Shown piece by piece: positions 1 to 64,000 of a stretch of 64,000 bases of DNA. The position numbers and the translations under genes are program-made. Origin of the DNA: Planomonospora sp. ID67723 (GTDB lineage Bacteria > Actinomycetota > Actinomycetes > Streptosporangiales > Streptosporangiaceae); NCBI RefSeq assembly GCF_015711605.1, contig NZ_JABTEZ010000004.1:682001-746000 (forward strand), given 5' to 3'. The stretch's first letter is position 1. Each line of letters opens with the position of its first letter. The notes under the pieces are model-generated. The model was given only the letters and a program-made list of their open reading frames with translations, was not told where the DNA came from and did not search any database.

Positions 1-80
1 TCGCGCAGGATGAGCAGAGAGTATTTCTCGCCGACCACGCCGAGGGCGTCGGCGATCGAGCAGGGGCGTGCCGCTGTCAT
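1..80 (-). CDS. HxlR-family transcriptional regulator, 5' part only
   Basis: Only the first 26 codons lie in the window; the gene runs off the left edge. Reading back from the ATG at 78-80, the protein has a Cys followed by IADALGVVGEKYSLLILR. This is the start of the winged-helix domain of HxlR (MarR-like) regulators, whose family pattern is CP-hARAL-hhGerWtLLILRE. It is divergent from the thiolase gene at 164, and the shared 83-bp gap holds two inverted repeats, so it probably controls that gene and itself. The family call is firm for so short a piece; the ligand is unknown. Confidence 0.8.
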   Translation of the reverse strand, partial: MTAARPCSIADALGVVGEKYSLLILR

Positions 81-96
81 GTGTCCAGGGTACGGC

Positions 97-150
97 AGTG
101 CATTGGAAAATCCAACGCACTCGTCTACAGTGGGTCCAGTTTTCCAACTG
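97..150. promoter_or_regulatory. Divergent promoter region with two inverted repeats (putative HxlR operators)
   Basis: Positions 97-107 and 111-121 form an 11-nt inverted repeat with one mismatch around a 3-nt centre (AGTGCATTGGA / TCCAACGCACT). A second repeat, CAGTT-TTCC-AACTG, lies at 137-150. Both contain TTGGA/TCCAA-like half-sites and sit between the divergent HxlR and thiolase genes. The second dyad is just upstream of the thiolase ribosome-binding site (AGGAGG, 152-157). Binding by the HxlR protein is inferred from position. Confidence 0.55.
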
Positions 151-163
151 ACAGGAGGATGCG

Positions 164-1324
164 ATGCGCGACGCCGTCATCGTGCACGCCGTACGGACCC
201 CGATAGGCAAAGGCAAGCCCAGCGGCGCACTGGCCGGGATCCATCCGGTGGAACTGCTCGCCCATACCCTGCGCGCGCTGGTGGAGCGCAGCGGGGTGGA
301 CCCCGCCCTGGTCGACGACGTGATCGGCGGCTGCGTCGACCAGGTCGGCGAGCAGGCCATGAACATCACCCGCTACGCCTGGCTGTCGGCCGGGTTCCCC
401 GACTCGGTGCCCGCCGTCACCGTGGACCGCCAGTGCGGCTCCTCCCAGCAGGCCGTCCACTTCGCCGCGCAGGGTGTCATCTCCGGCGCCTACGACCTGG
501 TCGTCGCCTGCGGTGTGGAGTCGATGAGCCGGGTCCCGATGGGGTCCAACGTCCTTGCGGGGACCGACCCCTTCGGTCCCGGGATCGCCGAGCGCTTCCC
601 CGAAGGGCTCCTCCCGCAGGGCATCAGCGCCGAGCTGATCGCGGCCAAGTGGTCGCTCACCCGCGAGCAGATGGACGCCTTCTCCGCCGGCTCCCACGCC
701 AAGGCCGCCGCGGCGGACTTCTCCGAGGAGATCGCACCCATCGGCGGGCATGCCACGGACGAGTCGGTGCGGCCCGGCACATCGGTGGAGATCCTCGCCG
801 GCCTGAAGCCCGCCTTCTTCCGCCCCGCCTACGCCGAGCGCTTCCCGCAGATCGACTGGTCGGTCACCGCGGGCAACTCCAGCCCGATCAATGACGGCGC
901 GGCGGCCGTACTGATCACCACCAGTGAGACGGCCGCCCGCCTCGGCCTGCGCCCGCTGGCCAGGCTGCACTCCTTCGCCGTCACCGGTTCCGACCCGCTG
1001 CTCATGCTCACCGGCGTCATCCCCGCCACCGAGAAAGTCCTGCGCCGCGCCGGGCTGAGTCTGGACGACATCGACCTGTTCGAGGTCAACGAGGCCTTCG
1101 CCAGCGTCGTGCTGGCCTGGCTGCAGGAGACCGGCGCCGATCCCGGCAAGGTCAACGTCAACGGCGGCGCCATCGCCCTGGGACATCCCCTCGGCGCCAG
1201 TGGCGCGCGCATCACGACCACGCTGGTCAGCGCCATGCGGCAGCGCGGGGCCCGTTACGCCCTGCAGACCATGTGCGAGGCGGGTGGCCTGGCCAACGCC
1301 GTCATCCTGGAAAGCGTCTCCTGA
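164..1324 (+). CDS. Thiolase (acetyl-CoA C-acetyltransferase family)
   Basis: This 386-residue protein is a full-length thiolase, the enzyme that cleaves 3-ketoacyl-CoA or condenses acetyl-CoA. The nucleophile is Cys91 in DRQCGSSQQ. The C-terminal half carries VNEAFA, the GHPLGASG loop with His341, and the general-base Cys371 in CEAGGLANA. Length and motif order match the family throughout. The ATG at 164 has a strong AGGAGG seven bases upstream. It is divergent from an HxlR regulator. Whether it works in fatty-acid degradation or biosynthesis cannot be told from sequence; no other beta-oxidation gene is adjacent. Confidence 0.93.
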   Translation: MRDAVIVHAVRTPIGKGKPSGALAGIHPVELLAHTLRALVERSGVDPALVDDVIGGCVDQVGEQAMNITRYAWLSAGFPDSVPAVTVDRQCGSSQQAVHFAAQGVISGAYDLVVACGVESMSRVPMGSNVLAGTDPFGPGIAERFPEGLLPQGISAELIAAKWSLTREQMDAFSAGSHAKAAAADFSEEIAPIGGHATDESVRPGTSVEILAGLKPAFFRPAYAERFPQIDWSVTAGNSSPINDGAAAVLITTSETAARLGLRPLARLHSFAVTGSDPLLMLTGVIPATEKVLRRAGLSLDDIDLFEVNEAFASVVLAWLQETGADPGKVNVNGGAIALGHPLGASGARITTTLVSAMRQRGARYALQTMCEAGGLANAVILESVS

Positions 1325-1442
1325 GGCCGGCCCGCCGGCCGTCCCCGAGGAGAGGCCGCCCGGGCTCGTGCGTGCCGCCGCGGCGTGCGGCCGTACCCCC
1401 CTCACCCGGTGCGGGCCGTACGGGCCGGGCACACTTGATCCC

Positions 1443-1817
1443 ATGACCATCCTGCACCTGGCCCTCACCGCGGACTGGGACGCCGCCCGAGCGGTGGGGG
1501 AGTACCGCATCTCCACCCTCGGCCGCACCCTCGAGCAAGAAGGCTTCATCCACGCCTGCGCCGACCGGGTCCAGCTCGACGGCGTCGTCCACCGTTTCTA
1601 CCGCGGTGTCACCGAGCCGCTGACCCTCCTGAGCGTCGATCCCACCGGACTCGACGTGCGCTACGAGGCCCCGGCCGGACCGGGCGGGCCCGGGCGGGAG
1701 GGGGCGGGAGGGGAGGTCTTCCCGCACGTCTACGGGCCGATCCCCGTCTCCGCCGTGATCTCCGCCGTCCCGTTCGGCCTCGCTGCCGTCCTGGGGAAAT
1801 TTCCAGGCACCGGGTAG
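1443..1817 (+). CDS. DUF952 family protein
   Basis: This 124-residue protein starts MTILHLA and contains GFIHACADRVQLDGVV and a C-terminal HVYGPIPVSAVISA segment. Those are the conserved blocks of the small DUF952 family (also called glutathione S-transferase-like DUF952), which has no established function. A Gly/Pro-rich insert lies at about residues 79-92. Its 3' end overlaps the 3' end of the convergent FAD-oxidase gene by 88 bases, so the two transcripts would be antisense to each other there. Confidence 0.85.
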   Translation: MTILHLALTADWDAARAVGEYRISTLGRTLEQEGFIHACADRVQLDGVVHRFYRGVTEPLTLLSVDPTGLDVRYEAPAGPGGPGREGAGGEVFPHVYGPIPVSAVISAVPFGLAAVLGKFPGTG

Positions 1818-3109
1818 TTCGCGCGGAACACGTTGTGCGGGTCACGGGCCCGCTTGATCTCCCGCAGTCGCGCGAGTGCGCTGCCGGAGAAGGCCTTCGC
1901 CGCCGTGTCGCCGGGGGACAGCACGGTGTACGGCTTGCGGCCGCTGATGTAGGCCCCCAGGTCGGCCACGACCTCGGCCTGCTTGGCGCGCGTCGCCTCG
2001 GCCGCGTGCGGCAGGCCGAGGCCCAGCAGACCGAGCAGGTACGGCTCGGCCACCGCACCGCTCGCACCGGCCCCGCCGCCCGGCTCGGCGAGCGCCCCGC
2101 CCAGGTGCCTGATCTGCATGTTGATGAGCGGTTCGACCGGCTTGGCCAGCAGGAGCTCCACCGCGTCCGCGTCCAGGCCGGTGAGCAACTCCGCACGAGC
2201 GACGGATGGGGCCGGATCGGTGGGCTCGGCGGCGATGTCGCCCAGGTCGGCAACCGGGACGACGCCGCGGTTGTCGGAGATCGCGCCCTCGATCTTGCCG
2301 ATGCGCGCCAGCAGGTCCTCCCCCTGAGCCGCCTCACCCAGGTAGGCCAGATCCAGCGTCACCATCGGCGGCGCGCCGGGTGGCTGGAGCCGGTTGATCC
2401 AGACACTGAGTTCACGCGGCGCCTCGGCGGTGATCTCCAGGAACGCGTCGTACACCTCCCTGGTCCGGTGCTCCGGCCAGATCACGCGCCCGCCGTACAG
2501 GGCCGGCGCGGGATACAGCTCCAGTTCGAGGGCGGTCACCACCGCGAAGTCCCCGCCACCGCCGCGCAGCGCCCAGAACAGCTCGGGGTCGGACTCGGCG
2601 GTCACCCGGCCCGGCTCGCCATCGGCGTCCACGATGTCGATGGCCTGCACGCTGTCGGAGGCGAAGCCGTACTTGCGGCTGAACCAGCCGACCCCGCCGC
2701 CCAGGGTGTAGCCGGTCACGCTGACCCCCGGCGCGCTGCCGGCCAGGCCGGTCAGGCCCAGCGGACCGGCCGCCGCCAGCACCTGCCCCCACTTCGCGCC
2801 CGCGCCCACCCGGACCACGCGCTCCTGCGCGCGTATCTCCACCTCGTTCAGCAGGCCGGTGCGCAACAGGATCAGGCCTTCCACATCACCCGAGGCGCCA
2901 TGCCCGCTCGGCTGCGCGGTCACCGTCATACCCGCCCGCCGCGCGTAACGCACGAGCGCCGCCACGTCATCGGCATCCGCGGCCTCCGCCACGGCCGCCA
3001 CCGGCTGCCTGACAGTCAGGTTCCACGCGGTGGCCGCCTGTTCAAAGCCGTCGTCGTCGGCCAGGAGCACGCGCCCCTTGAGGACACCGCGCAGATCGTT
3101 GGTCGTCAT
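1730..3109 (-). CDS. FAD-binding oxidase, berberine-bridge-enzyme type
   Basis: This 459-residue oxidase has an N-terminal FAD-binding domain (about residues 35-170) with PSGHGASG, whose His fits the site of covalent flavin attachment, and GYTLGGGVGWFSRKYG, the second flavin-loop signature. The C-terminal BBE segment reads DPHNVFRANYPV. The Cys used for a second covalent bond in bicovalent members is not seen in the GYTLGGG loop. Such enzymes oxidise alcohols, sugars or polyketide and alkaloid substrates with O2. It lies 73 bp downstream of a DUF4267 gene on the same strand, opposite an AfsR-like regulator. Its last codons overlap the convergent DUF952 gene. Confidence 0.9.
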   Translation of the reverse strand: MTTNDLRGVLKGRVLLADDDGFEQAATAWNLTVRQPVAAVAEAADADDVAALVRYARRAGMTVTAQPSGHGASGDVEGLILLRTGLLNEVEIRAQERVVRVGAGAKWGQVLAAAGPLGLTGLAGSAPGVSVTGYTLGGGVGWFSRKYGFASDSVQAIDIVDADGEPGRVTAESDPELFWALRGGGGDFAVVTALELELYPAPALYGGRVIWPEHRTREVYDAFLEITAEAPRELSVWINRLQPPGAPPMVTLDLAYLGEAAQGEDLLARIGKIEGAISDNRGVVPVADLGDIAAEPTDPAPSVARAELLTGLDADAVELLLAKPVEPLINMQIRHLGGALAEPGGGAGASGAVAEPYLLGLLGLGLPHAAEATRAKQAEVVADLGAYISGRKPYTVLSPGDTAAKAFSGSALARLREIKRARDPHNVFRANYPVPGNFPRTAARPNGTAEITAETGIGP

Positions 3110-3182
3110 CGTCGTCTCCCTTTTCGAGTTCTCAGAAAATGCGGAGGAATACGTGTTCTCGGACCCCTTCGGGGCGTAGACG

Positions 3183-3611
3183 TCAGGCGGGCTGCCCGGC
3201 CGGCGCCGGGGCGGCGGCCTCCTGGGCCTTGCCGGTCTCGCGGAGGATCAGCAGGCCCGTGACCGCGATCAGCGCCGAGGTCAGCCCGTGGACGCCGAAC
3301 GCGGCGGCCGTGGAGCCGTGGTGGGCCAGGACGATAGCCATGTCGCCGAACGGGGCGACGGCCACCATCAGCAGGACCCAGCCCAGGGCGCGGCGGTGGC
3401 CCGTCACCAGCAGGACGCCCATGGCCAGGCCCATCGCGATTTCGCGGCTGCCCTTCACGTTGAGGAAGCCGCCGCCGTCGCCGGAGGGCCAGGTCGGCAG
3501 GCCGAAGCCCGGCGCCTGCGTTGCGGGGATCAGGATGAAGGACGTCCCGAGGTAGAGAGTGAACAGGACCACGGCGGTGGCCAGGACGGTGTTGACGTTC
3601 TTCAGCGACAT
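3183..3611 (-). CDS. DUF4267 family small membrane protein
   Basis: This 142-residue protein has four hydrophobic segments (about residues 8-28, 58-78, 80-97 and 105-123) with a GSREIAMGLAMG motif between the first two, typical of the DUF4267 family of actinobacterial membrane proteins. The tail is Ala/Pro-rich. No catalytic motif is evident. It appears to be first in an operon with the downstream FAD oxidase and is divergent from the AfsR-like regulator, so all three may belong to one small regulated locus. Confidence 0.8.
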   Translation of the reverse strand: MSLKNVNTVLATAVVLFTLYLGTSFILIPATQAPGFGLPTWPSGDGGGFLNVKGSREIAMGLAMGVLLVTGHRRALGWVLLMVAVAPFGDMAIVLAHHGSTAAAFGVHGLTSALIAVTGLLILRETGKAQEAAAPAPAGQPA

Positions 3612-3683
3612 GGTTCTTCTCCTCGTGACGTTCAGACTGGGCAGGGTTCATCGGTTGCGACGTGTTCAGGCTGCTCCCGGGTG

Positions 3684-3726
3684 TTTGGAGGGGATTTGGA
3701 GTCGACTTGGAACGTCCACGTAAAAT
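3684..3726 (+). promoter_or_regulatory. SARP-type promoter: three direct heptamer repeats plus -10 box
   Basis: TTTGGAG (3684-3690), TTTGGAG (3695-3701) and CTTGGAA (3706-3712) are direct repeats at exact 11-bp spacing. A perfect -10-like TAAAAT lies at 3721-3726, exactly 8 bp after the last repeat. This is the published geometry of SARP-activated promoters, where a SARP dimer replaces the -35 element. The downstream gene is itself a SARP-domain protein, so autoregulation is the simplest reading. The start at 3736 lies only 9 nt after the -10 box, which suggests a leaderless transcript. Confidence 0.8.
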
Positions 3727-3735
3727 GTGCGGATC

Positions 3736-6700
3736 ATGGTCTTCATCCGGGTGCTGGGCTCTTTCGGGGCCGAGGTCGGCGGCGAGCCCGTTCCCCTGGG
3801 CGGGCCGCGGCAACGGGGCGTGCTGGCGTTGCTGGTGGCGGCGCGCGGGCAGGTCGTGCCGGTCGACCGGATGATCGAGGACCTGTGGCGCGGGGAGCCG
3901 CCCGCGCGAGCGCTGATGTCCTTGCAGGCGTACGTGTCCAACCTGCGCCGGCTGCTGGAGCCCGGACGTCCGCCGCGCACGCCGGCCCGGCTGCTGGTGA
4001 GCGCGGCGCCCGGCTACGCGCTGCGGCTGCCGCCGGAGTCGGTGGACGCGTGGCGGTTCGAGGACCTGCTCGACCAAGCCCGTACGGACACCGACCCGCG
4101 CCTCGCCCAGGCTCGGCTCGCCGAGGCGCTGGGGCTGTGGCAGGGACCGGCGTTCGCCGAGGTCGCCGACGAGCCGTGGGCCGCCGCCGAGACCGCCCGG
4201 CTGAACGAGCTGCGCCTGGTCGCCACCGAACTGCACGCCGCGGCGGGTCTGCGAATCGGCGACCCCGCCGCGGTGGTTCCCGAGGCCGAGCGGCTCACCC
4301 GCGACGAGCCCCTGCGCGAGGAAGGCTGGCGGCTGCACGCCCTGGCACTGTGGAGCAGCGGCCGCCAAGCCGACGCGCTGGCGACGCTCCGCCGCGCCCG
4401 CGGCATCCTCGCCGAGGAGCTCGGGCTCGACCCTGGCCCGGACCTGACGGCGTTGGAGGAGGCGATCCTCACCCAACGCACGGACGTCATGCGCGAGACC
4501 GTGCCACTGCCACTGCCACTGCCACCGCCCCCGCCGGCCGCACCGCGGCCGGCTCCGATCGTGCAGGCGCCGTTCGTCGGACGCGAGGCACAGCTGTCGG
4601 CACTGGTCACGGCCGCCACCACGGCCGCCACCGACGGCATCCGCATCGCCCTTGTCACCGGCGAGGCCGGGCTCGGCAAGTCGACGCTGCTGGAACACCT
4701 CGGCAGGCGGCTCGAACGTGACGGGTGGCTGGTCGCCGTCGGCCACTGCCCCGAGGTCGACAGCGCGCCACCCGCGTGGGCCTGGACTGAGGTGCTCAGA
4801 GCCGCCGCCGCGACCAGGTCCCCGGGCGAGTTCGCAGGCGACCTCGCGCCGCTGCTCACCGACACCGGACCGGCGGACGACGACGCCACCGCCGGACGGT
4901 TCCGGCTGCGCCGAGCCGTGTGGAAGTGGCTCGCGGCGGTCGCCGCGGAACGCCCGGTCGCCGTCGTGCTGGACGACCTGCACTGGGCGGACGCCGCCAC
5001 CCTGGAGCTGCTCGGCGGCGGCCTCGGCATACGGGCCCCGATCCTGGTCGTCGCCGCGTACCGCGCGGACGAGAGCGGGCACCTCACCGAAACGCTGGCC
5101 TCCGTCGCGCGCGCCACGCCCCTCCGCCTGGCACTGCCGGGGCTGAACGACGAGGCCGTCGCGGAGCTCGTACGGACCGAATGCGAGGCCGACGAGGAGA
5201 CCATCGCAAGGATCGCCGAGCGCACCGGCGGCAACCCGTTCTACGTGCGCGAAAGCGCCCGGCTGCTGAACGGCGAAGGCGCGCTGGTCGCCCTCTCGGA
5301 GGTCCCCGAAGGCGTACGGGACGTCCTGCGCCGCCGGCTCGCGCGCCTGCCCGAAGGAGGCGTGTCCGTCCTCCGGCTGGCCGCGGTCGCAGGCCGGGAA
5401 AGCTCAGTGGACGTCCTCGTCAAGGCCGCCGACACCGACGAGGACGGCGTGATGGACGCGCTGGACGCGGGCGTCATCGCCGGGCTCCTCGACGAGCCCG
5501 GCCCAGGCCTCATCCGCTTCGTCCACGCCCTCGTCAGGGACACGCTCGTCGCTGACCTCAGCAGATTGCGTGCCACCCGGATGCACGCCCGGATCGCCGC
5601 CGCTCTTGAGGGAACCGACGACATCGCGGCGCTGGCCCACCACCACACGCGTGCCGGCTCACCGAAGGCCGTCGGCTACTGCGTCCAGGCCGCCGAGCTT
5701 GCCGAGGCCCGCTACGCCCACGACGTGGCGGCCGACCTCCTCACCGACGCCGTCACCAACTCGACCGGACCGGGCGAACGGGTCGAACTGCTCGGCAGGC
5801 TGCTGCGCGCGCAGATCCGGGCGGGAGCCGTCGGGGCCGCCCGCGAGACACGCCGTGAAGCCGTGGAGTACGCAGAGTCCCTGGGCCGCGACGACCTGAT
5901 GATCGCCGCATTCACCGCGTGGACAGAGCCGACCGCCTGGCAGGCCCGCACGTACGGCACGGTGGACCGGCCCATCGTCGACCGCCTGAGCCGCCTGCTG
6001 AAGCGTGACCTGCCCCCTTCGGCGCGGTCCCGGCTCCTGACGGCGTACGCGCACGAACTGGTCGGCGAGGACGACCCGACGGTCGTGGAGGCAGCGCAGG
6101 AGGCACTCGACCTCGCCACCGAACCCCGGCTGCGGGCCGCGGCACTCGAGATCCTGGCGGGAGTCCACGGCGACGCCGAGCTCTGCCGGGAGCTCGTGGA
6201 GATCGGCACCGAGCACGACCTGCCGGTCTACCGCGTCACCGGGCTGCTCAACCGTGCCGGCGTCGCCGCCGCCGCCAACGACCCGGTGACCGTGCACCGG
6301 GTGGCCACCGAGGCGCTGGACCTCGCGCGCACCTACCGAATGCGCGAGGCGATCGCCGCCGCCGAGATCACGCTGGCGACCCTGTCGCTCATCGAAGGCC
6401 GATCGGCCGACGCCGAACTCCTCTACATCAAGGCCGACGAGGGCATGCGGCGCGCCGGATCGGTGCACACGGGCTTTCTCCAACTCGCCCTGGCCACGAT
6501 CCGGCTGAACGACGGCACGCTCGGTGCGCACCTGGACGACGTGCGCGCCCTCCACGCGGCGCTCGGCCCCATGGCCTCCGACCTGCTCGCGCTCGCCCTC
6601 CACGCCAACGGCCTGGACGCCGAAGCCCGCGAGGTCCGCCTGTCAGCCAGCCCGATCCGCCCTGACTTCTTCTTCACCTTCCTCACAACGTTGCGCGCGA

Positions 6701-7053
6701 TGGCCATCGTCGCCTTGAACGACCGCGACGCCGCCGAGGAGATCTACGCGACGCTGCTTCCGCACCGCAACGCCCCCCCGGCGGGTGCAACGAGCCTGTC
6801 GTTGGCGCTGCGCCCGGTCGCCCACACCCTCGGCGATCTGGCCGTCCTCCTCGGCCGCACCGACGAGGCCGCCGCCCACTTCACCCAGGCCGCCACCATC
6901 GCCGACCAATGGAACGCGCCCCACTGGGCCGCCGAGGCCCGGTTGCGGACGGCCAGGGCGGGCCCAGCGCGGCCGAAGCCGTCGATCACTTCCTCGCCTG
7001 CCCCGCCACCGCCACGACCCGCGCCGGCTGCGCCGCGACACCGGCCCACCTGA
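3736..7053 (+). CDS. AfsR/SARP-family transcriptional regulator with AAA-type ATPase and TPR-like tail
   Basis: This protein of about 1105 residues has an OmpR-like winged-helix DNA-binding domain (about 5-85, GGPRQRGVLALLVA), a bacterial transcriptional activation domain (about 90-245), a low-complexity Pro/Leu linker, and an ATPase module with Walker A GEAGLGKST at 309-317 and Walker B VVLDDLHWAD at about 409-418. A long helical, TPR-like region follows to the end. This is the large SARP architecture, which activates secondary-metabolite genes. ATG at 3736 is preferred over GTG at 3727 because the -10 box ends at 3726. It is divergent from the DUF4267/FAD-oxidase operon. Confidence 0.9.
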   Translation: MVFIRVLGSFGAEVGGEPVPLGGPRQRGVLALLVAARGQVVPVDRMIEDLWRGEPPARALMSLQAYVSNLRRLLEPGRPPRTPARLLVSAAPGYALRLPPESVDAWRFEDLLDQARTDTDPRLAQARLAEALGLWQGPAFAEVADEPWAAAETARLNELRLVATELHAAAGLRIGDPAAVVPEAERLTRDEPLREEGWRLHALALWSSGRQADALATLRRARGILAEELGLDPGPDLTALEEAILTQRTDVMRETVPLPLPLPPPPPAAPRPAPIVQAPFVGREAQLSALVTAATTAATDGIRIALVTGEAGLGKSTLLEHLGRRLERDGWLVAVGHCPEVDSAPPAWAWTEVLRAAAATRSPGEFAGDLAPLLTDTGPADDDATAGRFRLRRAVWKWLAAVAAERPVAVVLDDLHWADAATLELLGGGLGIRAPILVVAAYRADESGHLTETLASVARATPLRLALPGLNDEAVAELVRTECEADEETIARIAERTGGNPFYVRESARLLNGEGALVALSEVPEGVRDVLRRRLARLPEGGVSVLRLAAVAGRESSVDVLVKAADTDEDGVMDALDAGVIAGLLDEPGPGLIRFVHALVRDTLVADLSRLRATRMHARIAAALEGTDDIAALAHHHTRAGSPKAVGYCVQAAELAEARYAHDVAADLLTDAVTNSTGPGERVELLGRLLRAQIRAGAVGAARETRREAVEYAESLGRDDLMIAAFTAWTEPTAWQARTYGTVDRPIVDRLSRLLKRDLPPSARSRLLTAYAHELVGEDDPTVVEAAQEALDLATEPRLRAAALEILAGVHGDAELCRELVEIGTEHDLPVYRVTGLLNRAGVAAAANDPVTVHRVATEALDLARTYRMREAIAAAEITLATLSLIEGRSADAELLYIKADEGMRRAGSVHTGFLQLALATIRLNDGTLGAHLDDVRALHAALGPMASDLLALALHANGLDAEAREVRLSASPIRPDFFFTFLTTLRAMAIVALNDRDAAEEIYATLLPHRNAPPAGATSLSLALRPVAHTLGDLAVLLGRTDEAAAHFTQAATIADQWNAPHWAAEARLRTARAGPARPKPSITSSPAPPPPRPAPAAPRHRPT

Positions 7054-7135
7054 GGACGCGGCTGTCCCACCCGACCGCGTGCAGCCTCGCCCGGACCGGG
7101 GTGCCGCCGGGCGGCGTGCAGAGACCGTCCGGCGT

Positions 7136-7939
7136 CTACACGCACAACGTCCGCTGGATCCGCCGCGCCGCGAAGGCCAGCCCCGCCGCCCCCATCACCA
7201 CCAGATACGCCGCATGCCCCAGCAGCCCCCAGCCGAGTTCGCCGATGGCCAGCCCCCGCACCAGCTCCACCGCGTGGAACAGCGGCGTCACCGCCACCAC
7301 GACCTCGAACGCGGCCGGGTAGTCCTGCACCGGGGAGAACGTCCCCGAGAACAGGAACAGTGCGAACTGCCCGGTCGTCAGCATGTCGAAGTCCTGCCAG
7401 CCGCGCATCAGCGTGCTGATGGCCATCCCGACCCCGCCGAACGCCACCCCCACCAGCAACGTCGCAGGAAAGGCCGCCAGCGCCCAGCCCGGCGACGTCA
7501 GGCCCAGCGCCACCATCACCACCAGGAACGCCCCCGTGTAGACCGAGCTGCGTACCAGCGCCCACGCCAGCTCGCCCACCGCGATCTCGAACGGCTTCAC
7601 CGGCGTCGCCAGGACCGCCTCGAAGGTCTTGGAGTACTTCATCTTGAAGAAGAAGTTGAACGTGGTCTCCGCCAGCGCCCCGGACATCGCCGACACCGCC
7701 AGCATCGCCGGGGCGACGAACTCGGCGTACTCGACCACCCGGCCGCTCGGCAGCCTCAGCTCGCCGACCAGCGCGCCCACCCCGACGCCGATCGACAGAA
7801 GGTACAGCACCGGCTCGAAGAAGCCCGACACCAGCACCAGCCAGTAGGAGGGCCCGCTGCGCAACGCCCCCACATTGCGGTTGATCACCGCGCCCACCCG
7901 GGAGGGAGAGATCCGGGCGGCCAGCATCGTGGTAACCAT
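7136..7939 (-). CDS. ABC-2 type transporter permease (exporter subunit 1)
   Basis: This 267-residue protein has about six membrane segments and the ABC-2 permease layout, with FAPVMLAV-like and FSGTFSPVQDYP loops. The ATG at 7939 lies 4 bp after the stop of the preceding permease gene, which favours coupled translation; longer open frames upstream run into that gene. It is third in an ATPase-permease-permease operon. The set resembles NodI/NodJ- or DrrAB-like exporters of lipids or small molecules. The substrate cannot be inferred. Confidence 0.88.
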   Translation of the reverse strand: MVTTMLAARISPSRVGAVINRNVGALRSGPSYWLVLVSGFFEPVLYLLSIGVGVGALVGELRLPSGRVVEYAEFVAPAMLAVSAMSGALAETTFNFFFKMKYSKTFEAVLATPVKPFEIAVGELAWALVRSSVYTGAFLVVMVALGLTSPGWALAAFPATLLVGVAFGGVGMAISTLMRGWQDFDMLTTGQFALFLFSGTFSPVQDYPAAFEVVVAVTPLFHAVELVRGLAIGELGWGLLGHAAYLVVMGAAGLAFAARRIQRTLCV

Positions 7940-7943
7940 GCCC

Positions 7944-8702
7944 TCAGTCCTGAAGTCGCTTACGGAAGGCGGAGACCGCCCAGAGCAGTCCCGCCGCGGC
8001 GAACGCCAGCAGGTATCCCACATGGACCGCCGCCGGCCACGGGGGAGCCACTCCGATCGTCGCCGCACGGCTCAGCTCCACCCCGTGCCAGAGCGGGGAC
8101 AGATAGGCCAGCGGGCGCAGGGCCTCCGGCAGCTGCTCCACTGGGAAGAACACCCCCGCGAACAGTGTCGAGGGGATCATGACGAACCGGAACAGCAGCG
8201 CGAAGTAGCTGTCTTGGTCGATGCTCGCCGCGAACGCCGTCACCGGCGCCGCCGCCGCGACCGCGACCAGTGCCGCGATCAGCGGCGTCACCACCGCCCA
8301 CGGCGAGCGCAACGCCCCGAACAGGCCTGTGATCCCCAGGAACACCACGGCGGCGATCTCCACCCGGAACAGGATGTACAACATCCATCCGGCCACCATG
8401 TCCCTGATCTCGACCGGGGTCGCGCGCATCGCGTGGTAGGCGCGCACCCACTTGAAGTCGCCCAGCACCGAGTAGGTCGATTCGCCGATGGCCATCTGGA
8501 ACGCCGTCGAGGCCATCACCCCCGGCACGATCCAGACCAGGTAGTCCTCTCCTTCGATGTCGCCGATGTAACCTCCCACCCCGATCCCGATGCTCACCAG
8601 GAACAGCACCGGCAGGATGAAGGAGGAGAACACCGAGGCCCGCCACAGCCGCCGGTACAGATGAAGGTGCCGCTCCAGCACGGCCACCGTCGGATGGGCC
8701 AT
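7944..8702 (-). CDS. ABC-2 type transporter permease (exporter subunit 2)
   Basis: This 252-residue permease starts with ATG at 8702, 2 bp after the ATPase stop codon. It has an N-terminal cytoplasmic helix (HLHLYRRLWRASVFSSF) and six hydrophobic segments with the ABC-2 family signature FAGVFFPVEQLPEALRPLAY near the fifth segment. It differs in sequence from the downstream permease, so the complex is probably a heterodimer with one shared ATPase. The spacing on both sides indicates one polycistronic unit. Confidence 0.9.
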   Translation of the reverse strand: MAHPTVAVLERHLHLYRRLWRASVFSSFILPVLFLVSIGIGVGGYIGDIEGEDYLVWIVPGVMASTAFQMAIGESTYSVLGDFKWVRAYHAMRATPVEIRDMVAGWMLYILFRVEIAAVVFLGITGLFGALRSPWAVVTPLIAALVAVAAAAPVTAFAASIDQDSYFALLFRFVMIPSTLFAGVFFPVEQLPEALRPLAYLSPLWHGVELSRAATIGVAPPWPAAVHVGYLLAFAAAGLLWAVSAFRKRLQD

Positions 8703-8704
8703 CG

Positions 8705-9625
8705 TCAGTCCACCAGCGTCCGGCCGGTCAGCTGCAGGAACACGTCCTCCAGCGACGACCTGCGCACCAGCACGCTCGACGGGGTCAGCCCCCGCCGGTG
8801 CACCTCCGCGACCGCGGCGTCCCCGTCGTCGGCGTACAGCAGGATGCGGTCGGGCAACGGGTCGATCCGCCCGATCCCCTCGAGCTTGCCGGCGTAGTCG
8901 ACCCCGTCGGCGAAGCGCAGCTCCACCACCTCGGGCGTGGAGTATGTCTCGATCAGCGACCGCGGCGACCCCTCGGCCACGATCCGCCCGCCGTCCATCA
9001 CCACCAGCCGGTCGCACAACTGCTCGGCCTCGTCCATGTAGTGCGTCGTCAGCACCAGCGTCGTGCCCCGCTGCTTGAGCCGGAACAACCGCTCCCACAA
9101 CAGGTGGCGCGCCTGCGGGTCCAGCCCGGTCGTCGGCTCGTCCAGCAGCACCAGATCCGGGTCGTTCACCAGCGCCCGCGCGATCGTCAAGCGCCGCTTC
9201 ATCCCGCCCGACAGGGGTTCCACCGCGCTGGAGGCCTTCTCCTGCAACTGCGCGAAATCCAGCAGCTCGTCGGCCCGGCTGCGCGCCTGCGCCTTCGACA
9301 GCCCGAAGTACCGGGCGTAGGTCGTCAGGTTCTCCCGCACGCTCAGGTCGGGATCCAGGTTGTCGAGCTGCGGGCACACCCCCAGCCGCGCCCGGATGCG
9401 CGATCCGTCCCGCGCCGGGTCCAGGCCCAGGATGCGCAGCTCACCGCCTGTCGGCAGGGAGACGCAACTGATCATGCGCATCGTCGAGGACTTCCCGGCG
9501 CCGTTGGGCCCCAGGAAACCGAACGCCTCGCCGGGCGCCACCTCCAGGTCGATGCCGTCGACGGCGGTGAAGTCACCGAACCGCTTGACCAGACCGCGGG
9601 CGTAGATGAGGGGTTGTTCAGACAC
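8705..9625 (-). CDS. ABC transporter ATP-binding protein
   Basis: This ATPase of about 306 residues has Walker A GPNGAGKSS, Q-loop GVCPQLDNLDPDLSV, signature LSGGMKRRL, Walker B LVLLDEPTTGLD and the switch His in TTHYMDEAEQLCDRL. The C-terminal 80 residues form the extra domain found in DrrA/NodI-type exporter ATPases. The start is uncertain: GTG at 9625 (VSEQPLIYARGL) fits the family N-terminus, while TTG at 9655 would add ten residues. It heads an operon with two ABC-2 permeases. Confidence 0.92.
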   Translation of the reverse strand: MSEQPLIYARGLVKRFGDFTAVDGIDLEVAPGEAFGFLGPNGAGKSSTMRMISCVSLPTGGELRILGLDPARDGSRIRARLGVCPQLDNLDPDLSVRENLTTYARYFGLSKAQARSRADELLDFAQLQEKASSAVEPLSGGMKRRLTIARALVNDPDLVLLDEPTTGLDPQARHLLWERLFRLKQRGTTLVLTTHYMDEAEQLCDRLVVMDGGRIVAEGSPRSLIETYSTPEVVELRFADGVDYAGKLEGIGRIDPLPDRILLYADDGDAAVAEVHRRGLTPSSVLVRRSSLEDVFLQLTGRTLVD

Positions 9626-9679
9626 GCCCGCGACCGTAACAGAGCCGTCCGACAATCCCGCAAGCGATTTATCGCCGTG

Positions 9680-9892
9680 TTATCGCCGTACGGGGGAGCG
9701 GTTCACGGCCGCTTTCCGTCCGGCGCGGGACCTGTCACGCCGGTTGCCCGAGTCGGGGCCGCTCCAGGCGGCGTCGGCCTGGGCCCGGCGCTTCCTGCGC
9801 CGGCCGAGCAACCAGCCCACACCCAGCAGGGCCAGACCCAGGGGAGTGCGCGACAACCACCGGACCACCACGACTTTGAAGAAGTTCTTCAT
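9680..9892 (-). CDS. Small basic membrane protein (DUF6203-like)
   Basis: From ATG at 9892 the 70-residue product has one hydrophobic stretch (TPLGLALLGVGWLLG, about residues 16-30) followed at once by a very basic tail beginning RRRKRRAQ. It resembles small actinobacterial proteins I recall as DUF6203; that name is from memory. It sits just upstream of the ABC exporter operon on the same strand, with an AT-rich upstream region holding the 24-nt element at 9974-9997. Function unknown. Confidence 0.55.
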   Translation of the reverse strand: MKNFFKVVVVRWLSRTPLGLALLGVGWLLGRRRKRRAQADAAWSGPDSGNRRDRSRAGRKAAVNRSPVRR

Positions 9893-9973
9893 GCGGCGTC
9901 CACTGCCCGGGGCCAAGCGGTCCATGCCCGGAAGGAGTCTCTCGTGCCGGCAGGCCGACACAGCGCATTTATA

Positions 9974-9997
9974 AATCTACATTGTAAAGGCGATAGG
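9974..9997 (-). repeat. 24-nt element, copy 1 (inverted relative to copy at 30630-30653)
   Basis: This AT-rich stretch matches the reverse complement of 30630-30653 at 21 of 24 positions, including 15 consecutive bases (AATCTACATTGTAAA). Read on the minus strand it contains TACAAT, a good -10 box, upstream of the small gene starting at 9892. It lies between that gene and the 3' end of the tyrosine recombinase gene. It could be a shared promoter/operator element or a recombination site. Confidence 0.5.
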
Positions 9998-10036
9998 TTT
10001 GGACAAAACACATAAAACAGACAAGCCCAAAGACAA

Positions 10037-11029
10037 TCAATCACCCAGCCGGTCAATCACCCCATACACCGGATTGGCCCTCGCCGCCTGCCGCACCTCA
10101 CGAGCCGTCGACGCCACATACGCCTGACCCGTGACGATCGAGGAATGCCCCAGCAACTCCATCAGCTCATGCGCCGAAGCACCACGCTCCGCCAACCGCG
10201 TCGCGAACTCATGCCGCAACGCGTGCACCAGCGTGCCCCGCTGGACCCGATCGTGCACCCCGGCATGGCGATAACACTGCCGGACCAGATACTGCAGCCC
10301 GCCCCGCCGCAACGGCTCATTGCCGTTGTCGACCAGCAACGCCGCCGAACGGGGGAGCGAAGCCAGGCCGAACCGCGAAAGACGACTGTCCAGATAACGC
10401 TCGACAAGCCGCTCGATCGGCGGCTCGATCGGCAGCGAACGCGTCTTGCCGCCCTTACCGACAACCTGGACACGCCGGTCACCGGGGGAGCCGCCGATCG
10501 ACCCCACCGTCAAACCCAGCAACTCCGCCGAACGCATACCGGTGACCAGCGCCAACGCCAGGACGAGGAGATCCCGCTCGACCCACGGATCCCGCGCCCT
10601 GCGCGCGCCCTCCGCGATCCGCTCCAGCAACGTCGCCGAGGCACTGCCGTCCCCCAGAAGCGGCTTCGGAGCCTTGGCGGGCTGACGCGGCCGGGGGACC
10701 GCCGCCATCGGATTACCCTCCAGCAACCCCTCGGCGACACAGAAAGTGAGGAACTGGTTCCAGGCACTCCACGCCCGGTTGACGCTCGCCGCCGAGCGCG
10801 GACCGGAGAAGCCGGCGAACGCCGTACGCACGACACGCCCCGTGAGACGGCGCACCTCCACATCGGCCACCGGCACACCCGCCTCCCGGGCGACGATCTC
10901 GGTGACCGCCCGCAGGTCACGCTCATAGCCCGCCACGGTGTGCCCGGACAGCTTCTTGGTGCGCAGCGACGCGAGGAACTCCTGTATCGCCTCAGGCACG
11001 CGCATGAGCACCAGCGGGTCACGATCCAC
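10037..11029 (-). CDS. Tyrosine recombinase / phage-type integrase
   Basis: The 330-residue protein has an N-terminal SAM-like core-binding domain (about 1-100) and a C-terminal catalytic domain with the full set of residues: Arg in TGMRSAELLG, Lys in GKGGKTRSLPI, HALRH, GHSS and the nucleophile Tyr in TGQAYVA. GTG at 11029 is chosen because GGGAGG lies six bases upstream. An in-frame extension to 11185 has no such site. No phage or plasmid genes are adjacent, so this may be an orphan or a remnant of a past integration. The AT-rich sequence just 3' (9960-10036) is a candidate attachment region. Confidence 0.88.
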   Translation of the reverse strand: MDRDPLVLMRVPEAIQEFLASLRTKKLSGHTVAGYERDLRAVTEIVAREAGVPVADVEVRRLTGRVVRTAFAGFSGPRSAASVNRAWSAWNQFLTFCVAEGLLEGNPMAAVPRPRQPAKAPKPLLGDGSASATLLERIAEGARRARDPWVERDLLVLALALVTGMRSAELLGLTVGSIGGSPGDRRVQVVGKGGKTRSLPIEPPIERLVERYLDSRLSRFGLASLPRSAALLVDNGNEPLRRGGLQYLVRQCYRHAGVHDRVQRGTLVHALRHEFATRLAERGASAHELMELLGHSSIVTGQAYVASTAREVRQAARANPVYGVIDRLGD

Positions 11030-11226
11030 GGCGACCTCCCACGGGGGGTAGACGGCGCCCCCGCAGGGACGCAGGCGGCACATACGCCGGATTATCGGCC
11101 AAAAGTCGCGCAGCGCGGCCCCGGCACGCCGTACAACCTCAGCGCCCACCCGCATCACAGCCACCGAGCCCGCCCCACCGGCCATCCCGGAACGCGGGGG
11201 AGCCGACCCGACACCGGCCGCAGCCC

Positions 11227-12414
11227 TCAGCAGCGAAACGACGACGCCAGCCGGGTGAGCTCGGCCGACATCGAGGCCAGCTCCGCGGCGGCCGAACGGG
11301 TCTGCTCCGTGACCTCGCCGGCATGCCCGGCGGCGTCACGGACATTGGTGATCGCGGCAGCGATAGCCGTAGCGCTCCGCGACACCTCGTCGGCACCACC
11401 GGCCATGGCGCTGGTGACGGCGGTCTGCTCCTCCACCGCAGCAGCGATCACACCCTGGTGAGAGGCGATCGACTCGATGATCGCACCGATGCCCGCCACG
11501 GTCCCCACGGCGCGTTCCGTACTGACCTGAATATCGCCGATCCGCCCGGTGATCTCGTCGGTCGCCTTCGCGGTGGCCTGCGCCAGCTCCTTGACCTCAC
11601 CGGCAACGATGGCGAACCCGCGACCGGCCTCACCCGCCCGGGCCGCCTCGATCGTGGCGTTGAGCGCCAGCAGATTGGTCTGCGAGGCGATGGCGGTGAT
11701 GGCACGCACCACCTCACCGATGCGGCGGCTGGACTCCCGCAGCCGATCGACGTCCGCAACGGCCTGGCCGGTGCTCGTCACCGCCTCGGCGGCCGCCGTC
11801 GAGACCGCGGCGGTGTTCACACTGATCTCCCCGATCGCGCCGTGCATCTCCTCGGTGGCCGCGGCGATCCCGGTGAGGTCGTGAGACGAACGCTGAACGG
11901 AGCGGTAGACCGTCTCCAGCTCGGCCGCCGTCCGCCCGACCGAACCGGACATCGCGTCGCTGCCGCTCTCCAGCCTGGCGGCGGCCCCCTCGAGCCGGTC
12001 AGCGGTCTCCCGCATGCCCCGGATGGTCCCGCCCACCTGGGAGGTCATGGTGTTGAACGACCGGGCCAGCAGCGCCAGCTCATCCTTACCCATGATCTCC
12101 ATACGCTGCGTCATGTCGCCCTCAGCGGCCGCCATCGCCACCTTCGCGGCGTGCCTGAGACCTTTGACGACGGTCAGCTGCACCGACAGCTGCAGGTACA
12201 CAGCGATCGGGACCAGCACGACCGGCAGCCAGAACGCGACCCGGGAGAAGGACTCCAGCCCATCCCGGGCAGGTGCCCCGACCGGCAGCGACGCGGCCGC
12301 CTCATCGGCCGCACCACCGCCCATCACGCTCAGCGTGACGAGACCGCCGATATAGCCGAGCAGCACGACGAGATTGCGAACCTTCGCCGGGATCCGTTCC
12401 ACGAACCGGTGCAT
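11227..12414 (-). CDS. Methyl-accepting chemotaxis protein, short form
   Basis: This 395-residue receptor has two membrane helices close together (about residues 12-32 and 60-82) with only a short external loop, so it may sense membrane or cytoplasmic state rather than a bulky ligand. A HAMP domain and the cytoplasmic signalling hairpin follow, with the conserved tip [18 protein letters not shown] and the flanking [17 protein letters not shown] at 12414 follows AGGAGG by eight bases. No che or flagellar genes are in the window, but a second receptor lies at 39240. Confidence 0.9.
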
Positions 12415-12544
12415 GACAGGCCCTCCTATGCTTCCGACGATCCATCGGCGCGCCCGGCGGGCAGCTGAACCCCCGACGAGAACGATTCGGCAAAACCACC
12501 GAGACCCCGACCGGTCACCTCTCCTGCGCTCGATCGGTGACAGG

Positions 12545-13033
12545 TCAGGAACCGGGCCAGGCGAACCGGTGGGTGTGGATGCCGAAGTAGGTGAACGCCT
12601 CGGCCCGGGTGACCCCCGGCACCCGCTTGATGTGGTCGTTGAGCACGGCCAGCAGCTCACCGGGCTCCTCGCACACCACCTCCACGAACATGTCGAACGA
12701 ACCCGAGGTGAGCACCACGTAGATGACGCCCGGCAGCTCACCGACGCGGTCGGCCACGGCGTGCACGTCGCTGTCGACGCGCACGCCGATGAGGGCCATG
12801 ACCGGCAGGCCGAGCGCCATCGGATCGGTCACCCCGACGATCTGCACGACGCCCTCCTCGCGCAGCCGCTGCACGCGCTGCCGTACGGCGGGCGCCGACA
12901 GCCCGGTCACCTCGGCCAGCGCGGTGTAGGAGATCCGGCCGTCCCGCTGCAGCTCGCGCAGCACGATCCGGTCGATCTCGTCCAGGCCGGCCGGCGTGCC
13001 GCCCCGCGCAGGCCGCTCGCGTGCCCCGCTCAC
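12545..13033 (-). CDS. Lrp/AsnC-family transcriptional regulator
   Basis: This 162-residue protein has the N-terminal winged helix ([20 protein letters not shown], then [19 protein letters not shown]) and a C-terminal RAM (AsnC ligand-binding) domain ending [13 protein letters not shown] and FGIHTHRF. The GTG start at 13033 overlaps the stop of the upstream aminotransferase gene in GTGA, so the two are translationally coupled. By analogy with other Lrp pairs, it probably responds to an amino acid handled by that aminotransferase. Confidence 0.9.
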
Positions 13034-14385
13034 CCGGCCAGTTCCCTCACCGCGTCTGCGAACGCCTCGTTGTGCCGGTCCACGTCGGCGGCGGTGGTGG
13101 CCGGGCACATCAGCGCCATGTTGTGGAACGGCGTCAGCAGCACGCCCCGATTGGCCAGGTAGACGTGCAGGTAGTCATCGAGATCGGGATCGGCCGCGGC
13201 GTTGGACTCGCCACCGTTGCGAGGAGCGGGGCTGGTGAAACGGTACTCCGCGCGCGCCCCGAGCCGGACGACCGACCACGGCAGGGCGTGCGCGTCGACG
13301 ACCTTGAGCACGCCCTCGGTGAAGCGGACCGCCAGCCCCTCCATGGCGGCGAAGGCCTCGTCGGTGAGCACATACTCCAGGGTGGCGCGCATCGCGGCGA
13401 TCGAAAGCGCATTGCCGGCGAGCGTGCCCCCGACGCCCCCCATGTCGACCAGGTCCAGGCCGCTCATGCCCTCGACGCGGGCCGCCACCTCCGCTGACAG
13501 CCCGTACCCGCCGCTCGGGATGCCGCCGCCGACGGCCTTGCCGATCGTCACGACGTCGGGCTCCAGCCTCCAGGCGCGCGTGCACCCTCCGGGACCGGCC
13601 GAGAACGTGTGCGTCTCATCGTTGATCAGCAGCGAGCCGTACCGGCGGGTCAGCTCGCGAACCCCCTCGAGGTAGCCCGGCCGGGGCAACACGATGCCGA
13701 TGTTGGTCAGGGCGGGCTCCATCAGGACCGCCGCCACGTCGCCGTGGGCCAGCTCCCGCTCCAGAGAGGCCAGGTCGTTGAACTCCACCACCCGGGAGGT
13801 GAGCGTCGGATCGACGGGAGCCCCCACGTTGCCCTCACGCGCCACCGCCCGCCCGTCCGGCCCGACGACCAGGAGGACCTCGTCGACGCTGCCGTGGTAG
13901 CAGTAGCTGTTGACGAGGATTCTGGGCCGGCCGGTGACGGCCCGGGCCAGGCGGATGGCCCACCGGTTGGCGTCGGTCGCGGTCAGCGAGAAGCTCCAGT
14001 ACGGCACGCCGAAGCGGCGGCCGAGCTCGGCGCCGACCCAGGCCGCGTCCTCGGTGGGCATCATCACCGTCGCACCGCCGCGGCGCGCGAAGCGCTCGGT
14101 GACCGCCTCGACCGTGGGCGCGGGGGAGTGCCCAGCCATGGCGCCGGTGTCGCCCAGGCACAGGTCGACATACTCATGGCCGTCCACGTCGACGACCCTG
14201 GCGCCCCGGGCCTCGGACAGGTAGAGGGGGAAACCCGCGGCGGTCTTGTTCATCCACGTCATCGGCACGCCTCCGAACAGGTGGGCGCGCGCCTGCTCGT
14301 AAGCCGCTGCCGAGCGGGGGTTGCGCTCGCGGAAGTCGCGGCGTTCACGCTCGAGGAGCTGAGCCAGACGACTACGGTCGATCAT
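13030..14385 (-). CDS. Class-III PLP-dependent aminotransferase (glutamate-1-semialdehyde aminomutase-like)
   Basis: This 451-residue enzyme has the class-III pattern: YVDLCLGDTGAMAGH, the cofactor-binding NDETHTFSAGPGG, and the Schiff-base Lys in VTIGKAVGGGIPSGGYG. It resembles GSA aminomutases, but its operon partner is an Lrp regulator rather than haem genes, so an amino-acid or amine transaminase is more likely. ATG at 14385 is preceded by an AT-rich promoter (TTGCGT, 18 bp, TATATT on the minus strand). The stop overlaps the Lrp start. Confidence 0.88.
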   Translation of the reverse strand: MIDRSRLAQLLERERRDFRERNPRSAAAYEQARAHLFGGVPMTWMNKTAAGFPLYLSEARGARVVDVDGHEYVDLCLGDTGAMAGHSPAPTVEAVTERFARRGGATVMMPTEDAAWVGAELGRRFGVPYWSFSLTATDANRWAIRLARAVTGRPRILVNSYCYHGSVDEVLLVVGPDGRAVAREGNVGAPVDPTLTSRVVEFNDLASLERELAHGDVAAVLMEPALTNIGIVLPRPGYLEGVRELTRRYGSLLINDETHTFSAGPGGCTRAWRLEPDVVTIGKAVGGGIPSGGYGLSAEVAARVEGMSGLDLVDMGGVGGTLAGNALSIAAMRATLEYVLTDEAFAAMEGLAVRFTEGVLKVVDAHALPWSVVRLGARAEYRFTSPAPRNGGESNAAADPDLDDYLHVYLANRGVLLTPFHNMALMCPATTAADVDRHNEAFADAVRELAG

Positions 14386-14611
14386 TGTTTCCGCCTAAGA
14401 AAAAAATGTGAGTGCCCGTAATCCTGATGGAATATAAAGCCAAGCTACAGCAGCACGCAAGATTCTTCACAGGAGGCCGGGGGAGGAGGCCCGCCACAGG
14501 GAAGGCCGCGGATGCGGGTCCGCCGGCAGCGGGCCAGAGCGGGCCGAGTCGGAGACGGCAGAGCGGACGGCTCGCGGTGGAGCGCTGTGGGCATCACTGT
14601 GGGCATCGTCG

Positions 14612-14660
14612 CCGAAGCCCGAAGCCCGAAGCCCGAAGCCCGAAGCCCGAAGCCTGAGGC
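14612..14660. repeat. Tandem heptamer repeat (CCGAAGC)x6 plus one degenerate unit
   Basis: Six perfect contiguous copies of CCGAAGC span 14612-14653, followed by CTGAGGC. A seven-base unit would shift reading frame with each copy change, which suits a slippage-prone non-coding tract. It is too short and spacer-free to be a CRISPR array. Confidence 0.9.
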
Positions 14661-14824
14661 CGCGACGTCGACGTCATGATGCCTGACGCGGCGCGCTGCG
14701 ACGATCGGACGGCTCCTCGGTGGCCTCTCGCCCGGTGGCCCCGCACCCGATGGGGCGGGGGTGCGTCCGGTCTCGCTTGTGCGGCTGCGGCGGGTCCGCC
14801 TGGGGCGTGAGGGGAGGACATCAC

Positions 14825-14867
14825 AAGTGATGCATAAGTGATGCATAAGTGCGATTATGCATCACTT
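14825..14867. promoter_or_regulatory. Cluster of three AAGTGATGCAT motifs (two direct, one inverted)
   Basis: AAGTGATGCAT occurs at 14825-14835 and 14836-14846 in direct tandem, and its reverse complement at 14857-14867. The exact 11-bp period puts the first two on the same helix face. It lies 120-165 bp upstream of the small gene at 14990 and looks like a multi-site operator; the regulator is unknown. Confidence 0.6.
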
Positions 14868-14989
14868 ACGTCAGAGAAGGGGCCGGCACGCCCGGAACCC
14901 CGCCGACCTCCGTACGGCGAGCACGTCTGTCTTGCCGCACGCTCGCCGCACTACAGACAGCGACCGATCGACGGGGCTATCCTCGATCT

Positions 14990-15241
14990 ATGGCGGACAT
15001 GATCAGGATCATCGCGCTCACCGCGGTCGTCGTGGTGGTGATCATGGGTTTGATCTGGTTCGCGGTACGGCTGACCCACAAGCCCCGCAACGCTCTTCTC
15101 GGTGGTGATCTCGGGCCGGAGCTGGTGAGCCAGGCGCGCGAGCTGAAGGACACCGGCCAGTTCGACGAGGCGGTCTTCCTGATCCGCGGTGAGACCGGGA
15201 TGAGTCACCGGGCGGCCTCCCGACTGGTCCGCCGCCTCTGA
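14990..15241 (+). CDS. Small membrane-anchored protein with L7/L12-like C-terminus
   Basis: From ATG at 14990 the 83-residue product has one N-terminal transmembrane helix (about residues 4-25, IIALTAVVVVVIMGLIWFAV). A cytoplasmic tail follows with ARELKDTGQFDEAVFLIRGE and TGMSHRAASRLVRRL. That pattern resembles the C-terminal domain of ribosomal protein L7/L12 as found in many small actinobacterial proteins. It is followed by a strong terminator. Function unknown. Confidence 0.7.
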   Translation: MADMIRIIALTAVVVVVIMGLIWFAVRLTHKPRNALLGGDLGPELVSQARELKDTGQFDEAVFLIRGETGMSHRAASRLVRRL

Positions 15242-15265
15242 CGGAAACCCCGCTCCGCGAAGAAA

Positions 15266-15307
15266 CTCCCATACCAGACAGAAGGCTAATTCTGTCTGGT
15301 ATGGGAG
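15266..15307 (+). terminator. Stem-loop terminator, 18-bp perfect stem
   Basis: Positions 15266-15283 and 15290-15307 are perfectly complementary around the 6-nt loop GGCTAA. It starts 24 bp after the stop of the small membrane-protein gene. No strong U-tract follows, as is common in actinomycetes. Confidence 0.8.
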
Positions 15308-16350
15308 TAAATGCGACTTTTGTCCTCTTGTCTCGTGGCCGCTCCGCACCGCGTGGTCGCGCATGCGATTGCGACGAGGAGGCAGGCGTGCGCCCGGTCG
15401 CGCTGCCCCCGGCACGGGCCTCCGGCGCCTGCCTCTGCCTCTGCGTCCGCTTCCGACTCCGCTCCCCTGCCGGTCCGGAAGGATGTCCGGCGTTGGTTGA
15501 GTGCGAGGGGCATTCCCGGCGGGGTGTGAGCCTTCTTCTGTGCGCGACGGGCACCCGGCCGAAGGCGACTGATGAGTCTGTCGGTTCCCGGCCGGGCGGC
15601 TCCGGGATGACTTCCGGCGGTCGGGTGCGTCGGCGAACGGCGGCCCCACCGGTTTCTCGTCTGTGCGGGCTTTCGGAATATTTCCTTGTGGATTGCGGGA
15701 TCCGGTCGACCGCAAGGGGTGGTCGGCTGCCGTGAATGCCGTTGTGAGTCTTCTCACAAGGAAGCGATCCTTTTGAGGTCGTGGACAACAGGGCTCTTCA
15801 GCGGTCTTTTACCGCTCTGCGTTACTTGTTCGAAGTGAACCGTGTCATGCAAGCTTTCAGAAACTTTCCACAAGGACTTGCAGCCTTAATGGAGGCCGGG
15901 CAAGATTCAAGATCGCAAGGAGCTCCGCGAGTCCCGTGGACGCCGACGCCGCAGCAACGGCGTCCACGGCTGTCCTCATCCGTCAGTGACCAGGGAGAAT
16001 TCACGGTGTCACCACACCCGGCCGAACACACACGGAAAACCGCACGGGTCGGTCGCGTCCGGCAGGGCTTCTGCTCGTCGCCGCTCTCATCGCTGCCATG
16101 GGCGCCCTGGCGGTCCCGGCCGGTTCGGACGTTCACCACTCCCCCGGTCGGAACCGCCAGCAGGAATGACTCCTGGCAGTGACGGCCGAATGACAGGGTG
16201 ATGGTTTGACGGCGGGCCGCCCGGGCGGTGATCCGTTTCCCCGGATTACCGCCCGGGTGCGCCTCCCGGTGTTTTCGGTGCCCGGATCAGGCTCCGGTAC
16301 CGAAAATCACGCGCGTTACGAGTCCTCCCCCACTCCACGAGGAGAAGCGC
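15308..16350. other. About 1 kb without a convincing intact gene
   Basis: Several open frames exist on both strands, but none has family motifs or the strong third-position GC bias of neighbouring genes. The only protein-like signal is a possible frameshifted small secreted protein at 16006-16169 (listed). The 15720-15900 part is relatively AT-rich and may hold promoters. Confidence 0.5.
16006..16169 (+). pseudogene. Possible frameshifted small secreted peptide
   Basis: A GTG at 16006 behind GGGAG opens a charged N-terminus (PHPAEHTRKTARVGRVRQG). After a change of frame near 16070, the sequence continues as a hydrophobic signal-peptide core (LLLVAALIAAMGALAVPAG) and a short tail ending at a stop at 16167-16169. 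Together the two frames look like one signal-peptide protein of about 54 residues. In the actual frames neither half is complete. This may be a sequencing error or a decayed gene. Confidence 0.3.
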
Positions 16351-16917
16351 ATGACATCTCGATTCACCATGATGCTGGCGTGCGTCGGTGTCGCTTTCAC
16401 CGCCCTGCTGGGCGTCGCCGGCCCTGCCGGCGCCCGGTCGGACTCCGGCGCGGTCGTTCCCGCCTGCCTGTCCTACGGGCAGGACTGGCGCTACACGATG
16501 GCCACCAACGGTTGTGCCGACGGTCTGGCCTTCAGGCTCGTCTACCAGGACGGGCACCGGGGAAGCTGCGTCTTCCTGGCGGCGGGGCAGACGGCCACTG
16601 TCGGTTCCGGGCACATCGGTCCCCACGGCAGTCTCGATCGCCTCGAGATGTGCGTCGGTGACAGCATCGTGCTCGTTCACCACGATGCCGGATTCGGCAA
16701 CACGATCACCATCCGCGGTGACATCCCTCCGCTGAGCTGGAGCGTCGGCCGTGAGTGCGTCAACAGGGCCGCCGACCTGTGGGAGTGTGCCGTCGTGGGC
16801 ATCCCCAAGGGGCAGCGTTTCGAGTACAAGATTCTGATCAACGACCGCGTCTGGTCCACCGGAGCCAATCACACCGGTACCGGTGGCCGGACTCATCACG
16901 TCCGGCCTGCTTTCTGA
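16351..16917 (+). CDS. Secreted tendamistat-type alpha-amylase inhibitor with C-terminal extension
   Basis: The 188-residue precursor has a signal peptide (about 1-28, cleavage near PAGARS). Residues about 36-102 match the Streptomyces alpha-amylase inhibitor family. The WRY inhibitory triplet is Trp46-Arg47-Tyr48, and Cys39, Cys55, Cys73 and Cys101 have exactly the spacing of the tendamistat disulfide cysteines (16, 18 and 28 residues). Unlike the classic inhibitor of about 74 residues, it carries about 85 more residues with a further Cys pair (136 and 146) and EYKILINDRVWSTGANHTG, which resembles the end of a starch-binding CBM20 domain. ATG at 16351 follows GAGGAG. Confidence 0.85.
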   Translation: MTSRFTMMLACVGVAFTALLGVAGPAGARSDSGAVVPACLSYGQDWRYTMATNGCADGLAFRLVYQDGHRGSCVFLAAGQTATVGSGHIGPHGSLDRLEMCVGDSIVLVHHDAGFGNTITIRGDIPPLSWSVGRECVNRAADLWECAVVGIPKGQRFEYKILINDRVWSTGANHTGTGGRTHHVRPAF

Positions 16918-17036
16918 GCGCAGCGGCGGATACGGAGCGCCGGCGACGATCGGGCCCGATGGGCGGCCGGGTCGTCGCCGGCGCTCAGGCGAGCGTCGTG
17001 TCCCGCGGGTGGTGTCCGAAGGCGTGTCGACCGCAC

Positions 17037-17052
17037 TGTGCGCATACGCACA
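17037..17052. promoter_or_regulatory. Short inverted repeat TGTGCG-CATA-CGCACA
   Basis: Perfect 6-bp arms around CATA lie 68 bp upstream of the GAP-family gene start. This may be an operator for that gene; position is the only support. Confidence 0.35.
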
Positions 17053-17119
17053 AAGGTGTACGGCAAGCCGGGCCCGGGGAAGGAGGCGGCCGCCGCCCAA
17101 AGGGCTGCATGATCGGAGC

Positions 17120-17788
17120 ATGTCGGTCGGACTGCTTGTCGGGCTGGCGGCCCTCGCGCTCGTCGACAGCACCAGCTTCGGCACGTTGGGAGTGCCGCTC
17201 GTCCTCCTTCTCACCGGCGGGCGCGGTGTCACCGGTCGCCTGCTGCTCTACCTCGCCGCCATCGCCTGCTTCTACTTCCTGGTCGGCGTCGGTCTTATGC
17301 TCGGCCTGGACGCCCTGCTGACCACCTTCCACGACGTGCTCTACAGCCGTACCGCCTACTGGATCCAGCTGGCCGTCGGCGTGGGCCTCTTCGCGCTGAG
17401 CTGGCGGTTCGATTCCAGGAAGCGCGGTTACAAGCCGCTGTGGGAGCCGCGGCTCGGCGGTCATGGAGCCGTGCTCTTGCTGGCGCTCACCGCCGGGGTG
17501 GTGGAGGTCGCCACCATGGTCCCTTACCTGGCGGCCATCGGCCTTCTCACCAAGGCCGGTCTGGCTGCTGTGTCGTGGCTTCCCGTGCTCGCCGCCTACG
17601 TCGTGGTCATGGTCCTTCCCGCGCTGGCTCTCATGGGTGCCCGTGCTGTGGCGGGCGGGCGGTTGGAGGCCCGGCTCGAAAAGCTGCGCGCATGGCTGCT
17701 GAGGAATTCGGCGTCGGCGGTCGGCTGGGCGATGGGCATCGCCGGAGTCATTCTGACCCTGGACGCCTGGTCCCATCTGCAGCGCTAG
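17120..17788 (+). CDS. GAP (Sap) family membrane protein
   Basis: This 222-residue integral membrane protein has six hydrophobic segments and starts MSVGLLVGLAALALVDSTSF, the conserved opening of the GAP/Sap family (mycobacterial sulfolipid-addressing and peptidoglycolipid exporters). The central loop SRKRGYKPLWEPRLGG is basic. In mycobacteria these proteins help place lipids or export small molecules; the role here is inferred only. ATG at 17120 is the family start, and upstream frame has no matching sequence. Confidence 0.85.
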   Translation: MSVGLLVGLAALALVDSTSFGTLGVPLVLLLTGGRGVTGRLLLYLAAIACFYFLVGVGLMLGLDALLTTFHDVLYSRTAYWIQLAVGVGLFALSWRFDSRKRGYKPLWEPRLGGHGAVLLLALTAGVVEVATMVPYLAAIGLLTKAGLAAVSWLPVLAAYVVVMVLPALALMGARAVAGGRLEARLEKLRAWLLRNSASAVGWAMGIAGVILTLDAWSHLQR

Positions 17789-17912
17789 GCCTGTTTGCGA
17801 TGGAGTGTCACCGCGTGCCGGCTTCCCGCCGTGCCAGGCACGCGGTCATCTACCGCTGCCAGGTCCTGCTGATCATCACCCGGACTGGCCCCCGTGGTTC
17901 ACGGGACGGGTC

Positions 17913-19154
17913 TTAGTACGGCAGGTAGTAGCTGAGTACATCGGCGGTGAGCGGTGGGAAGAGTGCCTGGAACAGTTCTTCCTGCGCGGTGTAGACGTCG
18001 GGCCGGATCCGGCTGAGGCCTTCGATGCCGTGCGGGCCGAACAGCAGGGCGGGCAGGTAGTCGGGTGCCACTCCGGCGCCTCCCACCGCTGCGGGGCCCT
18101 GCATCGCGCCGCCGGCGGTGACCGCGCCGAGGCCGTCGGCGTGGACCGGGATCCGGTAGTGGGCGCCGAAGGTGGAGATGACGATGTCGCGGCCGGTGTG
18201 GTCTATCCCGGCTGCGGTGAGGCGGTGCCAGAGCAGTGGCCGCAGCCGGTCCAGCAGTGCTGTGACGTCCGGGATGCGGATGTAGTACTGCTCCGCCTGT
18301 CGGCGCGGTTCGTGGGTGAGGAAGTCGTGCCAGGCGGCGGCGGTCACGGTGCCGGCTCGGTGGACGACCTGTGCCTGCCCGTCGGGGACCAGTGCGGTGA
18401 CGCCGCGGAGCAGTTCCCGTGCCGCGGCCTCGTCGAGTGCGGCGGCTTCGGCCAGGAGCAGTTCGTCGTCTTCGGGGGGTGTGGTGCGCCCGGTGGCGAT
18501 GACGGTGTCGGCGTGCTCGAGGACCCACAGGGTGCTGGCCTCGTGGGCCAGCAGCCATCGCCAGCGTGCGGGCGAGTGCGGCATGGCCACGTCGAACCGG
18601 TTCTGGGTCGTGTCCTGCAGGGCTGCCATGGCCGGGATGTCGGAGGGCCGGGCGGGGCGCAGTGCGGGGGTTCCCTCGCCGGGCGGCGGGGTGTGCACGG
18701 TCAGTGCGGGCGGTATGTCGATGGCGTACTCGTAGCCGAACAGCCGGTAGAAGTACGGGATCCCGATCATCGCCTGTATGACGTGGCCGCGGGCGGCGGA
18801 GCGGTTGTGGGCCCATCGCATGAGTGCCCGTACGAGTCCGCGTCCTTCGTATTCGCGGTCGGTGGCGACCAGTTCGACCTGGCCGGAGGGCAGGCGGATG
18901 TCGGCGATGCGTACTTCTTCGTCGAGGAGTGTCGCGGTGGAGACGACTCGGTCGCCGTCGACGACCACGGCGCAGGCCGGCCAGCCGGCGTCGGGGTCTG
19001 TGACGACCAGCCGGTGGTCGAGGGAGTCGGCGGGTTCGCCGCGTTCGGCGAGGAGTGTTCCGATCTGGTCGAGGTCTGCGGGCTGCGCTTCTCTCAGGAT
19101 GAGGCCGTCGGGGAGGGGGACGGGTAGGGCGGGGGAAGCTGTGGTGGCGGTCAC
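17913..19154 (-). CDS. Eis-like GNAT N-acetyltransferase
   Basis: This 413-residue protein has the Eis/YhbS three-part layout: an N-terminal GNAT domain with VATDREYEGRGLVRALM (acetyl-CoA loop) and GIPYFYRLFGYEYAI, a second GNAT-like domain (about 160-290), and a C-terminal SCP2-like domain. It ends with a terminal carboxylate Tyr (YYLPY), as in Eis enzymes, where the C-terminal residue takes part in catalysis. Family members acetylate aminoglycosides or other amines. It is divergent from the DUF1876 gene. Confidence 0.88.
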   Translation of the reverse strand: MTATTASPALPVPLPDGLILREAQPADLDQIGTLLAERGEPADSLDHRLVVTDPDAGWPACAVVVDGDRVVSTATLLDEEVRIADIRLPSGQVELVATDREYEGRGLVRALMRWAHNRSAARGHVIQAMIGIPYFYRLFGYEYAIDIPPALTVHTPPPGEGTPALRPARPSDIPAMAALQDTTQNRFDVAMPHSPARWRWLLAHEASTLWVLEHADTVIATGRTTPPEDDELLLAEAAALDEAAARELLRGVTALVPDGQAQVVHRAGTVTAAAWHDFLTHEPRRQAEQYYIRIPDVTALLDRLRPLLWHRLTAAGIDHTGRDIVISTFGAHYRIPVHADGLGAVTAGGAMQGPAAVGGAGVAPDYLPALLFGPHGIEGLSRIRPDVYTAQEELFQALFPPLTADVLSYYLPY

Positions 19155-19375
19155 GGCGGGACTATTCCACCGTGTGGTCGGTTGCGTCCATTGGTTTTCA
19201 CCATGCGGGTCCGGTGGGTGGCGGGGCTGTCCCCAGGGGCGGTGGTGGCGGGTGGCCGGGTTCCGGGTGGGTGGCGGAGTTCGGTACAGGGCGTGCTAAA
19301 TCTGGTTTTGTCCCGGTCAAGTGCTCTTTTTCCGCTTGTCTGGGAGGGGGACGCTTTAACGAGGAGGTGTTCGTG

Positions 19376-19642
19376 ATGCAGACCAAGCAGTGGGATGTGC
19401 AGGTATTCATCGAGGAAGACGACAACGATGACGTCACCACCGCCAGAGCGGTGCTGTCCCACGACGGGGTGCGGCACGAGAGTGTCGCCCACGCCCGGCG
19501 CAACCCGAGCGACCAGCCGGTCGCGGGGATAGGCGACGAACTGGCGGCGGGGCGGGCGCTGTCCGATCTGGCCGCGAAGCTGATCGAGGACGGCGCGCAG
19601 GACGTGGCGCGGCTGGCGGGGGCTGCGCGCGGGGCCGGCTGA
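19376..19642 (+). CDS. DUF1876 family protein
   Basis: This 88-residue protein has the DUF1876 pattern: W-V-FIEEDDNDDVTTARAVL at the start, HARRNPSDQPVAGIGDELAA in the middle and ALSDLAAKLIEDGAQDV near the end. The family is a small actinobacterial fold often present in several genomic copies, with no known function. ATG at 19376 follows GAGGAGG at 19361. A 222-bp divergent region separates it from the Eis-like gene. Confidence 0.85.
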   Translation: MQTKQWDVQVFIEEDDNDDVTTARAVLSHDGVRHESVAHARRNPSDQPVAGIGDELAAGRALSDLAAKLIEDGAQDVARLAGAARGAG

Positions 19643-19686
19643 CCCCGCCGCACCCCCAACCGGACCGGCCGACCACCCGAGGCGGC

Positions 19687-20196
19687 TCAGCGTGTCCTGC
19701 GGTAGCGGGTCATCGGGCCGAGCAGGCCAGGTACCACCTGGTACGGGGTCATGCCGAGCCGCTCGACGACCGCGGCCGACGCGGTGTTGCCCTCGTCGAC
19801 CTCGGCCAGCACCTCGGGCAGGCCGAGCCGGCCGAGGGCGTGCTCCATGACGGCGCGGGCGGCCTCGGTGGCGTACCCGTGGCCCCACGCGGCGGGCGCC
19901 AGGCTGTAGAGGATCTCGATCCTCCCGGGTCCGGCGTCCTCCAGCGGCCGCAGCGCGACCGCGCCGACCGGGTCGCTCTCGCCGATCTCCCGGATCAGCC
20001 ACAGGCCGTATCCGGCTTCGGCGAAGCCCCGCAGGCTGTCTTCGATGATGCCGGTGACCTGCGCCGGGGACGGGGCCTGTCCGTCGAACAGGAACCGCCG
20101 CACCTGCGGGGCGCCCCAGTGGGCCAGCAGCCCGGCGTGGTCGTGTTCGGTCACCGGGCGCAGCACGAGCCGCCCGGTTGTCAGGACATGATCCAC
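19687..20196 (-). CDS. GNAT-family N-acetyltransferase (RimJ-like)
   Basis: This 169-residue single-domain GNAT has TGRLVLRPVTEHD at the start, a central YSLAPAAWGHGYATEAARAV acetyl-CoA-binding loop, and EGNTASAAVVERLGM near the end, as in RimJ/RimL-like enzymes. It is convergent with the DUF1876 gene 44 bp away. Its substrate may be a protein N-terminus or a small amine; nothing nearby decides. Confidence 0.85.
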   Translation of the reverse strand: MDHVLTTGRLVLRPVTEHDHAGLLAHWGAPQVRRFLFDGQAPSPAQVTGIIEDSLRGFAEAGYGLWLIREIGESDPVGAVALRPLEDAGPGRIEILYSLAPAAWGHGYATEAARAVMEHALGRLGLPEVLAEVDEGNTASAAVVERLGMTPYQVVPGLLGPMTRYRRTR

Positions 20197-20498
20197 GGCC
20201 GCCAGCCTACCTTCCGGCGGATTCTTCGAGCGCCGGCCTGCCTGACCCGTGCAGCGTGGCCGCCGGCGTTCGTCCGGCTGCTCCCCGTCTCCGTGCGCGA
20301 TCTGCTGTCCGGCCGTCCGATCGACGGCCCGGGGCCTTTACCGTCAGCTTCCCGATTGCCGGTATGGAGCGCAGGCGAGCGGGGTTTTCCCTTGCCTCCG
20401 ACTGCGGTACGGGCCAGGTACCCAGGTCTGCGGGTGCCGTTGGCGGCGCCCGCATCCGCGCGGGAGACCTGACCAGCGGGCGGTGAGGAAAACACGAC
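20197..20498. other. 302-bp divergent intergenic region
   Basis: It lies between the GNAT gene and the histidine-kinase gene. No coding pattern or strong repeat was found. It must hold the promoters for both genes; a GGTGAGG ribosome-binding site lies just before the kinase GTG. Confidence 0.5.
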
Positions 20499-23222
20499 GT
20501 GGACCACGCGATCAGGTACCGCATCCGCCGGCTGTCCCGGTCGGCGACCACGCTGGCGGTGCTGGCCGCGCTCTTGGTGGCCGCGGCCGGGATCGGGGTG
20601 ACGGCCGTGGCCGTCGGCATCCTGTACGGCATGCAGCAGGACGCCGCCGAGGAGACGATGCGGCGGCGCACCGAGCTGATGCGTGAGGTGCTCACCGCCG
20701 AAACCGGCCGCCACGTCGATGCGCTGCGTCTGGTGGCCGAGGCGGCGGGCACGGTGGCGCCGCTGACCGGCACGGCCTTCGCCCGGTTGACCGGGCCGCT
20801 GCGGCAGGCCCGCCTGCCCGGTGCCGCCTCGATCAGCTTCCTGGTGTCCGCCACCGACGCCCAGACTCCGAAGGTGCAGGAGCGCTGGCGGGCGCGCGGC
20901 GTGCCCGCGCTGAGGCTGCAGCCCCACGATCACACCGACCGGACGGAGGAGCACGTCTTCTTCGTCTTGAGCCGGGAACTGGTGCCGGGTGCCGCTCCTG
21001 TGCTCGGCACCGACATCACCCACGTCGCCGCGCCCGCCCAGGCACTGGCCGAGGCGCGCCGCAGCGGGCAGGTGGCCGTGTCCGACGCCTTCCACCTGCC
21101 CGGCGGCGACCGGGCCGCCGGGCCGCGGCAGCTGTCGTTCGTGCTGGCCGCCCCGGTCTACGTGCCCGCCGACGGCGGCAGCAGCCGTGAGCGGTCGTTC
21201 GCGGGCTGGGTGATGATGAGCCTGCACGGCCAGGACTTCCTCGGCGCCGTGCTGCAGCGCATCACCTACGGCGTCGATGTGCATCTGCGTGCCCGCCAGA
21301 GCGACGCCACCGTGGTGACCGTCGCCTCGCTCACGACGGCGGGGGTGAAAGACCTGCGTCGCGGCATCCGCCTCCCGATCGCCCAGCAGTCCTGGGAACT
21401 GGAGCTCTCGGCCGCCCGCGGGCGGGTACCGGGCAGCCGCGGACTGCTGGGCCCGGCGACGGCCGCCGTCGGTGTCACGCTCAGCCTGCTGCTGGCGGCG
21501 TTGGTGTTCACTTTGGGCAGCGGCCGGGCTCGGGCACGCGCGCAGGTGAAGGCGGCCACCGCCGACCTGCGTGCCGCCGAGACCGTCGCACGCGGCCAGG
21601 CAGCGTTGATGAGCGCGGTCCTGGACAGCATCAGCGACGGGGTGGGCGTCGTCGACGAGCACGGGACGTTCCTGCTGCACAACCCCGCCGCCAGGGTCAT
21701 TCTCGGCACCGGTCTGGACACCAACGAGATCGCCTCCTGGCAGCGTCACTACGGCATCTTCACCCCCGACGGGTCGGCTCCGTTCCCGACCGAGGAGCTG
21801 CCGCTGGTACGGGCGCTGGCCGGTGAGCACGTCGAGCAGGTGCCGATGCTGATCCGCAACGACGCCCACCCCGACGGGGTGATCATCTCGGTGTCGGCCC
21901 GGCCCCTGGACACCGCCGCCGGGCAGAGCGGCGCGGTGGCGGTCTTCCACGACATCACCGCCCGTACCCGAGCCGAGCAGCAGCTGGCCCACGCCGCCGC
22001 CGCCCTGCAGGCCGACCAGGTCGAGTTGCGGACCGCCCGCGATGAGCTGGCCGCGCAGGAGGCCTACCTGACGCAGGTGCTGGACGCCATCGACGTCAGT
22101 GTGATCACCTGCGACTCCGACGGGGTGATCGTGCACGCCAACCGGGTGGCCCGTGCCGTCCTGCCGGTCGACGCCCGGCCGTTGACCATCGCCGAGACCA
22201 TCTCGTTGCTGGGCATGTCCTACTCCGACGGCACACCGATGCCTCTTGAGGAGAATCCGCTGGTGCGGGCCCTGCACGGCGAGGGTTTCGCCGGTCTGGA
22301 AGTCGTGGTGGCCCTGCCGGACGGCAACCGGCACGTCATCATGCTGCACGCCCGGCCGCTGCGGGACTCCGGCGGTGACATCATCGGCGCGGTCGCCTCC
22401 TCCTTCACCATCACCGCACTGCGCGAGCGCGAGGCCGAACTGGCCGCGTTCGCCGGCATCGTCGCCCACGACCTCAAACGCCCCCTCGCCACGGTGCGCG
22501 GGTTCGCCGAGCTCCTCCACGAGGACCTGACCGAATCGGCCGGAGCGGACCAGGCGGACCAGCCGGCCGGCCCCCGTCCGCCGGTGTCGGCCGCCGGCGG
22601 CTCAAGCGGCATCGTCGCCCACGACCACGTCCGGCATCTGGAGCGGATCCTGACCGCGGTCACCGGGATGAGCCGTCTCATCGACGACCTGCTCGCCTAT
22701 GCCACCGCACGCGACGCCACGTTGACCCTCACCGACATCGACCTGAACACGCTGGTCGGGGAGGTCGTCGCCGAGCACCTGGCCACCGCGGCCACCGACC
22801 AGGGCCGTCCGCCGCCGCAGGTGTATGCCGGGCCGCTGCCGGTGGTGCACGCCGACACGCCTCTGGTCCGCCAGCTGATCAACAACCTCATCGGCAATGC
22901 GGTCAAATACACTCCGCCCGGTCAGGCCGCACGCGTCGACATCACCGCCCATCCCGCCCCGCCGGGCTGGGCCCGCATCGAGGTCGCCGACCGGGGCATC
23001 GGCATCCCGCCGGGCGAGCATCAGGCGATCTTCGCAGGGTTCCACCGGGCCGCTACCGGCTACACCGGCACCGGCCTGGGCCTGGCCATCTGCCAGCGGG
23101 TCGTCCAGCGCCACGGAGGCACCATCACCGCCGGTGACAACCCCGGCGGCGGCGCCCGCTTCGCTTTCACCCTGCCCGTCCCGGACGACCCGCCCCGGGA
23201 CGGCGACCCTCCGCAGGCGTGA
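20499..23222 (+). CDS. CHASE-PAS-PAS sensor histidine kinase
   Basis: This 907-residue membrane kinase has a first transmembrane helix (about 18-45), an extracellular CHASE sensor (about 60-300), a second helix (about 318-340), and two PAS domains (about 365-490 and 515-640). The HisKA motif AHDLKRPLATVRG carries the phospho-acceptor His657. The ATPase domain has NLIGNAVKYTPPG, DRGIGIPPGE and TGTGLGLAI. A Gly/Pro-rich insert of about 35 residues splits the HisKA region (about 680-715). CHASE domains bind small ligands such as cytokinin-like molecules. No response regulator is adjacent, so it is an orphan kinase. Confidence 0.92.
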   Translation: MDHAIRYRIRRLSRSATTLAVLAALLVAAAGIGVTAVAVGILYGMQQDAAEETMRRRTELMREVLTAETGRHVDALRLVAEAAGTVAPLTGTAFARLTGPLRQARLPGAASISFLVSATDAQTPKVQERWRARGVPALRLQPHDHTDRTEEHVFFVLSRELVPGAAPVLGTDITHVAAPAQALAEARRSGQVAVSDAFHLPGGDRAAGPRQLSFVLAAPVYVPADGGSSRERSFAGWVMMSLHGQDFLGAVLQRITYGVDVHLRARQSDATVVTVASLTTAGVKDLRRGIRLPIAQQSWELELSAARGRVPGSRGLLGPATAAVGVTLSLLLAALVFTLGSGRARARAQVKAATADLRAAETVARGQAALMSAVLDSISDGVGVVDEHGTFLLHNPAARVILGTGLDTNEIASWQRHYGIFTPDGSAPFPTEELPLVRALAGEHVEQVPMLIRNDAHPDGVIISVSARPLDTAAGQSGAVAVFHDITARTRAEQQLAHAAAALQADQVELRTARDELAAQEAYLTQVLDAIDVSVITCDSDGVIVHANRVARAVLPVDARPLTIAETISLLGMSYSDGTPMPLEENPLVRALHGEGFAGLEVVVALPDGNRHVIMLHARPLRDSGGDIIGAVASSFTITALREREAELAAFAGIVAHDLKRPLATVRGFAELLHEDLTESAGADQADQPAGPRPPVSAAGGSSGIVAHDHVRHLERILTAVTGMSRLIDDLLAYATARDATLTLTDIDLNTLVGEVVAEHLATAATDQGRPPPQVYAGPLPVVHADTPLVRQLINNLIGNAVKYTPPGQAARVDITAHPAPPGWARIEVADRGIGIPPGEHQAIFAGFHRAATGYTGTGLGLAICQRVVQRHGGTITAGDNPGGGARFAFTLPVPDDPPRDGDPPQA

Positions 23223-23298
23223 GCCGTGGAGGAGCCGGGGGTCATCGCTCAGGCCGCGGCCTGTCCGATCAGGCGTTCCGGCCGTGGCCGTCGGGCGG

Positions 23299-24468
23299 TT
23301 ATCCGGAAGACGGCGCCGACGGGTGGCCGGGCGGGCCGGGGGCGGCCCGCAGCTCCGCCGTGACCGCGCGCTCACGCAGGGCGGCGGCCTCCGCCCGCAG
23401 CGTCTCGGCCTGCTCGCGCAGGTCGGTCACGCGCGCCCGCTCCAAGATCAGTTCCATTCTCATCCCGTCCCGCTCGGCCTGGACCTGGAGCACCTGCTCA
23501 CGCAGCTCCCGGACGCTGTGCTCGGCGGCGGTCAGCCGCCGGTCGGCCTCGACGGCGCCGCTGCGTGCCCGCTCGGCCCGTGCGGCGGCCTCGGCGGCCT
23601 CCGCCGCGGCCTGTGACCGCGCGGCGGCCTCCGCTTCGGCCCGCGCCAGCGCCCTGTCGCGCTCGGCCTCGGCCGCCTCGGCTCGTGCGGCGGCCGCGGC
23701 GGAGGCCTGCTCGGCTCTGGCCCTGCCCTCGCGTGCGGCGGCCTGCGCCTGGCGTGCGGCGTCGCGCTCGGCCCGCGCCTGCTCGCTGTCGCGCCTGTCC
23801 TGTTCGGCCTGCGCCTGTGCCTGCCGTACGTGGGCCTCGGCGGCCTCCACCCGCTCGGCCAGCTCGCGCACCGCTTCGTCCCGCGCCGCCTCGGCTCGCT
23901 CTGCCCGCCGCAGCGCCGCCGCCTCGGCGCTGCGGGCCAGGCGTTCGGTGCTGGCGGCCTCACGCAGCGCGGCCAGTGCCTGTTCGCGTGCGGTCTCGGC
24001 GTCGCGCAGCGCCGTGTCGCGCTCGGCGTTGGCCTCTTGGGCCTGGCCGGCCATCACGTCGCGTTCCCGGCGGGCGTGTTCGGCGGCTTCGCGCGCCAGC
24101 CGTACCTGCTCGAAGGCCTGTTCCCGTTCGGTGCGTGCGATCGCCACCCGGGTGTGGGCCTCGGCCTGCATCGCGCTCAGCTTGGCCTCCACTCCGGCCG
24201 GGCTCAGCTCCTCGGCCAGGGCGTGGGCCAGCGGCGCGATCACCGCGGCCATGCCTTTCTCCATGCGCTCGTAGAACTCCTCGGCGCGGGCGAGCGTCCC
24301 TTCCAGGCCCGGGGTGGCCCGCCGCAGCTCCCGCTCCCGTTTCGCCTCGGCCTGGCAATCGCCCTGCGGGCAGTACGCCCGTGGCCGTCCCCGCCCCGGG
24401 CGCCGTTCGATCGGCGTCCCGCAGTGCTTACAGGGCGTCATGGTGGTGGCTTCTGCGGTCACCGGCAC
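23299..24468 (-). CDS. Zinc-ribbon plus long Ala-rich coiled-coil protein
   Basis: This protein of about 389 residues has an N-terminal Cys cluster (CKHCGTPIERRPGRGRPRAYC, shown to its fifth turn, then CQAE) that looks like a zinc ribbon. Residues about 60-370 form an almost uninterrupted Ala/Glu/Arg coiled coil. The layout recalls KfrA-like plasmid proteins, which bind their own promoter and form filaments, though this N-terminus is a Cys ribbon rather than a helix-turn-helix. The start is GTG 24468 or ATG 24441. A 16-nt palindrome lies 14 bp upstream and may be its own operator. Confidence 0.7.
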   Translation of the reverse strand: MPVTAEATTMTPCKHCGTPIERRPGRGRPRAYCPQGDCQAEAKRERELRRATPGLEGTLARAEEFYERMEKGMAAVIAPLAHALAEELSPAGVEAKLSAMQAEAHTRVAIARTEREQAFEQVRLAREAAEHARRERDVMAGQAQEANAERDTALRDAETAREQALAALREAASTERLARSAEAAALRRAERAEAARDEAVRELAERVEAAEAHVRQAQAQAEQDRRDSEQARAERDAARQAQAAAREGRARAEQASAAAAARAEAAEAERDRALARAEAEAAARSQAAAEAAEAAARAERARSGAVEADRRLTAAEHSVRELREQVLQVQAERDGMRMELILERARVTDLREQAETLRAEAAALRERAVTAELRAAPGPPGHPSAPSSG

Positions 24469-24481
24469 AGCCTACCACTTT

Positions 24482-24497
24482 TAATTTCTGGAAATTA
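24482..24497. promoter_or_regulatory. AT-rich palindrome TAATTTC-TG-GAAATTA
   Basis: Perfect 7-bp arms lie around a 2-bp centre, directly upstream of the coiled-coil gene. Its AT content contrasts sharply with the surrounding GC-rich DNA. A role as an autoregulatory operator or nucleation site is inferred from position. Confidence 0.5.
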
Positions 24498-24914
24498 GAA
24501 GTCAGTAAAGACGATCCGTTGCGCGGCTTTGAAGTACCGGTAACTACCGGGAATGACAATTCCCGCAAGTTGCTTCTGCCTTAGCCCTGCCGGGATCACA
24601 TGGAGAAGGACGCGAACGGTCGATTCGTCGACCTGGGGTTTCGTCGCTGCTGTCAGTGGCTTGGCCACGGCATGTCGTCGTGATCCCCTGCCTCTGCCTT
24701 GGCCTGGGCCGACCACGGGAAGACAGGCATGAGGCCCTTACCTGTCGATGGCTTGATCCGCCGGACGAGTCCCCGGGCGGCCCTCCTCGCACAGCCCCGG
24801 GCAGACCGGCGCTCGCGCTGACGAGCATCAGCGCGCCGACTCCGCAGGCCGACCGGTCTCCGATCATCGACGACGTCAGGGGCCGGTATGCGCCCTATAT
24901 CGTTTGTGGGATCA
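24498..24914. other. 417-bp region without a recognisable gene
   Basis: It contains the promoter side of the coiled-coil gene (left) and of the cobalamin-riboswitch operon (right). A direct repeat TACCGG-TAAC-TACCGG lies near 24534-24550. Open frames lack family motifs. Confidence 0.5.
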
Positions 24915-25080
24915 TGTCCGGTGAAGGTGACGGCGGAACGAGGAAACCGGTGCGACTCCGGTGCGGTCCCGCCACTGTGATCGGCGAGCGACTCCCGAGC
25001 GAGCCACTACCCCACGGGGCGGGAAAGCCGGGACGAGCGACGACCCGAGAGCCAGGAGACTCACGCGGTCGCCTCCTCGC
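24915..25080 (+). promoter_or_regulatory. Cobalamin riboswitch (class I, AdoCbl type)
   Basis: The conserved core is plain: GGAAACCGGTG followed by CGACTCCGG, then GGTCCCGCCACTGTGA (24966-24980), a variable arm, and the closing GAGCCAGGAGACTC (25049-25062). These are the B12-box elements of the Rfam cobalamin riboswitch. It ends about 40-55 nt before the GTG of the FhuF-like gene at 25119, so it should lower expression of the two iron-sulfur genes when cobalamin is plentiful. Confidence 0.92.
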
Positions 25081-25118
25081 CAGCCGGGGCGGATCTCCCC
25101 GAGAGAGGACGGACGTCT

Positions 25119-25424
25119 GTGCCCGTGTGCCCGCGCGTGCGTGAACTGGCCGCGCTGGGGGACTATTTCGCCTTCGCCCTGGCCGCCTCGGCACTCGCCG
25201 GGAGCATCCAGGCTCTGACCCGGCACCGGCCGCAGTGCACCGCGGCAGCCCTGGCGCTGGGGAGCGAACTGATGGGTATCGGGCGCCTGCGCGGCCAAGG
25301 GACATTCGCCGCGCGGCCGTTCTTCGTCCGACGCACCTGCTGTCTCTACTACCGGGTGCCCGGAGGCGGTATGTGCGGTGACTGCGTGCTGCGCCACCGG
25401 GCGGCCCGGGGAAGGAACGCATGA
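25119..25424 (+). CDS. FhuF-like C-terminal [2Fe-2S] protein under cobalamin riboswitch
   Basis: The 101-residue product ends with RRTCCLYYRVPGGGMCGDCVL. This CC-x10-C-x2-C arrangement is that of the [2Fe-2S] cluster in ferric-siderophore reductase FhuF. The rest is much shorter than FhuF (about 260 residues), so this is a stand-alone C-terminal-type protein or a truncated one. Placement directly behind a B12 riboswitch, and overlap with a ferredoxin gene (ATGA at 25421), argue for an electron-transfer role in corrinoid or cobalt metabolism, for instance cobalt(II) reduction. That role is inference. Confidence 0.75.
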   Translation: MPVCPRVRELAALGDYFAFALAASALAGSIQALTRHRPQCTAAALALGSELMGIGRLRGQGTFAARPFFVRRTCCLYYRVPGGGMCGDCVLRHRAARGRNA

Positions 25425-25843
25425 AAAGGATCACCGTGTGCCGGGACTGCTGCTGCGGGAGCCTGCGCAGAGTGCCCGCCCTCGATCACGACGAGCAGAT
25501 CCGCCGGTTGGCCGAAGTCGCCGAGGTCCGGGTGACCGGCTGCCTCGACGTGTGCGACCAGGCCAACGTCCTGATCGTGCAGCCGACGCCGGAAGGACGG
25601 GCGGCCGGTGGCCGTCCGGTGTGGCTGGCCTTCGTCAACGACGAGCACGCCACCGCCGACGTCGCCGAGTGGGTCCGTGCCGGTGGTCCCGGCCTGGTCC
25701 CGCTGCCGCCGATCCTCGAACTCCACCGCTTCACCCCGCCCCGCCGGCTCCCGCCGCCCGATGGCGATCCTCCGCCATTGCAAGAAGGAGCCACAAGAGG
25801 CTCTGGCCGCGTTCCGCTCCTGGGCGGCCAAGCTGCGCCCTGA
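25421..25843 (+). CDS. Thioredoxin-fold (2Fe-2S) ferredoxin
   Basis: This 140-residue protein has CRDCCCGS near the N-terminus and GCLDVCDQANVLIV in the middle. That Cys pattern belongs to shethna-type, thioredoxin-like [2Fe-2S] ferredoxins. It overlaps the upstream FhuF-like gene by ATGA and shares its cobalamin riboswitch, so the pair probably forms a short electron-transfer chain. From about 25755 the coding bias shifts to another frame (next entry), so the last 25-30 residues may result from a frameshift. Confidence 0.8.
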   Translation: MKRITVCRDCCCGSLRRVPALDHDEQIRRLAEVAEVRVTGCLDVCDQANVLIVQPTPEGRAAGGRPVWLAFVNDEHATADVAEWVRAGGPGLVPLPPILELHRFTPPRRLPPPDGDPPPLQEGATRGSGRVPLLGGQAAP

Positions 25844-25895
25844 AGACGACGCCGGCCTGCGCGACCTGGCGCTGACCTGCGGGCCATTCACGTGA
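25761..25895 (+). CDS. Small ORF or frameshifted tail of the ferredoxin gene
   Basis: A 44-codon frame (MAILRHCKKEPQEALAAF, then a Trp-containing helical stretch) overlaps the end of the ferredoxin gene in the +1 frame. It has the high third-position GC that the ferredoxin frame loses at the same point. It may be a separate small protein or the original ferredoxin C-terminus cut off by a one-base indel near 25750. The sequence alone does not decide. Confidence 0.35.
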   Translation: MAILRHCKKEPQEALAAFRSWAAKLRPEDDAGLRDLALTCGPFT

Positions 25896-26019
25896 CGGAT
25901 GTCGCCTTCGCCTCAGCTGAGCGCCTGCCGTCCGGAGCGTCAGCAAATCCCTCGGGTGATCACTTCCGACACCCTGCGCTGCTGTTACCGAGCCGTCCTC
26001 TGAGGACGGCTCCTACCGC

Positions 26020-26150
26020 CGACCTGTTCGCCGTCGCGGCGGGCCTATCCCGGCTGGAGCTGGGCGCGGACTGGCCGAGCGACGCGCTGGCCGGATGGGC
26101 GCTGGTGCTGGCCGTCGTGGACTCCTTGCTCCGGTATACGGGGGTGAGGG
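26020..26150 (+). pseudogene. PAP2-type phosphatase C-terminal stump
   Basis: The translated stretch LSRLELGADWPSDALAGWAL matches the third motif of PAP2 phosphatases (SR-x5-H-x3-D; usual form SRVYLGVHWPSD-LAGW). The catalytic His is replaced (GADWPSD). Nothing of the rest of the domain, including the membrane helices and the KX6RP motif, is present upstream. It is a remnant at the left edge of the rearranged segment. Confidence 0.65.
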
Positions 26151-26230
26151 GCGGACCGTCATCGCCGTATCCACCGCCAGGTCGGTATCGCTAGATTTGC
26201 TGCGCTCGATCCCACGATTGCGAGGTAGGC

Positions 26231-26743
26231 GTGTCAGACGAACGAAGTGCGCGGGCAGCAAGACGAGGAATGCGGCCGTACGGGTGGATGCTCGCGCTGG
26301 CCGTCATGGTTCTTCTCGCCGACCAGGCCTCCAAGTTGTGGGCGGTCTCGGCGCTGGCCGACGGCGAACGCGTCTCGGTGATCCAGGGGGTGATTCAGCT
26401 GCGGCTGTTGTTCAACCCGGGTGCCGCCTTCTCGATCGGCGAGGGGATGACGTGGGTGTTCACCCTGGTGGCGGCTGCGGTCGTGGCCGGCATCGTGCAT
26501 GTCGGGCGGCGGCTGCGCTCGACGGCCTGGACCGTGGCGTTGGGTGCGCTGCTGGGCGGCGCCGCCTCTCACCTGCTGGAGCGCCTGTTCCGCCCGCCCG
26601 GCTTCGCCCGGGGCCACATCGTCGACTTCATCGACTACGGCGGACTGTTCGTCGGCAACCTCGCCGACATCGCCCTCGTCGGAAGCTGCGTCTTCGTGGC
26701 GCTGCTCAGCGCGCGGGGCATCTCCCTCGACCGGGCAGCCTGA
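26231..26743 (+). CDS. lspA: Lipoprotein signal peptidase (signal peptidase II)
   Basis: This 170-residue, four-helix membrane protease removes signal peptides from lipoproteins. NPGAAFSIG and the C-terminal HIVDFID and NLADIAL motifs supply the catalytic pair Asp132 and Asp146. The family's GN-x2-DR block, just before the LFRPPG-RGH segment, reads ASHLLER instead, so its Asn and Asp are lost. GTG at 26231 has an AGGT-type site. It sits among gene fragments, suggesting an accessory copy rather than the housekeeping gene. Confidence 0.85.
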   Translation: MSDERSARAARRGMRPYGWMLALAVMVLLADQASKLWAVSALADGERVSVIQGVIQLRLLFNPGAAFSIGEGMTWVFTLVAAAVVAGIVHVGRRLRSTAWTVALGALLGGAASHLLERLFRPPGFARGHIVDFIDYGGLFVGNLADIALVGSCVFVALLSARGISLDRAA

Positions 26744-26849
26744 CAGACCGGTCCGCTCGGAAACGGTGGATCAAGGTTGCCGTCAGAGAACCCGGACCGG
26801 CGCTGGCGGATCTGGCTGGGTGCGGGGTCGGCCCTGGGCGCCGGATTCC

Positions 26850-27017
26850 GGGGTTGAGGAACAGCGGTACAGCCATTAGCGGTGAGAATGATCTTGGCGT
26901 TTTCGCTGGTCGTGAGCACCACAGTTCGATCACGATGCGGACGAACCAGCCGATCAGGTAGCTATCGTCCGCTTCATGCCGGTTGAGTTTCTGACGGATG
27001 AGTAGGCTGCGGCGTAA
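26850..27017 (+). pseudogene. Tn3-family left-end remnant: tnpA start with two in-frame stops
   Basis: ATG at 26976 begins MPVEFLTDE, then TAG, AAA and TAA. The usual start of Tn3-family (DUF4158) transposases is MPVEFL-DEQAA-YGRF, so CAG and TAC have become stops. About 125 bp upstream, GGGGTTGAGGAACAGCGG (from 26850) has the GGGG opening of a Tn3-type terminal inverted repeat. No matching right end was found in the window. Confidence 0.6.
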
Positions 27018-27546
27018 CGGCCGTGCCGCAGGAGACCGCAACAGCTCCGCCCACCGCGACCCGCAGCGGGCACGCACCCGCCGCGGCCGCCCGAATCTCG
27101 GCTACGGCTACCTGCACAACGCCGTCGATGACCACTCCCGCCCGGCCTACACCGAGATCCTGCCCGACGAGACCAAAGAGAGTGCCACCGCCTTCTGGCA
27201 GCGCGCCCAGGCCTTCTTCACCGGCTGCGGCATCACCGTGACCCGCGTGCTGACCGACAACGGTTCCTGCTACCGCTCACGTCTGTGGCGTGATGCCCTG
27301 ACCACCGCGGGCATCACGCACAAACGCACCCGTCCCTACCGTCCTCAGACCAACGGCAAGGTCGAGCGCTACAACCGCACCCTGCTCGACGAATGGGCCT
27401 ACGCCCGGCCCTACACCTCAGAGACCGAGCGTCGCCAAGCCCTCCCGCAGTGGCTGCACGCCTACAATCACCACCGCGGTCACACCGCACTGAATGGCCG
27501 ACCACCCGCCAGCCGCGTACTCAACCTCACGGGACAGAACAACTAG
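26998..27546 (+). pseudogene. IS481-family transposase, 5'-truncated
   Basis: This 182-codon frame matches the C-terminal two-thirds of an IS481 transposase. It has YLHNAVDDHSRPAYTEI (first or second DDE Asp region), VLTDNGSCYRS, KRTRPYRPQTNGKVERYNRT (with the catalytic Glu) and YNHHRGHTALNGRPPAS. The N-terminal helix-turn-helix and first conserved block are missing. It is wedged between the tnpA start remnant and a central tnpA fragment, so it inserted into or recombined with the Tn3 element before both decayed. Confidence 0.8.
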
Positions 27547-27779
27547 AGGAAGCGGGCGAAGAGGCCAAAATCTCCATCGTGGTCCCGGAGAGGGGACGCC
27601 CCAAGCTGAATGTGGAGCGGCTCGGCGCGCTGGGCGAAAGCGAGATGCTGCGCTGGCTACGGGCGACGACCGCCGCGATGCTGCCCCGCATCGAACTGCC
27701 GGATCTGCTGTTCGAGGTGCACTCCTGGACCGGATTCCTGGACGCCTTCGTCCACGCCGCCGATGGCTCCACTAAGTAA
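27546..27779 (+). pseudogene. Tn3-family transposase (tnpA) internal fragment
   Basis: The translation includes RGRPKLNVERLGALGESE, MLPRIELPDLLFEVHSWTG and FLDAFVHAADGSTK, which is the middle of Tn3-family transposases (usual VDLPDLLFEVHAWTGFLDAFVH). It is open for about 77 codons to a TAA at 27777. The DDE catalytic region is absent. It starts immediately after the IS481 stop. Confidence 0.8.
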
Positions 27780-28010
27780 GAGGCATGCGCCCAGCCGCCA
27801 AATTCGTGATCATGGCGACCCCGTCCGACCTTGTCCAGGATCGGGATTTCGTTCCAAATCACTCCGACCCCCTCAACCGTGCGGGCAAAATCGATCGTCG
27901 AGCGCTCGCCAAGATGCTCGATCCCGCACTCCCCCACCCGGACGCAACACGCAACCCTCACGTTGTGCCATTCACTGGCACGGGCGGGACGGATACGGGA
28001 AACTGTCCCA

Positions 28011-28775
28011 ATGCCTGCTGAGTACACCCAAAGTGACCAGTTCCGTGGTGCCCGCATCCACCTGAGCGACCTCTCCGGCCTCGAGATTCGCGATTGCGAC
28101 GTCACCGGCCTGAAGATCGTGGACTGCTATGGGGGCAACGTCTCCCTCGGTGGCGGCTTCGAGCGTGTCGTTGTCAACGACGTCGACGTGACCGCCTACG
28201 TCGAGGCCGAGCTCGACCGGCTGCATCCCAACCGGGTGCTGGCCCGTGAGGCCACGTCCGCCGCCGAATACCGGGCCGCTTGGGATGCCATCGAGAAGCA
28301 ATGGGAGGAGACGCTCGACCGCGCCAGGCGCCTACCCGAGGCGAAGCTGCACGAGCAGGTCGACGGCGAGTGGTCGTTCGTCGAGACGCAGCGGCATCTG
28401 CTGATGGCCAGCGATGCCTGGATCGGCAACGCCGTGCTCGAGGAGGACGCGCCGTACCACCCGTTGGGCCTTCCTAGCGGCGGGATGCCGGCCGAAGCAT
28501 CGGCGAAGCTCGGGCTCACCCTCGATGCCACCCCGACGCTCGACGAGGTACTCGCGCCGCGGCTCGCCCGCATGGCCACGATGCGCCGGGTCGTCGACGA
28601 GCTCACCGAGGCCGAGCTCGATCGGGTGTGTGGTCGCAAGCCGGCGGACCCATATCCGGACCGGGAGTACGTCGTGCGCCGCTGCCTCACGGTGGTGTGC
28701 AAGGAAGAGGCCGAGCATCACCGGTATGCGGTCCGCGACCTCACCGTGCTCGAGGCCGGTGCCCGAACCGAGTGA
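28011..28775 (+). CDS. Pentapeptide-like N-terminus plus DinB-like domain protein
   Basis: This 254-residue protein has first about 60 residues with pentapeptide-repeat-like spacing (FRGARIHLSDLSGLEIRDCD). It then continues as a four-helix DinB/YfiT-like domain with VDGEWSFVETQRHLLMASDAWIG and EEAEHHRYAVRDL, whose His residues could bind metal. DinB-like proteins include thiol-dependent S-transferases. It lies between the Tn3 transposase fragment and the res/resolvase remnant, so it may have been transposon cargo. The immediate upstream DNA is lower in GC. Confidence 0.75.
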   Translation: MPAEYTQSDQFRGARIHLSDLSGLEIRDCDVTGLKIVDCYGGNVSLGGGFERVVVNDVDVTAYVEAELDRLHPNRVLAREATSAAEYRAAWDAIEKQWEETLDRARRLPEAKLHEQVDGEWSFVETQRHLLMASDAWIGNAVLEEDAPYHPLGLPSGGMPAEASAKLGLTLDATPTLDEVLAPRLARMATMRRVVDELTEAELDRVCGRKPADPYPDREYVVRRCLTVVCKEEAEHHRYAVRDLTVLEAGARTE

Positions 28776-29203
28776 AGGCGCGTCCCGGCAATGGACGGCG
28801 ATCTTGCGATCCTGCGCTTGACCAGCCCATCTTGCTGTCGGAGCCCCTCATCGCACCCGCGCTGCCCAGCCAGGGCGCGGTGCCGACCGGCGAGGTAGTC
28901 ACGACCGGCTACGGAAAGACCAGCAATGCGGGCTTCCCCAACGAACGACGCGAGGTCTTCCTCGATGTCACGCCGCGGTGGACCTGCGAAGGCGATCACG
29001 CCCGGAATGAACTGCACCCGCAAATCCGGCCAGACGGCCGGAGCATGCGGCACTGGGTGATGTCGTCATCGGAATCGTCTCCTGAAATATCTCTGGCCAG
29101 TGCGGCAACCCGACCTATCCCACCGTGAATAGGAATGTTTCTCAGCACCGAACCTGGATATGGTGCAACGTGGGGAGGTACCCGGCGGTTCATCCACCTG
29201 CCT
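28776..29203. other. 428-bp region with no recognisable gene
   Basis: One plus-strand frame (about 28830-29070) keeps moderate coding-like third-position GC and reads as VVTTGYGKTSNAGFPNERR, but matches no family I know. It is probably decayed sequence within the transposon scar. Confidence 0.45.
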
Positions 29204-29587
29204 TCAGCCGGAACGCGAGGCGGCGGGGCGCCTGCACGCGATAGCTGCCGTCACCAGCTCGGCAACCTCGACCCAGTCCGTCTCGTCGTCCAGCACCATT
29301 CCCACGACATTCACACCCCAGTCGGCCCGGAAGAACGGAGGGCCGGCATGCGCCAGCGCGGCCAACTCCCCGGGCGGCGCCCGGAAGGTCATCAGGATGG
29401 CCGGATCGTCCATATCGATGTACGCCGACCCCCTCACGTCGGTGGTGTAGACGTGCAGGAACGTCCGCCGGCGAATCCGCCACCGCAAGCCGATCCACGC
29501 CGGCTCCTCGTACGCTTCGGGCAGCTCCCCGCAGATCACCCGGAGCCGGCCCACAGCGGCGGGTGGAACGCCCGCGATGTCGCTCAT
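29204..29587 (-). CDS. MmcQ/YjbR family protein
   Basis: This 127-residue protein has the CyaY-like YjbR pattern: LPEAYEEPAWIGLRWRIRRR near the N-terminus and HAGPPFFRADWGVNVVGMVL in the second half, followed by EVAELVTAA. The family is thought to bind DNA, but its role is unclear. It is complete and in good coding context although flanked by gene fragments. It is transcribed against the prevailing direction of the scar region. Confidence 0.82.
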   Translation of the reverse strand: MSDIAGVPPAAVGRLRVICGELPEAYEEPAWIGLRWRIRRRTFLHVYTTDVRGSAYIDMDDPAILMTFRAPPGELAALAHAGPPFFRADWGVNVVGMVLDDETDWVEVAELVTAAIACRRPAASRSG

Positions 29588-29690
29588 CTGTACCTCCCGT
29601 GCCCATCCTGCCCGCCGGGTAGGACATCAGCACATCAGAGTCTCCGGGGTTGGCGGGGCCGCGCCGACGTCATAGGACTATCGGGCCCTG

Positions 29691-29833
29691 GGCGCGCGCT
29701 TCACGTGGCCGATCTTGACGCCCTGGATGGCACGCCGGTGCTGGACATCAAACCGTACCTCCGCGAGTTCGCGCCGCAGGACGAGGTACGGCAAGCCCCC
29801 TGGGCAACCAACCTGATGCATCAGTACTACTAA
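29691..29833 (+). pseudogene. TrmO/TsaA-type tRNA methyltransferase, 3' stump
   Basis: The last 45 codons read LDALDGTPVLDIKPYLREF, which is the hallmark of the C-terminal part of TsaA-like (TrmO/YaeB) proteins that methylate the t6A37 base of tRNA. The remaining N-terminal two-thirds is absent. The break is near 29690, where the upstream sequence has no related coding frame. Confidence 0.75.
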
Positions 29834-29917
29834 AACTGGATCGCGGGCCCCGGAAGATCTCGTCCCACAGAACCGGTCGGCTGAAGGCTGGGCCCGCGAG
29901 ATCACTTCCGGTCGATC

Positions 29918-30047
29918 CCGGCGGGTGTTTCATAGACGAGCACACATGAAACAGTTCTCACCGGAGATCGCGAACAGGGCATTCGCCGTTTCATAGGTCG
30001 TTTCAAAACTGTAGCCACATGAAACGACCCCATGAAACACTCGCCGG
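29918..30047. mobile_element. res-like site: cluster of TGTTTCAT/ATGAAACA dyads upstream of resolvase
   Basis: Outer arms at 29918-29933 and 30032-30047 are inverted copies matching 15 of 16. Inside are further TGTTTCAT and ATGAAACA half-sites (29926-29933, 29946-29953, about 29987-30038) with variable spacing. Several unequal dyads directly upstream of a serine recombinase is the layout of Tn3-type res sites. Confidence 0.65.
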
Positions 30048-30650
30048 GTGAATGACGGGTACCTCAGCGTGGAAACCCACGGCTGCCCCATGTCCGGCTG
30101 TGCCGCGCCCGCCGGGTCACCTTGCCGGACCAGCAAGGGCAGGGTGGCGATCAACTACCACACCGCCCGGTTCCGCCTCGTCCCCTCGCTCGCCAAGGCC
30201 CTGACGGTTGTCACCCCGCCGATCCGCAAGCCGGGCACTCCGTGGGTCGAACTGCCCCGCCCCGCAAGCTCCGGGGCCGAGCTGAGCGGGCACGTCCGGA
30301 TCGGGTACGCTCGCGCGTCCACAGCCCGACAGTCGCTCGACACCCAGCTCGACTCTCTCACCGCCGCGGGCGTGACGAAGATCTTCTCCGAGAAGATCTC
30401 AACCCGCGCCGTCAGTCGTCCCGAGCTCGACCGTGCGGCGGAGTTCGCGCGGGAGCTGCGGGCCGCCAGCCTCGGTGTCACGCTAGTGGTCCACGAGCAC
30501 AAGCGCCTCGGACGCGGCCTGGCCCTGGCTGAGCTCGCCGAGCAGCTCAAGTCCTATGGCGTCGCCCTGGAATTCCTCACCGGCGAACTTCAGGGCAACC
30601 ACGACCCGTCCGGGTTTGAGATTTCACTTCCTCTCGATTTTACAATGTAG
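30048..30650 (+). pseudogene. Serine recombinase (resolvase), C-terminally truncated
   Basis: This 200-codon frame has an N-terminal Cys-rich module (CPMSGC-x6-PCRT-x15-H-x2-R) common in actinobacterial resolvases. The catalytic domain follows with RIGYARASTARQSLDTQ (nucleophile Ser), a KISTRAVSRPELDRAA region and VVHEHKRLGRG. Homologues continue after HDPSG with the long E-helix and a helix-turn-helix. Here the sequence departs at about 30615 and stops after FEISLPLDFTM. Without the E-helix and DNA-binding domain it should be inactive. The break falls where the bluB promoter region begins. Confidence 0.75.
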
Positions 30651-30653
30651 ATT
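30630..30653 (+). repeat. 24-nt element, copy 2; probable bluB promoter -10 region
   Basis: This is the inverted partner of 9974-9997 (21 of 24 identical, core TTTACAATGTAGATT). TACAAT at 30641-30646 is a good -10 box for the riboswitch-bluB transcript, with a weak TTGAGA 19 bp upstream. It also contains the stop codon of the truncated resolvase. Confidence 0.5.
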
Positions 30654-30724
30654 AACCTTTTTGTGATTTGATCGCCGGTTCTCTCGTCGCTCCTCCACGT
30701 GACCGGGACGGCGGGCGGCAGCGC

Positions 30725-30832
30725 GGGTTGCGCTACAGTCGCCTCCGGCACAGACCAGCGCGAGGTGCCTCCCCCGGAAAGGGAATCGGGAAGTCCGGTG
30801 CAATTCCGGCACGACACAGCGGGAGCCTGCCT
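30725..30832 (+). promoter_or_regulatory. Compact cobalamin riboswitch upstream of bluB
   Basis: GAGGTGCC (30762-30769), GGGAAGTCCGGTGCAATTCC (30788-30807) and the closing CGGGAGCCTGCC (30820-30831) match the B12-box core and P1 closing strand of cobalamin riboswitches. The usual CCCGCCACTGT segment with its side arm is absent, so it is a shortened version. The closing strand includes the ribosome-binding GGGAG and abuts the GTG at 30833, which suggests control of translation. Confidence 0.8.
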
Positions 30833-31480
30833 GTGAGCACCGGTCCTTTCGACGTTCCCTCGGCCACCGGCCTCTACGACGTCATCCACCGCCGCCGCGA
30901 CGTACGGTCCCAGTTCAACGGCGAGCCCGTCCCCGGTGACGTCCTGACGCGCGTGCTGGCCGCCGCGCACGCCGCGCCCAGCGTGGGGCTCTCCCAGCCG
31001 TGGGACTTCATCCTGGTGGAGGACTCCGGCACCCGCCGGGCCTTCCACGACCACGTCCAGCGGGAACGGGACGTCTTCGCGGCGTCCCTCACCGGAGCCG
31101 AAGCGGAGCGGTTCGCCCAGATCAAGATCGACGGAGTGCTGGAGTCCAGCCTCTCGGTGGTCGTCACCTACGACGCCGAGCGTGCCGGCCCCGCGGTGCT
31201 GGGCCGGCACGCCATCGCCGACGCCGGGCTGTACTCGGTCTGCCTGGCCATCCAGAACCTGTGGCTGGCCGCAACCGCCGAGGGCATGGGCGTCGGCTGG
31301 GTCTCGTTCTACCGGGAGCCCTTCGTCCAGAACCTGCTCGGCATCCCCGACGGCATCCGCCCGGTGGCCTGGCTCTGCCTGGGACCGGTCACCCACCTCG
31401 AGGTGGTCCCCGACCTGGAGCGGCGCGGCTGGCGGAACCGCCTCCCGTTGGAGACGGTGGTCCGCCGCGAACGCTGGTGA
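30833..31480 (+). CDS. bluB: 5,6-dimethylbenzimidazole synthase
   Basis: This 215-residue nitroreductase-fold flavoprotein cannibalises reduced FMN with O2 to make dimethylbenzimidazole, the lower ligand of cobalamin. BluB features include the flavin-binding RRRDVRSQF, AAHAAPSVGLSQPWDFILV (with the conserved Ser region) and GMGVGWVSFYREP. GTG at 30833 is chosen because it sits right behind the riboswitch closing strand and GGGAG; a longer frame would run through the riboswitch. No other cobalamin biosynthesis gene is adjacent. Confidence 0.92.
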   Translation: MSTGPFDVPSATGLYDVIHRRRDVRSQFNGEPVPGDVLTRVLAAAHAAPSVGLSQPWDFILVEDSGTRRAFHDHVQRERDVFAASLTGAEAERFAQIKIDGVLESSLSVVVTYDAERAGPAVLGRHAIADAGLYSVCLAIQNLWLAATAEGMGVGWVSFYREPFVQNLLGIPDGIRPVAWLCLGPVTHLEVVPDLERRGWRNRLPLETVVRRERW

Positions 31481-31616
31481 CCTGACGTCCGGCCACGGGC
31501 AGGCGGTCGGCCGCGACGCCTGCCCGGCACAGCGGCCGTCGGAGGGGCCGGACCGGAGCGTGCCGATGCCCGCCCCCTGAATCCCGGTCCGCCGGTCCGG
31601 CCCGTCGAGGCGGCGT

Positions 31617-32552
31617 TCAACGCGGGATTGCCCAGTGCGGCGCCCAGGTCCCGGCGGCGCCGCGGCGGTCCGCTGTAGCGGCGAGGTGGCCGCGGAGGGC
31701 GGCCAGCGCGGGGTGGGGGTTGTCGCGGTGCCACAGGAGCGAGTGCGGGTAGACGGGCGTGGGGTCGGTCACCGGGATGCGGCGCAGACCGTGGTCGGCG
31801 GGCCAGACGAGGCGGGTCTGCTCGCCCATGAAGGTGGCCAGGGCCGGGGTGTCGGCGATGGTGTCGAGGAGCGCGTCGGAGCCGAAGTTGGGGCCGGTCG
31901 CCTCGATGGTGAGGCCGAACTCGGCGACGAGGTCGTCGTAGTAGGCGGCCCACTCGGTTCCGGGGACGATGCCGGGCATCCAGATCCGGTGCCCGGCGAG
32001 CTGGGTCAGGGTGACCGACCGGGCGGACGCCAGCGCGTGGGCGGGGCCGGTGAGGAGCTGGAGCGGCTCGTCGAGCACCCGGACGGACGCGATCTCCTCG
32101 GGAAGGGGCCGGCCGGGTGCGGCGACGGCGCGGAAGGACGCGTCGATCGCACCGGAGGAGATGGCGGCGACGGCCGTCTCGACGTCGAACAGCATCACCA
32201 CGTCGAGCTCGATCTCGGGGTGCGCGCGGTGGAAACCGCGCATCAGGCCCGACGCCGCGGTGCGCGAGGCGATCATGTCGACGCGCAGCGGACGGCTGCC
32301 GGCGCGGACGGACGCGACCGCGCGCTCGGCGACCCGGAGCAGTTCCCGGGCGTGGGGCAGGAACGCCTGCCCGTCGATGGTGAGTTCGGCGCCGCGCGGA
32401 GTGCGGGTGAACAGCCGCACTCCGAGGTCGCGCTCCAGCGCGGCGATGCGTTTGGAGACGGCTTGCTGGGTGACCGCCAGCTCGGAGGCGGCCTCCCGGA
32501 ACTGCCCCGTGTCGGCGGCGGCGACGAAGGTCCGGACGGTGTCGAGGTCCAT
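31617..32552 (-). CDS. LysR-family transcriptional regulator
   Basis: This 311-residue protein has the N-terminal LysR helix-turn-helix (MDLDTVRTFVAAADTGQFRE, then LAVTQQAVSKRIAALERDLG and LFTRTPRGAELT) and a periplasmic-binding-protein-like effector domain (about 90-290). It is divergent from an MFS transporter gene with a perfect inverted repeat between them (32570-32584), the usual arrangement in which the regulator controls the exporter. The ligand is unknown. Confidence 0.92.
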   Translation of the reverse strand: MDLDTVRTFVAAADTGQFREAASELAVTQQAVSKRIAALERDLGVRLFTRTPRGAELTIDGQAFLPHARELLRVAERAVASVRAGSRPLRVDMIASRTAASGLMRGFHRAHPEIELDVVMLFDVETAVAAISSGAIDASFRAVAAPGRPLPEEIASVRVLDEPLQLLTGPAHALASARSVTLTQLAGHRIWMPGIVPGTEWAAYYDDLVAEFGLTIEATGPNFGSDALLDTIADTPALATFMGEQTRLVWPADHGLRRIPVTDPTPVYPHSLLWHRDNPHPALAALRGHLAATADRRGAAGTWAPHWAIPR

Positions 32553-32569
32553 GCGGACAGCCTATGGAT

Positions 32570-32584
32570 ACAACCGTTGGTTGT
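32570..32584. promoter_or_regulatory. LysR operator-like dyad ACAACC-GTT-GGTTGT
   Basis: Perfect 6-bp arms lie 18 bp upstream of the lysR start and about 100 bp upstream of the MFS start. Position and symmetry fit a LysR-type recognition site controlling the divergent pair. Confidence 0.55.
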
Positions 32585-32686
32585 GGCCAGGTGGCCTGGT
32601 GGTTGTTTGATCCCCTGGCATGGGGCGCGCTTTGATGCTTTCGGTCGCGGATCGGTTGTGCGAGTGGGTGGCGAGGAGCCTCGGGC

Positions 32687-34042
32687 ATGCGGAGCGGGTA
32701 CCGGTTGGGGCGGCAGTTCGGGTGGCTCTGGGGAGCGTACGGGACCAGCGCGCTCGGCACGTGGCTCGCCTTCGGCGCGTTCCCGCTGATCGCCATCCAG
32801 GTGTTGCGCGCCGGGCCGGCGGAGGTCGCAGCGTTGTCCTCCGTGGGGGCTTTGGCGGGCGCGGCCGTGGCGGTGCCGCTCGGCCCGTGGGTGGAGTTCC
32901 GCCGCAAGCGGCCGGTGCTGATCGGGATGGACCTGGTGCGGTTCGCGGCGTTGCTGACGATCCCCGCCGCGCTCGCGCTCGGCGTGCTCTCCTTCGTCCA
33001 GCTCCTGCTGGTCTCGGTCGTCGTCGCGGCGGCCGACATCACCTTCCGCGCCGCCTCCGGCGCGTACCTGAAGACGCTGCTGCCGGCCGAGCACCTGCTG
33101 GTCGCCAACGCCCGATTCGAGTCCACGGCCTGGACGACCACGATCATCGGACCGCCGCTGGGCGGTGCCGCGATCGGGCTCCTCGGTCCGGTGGCGACGG
33201 TGGCGGCCGACGCGGTCAGCTACCTGCTCTCTGCCCTGGGCATCCGCGCGACGGGCGGCCGGGAGCCGGCGCCCGAGCGCCGGCAGGCCGCGCGCGTGCG
33301 GGCCGGGGACCTGCTCGACGGTTGGCGGTACATCCTCGCCGACGCGACGCTGCGTCCGCTGCTGTTCAACACCGCCTTGTTCAACGGCCTGGTGATGGCC
33401 ACCGACGCGCTGCTGGTCGTCCTGATGCTCGGCCAGCTCGGGTTCGCACCGTGGCAGTACGGCCTCGCCTTCGCCGCGCCCGCGATCGGCGGACTGCTCG
33501 GTTCGCGGCTGGCTCGACCGCTCGTCACCCGGTTCGGGCAGCACCAGGTCCTGGTCGTGGCCGGGACGCTGCGCGCGCTCTGGCCCGTCGGCCTGGCCTT
33601 CCTGGGGCCGGGCACCGGCGGGCTGCTGCTGGTGATGGGCGTCGAACTCGGGCTCGTCTTCTGCTGCGGGGTCTTCAACCCCGTCTACGCCACCTACCGC
33701 CTCGAACGCACCGCGACCGACCGGATCGCCCGCACGCTGTCCGCCTGGGCGGTGACGACCAAGGCTTCCACCGCGCTCCTGACGGCCGCCGGGGGCGTGC
33801 TGGGCGGCCTGCTCGGCCCGCGTACGGCCATCGGCCTGGCCGGCGTGCTCCTGCTGGCGACCCCGCTGCTGCTCCCCCGCCGCCCGGCCGCTCTCCCCTC
33901 CGAGACAGCTGCGCCGTCACCGTCTACGCCCCCGACGCCCTCACCGGGTCCGGGTTCTGGCGCTGGGCCGTCGCCGACATCCCCGCCACCGTCACCGAGC
34001 TGCCCGAGGGCGCCGGCGACGACAACGGCGTGTCCGCCGTGA
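32687..34042 (+). CDS. MFS transporter (drug exporter type) with foreign C-terminal tail
   Basis: This 451-codon gene has about 12 membrane helices across residues 8-405, with the inter-domain basic loop [15 protein letters not shown] as in MFS exporters of the enterobactin-exporter-like group. ATG at 32687 follows GAGGAG. After [13 protein letters not shown] (about residue 405) the last 45 residues are Pro/Ser/Thr-rich low-complexity. They arise because the frame runs out of phase through a fragment of a PEBP gene (33910-34036), so the natural C-terminus has been lost or replaced. Confidence 0.87.
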
Positions 34043-34098
34043 GTTCAGCCATGCTGAAGGTCCCTCGTCGGGAACTCACGGTCTTCCCCGGGTTGTAG
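33910..34098 (+). pseudogene. PEBP (YbhB/YbcL-like) gene fragment overlapping the MFS 3' end
   Basis: In the frame +1 to the MFS gene, codons from 33910 read [36 protein letters not shown]. These are the ligand-pocket region of YbhB/YbcL phosphatidylethanolamine-binding family proteins (usual DPDAPTGSGFWHW-V-DIPA). Neither the N-terminal start nor the C-terminal half of the domain is present. The frame ends at 34098. It is a deletion scar that fused the two genes. Confidence 0.7.
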
Positions 34099-34162
34099 CG
34101 GTCTTGAGCGGATGCTCCGCCCATGGGTGGCCGTCTGGAGCTTCCCCTCAAACCGTGAACGG

Positions 34163-34909
34163 TCAGTGCTGGGAGACCCAGTGCAGCGACAGGTCCGTGG
34201 CCTTGCGCTCGGCCCTGATCTCCATCCACTCGCCGAGGATTGTGGCGTGGTCCATGACGATCAGGGCGCCCTGGTCGTCGTAGGTCGTCCGTTCGCTGAC
34301 GAAGACCGGGCTGCCCGCCGGGTGCTGCAGCCGCGCCGCGACCAGGGCGGTGAGCAGGGCCGGCCTGACCCGTTCAGTCGCCCGGTGCACTCGCGCGCCG
34401 ACGTCGGCGAGGGCGGTGTACAGCGGGGTCTCGGTGAAATCGGTCCTCTTGATCGCCGAGGCGTGCGGCTCGACGATCCAGGAGATCTGGTGGACGGCGG
34501 GCCGGCCCAGCAGATGCCGTACGCGTGCCAGCCGGAGGGCCCTGGGGTCGGCCGGCGCGTCGCCCAGCAGCCGGGTGAGCGAGCGCGGGGCCTGCCGGAT
34601 GGCGGCCGACAGCACCTCGGTCCGCAGGGGGTAACCCTGCCTGCGTAGATCGTCGCCGAGACTGCGCAGCGTGTCGAGGGGGTACTGCGCACTGGCCGGT
34701 GTCACATAAGTGCCGCGGCCGGCCCGCTGGACGATCAGCCCTTCACCGCTGAGGACCTGCAACGCCTGCCGCAGCGTCATCATCGTCACGCCGTAGAAGG
34801 CGCTGAGCTCACGCTGCGCGGGCAACGCCTCGCCCGCGCGGTAGTGGCCCGACTTGATCTTGTGGGTCAGGTCGTCGGCGATGGCGCGGTAGCGGGGCGT
34901 ACTGCTCAT
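34163..34909 (-). CDS. GntR-family regulator, HutC/UTRA type
   Basis: This 248-residue protein has a GntR winged helix (about 1-70: YRAIADDLTHKIKSGHYRAG, LPAQRELSAFYGVTMMTLRQ) and a UTRA effector domain (about 85-240). Its ATG at 34909 overlaps the trpA stop in ATGA, so it is the third gene of a trpB-trpA-gntR unit. A perfect 16-bp palindrome of the GT-TA-AC class sits over the operon promoter (36922-36937), making it a likely autorepressor of the tryptophan synthase genes. The effector is unknown. Confidence 0.92.
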   Translation of the reverse strand: MSSTPRYRAIADDLTHKIKSGHYRAGEALPAQRELSAFYGVTMMTLRQALQVLSGEGLIVQRAGRGTYVTPASAQYPLDTLRSLGDDLRRQGYPLRTEVLSAAIRQAPRSLTRLLGDAPADPRALRLARVRHLLGRPAVHQISWIVEPHASAIKRTDFTETPLYTALADVGARVHRATERVRPALLTALVAARLQHPAGSPVFVSERTTYDDQGALIVMDHATILGEWMEIRAERKATDLSLHWVSQH

Positions 34910-35691
34910 CTGGCTCCCTGGTCGAGTGCGCGTCGAATGCTCGCCACGTATTCTCCCAGCTCGCGTGGCGGGGCGCCGTCGAGGAGCTTGCGCATCAGCG
35001 CCGAAGCAACCACGACGCCGTCGGCATGACCCGCCAGCTCGGCGGCCTGTGCCGGGTTGGAGACCCCGAAACCGAACAGGACCGGCCGGTCGGTGAGTCC
35101 CTTGAGCTCGCGGCCGAGCCGGGCGGCCTGCTCGGGAATCTCGCCGCATTCGCCGGTGGTGCCCATACGGGTCAGTGCGTAGACGAAGCCCCGGCTGCGC
35201 TCGGTGATCTCGCGCAGTCTGGCCCGGGAGGAGGACGGAGCGGCGAGCAGTACGAGATCCAGGCCCTCGGCCGCCGCGGCGTCCGCCAGCTCCCCGACCT
35301 CCTCCAGGGGCGAGTCAGGCACGATCAGCCCGCGCAGCCCGCTCGCGGTGAGCCGCGCGCAGAACTCCGCGGTGCTCTGCTGCACCACCAGATTGCTGTA
35401 GGTCATCGCGATGAGCGGCACGTCGGCCTCGAGCGCCGCGACCTTCTCGAGGATCCCCTTGACCGTGGTCCCGGCCGCGATCGCCCGGTCGGAGGCCTCC
35501 TGGATCGTGACGCCGTCCAGCATGGGGTCGGAGAAGGGGAAGCCCAGTTCGACGGCGTCGGCTCCGGCGTCGGCGTAGGCGTGGACGACGTCCGTCCACC
35601 CGGGGGTGACCCCGGCGGTGACATAGGGCACCAGCAGGGGACGCCCCGTGCCACGGCGTGCGGTCAGGAATTCTTCCAGGGATTGGGTCAC
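34906..35691 (-). CDS. trpA: Tryptophan synthase alpha subunit
   Basis: This 261-residue TIM barrel cleaves indole-3-glycerol phosphate to indole, which passes to TrpB. Family motifs are YVTAGVTPGW, the catalytic Glu in DAVELGFPFSDPMLDGVTIQ, PDSPLEE, and the phosphate-binding GFGVSNPAQA. The GTG start at 35691 overlaps the trpB stop (GTGA) and its stop overlaps the gntR start (ATGA), an unusually tight three-gene coupling. Confidence 0.95.
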   Translation of the reverse strand: MTQSLEEFLTARRGTGRPLLVPYVTAGVTPGWTDVVHAYADAGADAVELGFPFSDPMLDGVTIQEASDRAIAAGTTVKGILEKVAALEADVPLIAMTYSNLVVQQSTAEFCARLTASGLRGLIVPDSPLEEVGELADAAAAEGLDLVLLAAPSSSRARLREITERSRGFVYALTRMGTTGECGEIPEQAARLGRELKGLTDRPVLFGFGVSNPAQAAELAGHADGVVVASALMRKLLDGAPPRELGEYVASIRRALDQGAR

Positions 35692-36902
35692 AGCAGCTCC
35701 TTGATGGAGGCGATGTCCTTGTCTCCCCTGCCGGAGAGTGTCAGCATCACGGTCGACCCCGGCGCGATCTCGCCGGACTTGGCGGCCCGGATCACCCAGG
35801 CCACGGCGTGTGAGGACTCCAGTGCGGCCAGGATCCCCTCGGTGCGGGCCAGGCACAGCAGCGCCTGGATGACCTCTTCGTCGTTCACCGTCTCGTAGCG
35901 GGCGCGCCCCCTGTCGCGTAGATGGGCGTGCTCGGGGCCGATCCCCGGATAGTCGAGGCCGGCCGCGACCGAATGGGCCTCCCTCACCTGGCCGTTCTCG
36001 TCCTGGAGGACCAGCGAGCGGAAGCCGTGCAGCACCCCGGCCTTGCCGAAGGTCGCCGCCGCACCGCCCTCGGCCTCGACCCCGATGAGCCGGGCAGTGG
36101 TGTCGACGAAGCCGGCGAACGTGCCCGCAGCGTTGGAGCCGCCGCCGACGCAGGCGACCACGTAGTCGGGCACACCGACGGGGAGTTCGGCGGCGCACTG
36201 GGCGCGGGCCTCCTCGCCGATCACCCGCTGGAACTCGCGCACCATCCACGGATAGGGATGCGGGCCCATCACCGATCCGATGCAGTAGTAGGAGGTGTCC
36301 GCCGACGACACCCAGTGCCGCATCGCCTCGTTGCAGGCGTCCTTGAGGGTGCGGCTCCCGGTCGTGACCGGCACGACCTCCGCGCCCAGCACGTTCATCC
36401 GCAGAACGTTGAGCTCCTGCCGTTCGATGTCGCGCTCGCCCATGAACACGGTCGCCTTGAGGCCCAGGAGCGCCGCGGCGGTGGCCGTGGCGACGCCGTG
36501 CTGGCCCGCGCCGGTCTCGGCCAGCAGCCGTTCCTTGCCCATCCGGTGAGCGAGCAGCGCCTGGCCGATCACATTGTTGATCTTGTGCGAGCCGGTGTGC
36601 GTGAGGTCCTCGCGTTTGAGGAACAAGGTGACGCCGAGCTCATGGGAGAGCCGCCAGGCGGGGGTCAACGGAGTGGGGCGGCCGGCGTAGACCGTGAGCA
36701 GGGTGTCGAGCCTGCTGCGGAACTCGGGGTCGCTCCAGGCCTCGCGGAACGCCGCCTCGATCTCGTGGCAGGCCGGGACCAGCGACTCCGGCACGTACCT
36801 TCCGCCGTAGGTTCCGAACCGGCCGGTGACGCCGGGGTCGCTCATCGCGCGGGCGGCGGGCACCGTGACGCCCTGCCGGCCGGACCGGGATACCTCGCCC
36901 AT
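35688..36902 (-). CDS. trpB: Tryptophan synthase beta subunit
   Basis: This 404-residue PLP enzyme condenses indole with serine. The cofactor Lys107 lies in HTGSHKINN, with the preceding KREDLTHTG. The substrate loop AETGAGQHGVATA and the phosphate-binding VGGGSNAAG are intact, and the C-terminus has LSGRGDKD. ATG at 36902 follows GAGAGGGAAG. It begins an operon with trpA and a GntR regulator. No trpE, C or D genes are nearby, so this trpBA pair is separate from a full trp operon and may supply a specialised need. Confidence 0.95.
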   Translation of the reverse strand: MGEVSRSGRQGVTVPAARAMSDPGVTGRFGTYGGRYVPESLVPACHEIEAAFREAWSDPEFRSRLDTLLTVYAGRPTPLTPAWRLSHELGVTLFLKREDLTHTGSHKINNVIGQALLAHRMGKERLLAETGAGQHGVATATAAALLGLKATVFMGERDIERQELNVLRMNVLGAEVVPVTTGSRTLKDACNEAMRHWVSSADTSYYCIGSVMGPHPYPWMVREFQRVIGEEARAQCAAELPVGVPDYVVACVGGGSNAAGTFAGFVDTTARLIGVEAEGGAAATFGKAGVLHGFRSLVLQDENGQVREAHSVAAGLDYPGIGPEHAHLRDRGRARYETVNDEEVIQALLCLARTEGILAALESSHAVAWVIRAAKSGEIAPGSTVMLTLSGRGDKDIASIKELL

Positions 36903-36921
36903 GATCGTCTTCCCTCTCTCG

Positions 36922-36960
36922 ACTGTTCTAGAACAGTAGCCCAGGGCCTCCGGTCGGCAA
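36922..36960 (-). promoter_or_regulatory. trpB promoter with perfect 16-bp operator palindrome
   Basis: On the minus strand, TTGCCG (36955-36960), 16 bp, then TACTGT (36933-36938) form a sigma-70-type promoter. The palindrome ACTGTTCTAGAACAGT at 36922-36937 covers the -10 box and the expected start site. GT-N6-AC around TA suits HutC-type GntR operators (GT-N-TA-N-AC class), and the operon's third gene encodes such a protein. Occupation would block RNA polymerase. Confidence 0.75.
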
Positions 36961-37336
36961 ACCCCGGATCCCGGGGAGCCGGCAGCAAGGGACCGGCGGC
37001 GCCTCGGGCGGGGTGGTGGCGTGAGGCGGCCGAGGGCGTGCGCTTCGCCCTGACCCCACCCGGTGCTTCGGGCAACGACCATCTGCCTGGCGGTGTCGCT
37101 GGCGCTGGAGGAGGTGATCGGAGAAGCGGCCCGGCCCCGCGCGGGGAGGCCGGGAAGCACGGCTTCCCCGCCGAACCGTCACCGGTTCGGTAGCTCCGGA
37201 CCGGCCGTTCTGTCGTCGCTCAAGCCCTGACACGTTCGGGAGCGGGACGTCATGCAGGAAGGCGGGATCGAGATGGCCGGTGTCGCCGATGAGGGTGATC
37301 CGCATACGGCGGCTCGGCCGGCCATGGCGGGGTCTG
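36961..37336. other. 376-bp gap without a recognisable gene
   Basis: It lies between the trpB promoter and the 3' end of the GbsR-type gene. A minus-strand frame from 37305 opens MRITLIGDTGHLD but soon becomes low complexity. No family could be assigned and it is not called as a gene. Confidence 0.45.
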
Positions 37337-38089
37337 TCACCCCGGGCGGTTGTCGGTCCCGGCGTCGCGGGTTTCCTTGGGGTGGGTGTAGAGGATTTCG
37401 CGGGCTTGTTCTGCGGCGCGGGTGAATCTCTCGCTGACGAAGTCGAGGTAGCGGGCGATGCTCTCGAGGCGGGCGGCGGCCGGGGTGTCGCCGCCGAGGA
37501 CGCCGACGCCCTGCCGTGCGACCTCGACGAGTTGGGCGAGGGACCGGGCGCTGGCGATCGTCGACTGGTGCCAGAGGTCGTTGTCGACGACGTAGCGCTC
37601 GCGGCGGCGTTCGTCGCGTTCCCGGCGGACGAGGTCCTGGCTCTCCAGGAAGGCGATCGCCTTGGAGATGGACGCCGGGCTGACCTGGAGGCGGTGGGCC
37701 AGCTCGGCCGCGGTGAGGCTGCCGGCGTCGGTGGTGTAGAGGCAGCTCAGCACCCGTGCCATCAGCTTGGGCAGGCCTGAAGCCATGAGGACGGTGGTGA
37801 ACGTCTCCTCGTACTCACGGACGGCCTCGGCGTCGCGTCCGTGCGGTTGCGGGGCCGCCTGCGCCCTGGCGGGGGCGGTCTGCCTGCGTCGGCGGGTGCG
37901 GCGTTCGGTGGCGCGGTGAGCCAGGTCGGCCCGGTAGGCGGTGGGGCCGCCGTTGCGCATCACCTCGCGCGTGATCGTCGAGGTCGGCCGGTCGAGGCGT
38001 CTGGCGATCTCCGCGTAGGCCAGACCGTCGGCCAGCCCCAGCGCGATCTGCTGGCGGTCCTGCTGAGTGAGCCTGCCTCCCGGCATCAT
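37337..38089 (-). CDS. GbsR-type MarR regulator with extra N-terminal helix-turn-helix
   Basis: The 250-residue protein starts with an IS30/Tra8-like helix-turn-helix (about 5-50: LTQQDRQQIALGLADGLAYA, RRLDRPTSTITREV). After a basic linker it has a MarR/GbsR winged helix (about 100-190: LTAAELAHRLQVSPASISKA, RRERDERRRERYVV). Two DNA-binding modules in one chain could read two half-sites. It is divergent from a DUF4097 gene, and direct repeats lie between them. In related actinomycetes this pair usually precedes a DrrA-type exporter. Confidence 0.88.
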   Translation of the reverse strand: MMPGGRLTQQDRQQIALGLADGLAYAEIARRLDRPTSTITREVMRNGGPTAYRADLAHRATERRTRRRRQTAPARAQAAPQPHGRDAEAVREYEETFTTVLMASGLPKLMARVLSCLYTTDAGSLTAAELAHRLQVSPASISKAIAFLESQDLVRRERDERRRERYVVDNDLWHQSTIASARSLAQLVEVARQGVGVLGGDTPAAARLESIARYLDFVSERFTRAAEQAREILYTHPKETRDAGTDNRPG

Positions 38090-38142
38090 GGCCTCCCTGA
38101 TGTTCCCTGGCGATCGCCGACGACTCCACCATAGCGTTCACC

Positions 38143-38204
38143 CTCAACTCATTGCAACGATCGGAGTGTCTGTCGTTGCGTTAAATCTCAACCCATTGCA
38201 ACAT
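38143..38204. promoter_or_regulatory. Operator-like direct repeats CTCAACYCATTGCAAC
   Basis: Near-identical 16-nt copies begin at 38143 and 38187, 44 bp apart (four helical turns). Between them TCGTTGCG forms a partial inverted match to TTGCAACGA. They sit in the divergent gap between the GbsR-type regulator and the DUF4097 gene and are probably bound by that regulator. Confidence 0.6.
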
Positions 38205-38319
38205 TCTTGTGGCGCTTACCTGCATGAATATGATTCTGAAGCAAAGATCTTGTTGCGAGATTTTGGAAAGCAACGTAGCTTTTGCATTGTTCGAAACGAC
38301 CAGCCGCAAGGAGAGAACA

Positions 38320-38982
38320 ATGCAGAAGTTCGACACCCCCGCCCCCATCGCCACCGTCCTGGACATCCCCGCCGGGCGTGTGCAGGTCATCGCTGCCGAG
38401 CGCGCCGACACCGCGGTCGAGATCCTGCCCGCGAACGCCTCCAAGAGCCGTGATGTGAAGGCGGCCGAGCAGACCACGGTCGACTACCGCGACGGCGTCC
38501 TGCGGATCGAGACGCCGGTGAAGAACCAGGTCCTCGGCTCCTCCGGGTCCATCGAGGTGACGGTCCAGCTGCCCGCAGGTTCCCGGATCGAGGGCAAGGC
38601 CGCCAGCGCCGAGTTCCGGGGCGTCGGACGCCTCGGCGACGTCGTCTTCGAGGGCGCGTACGGCCAGATCAAGATCGACGAGGCCGCGAGCGTCCGCCTC
38701 ACCGCCGTCGCCGGAGACGTCGAGGTCGGTCGCCTCAACGGCCCCGCAGAGATCAGCACCAGCAAGGGCGACATCCGGATCGCCGAGGCCGTGCGCGGCA
38801 CGGTCGTGCTGCGCGCCCAGTCCGGTGCGATCTCGGTCGGCGCCGCCCCCGGCGTCTCGGCCTCGCTGGACGCCGGCACCTCCTACGGCCGCGTCAGTAA
38901 CGCGCTCAAGAACGACGGCGCCGCCGAGCTCGACATCCACGCCACCACCGCCTACGGCGACATCACCGCCCGCAGCCTCTGA
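38320..38982 (+). CDS. DUF4097 family beta-strand repeat protein
   Basis: This 220-residue protein is built of repeated short beta-strands (SIEVTVQLPAGSRIEGK, VFEGAYGQIKIDEAASVRL, GDVEVGRLNGPAEISTSKGD), the DUF4097 adhesin-like beta-helix pattern. There is no signal peptide. ATG at 38320 follows AAGGAGAG. It is divergent from the GbsR-type regulator and followed by a strong palindrome and a truncated ABC ATPase gene. In related loci the three form a regulator-DUF4097-exporter set. Confidence 0.85.
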   Translation: MQKFDTPAPIATVLDIPAGRVQVIAAERADTAVEILPANASKSRDVKAAEQTTVDYRDGVLRIETPVKNQVLGSSGSIEVTVQLPAGSRIEGKAASAEFRGVGRLGDVVFEGAYGQIKIDEAASVRLTAVAGDVEVGRLNGPAEISTSKGDIRIAEAVRGTVVLRAQSGAISVGAAPGVSASLDAGTSYGRVSNALKNDGAAELDIHATTAYGDITARSL

Positions 38983-39007
38983 GGAGCAGCCTCTGAGGCT
39001 GCTCCTC
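38981..39007. terminator. 27-bp palindromic stem-loop at the DUF4097 stop
   Basis: Arms 38981-38993 and 38995-39007 are perfectly complementary around one base, forming an 11-bp stem with a 5-nt loop in practice. It overlaps the DUF4097 stop codon and precedes the ribosome-binding site of the broken ABC gene, so it may limit read-through or stabilise the mRNA end. Confidence 0.6.
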
Positions 39008-39022
39008 AGAGGAGCACCCGTC

Positions 39023-39150
39023 ATGACGAGCCTGGCCACCTCGTCGAACGGGCTGCGCACGTCCTACCGCGACAAGGTCGTGCTCGACGGTGTCGACCCG
39101 GCCGTCCCGAAAAAAGATCTTCTCCCTGCCCGGTCCTTACAAGTGCGGAA
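39023..39150 (+). pseudogene. DrrA-type ABC ATPase, N-terminal stump
   Basis: ATG at 39023 behind GAGGAG opens NGLRTSYRDKVVLDGVDPAV, the first strands of a daunorubicin-resistance-type ABC ATPase (usual GLRKSYGDKVVLDGVDL-V). After AVPKK the frame loses all similarity and no Walker A follows. The rest of the exporter operon has been deleted, and a chemoreceptor gene now lies here. Confidence 0.65.
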
Positions 39151-39239
39151 GAGGCGATGTCCTCAGCTCGGGGTGACGAGCGCCGACGAAGGAGGCGTTC
39201 GTCACTTTCTTCCTCCGACTTCCTCCGAAGGACAAAGCC

Positions 39240-40862
39240 ATGCCAGCCACCCCCCTGCCGACCAGACCGGCAGGCCGCCGGATCTGGGCCGACCTGCCGG
39301 TCGGCGCGAAGATCACCAGTGCTGTGCTGCTCGCACTGGCGGCCTCCTCCGCCGCCAACCTGGTGACGCTATCCCAGACCAGCCAGGTCCGCTCGGCCGG
39401 TCAGTCGATCTACACCGGAAACGTCCAGCCCATGGTCGTCGCCTCGGACCTGCGCGACACCTTCCGCCTGCTGCGGCTGGACCAGAACGTGATGGTCATG
39501 ATGAAGCCGGGCTCGGAGGCCATCGCCTCCAAGGCCGCCGACGTCGCCGAAGACATCGAAGCGATCAATGACCTGGCCACCCGGTACCGGCCGGTCGCCG
39601 CCGCGCCGCAGACGGTGGACGCATTCATCGAGCAGCTCGACGCCTACACCGCGATCTCCTCGCAGAAGATGATCCCCGCGGTGCTCAAGGGTGATGTGGC
39701 GACCTATTCGGCGGTCAAGGACGGCGAGGCGCTGCCGCCCTACAACGCGGCCAAGGACCTGCTCAAGGAGATGCTCACCGCGGAGGAGAAGGAGGCCGCG
39801 GCCACCGCGGCCGACCTGGACGCCGAGTACGACCGCGCCGTGGCCTTCTCCCTGGCCGGCCTGGGCATCGCGGTGATGCTCGGCCTGGGGCTGGCCCTGT
39901 GGGTGGCCCGGGGCATCAGCCGGCCGCTGCGCCGCGTCGCCGACGCGCTCAACGCGGTGGCCGACGGAGACCTGACCACCGAGGTTCCCGACACCGCCAG
40001 CCGTGACGAGGTCGGCATGATGGCCACCGCGTTGTGCCGCTCGCTGACCGCCATGCGCCTCAGCGTCGACCACGTCAAGGCCCAGGCCGGGCAGCTCACC
40101 TCCGCCTCCGCCGACCTGACCGGCCTGGCCACGCGCATCGAGTCCGGCGCCACCACCACCGCCACGCAGTCGCACAGCGTCGCCGGCGCGGCCAACGAGG
40201 TCTCGGCCAGTGTGCAGACCGTGGCGGGGGCCAGCCAGCAGATGAACGCGGCCATCGCCGACATCTCCCGCAGCGCCGCCAGCGCGGTGGAGGTCGCGCA
40301 GAAGGCGCTGGCCGTCGCCTCCCAGACCAACGCCTCGGTGGCCGCCCTGGGTACGGCCAGCAGCGAGGTCGGCGACGTGGTCAAGGTGATCAACAGCATC
40401 GCCGAGCAGACCAACCTGCTCGCCCTCAACGCCACCATCGAGGCCGCCCGCGCCGGCGAGTCGGGCAAGGGCTTCGCGGTCGTGGCGACCGAGGTCAAAG
40501 AACTGGCCCAGGAGACCGCCAAGGCCACCGAGGAGATCAGCCGCAAGATCGCCGCGATCCAGGCCAGCAGCGGCGAGGCCGCGCAGGCCCTGTCGGAGAT
40601 CACCGAGATCGTCGAGCAGATCAACGAGCACCAGACCACTGTGGCTTCGGCGGTGGAGGAGCAGACCGCGACCACCCAGGAGATCAGCCGCAGCGTCGGC
40701 CAGGCGGCCGACGGAATGGATCACATCGCGCGCAGCGTCGCCGACGTCTCCCATGCGGCAGAGGAGTCCAACACCGGCGCGATCCAGGCCGCCCAGGCCG
40801 CCAAGGACCTGGCTGAGCTGGCCCACGGCCTCACCGCCGCGGTCTCCCGCTTCCGCGTCTGA
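39240..40862 (+). CDS. Methyl-accepting chemotaxis protein, full-length
   Basis: This 540-residue receptor has a first membrane helix (about 25-45), a four-helix-bundle type periplasmic sensor (about 46-200), a second helix (about 205-225), HAMP (about 226-280, [20 protein letters not shown]) and the signalling hairpin with [18 protein letters not shown] and [20 protein letters not shown]. It is followed by a 16-bp-stem terminator. It has no chemotaxis neighbours; with the receptor at 11227 it implies a motile stage or receptor use in other signalling. Confidence 0.93.
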
Positions 40863-40885
40863 ACCGCTCGTCGCATGGCAGTACC

Positions 40886-40923
40886 GCAGGGTGCGGCGGC
40901 CCGCAACGGCCGCCGCACCCTGC
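40886..40923 (+). terminator. Stem-loop terminator, 16-bp perfect stem
   Basis: Arms 40886-40901 and 40908-40923 are fully complementary around CGCAAC, starting 23 bp after the chemoreceptor stop. It is very GC-rich, with no U-tract. Confidence 0.85.
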
Positions 40924-41136
40924 ACCGCCGTCTCATGCCGGAGCACGGTGATCTCGGCATTCTGACCGTCTCACTCCGGCCCAGCAGCGCGGCCTCCCCT
41001 ATTCCGGAACGGCTGGCCCCTGCTTCGGGGTAAAGCCGCCGTTCCGGTCTGCGCGCCTGCGATCTGATCGATAACGTGACGTCGTCGCCTGCCGTACCGC
41101 CGATCACGGGGAAGGCGCCCCCGGCTGGGAGGGAAG

Positions 41137-42297
41137 ATGACCGCGACCGCGGATTCGGTGCGTCCGATGCCCTTCGACGCGCTCTGCCCGCTGGTGGGGG
41201 TGGAGGAGGAGTACCTCGTCGTCGATCCGCTGACGCGCGCGGTGGCGCCGAGGGCGGCCGAGGTGCTGGAACGCGCCGCCTGCGAGCTGGGCGGACAGGT
41301 CAGCTCGGAGATCACCCGGTTTCAGGTGGAGGCCAAGACGACGCCGTGTGCGCGCGCCTGCGAGCTGGAGGGGAAGATACGGCGGATGCGGGCGGCGATG
41401 GCCGCTGCGGCCCGCGGGGAGGGGCTCGCCGTGGTCGCCTCGGGTACGCCGGTGCTGGGCGAGGTCGTCCCGCCGCCGATCACCGACGACCCCCGCTACG
41501 AGGTGGGCATCGCGACCTACCGGGCGCTCCATGACGAGCAGGCCATCTGCGCCGGGCACGTCCACGTCCACCTGCCGGACCGGGAACGGGCGGTTTTGGT
41601 GGGCAACCACCTGCGGCCGTGGTTGCCGGTGCTGCTGGCGATGACGGCCAACTCCCCGCTGTGGGCGGGCCGTGACACCGGTTATGCCAGCTGGCGGACC
41701 CTGTCGTGGGGGAAGTGGCCGGTGGCCGGCCCGCCGCCGTACTTCGCCTCCCTGGCCGAGTTCGAGGAGGTGATCGCCGCGCTGACCGAGTCCGGGGCTC
41801 TGGTGGACCCGGGGACGATCTTCTGGGATGTACGGCCGTCGGCGCGGCTGCCGACGCTGGAGGTCCGGGTGGCCGACGTGCCGGCCACCGCCGGGGAGTC
41901 GGTGCTGCTCGCGGCCGTGGTGCGCGGCCTGGTGGTGACGTCCCTGGAGCGGGTGGAGCGTGGCGACCTGGGCCCGCGGCTGTCGGCCGAGCGGCTCCGG
42001 GTGGCCTACTGGAGGGCGGCGCGTGATGGCTTGGAAGGGCACGGCGTCGATCCGGTCACCGGCCGGCTGCGGCCCGCCGGCGAGTTGCTCGCCGCGCTGC
42101 TGCGGCACATCCGCCCGGCCTTGGAGGAGACCGGCGACCTGGACATGGTCGGCCGGCGGATGGAGTGGCTGCGCGCCGCCGGAACCGGGGCGGCGCGCCA
42201 GCGCGCCGCCCTCGACCGGCGCGGGCGGCCCGTCGATGTGGTCGACCACCTGGTGGAGCGGATGGTGGATCAGGACGACCCGGAGGTGCGGGACTGA
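41137..42297 (+). CDS. Carboxylate-amine ligase, GCS2/YbdK family
   Basis: This 386-residue ligase of the plant-type glutamate-cysteine ligase family has LVGVEEEYLVVDP (metal- and ATP-binding Glu residues), CAGHVHVHLPDRERAV (catalytic HVHV) and RLPTLEVRVADVPAT near the C-terminus. Such enzymes join glutamate to cysteine or another amine; actinomycetes carry several copies with unknown partners (EgtA is one). ATG at 41137 follows GGGAGGGAAG. Its 3' end overlaps the convergent monooxygenase by 28 bp. Confidence 0.9.
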   Translation: MTATADSVRPMPFDALCPLVGVEEEYLVVDPLTRAVAPRAAEVLERAACELGGQVSSEITRFQVEAKTTPCARACELEGKIRRMRAAMAAAARGEGLAVVASGTPVLGEVVPPPITDDPRYEVGIATYRALHDEQAICAGHVHVHLPDRERAVLVGNHLRPWLPVLLAMTANSPLWAGRDTGYASWRTLSWGKWPVAGPPPYFASLAEFEEVIAALTESGALVDPGTIFWDVRPSARLPTLEVRVADVPATAGESVLLAAVVRGLVVTSLERVERGDLGPRLSAERLRVAYWRAARDGLEGHGVDPVTGRLRPAGELLAALLRHIRPALEETGDLDMVGRRMEWLRAAGTGAARQRAALDRRGRPVDVVDHLVERMVDQDDPEVRD

Positions 42298-43862
42298 GGA
42301 TCCCCCGGCTCACCGGGGGCGAGCCGGGCGGCCAGGAAGTCGCACAGCGGCCGCACGTGCCGCGCGGGATCGAGCCAGCGGGCCATCAGATCCTCCAGCA
42401 GGTGCTGCTCGGCGACCTGCTCGCGGTACCGCCAGGCCCGCACGACCGGGTGGAGGAAGGCGCTCTCGTCGGCCCGTTCGGGAGTGGGATGCCGCTGGAT
42501 GGCGAACACGTCGGGATACTCCCGGCGCCCCCATCGCAGGGTGACGGTGAAGTACAGGGCATGGCCGCAGAACCGGTCGACCGCGTAGTCCTCCGGCAGG
42601 TCGGCGTAGTGCGTGATGCTCCCCGTGGTCTCGTCGACCACGTACACGTCACACAGGTACTCGAACTGCGTCCACAACGCTGAGCTGTGGTTGACCCGCT
42701 CCAGCATGGCGGCGGTCAGCCCGTCGGGGTCGGACGGCACGGTTCGCCGCTCGAGCGGGACACCGTCATAGCGCTCGCGCAGCAGGGCGGCCATGGTGCG
42801 CAGGTTGTAGCGGAACCCGTCGATGAACGCCGAGGAGGCGCGTTTGAAGTCGCGGGCCTGCATCAGGGTGCCCGCGAAATACAGCCCGTCGACGTTCACC
42901 GACCGGAAGTCGGGGCGGATCGCCGGAAGCCGTCCGCCGGGGGCGCGTTCGGGTAGGCAGGAATCGTCGAAGACGGTGGAGTCCATGGTGAAGCCGGTGC
43001 AGCGCAACACGCTGTCGTACTCCAGCAGCGCCTGCTCACCGTCGGCGAGGGTGTAGGTGATGGCGGCCTTGAAGTGGTCGCCGTCGCGCCAGATCCGGTC
43101 GATGCGGCACTCCAGCACTCCGTGCAGGGTCTTGAACCAGTAGCTGTCCAGCAGCGCGCCGTACTGGCCGCGCACGTGGCCGGGGTGCTTGCTCGTCCAG
43201 GCCAGACGCACGGGGCTCGGGCTGGCCAGGTGGATGACGGCCGCGTGACCGAGCATGGCCTGGGCGGTCTCGAACGCCGAGTTGCCCTTGCCGATGATCA
43301 GCACCCTCTGGTCGGTGAAGTCCTCCCCGGAGACCGGCATGTCCTCATATCCCCGGGCCAGCTCGATCCCGGGGATGTCGGGGATGTACGGCCCGCCCCA
43401 GCCCGTCGCCATGATCACGCACTCCGCGTGGAAGACCCGGCCCGCCGCGTGCACGGCGAAGCGCTCCCCGCTCTTCTCGATCCGGTCGACGGGGGTGGAG
43501 AAGCGCACGTTGAGCCGGTGCCTGCGCTGAAAGTCCTGCAGGTAGCGCACGAGGTCGTCCGCCCGGGGGAAGTACTCCTGCGAGTAGCGGGGGAACATCA
43601 GTTCCTGCTCGTCGTTGAGCAGCGAGTTCCAGTCCCAGCGCAGGGCGATCTCCGGATCCTTCTGGCCGGTGTGGACCTTGTTCAGCGAGATCAGCCTGCG
43701 ATGACGCGGATAGCGGCGGAAGAACCCGCCGGGTGCGGCCTCGCGCTCCAGGGTGAGGTAGTCGGCCCCGGCGCGCTGCAGGAAGTAGCTGAGCTGCAGC
43801 CCGCCCGGGCCGGCACCGACGATCAGATAGCGATGGGTGTGCCCGTCGGCTCCGGCCGTCAT
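42270..43862 (-). CDS. Flavin-dependent monooxygenase-like oxidoreductase (FOXRED2-like)
   Basis: This 530-residue protein has FAD-binding YLIVGAGPGGLQLSYFLQRA at residues 12-31, an ATGWGGPYIPDIPG motif, NADPH-binding VLIIGKGNSAFETAQAM (about 190-206) and DGLYFAGTLMQARDFK near 340. The C-terminal 150 residues resemble the extra domain of FOXRED2-like oxidoreductases. ATG at 43862 overlaps the stop of a small upstream gene (ATGA). The substrate is unknown; the neighbourhood suggests tailoring of a small molecule. Confidence 0.88.
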   Translation of the reverse strand: MTAGADGHTHRYLIVGAGPGGLQLSYFLQRAGADYLTLEREAAPGGFFRRYPRHRRLISLNKVHTGQKDPEIALRWDWNSLLNDEQELMFPRYSQEYFPRADDLVRYLQDFQRRHRLNVRFSTPVDRIEKSGERFAVHAAGRVFHAECVIMATGWGGPYIPDIPGIELARGYEDMPVSGEDFTDQRVLIIGKGNSAFETAQAMLGHAAVIHLASPSPVRLAWTSKHPGHVRGQYGALLDSYWFKTLHGVLECRIDRIWRDGDHFKAAITYTLADGEQALLEYDSVLRCTGFTMDSTVFDDSCLPERAPGGRLPAIRPDFRSVNVDGLYFAGTLMQARDFKRASSAFIDGFRYNLRTMAALLRERYDGVPLERRTVPSDPDGLTAAMLERVNHSSALWTQFEYLCDVYVVDETTGSITHYADLPEDYAVDRFCGHALYFTVTLRWGRREYPDVFAIQRHPTPERADESAFLHPVVRAWRYREQVAEQHLLEDLMARWLDPARHVRPLCDFLAARLAPGEPGDPQSRTSGSS

Positions 43863-44110
43863 CGGCTCTGCTGCCCCGCCGGGACGGCCGCACGCGTGTA
43901 TCCGCCCGCCACGATCACCTCGGCCATCGCCGCGTAGGCCGCCGGGTCATCGGGGGCGGCGGCCAGGTCCGCGCGCACCTTCTCCACCAGCTCCATCCCC
44001 TCGGGCAGCGGCACCTCCACCAGCTGGTTCAGGGGCAAAGCCGTCTCCGGGCGGAACCGGAACAGGCCGCGGATTCCCGGATCGTCGGAGGTGAGGGCGA
44101 TATGCGGCAT
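43859..44110 (-). CDS. Internally deleted duplicate of the CMD-like gene at 44827-45516
   Basis: This 83-residue product shares with the neighbouring carboxymuconolactone decarboxylase-like protein the stretch HIALTSDDPGIRGLFRFRPE through NQLVEV, then jumps to PEGMELVEKVRADLAAAP. DNA identity is perfect over 50 nt and 61 nt blocks; between them 117 nt (39 codons) are missing in frame, including the redox motif NECRFCFYTH. The tail (PAAYAAMAEVIVAGGYTR) is different. It has a good AAGGAG and overlaps the monooxygenase start, so it is probably translated, but it cannot be a normal AhpD-type enzyme. Confidence 0.7.
   Translation of the reverse strand: MPHIALTSDDPGIRGLFRFRPETALPLNQLVEVPLPEGMELVEKVRADLAAAPDDPAAYAAMAEVIVAGGYTRAAVPAGQQSR
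43956..44071 (-). repeat. Segmental duplication, copy A (partner 45110-45342)
   Basis: 43956-44005 is identical to 45110-45159, and 44011-44071 is identical to 45282-45342. The partner has 122 nt between the two blocks where this copy has 5. Both copies lie in the same orientation about 1.2 kb apart. Confidence 0.9.
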
Positions 44111-44267
44111 GGCGCTCCTTATAGGGACGCATGGAAAATGCTCTTATGTGACGAACGAATCCGCCCGACCGGTCTCGATGATCGCTACACCACCACCCGG
44201 CTGTCAATGCCGGATTTATCCACATCCTCCACCTGATGGACTGCTGTCATTTCCTGAACCGGCACGG

Positions 44268-44303
44268 CCGTATGGCCATACGGTAAGTCTGATATTACCG
44301 TAT
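44268..44303. promoter_or_regulatory. Overlapping palindromes in the divergent promoter region
   Basis: CCGTATGGCCATACGG (44268-44283) is a perfect 16-bp palindrome. ATACGGTAA (44278-44286) and TTACCGTAT (44295-44303) form a second perfect 9-bp dyad sharing a half-site. They lie between the small CMD duplicate/monooxygenase operon and the SnoaL-like gene, as expected for a TetR-type site, but no regulator gene is adjacent. Confidence 0.65.
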
Positions 44304-44375
44304 TGTCTGCCAATGTGGATCAAGGTAGCGTCACCCGTATTCCGGAATCCTCATCCCGTCGCAAGGAGCTCCTTC

Positions 44376-44768
44376 ATGTCAGAACACCCGAACATCGCGG
44401 TCGTCCGCGACAGTTACGAGGCTCTCGCCAAAGGCGATCTGGACCGCTTCCGCGATGACCTGCTTGCCGACGATGTGACCTTCCACATCCCCGGCCGGGG
44501 TGCGCTGGCGGGCGACTACCGCGGCAAAGCGGCGGTGGCCGACTACTTGTCGCGGTTCGTCGAGCTGGGTGGCGTGCTGAGGTTCGAGCCGGATGCCTTC
44601 CTGTCCGATGACAGCCAGGTGGCGGCGCTGCTGCGCATCCGCGGAGAGCGCGAGGGCCGGATCCTGGACGAACGCGGCGTGCACGTGTTCCGCGTCACCG
44701 ACGGCAAGATCAGTGAGCGCTGGAGCTTCCCTCAGGACACCTACGTCGTCGACGAGTTCTTCGCCTGA
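44376..44768 (+). CDS. SnoaL-like / NTF2-fold protein
   Basis: This 130-residue protein has the NTF2/SnoaL fold pattern: VVRDSYEALAKGDLDRFRDD, DDVTFHIPGRGALAGDYRG, then a C-terminal strand HVFRVTDGKISERWSFPQDT. Members are small cyclases, isomerases, hydrolases or binding proteins. ATG at 44376 follows AAGGAG. It is divergent from the monooxygenase operon across a palindrome-rich promoter region and convergent with the CMD-like gene, which suggests one small metabolic locus. Confidence 0.87.
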   Translation: MSEHPNIAVVRDSYEALAKGDLDRFRDDLLADDVTFHIPGRGALAGDYRGKAAVADYLSRFVELGGVLRFEPDAFLSDDSQVAALLRIRGEREGRILDERGVHVFRVTDGKISERWSFPQDTYVVDEFFA

Positions 44769-44826
44769 CCGCCTGGGGGCCGTTGACCGCGTACGGCGCG
44801 CGGTCAACGGCCTCCGCCGCCCCTCC

Positions 44827-45516
44827 TCACTCCTGGCGCAGTGCGTCGACGAGCACGGCCACATACCCCTCGGTCCGCTGCGCCCGCTCGGCATAGTGGG
44901 AGGGGTCGTCCGAGGCGACCGTGCCGAGCCCGTCGACGTAGCGGTTGAACATGCAGAACGCGGCCGCGATCAGCACGGTGTCGTGGATCTCCACGTCGGT
45001 GGCGCCCTCGCGCCGGGCGTCGGCGACCAGTGCCGCGGAGACGGCCCTGCCGCTCTGCTGGACCGCGCCGGCGATCGCCAGCAGGGCCTTGAGCTTGGCC
45101 GAGATCGGTGCGGCGGCCAGGTCCGCGCGCACCTTCTCCACCAGCTCCATCCCCTCGGGGAAGCGCACCGCGGTGAACGCCGCGTGGGTGTAGAAGCAGA
45201 AGCGGCATTCGTTCAGCGCCGACACGTAGGTGGCGATCAGCTCGCGCTCCCCCCGCGACAGGGTGCTCTCCCCGCACAGCAGCACCTCCACCAGCTGGTT
45301 CAGGGGCAAAGCCGTCTCCGGGCGGAACCGGAACAGGCCGCGAACCCCCGGTTCGTCGGAGTCGAGGGCGATGTGCGGTCTGGAGGCCCCCTCATGGTTG
45401 ACCCAGGTCTCCGGCTCCGGCCACTGGATTTCACATGAGGCCAGGTCGGGCAGGACGGTGATCGACGGCCTGACGGTGTCACGGAAACCGAAGGGACGAG
45501 CCACTGCATTCGTCAT
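44827..45516 (-). CDS. Carboxymuconolactone decarboxylase (AhpD-like) family protein
   Basis: This 229-residue alpha-helical protein has the AhpD-type active site NECRFCFYTHAAF (E-C-x2-C-x3-H) at about residues 95-107, preceded by LSRGERELIATYVSALN. These proteins are peroxidase-like or decarboxylating enzymes using the redox Cys pair. The upstream promoter region is low in GC. A partly deleted duplicate of this gene lies at 43859-44110, with the monooxygenase gene following it. Confidence 0.9.
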   Translation of the reverse strand: MTNAVARPFGFRDTVRPSITVLPDLASCEIQWPEPETWVNHEGASRPHIALDSDEPGVRGLFRFRPETALPLNQLVEVLLCGESTLSRGERELIATYVSALNECRFCFYTHAAFTAVRFPEGMELVEKVRADLAAAPISAKLKALLAIAGAVQQSGRAVSAALVADARREGATDVEIHDTVLIAAAFCMFNRYVDGLGTVASDDPSHYAERAQRTEGYVAVLVDALRQE

Positions 45517-46084
45517 TCCTCACACCTTTCATGCACTTTCCGGTTTTCCTAACACCTTCGAATGTGCGCCCTCTGGACCCCAGAAAACAGGCAAGGCAGG
45601 ATCAACATGTTGTTCGTGTGTGAACCGCTTCCTGCCAGCTCAACGCTTGACGTCCCTAATGTGCCTGAAGTAAGCCGACATGGATAATGCGCAAAGAAAT
45701 CATTTATGCGATACATGTCTGGTTTAGGGTGGACGGGTTTGCCGACCGGGCCTCTCCGCACATGTCGAAGGTTCACCCGTCCAGGTCAAGCCGCATGCCG
45801 GCACCCCGTGAGGCGGCGTGGCACCCGTACCGGCGGAGACGACGAATCTGCTCCGCCGGCCACGCCGTCGGATCCACGCTGTCGGGTACGGCCACCACGT
45901 GATCCTTCGATCCTGATGTCGCAATCACGAGGGATCACGCGATGGCCGTACCCATGTCCGACGCCGCGAAGGCCGGTCGGCCGCGAGGACTCGGCCAAAC
46001 GGCGGGGGCCGTTGAGCCTTCTTCTCGCGAGCGCCTTGTGTCCAAGCCCTGGCAGCGTGGACACGAGGCGGTTCTGAGTCGTCG
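45517..46084. other. 568-bp low-GC gap without a recognisable gene
   Basis: The left part (45517-45740) is clearly less GC-rich than the surroundings and includes the CMD-like promoter. The right part contains a long imperfect inverted repeat (listed separately). Open frames on both strands lack family motifs and codon bias. Confidence 0.5.
45884..45953. repeat. 70-bp imperfect inverted repeat (22-nt arms)
   Basis: Arms 45884-45905 and 45932-45953 match at 20 of 22 positions (core GGGTACGGCCA and CGTGATCC), with a 26-nt spacer. Transcribed RNA would form a long hairpin. It may be an isolated element end, an operator pair or a structured RNA; no gene accounts for it. Confidence 0.6.
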
Positions 46085-46981
46085 CTAGACAGCTGACTTG
46101 TCGAGGATGGCCGCCACTTCCGCCGCCCTGAACACGAACCCCGCATGTGTGGTGTCCAGGGTGTGGACGTCGTAGGGGTTGCCGGGAGTCAGTGCATCCG
46201 CTTCGGCGATCAGTCTGTCCTGCATGGCTACCGGAATGGATCGGTCACCGGTGAGGCGAACGTAGGTGCGGGCGATCGTGCCCCAGGTGTCGGCGTGACC
46301 ACGGGCGTCGGCCATCATCACCGCGATCGACTCGTCCGGCTGCAGGATGTTGAGGAAGGCCCTGAACTGCTCGTCGGTGACGTCGGCCATGGTCGCCGCC
46401 TTGAGGCCTGCCAGCAGCGCCGGATCGGCGGTGCGGTAGTTGGCCCGGCCGACGCCGAGCCGGGCCGGATCTCCGACGTTGAACGCCGCCAGGGACGGCA
46501 TCAGGCTGTCTCCGAACTCGGGCTCCTGCATGTACTCAATCGGGTTCGACCGTTGCACGCACGCCCACGCGGAGATGTACACCAGCCGATCCACCAGGCC
46601 GGGAATCGTGTTACCGACTGCGGTGACGGTTGCCCCTCCCAGGCTGGCGCCCACCAGTACCACCGGCCCGTACCCGGCCACACGGCGGACGACGTCGACG
46701 ACCATGTCGACGTTGTCCTGGAGGGTGATCCCGGCCAGTGTCGACGGCTCGATCGCCCACGCATCGAGATCCTGCGGAGCCTGGTAGGCGACGGGGTATT
46801 GCGCGTCGAGGCCATGGCCCGGCAGGTCGACGGCGAAGCTGCGGTGGCCGAGCAACGCGAGTTCGCGCTGGATGGAGGACCACATGAACGCGTTGGAGCC
46901 GGAACCGTGGACCAGCACGAACGTGGGAGAGGCGCCGGAAACGGATCGAGGGTGCGACGAGCCGGTTGAGATAGATGACAC
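46085..46981 (-). CDS. Alpha/beta-hydrolase (esterase-like)
   Basis: This protein of about 298 residues starts its fold with TFVLVHGSGSNAFMWSS (oxyanion-hole HG) and has the nucleophile elbow GASLGGA and a C-terminal catalytic His in LDTTHAGFVF. The layout resembles plant methylesterase / EstC-like hydrolases. GTG at 46981 is the likeliest start; the frame extends to 47128 but that part is Arg/Pro-rich and not family-like. No strong ribosome-binding site is seen, so the start is uncertain. Confidence 0.85.
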   Translation of the reverse strand: MSSISTGSSHPRSVSGASPTFVLVHGSGSNAFMWSSIQRELALLGHRSFAVDLPGHGLDAQYPVAYQAPQDLDAWAIEPSTLAGITLQDNVDMVVDVVRRVAGYGPVVLVGASLGGATVTAVGNTIPGLVDRLVYISAWACVQRSNPIEYMQEPEFGDSLMPSLAAFNVGDPARLGVGRANYRTADPALLAGLKAATMADVTDEQFRAFLNILQPDESIAVMMADARGHADTWGTIARTYVRLTGDRSIPVAMQDRLIAEADALTPGNPYDVHTLDTTHAGFVFRAAEVAAILDKSAV

Positions 46982-47349
46982 GCGAATCAGTCCAATCGGA
47001 TGGAAGTGGGGGCGGACACAACGTGGTGCCGGATGCCGGCGCGTTGAGCCGCTGATGAGATGGCGGGCGTACCCGCCGGTGAGTTCGCCGGGACCCGGTG
47101 ACGACACAGGCGATCGTGGACGCGGCACCGGCCCGGACCACGGCAGAGCGCCGAGGACGGAAGGCGGCTGCGTGCGCCGGTGCGGGCGCGTGAACGAAGG
47201 GCCGGGCGGGCGAAACGCGGCGCGCGGAACTCAGGCCGCGACGTTATAGCGGGATCGCCTCAACCGCCGCTGATCGCTGAGCGACCGGTGGGACACCGTC
47301 TCAGGCAGTCCGAAGGCGGATGAACGTGTAGATCATGATCGAGACCATA
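46982..47349. other. 368-bp gap without a recognisable gene
   Basis: It lies between the hydrolase start and the MerR-HEAT stop, both on the minus strand. No repeat or family-like coding stretch was found. The 47240-47349 part is moderately AT-rich and probably holds 3' untranslated sequence. Confidence 0.45.
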
Positions 47350-48384
47350 TCAGGTGGCAGATCTCGGGCGCGACGGGCAATATCGTGCGTCGCGTATCCC
47401 GAGAATGTATGTCGCGGTAAGCGCGACGGCACGGTCCTCGTCGTGTGACAGATCGGCGAGGGCTCGTGACGCCGCGGTTCCCGGGATCTCCGCGAGCGCC
47501 TGTGTCAGCCGCCGGCGTGCAGGCGATTCGACGCTGCCGTGGGCCAGGCGATCAACAAGCCCGGCAGTGATCTGATCCGCCGATGCGGGACGGCTCGCCA
47601 GCACGCTCAGGGCGTCGGCTGCGTCGACGTCGTTCGTCCCCTCGGCGACGATATCGATGAGCGTCGGGATCGCGTCGGCCACTCCACGTGCCCCGAGTGC
47701 CAGAGCCGCATACCTGCGGACCGCGATGTCGGGGTTCGCGAGGGCGTCCTGCAGCAGTGCGGTCGCCTCACCGTTCGGAATCTCGGCGATGGACTGGACG
47801 GCACGTCTGCGCACCTCGGCTGCTGGTGAGCCGAGGCCCTCCGCCAGCAGCGCCAAGCCGTCATCGCCCGACTGCGCCAGAGCCCAGCGGAGGGCTCCGG
47901 CGACGTTCGGGTCCGTTTCGCCCAGCGCTGCCTCGACCAGTGCCTCCACCGGCACCGCAACCCCTTCGGCCGAGGACAGGGCCGCGCGCTGGCGCTTGCC
48001 GGCGCTCTTCGACCCCAACGCCTGCAGGAGGGCGACGACCTGGAGGACGTCCTCCCAGCCGGCGGGTTCCACGGCGTCGATCCGACGCAGTCGCGTGAGC
48101 AACTCCGTCTCAGCCGCAATGCGTTCTCGTGTCTGGCGGATGAGGTTGTCGACGAGCTCCGAGGGCGTGAAGTCGGGATCGTCGAGCGCGCGCCTGACTT
48201 CACCCAGCGACAACCCCAAGGATCGCAGGCTCTCGATATGGAAGATCCGCCGAACGTCCTCGCTGGAGTACTCCCGATAGCCTGCGCGGCTACGGCCCGT
48301 TGGCCGCACCAGGCCGAGCGAGTCGTAATGCCTGAGCATGCGGGCGCTGACCCCGGACCGTCGTGCCACATCACCGATCAACAC
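47350..48384 (-). CDS. MerR-family regulator fused to HEAT repeats
   Basis: This 344-residue protein has a MerR helix-turn-helix (about 1-70: IGDVARRSGVSARMLRHYDS, GYREYSSEDVRRIFHIESLR) and the dimerisation helix to about 115. In place of a small ligand pocket it has HEAT-like repeats (about 145-330: GALRWALAQSGDDGLALLAE, EVRRRAVQSIAEIPNGEA, IAVRRYAALALGARGV). GTG at 48384 starts 3 bp after the stop of a HEAT-only gene, whose end carries the ribosome-binding GGAGGAG. The HEAT part may bind a protein rather than a small ligand. Confidence 0.9.
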   Translation of the reverse strand: MLIGDVARRSGVSARMLRHYDSLGLVRPTGRSRAGYREYSSEDVRRIFHIESLRSLGLSLGEVRRALDDPDFTPSELVDNLIRQTRERIAAETELLTRLRRIDAVEPAGWEDVLQVVALLQALGSKSAGKRQRAALSSAEGVAVPVEALVEAALGETDPNVAGALRWALAQSGDDGLALLAEGLGSPAAEVRRRAVQSIAEIPNGEATALLQDALANPDIAVRRYAALALGARGVADAIPTLIDIVAEGTNDVDAADALSVLASRPASADQITAGLVDRLAHGSVESPARRRLTQALAEIPGTAASRALADLSHDEDRAVALTATYILGIRDARYCPSRPRSAT

Positions 48385-48387
48385 GGC

Positions 48388-49059
48388 CTATCGCTCCTCC
48401 TTGCCGGTGCCGCCGAGGGCTGCGACGCGCTTGGCCTCCTCGATCGCGAACTCGAATCCGGCATCAGGGTCGCGCAACAGCCGTTCCGTGGCGATCGCGT
48501 GTGCGCGCACACGCGGGTCGGGATCCGTCATCGCAGCGCGCAGCGTGGGCACGATCACCTCACCGAGCGCGACCAGCGCCCGGCTGAGGCTCAGCTGCAT
48601 CCCGCGCTCGCCGCGCCCGAGCTGTTTCGACAACACTGCGGCCAACCGGGGCTCTTCACCGTCGGGCACGAGCACGACCGCCGCCCGCCAGGCGCTCCGC
48701 GCCACCTCATCGTCGGCGTCGGACAGAAGCGCCGGTGTGATCGCCGGCCACGCTTGCCGATCCCCGATCTTGGACAGTGTGTGCAGCGCCTGGCTTCGTG
48801 CCTGCGCACGCTTCGAGCGGAGTTCATCGATGAGCGCCGGGACCGTCATGGATGCCGAGTGTCGGGTGAGTGCCCACGTCAGCATATCGCGCACATAGAA
48901 TTCGGGTTCGATCGCGCATCGTTCGATGAGCTTGTCGACGAACCGCGGGCCAGGGGTCGTACCGATCGCCATCGCCGCCCGCAGCCGCACCGACGAGCGG
49001 CTGTCCTCCAGCTCCTGGAAAGCTCGCATCGTATCCGCGTCCTGTTTCCGCATGGTCAT
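48388..49059 (-). CDS. HEAT-repeat protein
   Basis: This 223-residue protein consists of HEAT/PBS-lyase-like helical repeats (SSVRLRAAMAIGTTPG, FYVRDMLTWALTRHSASM, ARSQALHTLSKIGDRQAW, PRVRAHAIATERLL). ATG at 49059 follows GGAGG by eight bases; a GTG at 49068 would overlap that site. It is the first gene of a two-gene operon with the MerR-HEAT regulator, behind a MerR-type promoter, so it may be the protein partner that the regulator's own HEAT domain mimics or recognises. Confidence 0.88.
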   Translation of the reverse strand: MTMRKQDADTMRAFQELEDSRSSVRLRAAMAIGTTPGPRFVDKLIERCAIEPEFYVRDMLTWALTRHSASMTVPALIDELRSKRAQARSQALHTLSKIGDRQAWPAITPALLSDADDEVARSAWRAAVVLVPDGEEPRLAAVLSKQLGRGERGMQLSLSRALVALGEVIVPTLRAAMTDPDPRVRAHAIATERLLRDPDAGFEFAIEEAKRVAALGGTGKEER

Positions 49060-49080
49060 CGGGACCACCTCCTTGGCAGC

Positions 49081-49111
49081 AGTGAAGACCTTGTCACTGT
49101 GTCAAGGTCAA
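49081..49111 (-). promoter_or_regulatory. MerR-type promoter with 19-bp spacer and centred dyad
   Basis: On the minus strand -35 TTGACC (49106-49111) and -10 TTCACT (49081-49086) are exactly 19 bp apart. Between them lies the dyad GACCTTG...CAAGGTC (49087-49109 on the plus strand, 9-bp centre). An overlong spacer with the operator inside it is the hallmark of MerR-activated promoters, where the protein untwists the DNA. It drives the HEAT/MerR-HEAT operon, so autoactivation is expected. Confidence 0.85.
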
Positions 49112-49218
49112 GCGGGATCACGCCGCGGGATCGCAGGCACCCCGGCCCCGCTCGGGTCCGCGTCACAGAGAAACCGGGTTCCGGCCCACTTTCGACGACG
49201 GGGTCGCCTCCGGAGGGG

Positions 49219-49351
49219 GGACCAAGTACGACCACAAGGGCCGATAGGGCCGGTCAGCGCCTTGACGGGTCGTGGGTTCGCCGGCCCCCGCGAGAAGTGA
49301 CGCACCGGCCCGTGGAGAAGGGCCGTCGCCCCTTTCTGCCGTACTTGGTCC
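49219..49351. repeat. 12-bp perfect inverted repeat flanking 109 bp
   Basis: GGACCAAGTACG at 49219-49230 and its exact complement CGTACTTGGTCC at 49340-49351 lie in the gap between the HEAT operon and the RibD-like gene. The enclosed segment has no gene. It could be the ends of a small non-autonomous element or a long-range terminator; no target-site duplication was evident. Confidence 0.5.
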
Positions 49352-49390
49352 GCGCCCGTCAGGGACGTCGGAGCATGGCGCGGATGCCGC

Positions 49391-49939
49391 TCAGGCGCCG
49401 GTCGGCCGGTACGCCAGGACGGTGACGCCGGAGTCGAAGGTGGTGCTGTCGACCGGTTCGATGCCGGTGGTGCTGGCGGGGCGGAAAAGGGGCTCGCCTT
49501 CGCCCTTGAGGACGGGATAGATCCAGATGCGGTACTCGTCCAGCAGACCGCGCTTGGCCAGGTCGTCGGTGAGGCGGCCGTTGCCCCAGATCAGGATGTC
49601 CTCGCCGTCCTGCTCCTTGATCTTCGCGACCTGCCCGGCCAGGTCGTCGCCGGGGATGACGGTGGTGGGGTTCCAGGCGGAGATGTCGACCGGCTGCGAG
49701 GCCACGACGTACTTGGTTATCGCGTTGACGTGGTCGGCGTAGGGGTTGCCGCCCATGTTCGGCCAGGCCTGGGCCATGCCCTCGTAGGTGACGCGGCCCA
49801 GCAGCAGCGCGTCGCAGCCGGTGGTCATGGCGAAGGCGTAGGCCATCGCGTCCTCGCTGTTGTACTGCATGGACCACAGGTGCGGGTTGTCGATGAACCC
49901 GTCGAGCGTGGTGTAGGTGGAAGCGATGATCTTACGCAT
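49391..49939 (-). CDS. Dihydrofolate reductase-like (RibD C-terminal) protein
   Basis: This 182-residue protein of the RibD C-terminal / DHFR-like fold has IIASTYTTLDGFIDNPH, CDALLLGRVTYEGMAQAWP (nucleotide-binding) and GEDILIWGNGRLTDDLAKRG with the family's Gly-rich loop, followed by YRIWIYPVLKGEGEPLF. These NADPH-dependent reductases are common in actinomycetes and their substrates are mostly unknown. ATG at 49939 follows AGGGAG. Confidence 0.88.
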   Translation of the reverse strand: MRKIIASTYTTLDGFIDNPHLWSMQYNSEDAMAYAFAMTTGCDALLLGRVTYEGMAQAWPNMGGNPYADHVNAITKYVVASQPVDISAWNPTTVIPGDDLAGQVAKIKEQDGEDILIWGNGRLTDDLAKRGLLDEYRIWIYPVLKGEGEPLFRPASTTGIEPVDSTTFDSGVTVLAYRPTGA

Positions 49940-50439
49940 GGGGACTCCCTGGGATCATGATGAAAGGGTGGGATGTCGCCGCCAGCCGGCGGCTGCCGGG
50001 CTGCGAGGGCCGGCCGTGGTGCGGGGTGGCCGCCTTCACCCGGCGGTGCGGGCCGGCTCCGGGCGGCGCTGTCGACGAAGTGGTCGTCGAAGCAGTCCTG
50101 GGTGTCCGGGAGGCCGTGCGGATCGGCTTGGCCGTGTCGGATGCGGTCGAGCAGGCGGAAGCAGGCGAACCGTTCCGCGCCCCGGGGTCATCACGATCAG
50201 TACGTCCGCTCGCTTCGTCAGGCACGCGTTCGGAATCATGGGCGGACTCTACGAGGAGACGTGCCTGGTCATGGGCCACTTGCCGCCGGTTTTACCGATG
50301 GTCTCGCGGGGCGGCCGCCCCGCGACCCGGAGATGTCCCGTGCCGGACCGCCTCCCACGGCCGCATCTCCTCGTCCTCGCCGGCGCAGTGAGCAATCAGG
50401 CATAAGAGAGGCCCTCGGGTGCCGACTTAAGCTCGGCCC
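49940..50439. other. 500-bp gap, possibly a decayed gene on the minus strand
   Basis: A minus-strand frame within about 49990-50190 reads FACFRLLDRIRHGQADPHG, then DTQDCFDDHFVDS, which looks protein-like, but it has no start codon in place and matches no family I know. The plus strand shows nothing recognisable. Upstream of the decarboxylase start a TAAGCT lies about 8 bp before the ATG, hinting at a leaderless transcript. Confidence 0.4.
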
Positions 50440-51843
50440 ATGCCAGGTGAATACCCTCTCGAGCCCGACGGCCGGCAGATGCGCGCCATGGGCGCGGCCG
50501 CGGTCGAACTCGCCGCCGAATTCATCAGCGACATCCCCGAGATGCTGAACGACCTGGACGGGTCGCTCGAAGCCGCGGCCGCCCTCCGGGAGGCCGCCCC
50601 CGAAGACGGTGAGACTCTGGAAGAGGTGCTCGGAGTCGTCCGGCTCGGCGCCAGGAAGTCGTACAACAACAGCGGGCCGGGCATGCTCGGCTACGTCCCC
50701 GGCAGCGGGCTGTACGCGTCGGCCGTCGCCGCGTTCCTGAGCGCGGCGACGAACAAATACGTGGCGCTGTGGTCCGCGGTGCCGATGTACGCGCAGATCG
50801 AGGCGACCACGGTCCGCTGGCTGGCCGACATGGTCGGGTATCCGGACTCGGCCCGCGGCGTGCTGACCTCGGGCGGTACGACGTCGGTGTTCTCCGGTCT
50901 GGTCACCGCGCGCGCGACCAAGCTGGGTGAGGACCTCACCGGCGCGGTGCTGTATGTGACCGAGGAGACGCACCACGCCGCACTCAAGTCCGCCATGCTG
51001 GCCGGGCTGCCCCGGCGTGCCGTCCGGACGGTGCCGACCACCGACGCCCTGTCCATGGACGCCGCCGCCCTCGACCGCATGGTCACCGAGGACGAGGCGG
51101 CCGGGCTGCGGCCGTTCTGCGTGGTGGCGAGCGCGGGCACCGTCAACACCGGCGAGATCGACCCGCTGCCCGAGCTTGCCGCGATCTGCCGCCGACACGG
51201 ACTGTGGCTGCACGTGGACGGTGCGTACGGCGGCGCCTTCCTGCTCACCGAGCGTGGCCGCGAGGCCATGCGCGGCATCGAGCTGGCGGACTCCGTCACC
51301 CTCGACCCCCACAAGGGCTTCTTCCTTCCCTACGGCACGGGCGCCCTGCTGGTCCGGGACGGCAGGCTCCTTCGCGACGCCCACCACTTCGATGCCGCGT
51401 ACCTGCAGGACGTCGCGGAGGAATCAGAGATCCCGAACCTCTCGGAGTACTCGACCGAGCTGAGCCGTGATTTCCGCGGCCTGCGGTTGTGGCTGCCCAT
51501 CAAGCTGTACGGCCTGGCGGCGTTCCGCACCGCGCTGGACGAGAAGCTCGACCTGGCCCGGTACGCCTACGACGAGCTCAAGGCCGTCCCCGGGCTCGAG
51601 GTGCCCTGGTCGCCGAAGCTCAGCATCGTGGCCTTCCGCTACGTCCCGTCGAGCGGTGACGCGGACGAGGCCAACCGGCTGCTGCTGGAGAAGATCAACG
51701 AGTCCGGGCGGATCCACCTGTCCAGCACCATGATCCGGGGCTCGTTCTTCCTCCGGATCTGCGTGCTGTCCTTTCGCACCCACGAGGACAGGATGGCCGA
51801 AGCCATCGAGATCATCCGCAAGGCCGTGGCGGAACTGCCGTAA
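50440..51843 (+). CDS. PLP-dependent decarboxylase, aromatic-L-amino-acid type (group II)
   Basis: This 467-residue enzyme of the AADC/tyrosine/glutamate decarboxylase fold has TSGGTTSVFSGLVTAR, THHAAL (His stacking on PLP), LHVDGAYGGAF (Asp pairing with the ring N) and the Schiff-base Lys292 in DPHKGFFLPYGTG. It probably makes an aromatic amine such as tryptamine, tyramine or phenethylamine, though a glutamate or diaminobutyrate substrate is not excluded. It converges on the PaaK-like/chorismatase operon across a double terminator. No strong ribosome-binding site precedes ATG 50440. Confidence 0.9.
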   Translation: MPGEYPLEPDGRQMRAMGAAAVELAAEFISDIPEMLNDLDGSLEAAAALREAAPEDGETLEEVLGVVRLGARKSYNNSGPGMLGYVPGSGLYASAVAAFLSAATNKYVALWSAVPMYAQIEATTVRWLADMVGYPDSARGVLTSGGTTSVFSGLVTARATKLGEDLTGAVLYVTEETHHAALKSAMLAGLPRRAVRTVPTTDALSMDAAALDRMVTEDEAAGLRPFCVVASAGTVNTGEIDPLPELAAICRRHGLWLHVDGAYGGAFLLTERGREAMRGIELADSVTLDPHKGFFLPYGTGALLVRDGRLLRDAHHFDAAYLQDVAEESEIPNLSEYSTELSRDFRGLRLWLPIKLYGLAAFRTALDEKLDLARYAYDELKAVPGLEVPWSPKLSIVAFRYVPSSGDADEANRLLLEKINESGRIHLSSTMIRGSFFLRICVLSFRTHEDRMAEAIEIIRKAVAELP

Positions 51844-51856
51844 GGCCGTCTCGCGG

Positions 51857-51888
51857 CGGCGGGGCCCCGCTGTGACGGGGCCCCGCCG
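51857..51888 (+). terminator. Stem-loop, 13-bp perfect stem
   Basis: Arms 51857-51869 and 51876-51888 pair perfectly around CTGTGA, starting 14 bp after the decarboxylase stop. Very GC-rich. Confidence 0.8.
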
Positions 51889-51902
51889 GGCGGGACCTCC
51901 GA

Positions 51903-51950
51903 CACCGGTGTGGCCGCCGGGCGCAGCAGCGCCCGGCGGCCACACCGGTG
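51903..51950. terminator. Bidirectional terminator, 22-bp perfect stem with AGCA loop
   Basis: Arms 51903-51924 and 51929-51950 are perfectly complementary over 22 bp with a 4-nt loop. It sits 6 bp from the PaaK-like stop, between convergent genes, and can serve both. It is the longest perfect hairpin seen in the window. Confidence 0.85.
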
Positions 51951-51956
51951 AATCGT

Positions 51957-53261
51957 CTAGCAGTGGATGATCGCGCCGTCCCAATCCTCCTCCGGGCCGA
52001 AGAACCTGCGGGGCTTCAGCACGCTGCGCTGGCCCGTCAGGACTTCGTGCGGGATGAAGGTGCCGACGTCGACGGGCTCGACATCGGACGGGACGTCGAA
52101 TGTCCGTACCAGCAGGTCGTGCAGCTCCCTGCGGGCCGCCGCGGCGTGCTCGGGTTCGACCTCGATCTGCACGACCAGGCGGTCGGGGTGCGCCTGGCCG
52201 CGCCAGAAGATCACTCCGTACTCCGCGGGCAGCTGGAAGACCGCTTCCTCGACCTGCGCCGCGGAGAGCTGCTTGCCGGCGATCTCATAGTCGTGGGAGA
52301 TGCGGCCGAACACCTTGATCGTGGGAAGCTTCCAGCCGCACTCGCAGGGCTCGTAGCGCAGCTCCACATGGTCCTCGAGGTCGTACCTGATCAGCGGCAT
52401 GGCCTCCTGGTAGAGGGTGGTGACGACCAGTTGCCCCGTGCCCTCCCTGGCGAAGGTTCCCGACGCCGGGTCGTAGATCTCGGGCAGCAGCCTGTCCGCC
52501 CAGAAGTGCATGGCCCCTGCCGGGCAGGTGCCGGAGACCGAGCCGATCTCGGTCGAGCCGTAGACATCGAGGACGGGGACGCCGCCCCAGAGCTCGGAGA
52601 TCCTGGCGCGACGGGCCGGACCGAGCGGTTCGCCCGCGGTGTAGAACGCCCGCAGCGCCGGGAAGTCCCTGTCCGGCCGGTGGCCGGCCACCCGCGCCGC
52701 CGCGGACCAGAGCAGGCATTCGAAGGGCGTGGACCAGGTGAGGGTCACCTCCGCGTCGCGCAGGATGCGGACCAGCGCCGGATACGGGGAGGCCAGGGTG
52801 CGCGCGTCCGCGGCGATCACCGTCGCGCCGGCGGTGAGGCCTGCTTGGTGCGCCAGGTGAGCGGCCATGACCAGCGCGTACGAGATGCGCACCAGGAGCG
52901 TGTCGTCACGGGTCATCGGGATCGGATTGCGCAGGAAGCGATCGACCATCTCGGCCCAGTCCGCCGCCGTGTAGAACGTCGGCGTGGGAACCGGCGCCCC
53001 GCTGGTGCCGCTGGATTCGTGGTAGGTGACCAGCTCCGCCTTCGGTACGGCGAGCATGCCGAACGGATAGGTCGACCGGAGGTCGGGTTTGCTGGTGATC
53101 GGGACATCGTCCAGGTTCCAGATGCCGTCGCCGGCGGCCCGTCGCCGGTAGAACGGCGACTCGTACGCCCGCTGCAGCGCGGTGCTCAGCAGCTTCTCCT
53201 GAACCTCGCGAAGCTGCTCGAAGCTGCGCCAGTGGCCGACCGGGTGCAGTGCCTCTTTCAT
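51957..53261 (-). CDS. PaaK-like acyl-CoA ligase / adenylating enzyme
   Basis: This 434-residue protein of the phenylacetate-CoA ligase branch of adenylating enzymes has ESSGTSGAPVPTPTFYT (ATP-binding P-loop), VLDVYGSTEIGSVSGTCPAG, MPLIRYDLEDHVEL and a C-terminal lid with FGRISHDYEIAGKQL. Such enzymes activate aryl acids as AMP esters and then CoA or carrier thioesters. It starts 16 bp after the chorismatase stop with GGGAAG before the ATG, so its natural substrate is probably the hydroxybenzoate or dihydro-hydroxybenzoate made by that enzyme. No carrier protein is nearby. Confidence 0.9.
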   Translation of the reverse strand: MKEALHPVGHWRSFEQLREVQEKLLSTALQRAYESPFYRRRAAGDGIWNLDDVPITSKPDLRSTYPFGMLAVPKAELVTYHESSGTSGAPVPTPTFYTAADWAEMVDRFLRNPIPMTRDDTLLVRISYALVMAAHLAHQAGLTAGATVIAADARTLASPYPALVRILRDAEVTLTWSTPFECLLWSAAARVAGHRPDRDFPALRAFYTAGEPLGPARRARISELWGGVPVLDVYGSTEIGSVSGTCPAGAMHFWADRLLPEIYDPASGTFAREGTGQLVVTTLYQEAMPLIRYDLEDHVELRYEPCECGWKLPTIKVFGRISHDYEIAGKQLSAAQVEEAVFQLPAEYGVIFWRGQAHPDRLVVQIEVEPEHAAAARRELHDLLVRTFDVPSDVEPVDVGTFIPHEVLTGQRSVLKPRRFFGPEEDWDGAIIHC

Positions 53262-53277
53262 GACTTCCCGTCCTGTT

Positions 53278-54339
53278 CTAGTTGACGGTCTCGATATCCG
53301 GCCGGGCGACCGAGGTGAAGCCTTCTATCTCCACCAGGAGGTCCTCCCTGCAGATATCGGCGATGACGTACACGACCTCGCTCTTCGGGCCCAGAGCCGC
53401 CGAACAGATCTGCCGGACGGTTTCGACGTCCTGCGGTCGTTTGATGTACACCTTCACGCAGTCCAGATCGTGCAGAGTGAGTTCCGCGTCGATGCCGTGG
53501 TTGCGCAGATTTTTTCCGGACACCAGCTCTGCGATGTTCTCGAGCGTGGTGCGGGTCTGCCGTTCGATGTCTCCCTCGTGCACCGTCCGGTGCCCCAGGA
53601 TGCTCGCCGTCCCGGAAATGAAGAGGTCGGCGAACCGGCTGTCGCCCTCGGCAGCGACATAGGTCGCCCGTGCGAAGCACGGCGCCTCGGGGCCGTAACG
53701 CTCGGGGTATTCGTAGGCCGGGATCTGCCGGGGATTCTCGATTCTGATGACTTCTCGGGAGCGGGTGGCCAGGAAATAGATGGTCGTGTGGTCGTCGTGC
53801 CCGCCGATGCCGGTCGCCGCCGGGATGTCTTTGACCGTCAGGCCGCGCTGTTTGAAGACCTGTGCCCGAGCCTGGCAGAACTCGCCGTACCTGTCGGTCG
53901 CGACCTGTTCCGCGGCCTGCCCGGTGATTCCGCCGACGATGTTCCACACCCGTGCGATCTCCGGATAGCCCAGGCGGTCGAGAAGCTCGAATGCGCGCAG
54001 ATATGCATTCTTCGTGGTGGCGGCGTAGGCGGCGTCGTGGCGGATCCGGCCGCCGCAGAACAAATAGCGTCCGTCGTGTGCGTAGACCAGTTCATCGTGG
54101 AACCCGGACACGACGTCACGACTGCTTCTCCATACCTCCACGCGTCCCGTCGCAGCCGTGTCGGGAACCGCGATGGGAAGCGCGGGAAAACCGTTGTGCA
54201 AGGATGGCGGTTCGCTGCCGTATCCATGCGATATCACGCCGAGTACGCCGTTCGATGTGGAAGGCGGATCGTCCTGGAAACGACATATGAGATCAGGGAG
54301 GGTGGTGGTGACGGGCACTGCGGCTCCTTCCTGGCGCAT
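53278..54339 (-). CDS. Chorismatase, FkbO/RapK/Hyg5 family
   Basis: This 353-residue protein is related to FkbO, Hyg5 and XanB2, which cleave chorismate to pyruvate plus a dihydroxycyclohexadiene acid or 3- or 4-hydroxybenzoate. Family blocks seen are ATGIGGHDDHTTIYFLA, IENPRQIPAYEYPERYGPEA, CFARATYVAAEGDSRFADLF, ISGTASILGHRT and the C-terminal RidA-like DICREDLLVEIEG. Cys330 lies seven residues before catalytic-type Glu337, the same offset I recall for Cys327/Glu334 of the 3-hydroxybenzoate-forming Hyg5, so that subtype is favoured. It forms an operon with the PaaK-like ligase. Confidence 0.88.
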   Translation of the reverse strand: MRQEGAAVPVTTTLPDLICRFQDDPPSTSNGVLGVISHGYGSEPPSLHNGFPALPIAVPDTAATGRVEVWRSSRDVVSGFHDELVYAHDGRYLFCGGRIRHDAAYAATTKNAYLRAFELLDRLGYPEIARVWNIVGGITGQAAEQVATDRYGEFCQARAQVFKQRGLTVKDIPAATGIGGHDDHTTIYFLATRSREVIRIENPRQIPAYEYPERYGPEAPCFARATYVAAEGDSRFADLFISGTASILGHRTVHEGDIERQTRTTLENIAELVSGKNLRNHGIDAELTLHDLDCVKVYIKRPQDVETVRQICSAALGPKSEVVYVIADICREDLLVEIEGFTSVARPDIETVN

Positions 54340-54728
54340 GACCGTGAGCGCCGACGAAGCGCTATCGCCAAGCGCTCAACATTCTTCACAGGACAGGAAC
54401 CGCCAAGCATCTCTGGAACTGCTATTCGACGTTCCGGACACCGGGAGGACTCGGTGAGCCGTACGGCGGCTCAGCCGGCCGATGCGCGCCGTCACCCCGG
54501 ACGGATCGTGCGACCGCGCCGGCGGCGTCGGGGCCGCCCGTCGCCGGTGACGCCGTACTCGGTGCAGCGTGCCGGGCGGGGTGCCGTACGGCTACGCTGG
54601 CGGCGGCCTGCGCGATACGGATCTCGCGGGATGCCCATCGGGGTGCCGCGATCGACACCCTCCGCAGTCATCGGACGTCATCACGGGCTTCGGACCTGAG
54701 GACGAACGGTGGAAGAAAGAGGTGGTCG
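54340..54728. other. 389-bp divergent gap before the protein kinase
   Basis: No gene is recognisable. Close to the chorismatase start, TGAGCGC and GCGCTCA (about 54350-54380) flank two AGCGCT palindromes and could be an operator for the chorismatase operon. The right end contains the kinase promoter. Confidence 0.45.
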
Positions 54729-55895
54729 GTGTCCGATCTCGGTCGGCTGGAGCCGCGGGATCCACAGTGGATCGGTGTCTATCAGCTGGTCGGAGTCCTC
54801 GGAGAGGGCGGCCAGGGGACGGTCTACCTCGGCCACGATCCCTCAGGCCGGCGAGTGGCCGTCAAGGTCCTGCACGCCCGGATGGCCGCCGAGGACGCCG
54901 TCCGGGAGAGGTTCGAGCGGGAGGCGGCCCTGGCCCGCCGGGTGGCGGCGTTCTGCACCGCCCAAGTGCTGGAGGCGGGCATCAGCGACGGGCGACTCTA
55001 CCTCGTCAGCGAGTATGTCCCCGGCCCGTCGCTGCAGCATCTGGTCACCGCCGAAGGGCCTCGTGCCGGGGGCGGGCTTGAGCGCCTGGCCGTCGCCACC
55101 GCGACCGCGCTGGCCGCCATCCACCGGACCGGGATCGTGCACCGTGACTTCAAACCGGCCAATGTGATCATGGGGCCGGAGGGCCCGGTGGTCATCGACT
55201 TCGGCATCGCGCGGGCCGTGGAGACGAGTACGACCCGTTCGGCGCTGGTGGGCAGCCCCGGCTACATGGCACCGGAGCAGCTCTCCGGCCGGCCGGCCGG
55301 TCCGGCCTCCGACATCTTCGCCTGGGCCGCCACCATGGCCTATGCCGCGACCGGGCGCCCGGCTTTCGCCGGACAGCACCCGGCGGCGGTGATGACCGCC
55401 GTCTTGACCCGCGAGCCGGACCTGACCGGGGTTCCGGAGGCGCTGCGGCCGTTGCTGGCCTCATGCCTGGCCAAGGACCCCGCCGTCCGGCCCGATGCCG
55501 CTCAGGTGCTCGCCACTCTGACCAGCGGTGGCGCCACCGTCGCCAACGGCGGGAACGGGCTGCAGCCGGCGGAGTGGACCGCGCCCGCGCCGATGGTCGC
55601 CGGCAGGAGAACCGGCGTGGCCGAATCCCCTCGGCATCACGGAGGGGCGCGCAGCCTCTACGCGGCAGGTCTCGTGTTCGGTACGGCGCAGGTCGCGGTG
55701 ATCTACGGTGGCGCCTTCGGCGATCTCAGCGAAACGGCTCTGCTGAAACTCGCACCGCTGTGGATCTCCTCTCTGGCCTTCGGCGGCAGCGGGCTGCTGA
55801 TGCCGCGGCCCACCCCGATCAAGGCGGGCGTTGCCGCCGTTGCGGTGGTCCTCCTCGCGGTGGTCCTCTACGGGTTGCTGTGGCCTCTGTTGTAG
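54729..55895 (+). CDS. Ser/Thr protein kinase, membrane-anchored (PknB-like)
   Basis: This 388-residue protein has a kinase domain at about 16-270 with the Gly-rich loop LGEGGQGTVYLG, Lys in RVAVKVLH, catalytic HRDFKPANV (the usual Leu/Val at HRDLK is Phe), DFGIA (DFG) and SPGYMAPEQ. A juxtamembrane linker and three hydrophobic helices (about 315-335, 342-362, 367-387) follow. It lacks extracellular PASTA repeats, so the sensor, if any, is the membrane part. GTG at 54729 fits the family start. It is followed by a truncated exporter remnant. Confidence 0.9.
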   Translation: MSDLGRLEPRDPQWIGVYQLVGVLGEGGQGTVYLGHDPSGRRVAVKVLHARMAAEDAVRERFEREAALARRVAAFCTAQVLEAGISDGRLYLVSEYVPGPSLQHLVTAEGPRAGGGLERLAVATATALAAIHRTGIVHRDFKPANVIMGPEGPVVIDFGIARAVETSTTRSALVGSPGYMAPEQLSGRPAGPASDIFAWAATMAYAATGRPAFAGQHPAAVMTAVLTREPDLTGVPEALRPLLASCLAKDPAVRPDAAQVLATLTSGGATVANGGNGLQPAEWTAPAPMVAGRRTGVAESPRHHGGARSLYAAGLVFGTAQVAVIYGGAFGDLSETALLKLAPLWISSLAFGGSGLLMPRPTPIKAGVAAVAVVLLAVVLYGLLWPLL

Positions 55896-55897
55896 TG

Positions 55898-56154
55898 CGA
55901 CGGTATCGACCCCGATGTCCGGGCCGGCACGATCTTCGCCCTGCTCGGGCCCAACGGCGCCGGATGGACGTGTCCCGGGCCGCGGTGCTGAACGCGCACG
56001 TGATCGCGACCATGCTGCGGACCCTGAAGCCCTGCGCGGGTTCCTGACCGGCGCGCCGTCGACGGGCACGACCGTCGCGGCGACCGCCTGGTGCGCCGGG
56101 CTCGCGTTGATCGGCTACCTGTGGGCGCGCACGTCGTTCACGAAGCGAGTGTGA
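55898..56154 (+). pseudogene. DrrAB-type ABC exporter remnant (ATPase start joined to permease end)
   Basis: One frame reads CDGIDPDVRAGTIFALLGPN followed by GAGW, the first strands and Walker A of a DrrA-type ATPase in which the essential GAGKTT Lys region is lost. After a gap, another frame gives FLTGAPSTGTTVAATAWCAG and LALIGYLWARTSF, the end of a DrrB-type permease. About 1.6 kb of coding sequence is missing between. Its stop at 56154 overlaps the 3' end of the convergent AfsR-like gene. Confidence 0.7.
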
Positions 56155-59100
56155 TCTCGGCCAGCTCGCGCCAGTCCCGCCGCTTCCCGTCACGGATCGC
56201 CTCGGCGAACACACGTTCGCTGAGGCGATCGCGTGTCTCCGCGGTGATCCGGCAAGCGTCCGGCAGCGAACGATCCGGCGTGCCGCGCACGACGTCGCTC
56301 GCCGCGAGCAGCCGTACGGCCTGCTCGTAGTCGCCCTGGCGCAGCGCGAGATCCGCGATCCCGATCAATATGTAGGCGATCGTCGGTGGATGCGTGTGCT
56401 CCAGGGTCGTGGCCGCACGCAACGCCTCTTCCCGATACGCGCGGGCCTTCTCCAGATCCTCGGTGAGGTAGGCGTACAGGTCCATGGTCGCGGCACGGAT
56501 GGAGCCGGCCAGCTCCGCGTCGCCCAGAACCGCCCGCACCGTGGCCAGGTGCTCGCGTGCCTCGTCCGGCTCACCGCGCCAGCGCGCCAGCTGCGTCTTC
56601 GCGAGCGCCAGCTCGGCGAGCGCGTCCGGCCAGGCGATCCCGCCCGCGCACCGCTGCGCTTCCGTCATGGCGGACGCGCTGGACCGCTCGTCGCCGAGCA
56701 GCCAGTACAGCTGAGCCTGCCGTGCCCGCATGCCGACCACGTCCTCGGTCGCGCCCACCTCGGTCATCGCCGCGATCGCCTCTTCGTAGAGTTCGCACGC
56801 GCGTGCGAACTCGCCGCGCGAGGCGCGCCGATCGGCCAGGAAGGTCAGCGCCAGCGACATCCCCATCCGGTCGCCCATCGTGCGGAACTCGGCGAGGGCG
56901 ATCTCGGCGTCGAGGTCCACGTCGGTCTCGTCGCCGCCGAGCACGAGCCGGAATCGGCCACGGGTGAGTCTGGCCTGCGCGCGCACCCACGGATCGTCAT
57001 TGACGATGAGCGGCTCGATCGCGGGCAGGAACTCCGTCGGGCCCCGCAGCGTCGCCTCCAGCAGCCCGGCGAACCCGATCAGCGGGTGGCGGGACCCGCT
57101 GTGCCGGGCGAGCCGGTGTGCCTCCTGGATCCACTCGCGCGCCTGAAACTGGTCTCCGCTGACCCCGGCGGTCACGAACATGGTCACCATGAGGTACGCC
57201 AGCGCCCGCACCTCGTCGGGCGCCTCACCGGGCAGCGAGGCCGCCGCGATGCTCAACTCGGCGCCCTCGGCCCGGTGTCCGCTGAGGTACCAGTACCAGC
57301 CCGCCGCCGCGGCCAGCCGCATCGCCTCATGGGCCCATCCCTCGGCGATCGCCCCGCGCAGGGCCGTACTGATGTTGTCGTGCTCGGCCTCGAGCCTGGA
57401 CAGCCACTCCAGCTGCTCGGCCCGGCGCAGGTACGGCTCGGCCGTCTCGGCCAGCTCGGTGACGTAGGCGAGGTGCGCCCGGCGTGCCGGCTCGGTCTCC
57501 CCGGCTTCGGCCAGTCGCTGCGCCGCGTACTCCCTGATGGTGTTGAGCATCCGGTAACGCGGTGCGTCTTCGCCCTCGGCGAGCAGCAGCGACTTCTCCA
57601 TCAACGCGGTCAGCGCGTCGAACACCGGCTCTCCGGCGATCTCGTCCCCGCACACCCGCTCGGCCGCTTCCAGGCTCACCCCGCCGGAGAACACCGAGAG
57701 CCGCCGCAGCACGCCGCGTTCGGCCTCGGACAGCAGATCCCAGCTCCAGTCCACGACCGCGCGCAGCGTCTTGTGCCGGGGAAGCACCGTACGGCTGCCG
57801 CTGGTCAACAGCCGGAACCGGTCGTCGAGCCGGCGTGCCAGCTGATCGACGGACATGGTGCGCAGCCGCGCCGCGGCCAGTTCGATCGCCAGCGGTATCC
57901 CGTCGAGCGCCCGGCAGATCCGCGCCATGGCCGACAGGGTGTGCGCGTCGGAGCCGATGTCCTTGCGCACCAGATCCGCGCGGTCGCGCAGCAGCCGCAC
58001 CGCGGGTGAGGACCCGGCCTCGGAGGGGCCCGCTCCCTCCGCGGGCAGTGCGAGCGGCTCGACCTGCCACAGCACCTCCCCGGTGATACCGAGCGGTTCC
58101 CTGCTCGTGGCTAGAATCCGCAGCCTCCGGCACTCGCCCAGCAGCCGGTCCGCGAAAGCCGCGGCCGCCTCGATCACGTGCTCGCAGTTGTCCAGAACCA
58201 GCAGGATCGCGCGCTCCCGGAGCGCGGCGATGAGCCGATCCATCGGTTCCCCGGCCCGCGCCTCACCGAGCAGCGCCTGGTCACGCAGGCCGATCGCGGT
58301 AAGGGCGGCCTGCGCCAGGTCGCCGCCTGCCTGCACCGAGGCCAGTTCGACCAGATACGCCCCATCCGGCAGCTCGGTGAGCATCGTCCGCGCGGTCTCG
58401 GCGGCCAGCCGTGTCTTGCCGGAGCCACCCGCTCCCGTCAAGGTGACCAGCCGATGTCTGACGGCCAGGCCGGCGACCGCGGAGATGTCGTCGTCCTTGC
58501 CGACGAAGCTCGTCAGCTCGGCGCGCAGGTTCGTCCTGCGGTTCTCGGCCCGCTCGCCCAGCTCGCCACGGAGCAACGCGGTGTGCAGCGCGGAGAGCTC
58601 GGCCGACGGATCGGCGCCGAGTTCCTCGGCGAGCCGCTCGCGCGTCCGCTGGTACAGGGTCAGCGCCTCGTTCCCACGTCCCGCCTCGGCGAGTGCTCGC
58701 ATCAAGGCCGCCACGAACCCCTCCCGCAGCGGATACGTGGCGACCAGCTCGGTCAGCTCGGAGACCAGCTCCGAGCCGCGGCCGAGGCGGATGTCCGCCT
58801 CCACCCGGTCCCCGAGGGCGGCGACGTGGAGTTCGTTCAGACGCGCGACCGCGGCGTCGAACACGTCGCTGTCCTGCAGCGCGATGTCCGCCATGGCCGT
58901 ACCGCGCCACAACGCCAAGGCCGAGCGCAGCAGATCCGCCCGCGCCGCGGGCTCGGCGGCACGGGCCTGAGCGACCAGATGCTCGAACCGGCACACGTCC
59001 ACGGCGTCAGGAGCCACGGCCAGCCGGTAGCCGCCGGACTCCGCCTCGATCACACCGTCCGGCAACACCCTGCGCAGCCTGGACACCAACGCCTGCAAGG

Positions 59101-59293
59101 CGTTCACTTCGTCCGCGGGCGGCCGTTGCCCCCAGATCCAGTCCACCAGCCTCGCGCGCGTGACGCTCCGGCCGGGTTCGAGGGCGAGTGCGGCCAGCAG
59201 GGCGCGCAGCCGAACCCCAGGAACCTCCACCACGGCCCCATCGGGGTTCCGGACCTCGAACGGTCCGAGCAATTCGACTCGCACATCAGTCAT
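56138..59293 (-). CDS. AfsR-like SARP regulator with NB-ARC-type ATPase and TPR tail
   Basis: The 1051-residue protein has a winged-helix DNA-binding domain (about 3-90: VRVELLGPFEVRNPDG, LVDWIWGQRPP), an activation domain (about 95-245), an NB-ARC-like ATPase with Walker A GAGGSGKTRLA near residue 287 and LLVLDNCEHV, and a long TPR-like region. ATG at 59293 begins the conserved domain; GTG at 59392 would add 33 low-complexity residues. Unlike the regulator at 3736, no heptamer repeats were seen upstream. The two regulators are distinct in their ATPase parts. Confidence 0.9.
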   Translation of the reverse strand: MTDVRVELLGPFEVRNPDGAVVEVPGVRLRALLAALALEPGRSVTRARLVDWIWGQRPPADEVNALQALVSRLRRVLPDGVIEAESGGYRLAVAPDAVDVCRFEHLVAQARAAEPAARADLLRSALALWRGTAMADIALQDSDVFDAAVARLNELHVAALGDRVEADIRLGRGSELVSELTELVATYPLREGFVAALMRALAEAGRGNEALTLYQRTRERLAEELGADPSAELSALHTALLRGELGERAENRRTNLRAELTSFVGKDDDISAVAGLAVRHRLVTLTGAGGSGKTRLAAETARTMLTELPDGAYLVELASVQAGGDLAQAALTAIGLRDQALLGEARAGEPMDRLIAALRERAILLVLDNCEHVIEAAAAFADRLLGECRRLRILATSREPLGITGEVLWQVEPLALPAEGAGPSEAGSSPAVRLLRDRADLVRKDIGSDAHTLSAMARICRALDGIPLAIELAAARLRTMSVDQLARRLDDRFRLLTSGSRTVLPRHKTLRAVVDWSWDLLSEAERGVLRRLSVFSGGVSLEAAERVCGDEIAGEPVFDALTALMEKSLLLAEGEDAPRYRMLNTIREYAAQRLAEAGETEPARRAHLAYVTELAETAEPYLRRAEQLEWLSRLEAEHDNISTALRGAIAEGWAHEAMRLAAAAGWYWYLSGHRAEGAELSIAAASLPGEAPDEVRALAYLMVTMFVTAGVSGDQFQAREWIQEAHRLARHSGSRHPLIGFAGLLEATLRGPTEFLPAIEPLIVNDDPWVRAQARLTRGRFRLVLGGDETDVDLDAEIALAEFRTMGDRMGMSLALTFLADRRASRGEFARACELYEEAIAAMTEVGATEDVVGMRARQAQLYWLLGDERSSASAMTEAQRCAGGIAWPDALAELALAKTQLARWRGEPDEAREHLATVRAVLGDAELAGSIRAATMDLYAYLTEDLEKARAYREEALRAATTLEHTHPPTIAYILIGIADLALRQGDYEQAVRLLAASDVVRGTPDRSLPDACRITAETRDRLSERVFAEAIRDGKRRDWRELAEITLAS

Positions 59294-59534
59294 TGTGCCG
59301 AACCGTGGCGACGTCCCGAGCCGGTTGCCGGGCTGGGTCGGCTCCGGCTCCGGCGCGGTCGAGCCCTCCTGGACGATCACGACGCCTGTCACCGCACCGG
59401 CCGTGGAGCACGTGGTCCGCGCCAGCGGGGCGTTCGCCCAGGTGGCGCCGGGGAAGATCGGACTCGATCGGATCGCGTCGGGTTATAGGGGATCGAGGTC
59501 TCCGCCGGAGTGTCCACCTCGTCGGACGCCTTTT

Positions 59535-60032
59535 TCAAATTGCGGGGGCCGCACGGCTCGGACGTCCCCCCGCGACGCTCGCCGCCCAGAGTGCTATGCC
59601 GATGTAGAGGACCTGCTCGGGAACGCGCTGCCACAGCGGCGTCGCCGCCTCTCCCGCGAAAGTCACCCCGGTCAGCGCGGCATGGATGTTGGCCGGAAGC
59701 ATGAGCAGGAACAGCAGCGCCAGGCAGACCCCGGCCGCCCGCCGGGTGACCGGGTGCACGAGGGCCACCGCTCCGGCCAGTTCCAGGACACCGGTCAGGT
59801 AGACCACGAAGGCGGGGAACGGGATGAACGGCGGGACCATGGCCACCATGTCGGCGTGGTTCGGCATGAAGGTCACCTCTGGCGCGACGAAATGGGCACT
59901 GGCCGTCATCACGAGCATGACGGCCAGGCCGTGTGCGGCACTCACACGCCAGGTGGCGAAGCGGGCCAGGCCGAGCACCGCACCCAGCAGGCGGAAGCAC
60001 AGCGTGGCCACGGCAAGAACGATCACGGTCAT
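59535..60032 (-). CDS. DoxX-like membrane protein
   Basis: This 165-residue protein has four membrane segments and the DoxX pattern TASAHFVAPEVTFMPNH, MVPPFIPFPAFVVYLTGVLE and LLFLLMLPANIHAALTG. DoxX-like proteins act in quinone or thiosulfate redox chemistry and oxidative-stress defence. ATG at 60032 follows AGGAGG by nine bases. The promoter region holds two dyads (60048-60088), so it is probably repressed by a regulator not found beside it. Confidence 0.85.
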   Translation of the reverse strand: MTVIVLAVATLCFRLLGAVLGLARFATWRVSAAHGLAVMLVMTASAHFVAPEVTFMPNHADMVAMVPPFIPFPAFVVYLTGVLELAGAVALVHPVTRRAAGVCLALLFLLMLPANIHAALTGVTFAGEAATPLWQRVPEQVLYIGIALWAASVAGGRPSRAAPAI

Positions 60033-60047
60033 GGACCTCGACCTCCT

Positions 60048-60088
60048 TTGGATAATTTAGCTATCCAATAATAGATAGTACCACTATC
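60048..60088. promoter_or_regulatory. Tandem dyads TTGGATA-N7-TATCCAA and GATAGT-ACC-ACTATC
   Basis: The first dyad (60048-60068) has perfect 7-bp arms and the second (60074-60088) perfect 6-bp arms. Both share a GATA/TATC core and lie in an AT-rich island directly upstream of the DoxX-like gene. The adjacent arrangement suggests cooperative repressor binding. Confidence 0.65.
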
Positions 60089-60387
60089 CAAGCGGAGTCG
60101 ATTTCGCCCCCGACGCCCCTGAGGCGACCTCCATGACCGAACGTCAGACGACGGCACTGAGCGATGTCCTCAGGAGCATCGGGCGGTACCGGTGCGGTGA
60201 CCGGCCCGATGCCTCCCAGGGAATCTCACGGCGCTACGGGTTTGACGCTCAGCACTGTGAGATGTCTTCGGGAACACTGCACCTTGTCTGCCCACCGGCC
60301 CCCGCAAGCGTCGGCGGCGAGTGATCACTAAAAGGCGACGCGCCGCTGACCTCCCTGCAGGCATTCACGCGCAGATTGCTGCACGGC
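60089..60387. other. 299-bp gap with one weak ORF
   Basis: A 63-codon plus-strand frame at 60133-60324 has much lower third-position GC than neighbours and no family motif, so it is not called. Otherwise the gap contains the 3' region of the minus-strand CU044_5270 gene. Confidence 0.4.
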
Positions 60388-61557
60388 TCAGTTCCGCCGC
60401 GCGGGCAGTTCTGGTCGTTCGCCGGTCCAGCCGATCGCCTGGTACGAGGTGGAGTGGCGGATCTCCACCTGCCGCCCGTTCGCGAGCTCGGTCGTGTTCG
60501 TCGTCACCTCGGCGAGGGGCAGGCCGGTGCCGGGATCGACGATGAGCCGGACCCGGGTGAACAGGCCCGGCTCGGCTTCCACCTGGTAGGCGAGCGCCTG
60601 CCCGCGCCGGCCCAGTGGGTCCGTCATCTCCCCCTCGGCCCGTATGCCGGGCAGAGACGCGAGGATCCGGTACGCGGACGCCCGGGCCCCGGGCGAGGCG
60701 GGCAGGCGGCTGATGATGTCCACGCAGCCTTGCCGGAGGAGCTGCGCCGTCAGCTTCTCCACGTCCGTCCCGGGGACGGGGTCCGCAGCCAGCTGCCGGG
60801 AGATGCGCTCTTCCAGATAGCTCCGGAGCTTCTCGGGCTCGCCCGGGATCGCGCGCACCTCCTTCCAGGTGATCAGCTCCACCATCAGGTCACCGGCCTT
60901 GCCTTTCCACCTGCCGTGGAGCCGTTCGGCGGTCCGCTCACCCTCCGCCGCCTCCAGCGGCCTGTACGGGACGGCGAACAGGTTCCCCGTCTCCATGTCC
61001 CTGGGGTACCGCCAGCTGGTGGGAGCTCCCGCGGCCCGCCAGTCCGCCTCGTCCTGCGGAGTCGCGGGCTCGGCGCCGAGATACTGCCGGATCCACCAGC
61101 TCTGCAGACCCGGCCGTTCCGCCATCCACGCCTCAAAGGACCGGCTGGTCTCGATCACATAGCTGCGGGTGGGGTCGGGCAGCATCGACTTTCCGATCGT
61201 CACGGTGCGCCAGTAGTCGCCGCTCGCAGGGGCCTCCTCCATGGCGACGGCGGCGGCGAGCAGGATCTGCCGGGCGGTCGGTTCGACCGTCGTCGACACC
61301 GACGTGCCGGGCTGAGGCGCGACGGAGATCATGCCGCCGGACAGCATCGCGGGGGTGATGGCCGCTACCGCGGCGGCCGCCGCGGCCAGGCCGAGCAGAG
61401 CGCGGCCGGGGGAGGGCAGGAACCGCCGCCGTGCCGGGACGCGCTCCAGCCGGACGATCTCCGCCAGCAGCGCGTCCGCCCCCGCGGTGGACGCCCGGCC
61501 GGCCAGGCCCTCATCCAGCACCCTCGCCCGGTCCTTGAAGATCTGGTCGTTGTTCAC
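60388..61557 (-). CDS. CU044_5270 family protein (putative anti-sigma/sigma-linked membrane protein)
   Basis: This 389-residue protein has a cytoplasmic N-terminus (about 1-48), one transmembrane helix (about 50-72, LLGLAAAAAAVAAITPAML) and a large extracytoplasmic domain with ILLAAAVAMEEAPASGDYWR and LGRRGQALAYQVEAEPGLFT, the CU044_5270 pattern. Its GTG start overlaps the stop of an ECF sigma gene (GTGA). By position and topology it is probably the anti-sigma factor or sensor of that sigma factor; no zinc-binding anti-sigma motif is present. Confidence 0.85.
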   Translation of the reverse strand: MNNDQIFKDRARVLDEGLAGRASTAGADALLAEIVRLERVPARRRFLPSPGRALLGLAAAAAAVAAITPAMLSGGMISVAPQPGTSVSTTVEPTARQILLAAAVAMEEAPASGDYWRTVTIGKSMLPDPTRSYVIETSRSFEAWMAERPGLQSWWIRQYLGAEPATPQDEADWRAAGAPTSWRYPRDMETGNLFAVPYRPLEAAEGERTAERLHGRWKGKAGDLMVELITWKEVRAIPGEPEKLRSYLEERISRQLAADPVPGTDVEKLTAQLLRQGCVDIISRLPASPGARASAYRILASLPGIRAEGEMTDPLGRRGQALAYQVEAEPGLFTRVRLIVDPGTGLPLAEVTTNTTELANGRQVEIRHSTSYQAIGWTGERPELPARRN

Positions 61558-62105
61558 CCTGACTCCTTCTCGATGAGCGGCCGCGACGCGAACCAGGCGG
61601 CCGATGGACGGGTCTTCTCCAGGGCCTTGGCGAAGCGCTTGCGGGCCCGGTGCAGGCGGATACGGGCGGCGTTACGCGAGCAGTCCAGCACTGCGGCGAT
61701 CTCGCCGGGATCGAGCCCCTCCCAGAGAGCCAGGGCCAGCAGTTCACGATCGCTGCCGGAAAGCATGCCCATGGCCTCATCCACGCCGTCCTGCTCACCG
61801 TGGTGGGAGGAAGCGGTGTAGAGGTGCCCGATCTCGTCGGTGAGTTCGGCGTGCCGGGTGAGTCTGCGCCGCTCGCTGCGACGGTGGTTGGCCAGGACCC
61901 GCCGGGCCACGCCGTACAGCCACAACCTGCCGGCCTCACCATCGGGAAGCTCCGCTATCCGCCGCCAGGCGATCACGTAGGTCTCGGCCACAACGTCGGC
62001 CGCGTCCTCGGGAGAGGAACACCGCCGCACGGCGTATCCCAGAATCTGCTCATAAGTTCGCCGGTACACCGCCTCGAACCGGGACCGGTCGTCTTGTTCA
62101 CTCAC
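61554..62105 (-). CDS. ECF-type RNA polymerase sigma factor
   Basis: This 183-residue protein has region 2 (about 10-80: FEAVYRRTYEQILGYAVRRC, AADVVAETYVIAWRRIAELP, WLYGVARRVLANHRRSERRR) and region 4 (about 112-170: LSGSDRELLALALWEGLDPGE, LDCSRNAARIRLHRARKRFA). GTG at 62105 is the start. It is coupled to the downstream CU044_5270 gene, a pairing repeated in many actinomycete genomes, implying response to an envelope signal. Confidence 0.93.
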   Translation of the reverse strand: MSEQDDRSRFEAVYRRTYEQILGYAVRRCSSPEDAADVVAETYVIAWRRIAELPDGEAGRLWLYGVARRVLANHRRSERRRLTRHAELTDEIGHLYTASSHHGEQDGVDEAMGMLSGSDRELLALALWEGLDPGEIAAVLDCSRNAARIRLHRARKRFAKALEKTRPSAAWFASRPLIEKESG

Positions 62106-62332
62106 TCGTCATCCTCGTCAGACCTTCCGAACGCTGCAGGCTTTCGATTCCTACGTGTCCGCAGGCGGCGACAGAATTTCAGGCCGGGCATGAACGACTG
62201 AGCCGATCGGAGCGGGCCCGGCACATCCCGTCGCCGCCCTGATCCCAGAGCACTACACCGCCGTGACGGACCACTCGGCCGGCGGATACGAGACATATCG
62301 AGTCGACACGCCAGATCGCCCGCAGCACCGTT

Positions 62333-63652
62333 TCAGCCGTGCTGACCCGGCACACGCTGATAGACGTCAGGAATATCGTCACCGTCACGGTCAGCGGTCT
62401 CGGCTTCATGGATGTCCCGGTAGACGCGGTTGCGCAGACGCAGGATCACCGCCGCCAGCAGCGCCGCCACCAGAGAACCGGCCAGGACCGCCATTTTGAC
62501 GTGATCGTCGCGGTCACTGCCGAGGCCGAAGGCCAGCTCACCGATCAACAACGACACGGTGAAGCCGATACCGGACAGGATCGACAACCCCAACACATCG
62601 ACCCAGGCCAGACCCTCATCCAGCCGGGCATGAGTGAAGCGGGCCACCAGCCAGGTCGCGACCGCGATCCCGACAGGTTTGCCAACGGTCAACCCGACCA
62701 CGATGCCGATGGCGACCGGATCGCTGAACGCGGTGACCAGGCCGCTGACTCCACCCAGCGGCACCCCGGCCGACAACAGCGCGAAGACGGGCACCGCCAC
62801 CCCGGCCGAGACGGGACGGAAGCGGTGCTCGAAGTGCTCGGCCAAGCCGGGGCCCGCCTGCGGGTCACCGGCCGCCTGGCTGCGCACCACCGGCACCGCG
62901 AAGGCCAGCAGCACTCCGGCGACGGTGGCGTGCACCCCGGAGGCGTGCACCAAAGCCCACACCGCCAGCGCCGACGGCAGCAGCAGCCACCAGGCGCGCA
63001 CTCGCCGGCGCACCAGAGCGGCGAAGACCGCCAGCGGCACTGCCGCCGCCGCCAGCGCCCCCCACGCCAGGTGGTCGGTGTAGAACACCGCGATGATGGC
63101 GATGGCCAGCAGATCGTCGACCACAGCCAGAGTCAGCAAAAAGGTGCGCAACGCCACCGGCAGGTAGCGGCCGATGACCGCCAGCACGGCCAGGGCGAAA
63201 GCGATGTCGGTGGCGGTGGGGATCGCCCAGCCCGTCGCCGCACCGGTCGCGTTGCCGGTGATGAGCAGGTACAGCCCCGCCGGGGCCACCACCCCGCCGA
63301 CGGCGGCCGCGACCGGTACCGCCGCCCGCCGCATCTGGCGCAGGTCGCCGGCGACGAATTCGCGTTTGAGCTCCAGCCCGGCGACGAAGAAGAAGATCGC
63401 CAGCAGCCCGTCGGCGGCCCAGGTGGCCAGATCCAGCCGCAGGTGCAGCACGGCGGGGCCGACCTCGGTGGCCCGTAGCGCCTCATACGCGCCTGACCAG
63501 GGGGAGTTGGCCCAGATCATCGCCGCCACCGCACCGGCCAAAAGCAGCGCGCCGCCGATGGTCTCCTTACGCAGGATGTCGGCGATGCGCCGCGCTTCGG
63601 GCCAGGAACCCCTGCCGAACAATCCAGCCGTGCCAAAGGCGTTACCGGTCAT
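62333..63652 (-). CDS. nhaA: Na+/H+ antiporter NhaA
   Basis: This 439-residue, 12-helix antiporter has the ion-binding Asp pair in [12 protein letters not shown], an upstream Asp in [13 protein letters not shown], the conserved Lys in [10 protein letters not shown] and [19 protein letters not shown] at 63652 follows TGGAG; a longer frame to 63739 is not family-like. It exports sodium in exchange for protons under alkaline or salt stress. A cytoplasmic charged tail ends [18 protein letters not shown]. Confidence 0.94.
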
Positions 63653-63878
63653 CGATACTCCAGGTCGGGTCGGAAACAGATTGATCACTGCCGACCAGGC
63701 TTCCCGGCACACCATTGGCAACCTTACCGGTACATGCACCGGCGATCTCGGCTGCCCCCGCTACCGGCCATGACCCGCACTGCCGCGGCCGCCCTGAACC
63801 GCAAGGCGATCTCCGAGGACGGGTCCGGCGACCGCGACCACCCGGGAGCCCGTCCACCACCGCACCGCAGCCCGCAAC

Positions 63879-64000
63879 TCACAGAGCGCCGCCCGGCTCG
63901 GCAGAGGCGGTATAGCGGTTCTCGATGAGCTCACGCACCCGACGCCTGGTCTCGTCGGCCGGCTCGCCGCCGCCCCGCTCCACCTCGGCCACCTCGGCCG
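63879..64000 (-). CDS. Unknown protein, C-terminal 40 codons
   Basis: This is a partial frame entering from the right edge and ending at TGA (63879-63881). It reads EVAEVERGGGEPADETRRR, VRELIENRYTASAEPGG and has the high third-position GC of real genes. It is too short to assign a family. Confidence 0.5.
   Translation of the reverse strand, partial: AEVAEVERGGGEPADETRRRVRELIENRYTASAEPGGAL

Follow-up and report, generated by a model that had tools for sequence, protein, structure and literature searches.

A triple heptamer array beside a large SARP gene of Planomonospora is predicted to serve a divergent redox operon

Introduction

SARPs are known mostly from antibiotic gene clusters. EmbR is a SARP-type protein found outside such clusters. 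For the large SARP PimR, the sections of the source papers drawn on here describe three heptamers of the CGGCAAG type, read on the pimM coding strand and located between pimR and pimM, and a pimM -10 element with the sequence CACAAT (PMC3367932, PMC5930380). In a pimR mutant, pimM was 90-fold down and pimR stood at 0.84 of wild type, a change without significance, and PimR is stated in the same part of the source not to be autoregulated (PMC3367932). For afsS, the available text of the source describes two 11-bp repeats that form a 22-bp box with its centre at -29.5, the upstream repeat lying at -40 to -30, and CACTGT as -10 element (PMC10936776).

Here, a large SARP gene and an adjoining heptamer array were analysed in a window of 64,000 nucleotides from Planomonospora sp. 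ID67723 (NZ_JABTEZ010000004.1, positions 682,001 to 746,000). Coordinates without a locus prefix are those of this window.

Loci

Relatives were collected by a scan of a species-genome collection, from which the best 80 of 99 relatives were kept, equalling 78 distinct loci. The close set comprised 39 loci with the protein N-terminus and at least 73% identity, and the distant set 35 loci with the protein start and 38–59% identity. Loci matching without the protein start (L069, L083, L119 and L120) were left out of all promoter counts; L083 does have the array. Spacing counts refer to 39 rows, i.e. the window plus 38 orthologous loci, with L068 (no array) left out.

Results

The gene at 3736..7053 (+) encodes 1105 aa. 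Pfam placed Trans_reg_C at residues 23–95 and BTAD at 103–245, each above cut-off, followed by an NTPase part with AAA_16 at 279–427 (93.7 bits). No TPR family was reported in the C-terminal part by Pfam at 1e-3. Against PDB sequences, the SARP domain matched EmbR best (E = 2.9e-38), and AfsR at 2e-30. With an OmpR-type wHTH followed by BTAD, plus the NTPase part, the predicted product is classed as a large SARP of the AfsR/PimR type.

The array is intergenic, with the SARP gene on one side and a divergent operon on the other. On the divergent (-) strand, heptamers 1 (3684..3690) and 2 (3695..3701) read CTCCAAA and heptamer 3 (3706..3712) reads TTCCAAG, corresponding to TTTGGAG, TTTGGAG and CTTGGAA on the forward strand; heptamer 1 is proximal to the divergent operon. 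In the forward direction, the heptamers follow at an exact 11-bp period and are succeeded by 8 bp, TAAAAT as the SARP gene -10 element (3721..3726, +), 9 bp and the ATG at 3736. A sequence-only reading of this DNA had given these same distances, which were exact, and had named the gene a SARP, which Pfam bore out. Heptamers 2 and 3 are conserved in relatives, a conservation that heptamer letter counts overstate because heptamers were selected at 6 or more of 7 letters. By script, at least three heptamers were counted in 38 of 40 rows, with two in L073 and none in series in L068; in the close set, the array was kept in 38 of 39 loci, L073 having its third copy at 12 bp and L068 lacking the array.

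Searched as three YTTGGAR at 11 bp, the array was the single window match at 0 mismatches; a second row with 3 mismatches was this array again, offset by one unit. Shuffled windows (n = 100) gave a mean of 0.00. Given this mean and the retention among orthologous loci, an origin by chance or as a simple-repeat artefact has a negligible probability, and by such sequence counts the three heptamers were confirmed as a non-chance, SARP-type array.

A pattern built from the window triple matched once in the 8.34-Mb own genome, as did a heptamer pair followed by 8–9 bp and TANNNT (reversed-pattern control 0). The genome-wide heptamer search that had been proposed for finding the regulon thus recovered the window array as the single match in its own genome. 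With three TTGGA and at most 2 mismatches, 3 places were found vs 2 + 2 in the control. The two weak places (L033 and L034) were dismissed as noise, the reversed control being equally frequent; in the ORF adjoining L033, a Pfam match was not found. When the regions upstream of the genome's 30 BTAD matches were scanned for any heptamer triple at 11 bp plus a SARP-side -10, the target reached 26, L030 22, and L015 and L016 20 each. Elsewhere in this genome, three GTTTG at 11 bp stand directly before the ATG of a paralogous large SARP (L015:1150-1180, C2 near 320,600); a clean -10 on the SARP side of this triple was not found.

In relatives, the SARP gene has a TANNNT -10 element (TACGAT in most) 9–10 bp before the ATG. 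This start codon was present in 39 of 39 rows, with a purine at -3 in 38 of them, and a Shine-Dalgarno-like motif preceded it in 4. From the first T of TAAAAT to the ATG, 15 bp were counted in the window. In the section of the source used here, the mark of a leaderless gene is a TANNNT whose first T lies about 12 bp ahead of the start codon, and around one fifth of actinobacterial genes are leaderless by one prediction (PMC3160421). As 9 bp separate the -10 element from the ATG and transcription is expected to start 6–7 bp after the hexamer, a leader of 2–3 nt is predicted. The leaderless start proposed earlier would thus be nearly right: the gene appears near-leaderless and Shine-Dalgarno-like motifs are rare among the rows, but a very short leader is predicted.

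On the opposite strand, the window's divergent operon begins with a DUF4267 gene (3183..3611, -), followed by a gene for an FAD-binding/BBE oxidase (1730..3109, -). A Shine-Dalgarno-like GAGGAGAAG was read from the sequence before the DUF4267 gene (3616..3624, -). The proposed -10 element is CAGCCT (CANNNT; 3668..3673, -), 10 bp from heptamer 1, and would set a transcription start near 3661. The order on this strand is three YTCCAAR, 10 bp, CANNNT, about 23–61 bp and a start codon, where one was found. The conserved CTGCTCCCGGG block was considered as a separate regulator site and rejected: read on the opposite strand, it continues into the CANNNT hexamer and is therefore assigned to the putative divergent promoter.

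The usual divergent gene order in relatives is hemerythrin-DUF4267-FAD oxidase. In the 38 array-bearing orthologous loci, too, the array separates the SARP gene from a divergent gene. Of these loci, some of which end at contig ends (e.g. L048 and L052), 33 have a hemerythrin-domain gene on the divergent strand, which is broken in some, 32 have DUF4267, two of them by a weak match, and 25 have the FAD oxidase. The hemerythrin gene is absent from the window, L046, L049, L050, L072 and L080, a distribution for which the tree requires 5 changes; all six of these rows retain array and CANNNT, and the promoter therefore seems to outlive the loss of its first gene. Elsewhere in the own genome, two distant hemerythrin-like matches were found (28 and 33% identity). 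In L068, array and operon are both missing from the locus and the SARP -10 element and ATG are retained. As a separate observation, hemerythrin matches in L058, L059 and L133 are split or shortened beside an intact array, as if the gene were decaying.

For the divergent side, a hexamer with A at position 2 and T at position 6 lay at gap 10 in 36 of the 39 rows and at gap 9 in 3, with no other gap between 0 and 20; its first letter was C in 39/39 close rows. The SARP-side gap to TANNNT was 8 bp (n = 14), 9 bp (n = 12), 12 bp (n = 3), 13 bp (n = 1), 19 bp (n = 5), 21 bp (n = 1) or 22 bp (n = 3). The rows are in part dependent, since L048 and L052 share one genome, as do L055 and L059. On a quick tree from 39 proteins, with the L073 SARP-side gap set by hand to 9, a minimum of at least 14 changes was needed for the SARP-side gap vs 1 for the divergent gap. 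Grouped into coarse classes (8–9, 12–13 and 19–22 bp), the SARP-side gap required 3 changes; much of the 14 is therefore small wobble, of a kind nearly absent on the divergent side in the same genomes.

These gaps bear on the direction in which the array is read. The sequence-only reading had taken it for the SARP's own canonical promoter, where the SARP would bind TTTGGAG repeats facing its own gene, activate itself and leave the divergent operon aside. The exact 8-bp gap and 11-bp period of the window agree with such autoactivation, as do the SARP-side gaps of 8–9 bp in 26/39 rows (L073 taken as 9), whereas the gaps of 12–13 or 19–22 bp in 13/39 do not. The published 8-bp rule for the distance from repeat to -10 is matched on the SARP side in the window, but this gap drifts among relatives; on the divergent side the distance from heptamer end to -10 is 10 bp (6 bp from the 11-mer) vs the published 8 bp. 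Orientation was judged by spacing because heptamer resemblance alone is insufficient: the Y-T-NNN-A-R frame is self-complementary, so a reading on the opposite strand is easy to make. TTTGGAG, earlier named as the recognition sequence, did serve as a heptamer searchable genome-wide, but in the presumed target direction the sequence reads YTCCAAR.

In Nocardia/Rhodococcus, a second array precedes an ADH_N/ADH_zinc_N_2 (quinone-oxidoreductase-like) gene in 5 of 6 genomes at up to 1 mismatch (assignment from scans of three proteins), at L071:5390-5418, L074:11057-11085, L078:9233-9261, L115:9317-9345 and in L148, where it is known from a short sequence only. This gene is the predicted second target; in L071 it also contains an ABM domain. 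All five second arrays have the same orientation and a 10-bp gap to CAGTGT or CAGTCT. On the far side of the second array, L071, L078 and L115 have the SARP gene's 3' end and L074 has another gene, so that in these four loci no SARP promoter can be meant, which speaks against autoactivation as the general function of the array.

A second-site search in ten genomes returned 15 places, with the reversed-pattern control at 0 in all 10. Among 150 family genomes, a sample overlapping the ortholog set (L125 and L144 share coordinates), 12 genomes had the exact triple, at 12 places in total (13 rows, of which two overlap; control 2). Each of these 12 places, that of the window included, lies between a SARP gene and hemerythrin/DUF4267. 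Across the class, 3 of 394 genomes matched: the own genome, G006 and G478 (L153). From these family and class scans, the exact array appears to mark essentially one operon, or two in Nocardia/Rhodococcus, among the genomes searched.

For the distant set, arrays were chosen by heptamers alone, and 28 of the 35 loci were counted at a score cut-off of 16 of 21 (L103, L104, L112, L113, L117, L118 and L121 fell below it). Of these 28, 23 have an _A___T hexamer at gap 10. Among the misses, the array had been picked one unit too far in L081, L082, L084 and L109, to which a scan biased by rewarding the hexamer assigns 10 bp; the remaining miss, L093, is genuine. The first letter of the distant hexamer is C in some clades and G in others. 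In 13 loci (L079, L081, L082, L084, L091, L095, L096, L098, L103, L105, L107, L109 and L111), an in-frame hemerythrin ATG follows 6–7 bp past the hexamer. As this is the expected distance from a -10 element to the transcription start, it is a strong argument for the hexamer being the -10 element of a leaderless hemerythrin gene in those loci. The hemerythrin gene thus has a leader in nearer relatives and is seemingly leaderless in distant clades (L079, L081, L084, L091, L107 and others); in some distant relatives, e.g. L079, hemerythrin is fused to DUF4267.

In the Streptomyces loci L101 and L116, the array is near the hemerythrin gene: an _A___T hexamer on that side is 10 bp away, and the closest TANNNT ahead of the SARP start about 77–78 bp, a further SARP-side distance at odds with autoactivation. 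The Streptomycetaceae loci L093 and L104 lend it some support: two CTTGGAG repeats are kept before the SARP gene, with gaps to TAGGCT of 8 and 19 bp. In these two loci, neither a hemerythrin or DUF4267 match nor, on the opposite side, an _A___T hexamer 10 bp away was found. The two genomes have one distant hemerythrin-like match each (33–34% identity), and together they hold the heptamer pair before the SARP gene plus at one further place, L156. In L093, from a Streptomyces relative, the SARP gene is preceded in tandem by a gene (L093:5369-5911) that by eye looks globin-like. Weighing these loci with the drifting gaps, the second arrays, the persistence of the SARP -10 element and ATG in L068 without an array, and the statement in the cited part of the PimR report that PimR is not autoregulated (PMC3367932), we consider autoactivation improbable; the earlier interpretation is thus supported in part, but not its claim of a self-activating promoter, the SARP-side gap being 8, 9, 12, 13, 19, 21 or 22 bp vs 9–10 bp on the divergent side.

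In the presumed recognition helix, YVANLRR replaces YVSNLRR in L085, L087, L088, L090, L092, L094, L099, L102, L106, L110 and L111. The majority of heptamers in the YVANLRR loci are TCCCAAG- or CTTCAAG-like instead of YTCCAAR. This covariation is a possible recognition code, but probably comes from a single clade.

Discussion

The array is very probably a PimR-like operator of the large SARP whose main target is the divergent redox operon and not the SARP gene. The divergent operon is favoured as target because the divergent gap is almost constant while the SARP-side gap drifts, because the second arrays precede another gene in the divergent orientation with the same 10-bp gap, and because L068, without array and operon, keeps the SARP -10 element and ATG. 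SARP molecules would bind the three YTCCAAR as direct repeats facing the divergent operon. Heptamer 1 with its 4-bp spacer would end 6 bp short of CANNNT, which may be a weak -10 element, identified by its conservation. With this hexamer set at -12 to -7, heptamer 1 and its spacer would occupy -29 to -19, and heptamer 2 and its spacer -40 to -30, so placed that bound SARP could substitute for the missing -35 element. The target here would be the DUF4267-FAD oxidase genes, and in many relatives hemerythrin-DUF4267-FAD oxidase. The SARP gene would have its own adjoining near-leaderless TANNNT promoter, with a spacing to the array that is not fixed, and the ATPase part of the SARP presumably senses a signal. 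For binding, activation, transcription starts and the inducing signal, this is what we infer from comparison.

Gaps in the window's clade are 8–9 bp on the SARP side and 9–10 bp on the divergent side. Because both geometries fit there, the array could possibly affect the SARP promoter in this clade, positively or negatively. One form of this would be a shared bidirectional operator, activating the divergent operon and, where both spacings fit, the SARP promoter as well. The heptamer frame, self-complementary at 4 of 7 positions, would suit such an operator, whereas the drift of the SARP-side spacing and the description of AfsR-RNA polymerase contacts for one orientation, in the part of the source used here (PMC10936776), would not. 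We regard it as somewhat unlikely; it is compatible with the divergent operon as main target, and the odds of the two overlap. A negative form is more doubtful still: RNA polymerase recruited to the redox operon might occlude the SARP -10 element and so cause negative autoregulation in the window's clade (8–9 bp), with looser coupling in the lineages with 19–22 bp.

If the divergent operon is the target, a large SARP is tied to a hemerythrin/DUF4267/FAD-oxidase operon in several actinobacterial genera, with a near-invariant geometry of the target promoter. The operon does not resemble an antibiotic cluster, and the comparative evidence appears unusually clean. Dozens of natural promoters are thereby at hand to test on which of its two sides a SARP array acts, and there is a hint that recognition helix and heptamer are linked. 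The locus also advises caution, since repeats adjoining a SARP gene need not imply autoactivation. Among the matches listed from the open-access literature, a pairing of SARP and hemerythrin operon was not found, and the listed papers joining 'SARP' and hemerythrin were about blood substitutes; for DUF4267, no paper was found in the open-access literature searched.

The known systems resemble this locus to different degrees. The SARP domain has its best PDB match in EmbR of Mycobacterium tuberculosis. EmbR differs from the SARP described here in that its C-terminal part is FHA and in its targets. The TCGAGC element of DnrI/ActII-4 resembles TGGAGC on the forward strand of the array. AfsR-afsS of Streptomyces coelicolor, as far as the available text describes it, shares the SARP-domain match, a weak -10 element and, if the hexamer is set at -12 to -7, the same register; unlike here, it has two repeats of another sequence, and AfsR is called a global regulator.

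PimR-pimM of Streptomyces natalensis, as covered by the sections of its source papers drawn on here, likewise combines an ATPase-bearing large SARP, three heptamers with 4-bp spacers between regulator and target, and one local target. Read on the target coding strand, its CGGCAAG shares the CAAG half with CTCCAAG here and differs in the first half; in place of the PimR consensus CGGCAAG, the array has YTCCAAR, with only the CAAR half in common. The PimR site described there is placed 93 nt away from the start of transcription without overlap of the -35 region, unlike the array here, and it serves a PAS-LuxR regulator gene of an antibiotic cluster instead of a redox operon. Not classed as a member for this reading, the array would by analogy work like a PimR-type SARP-LAL operator.
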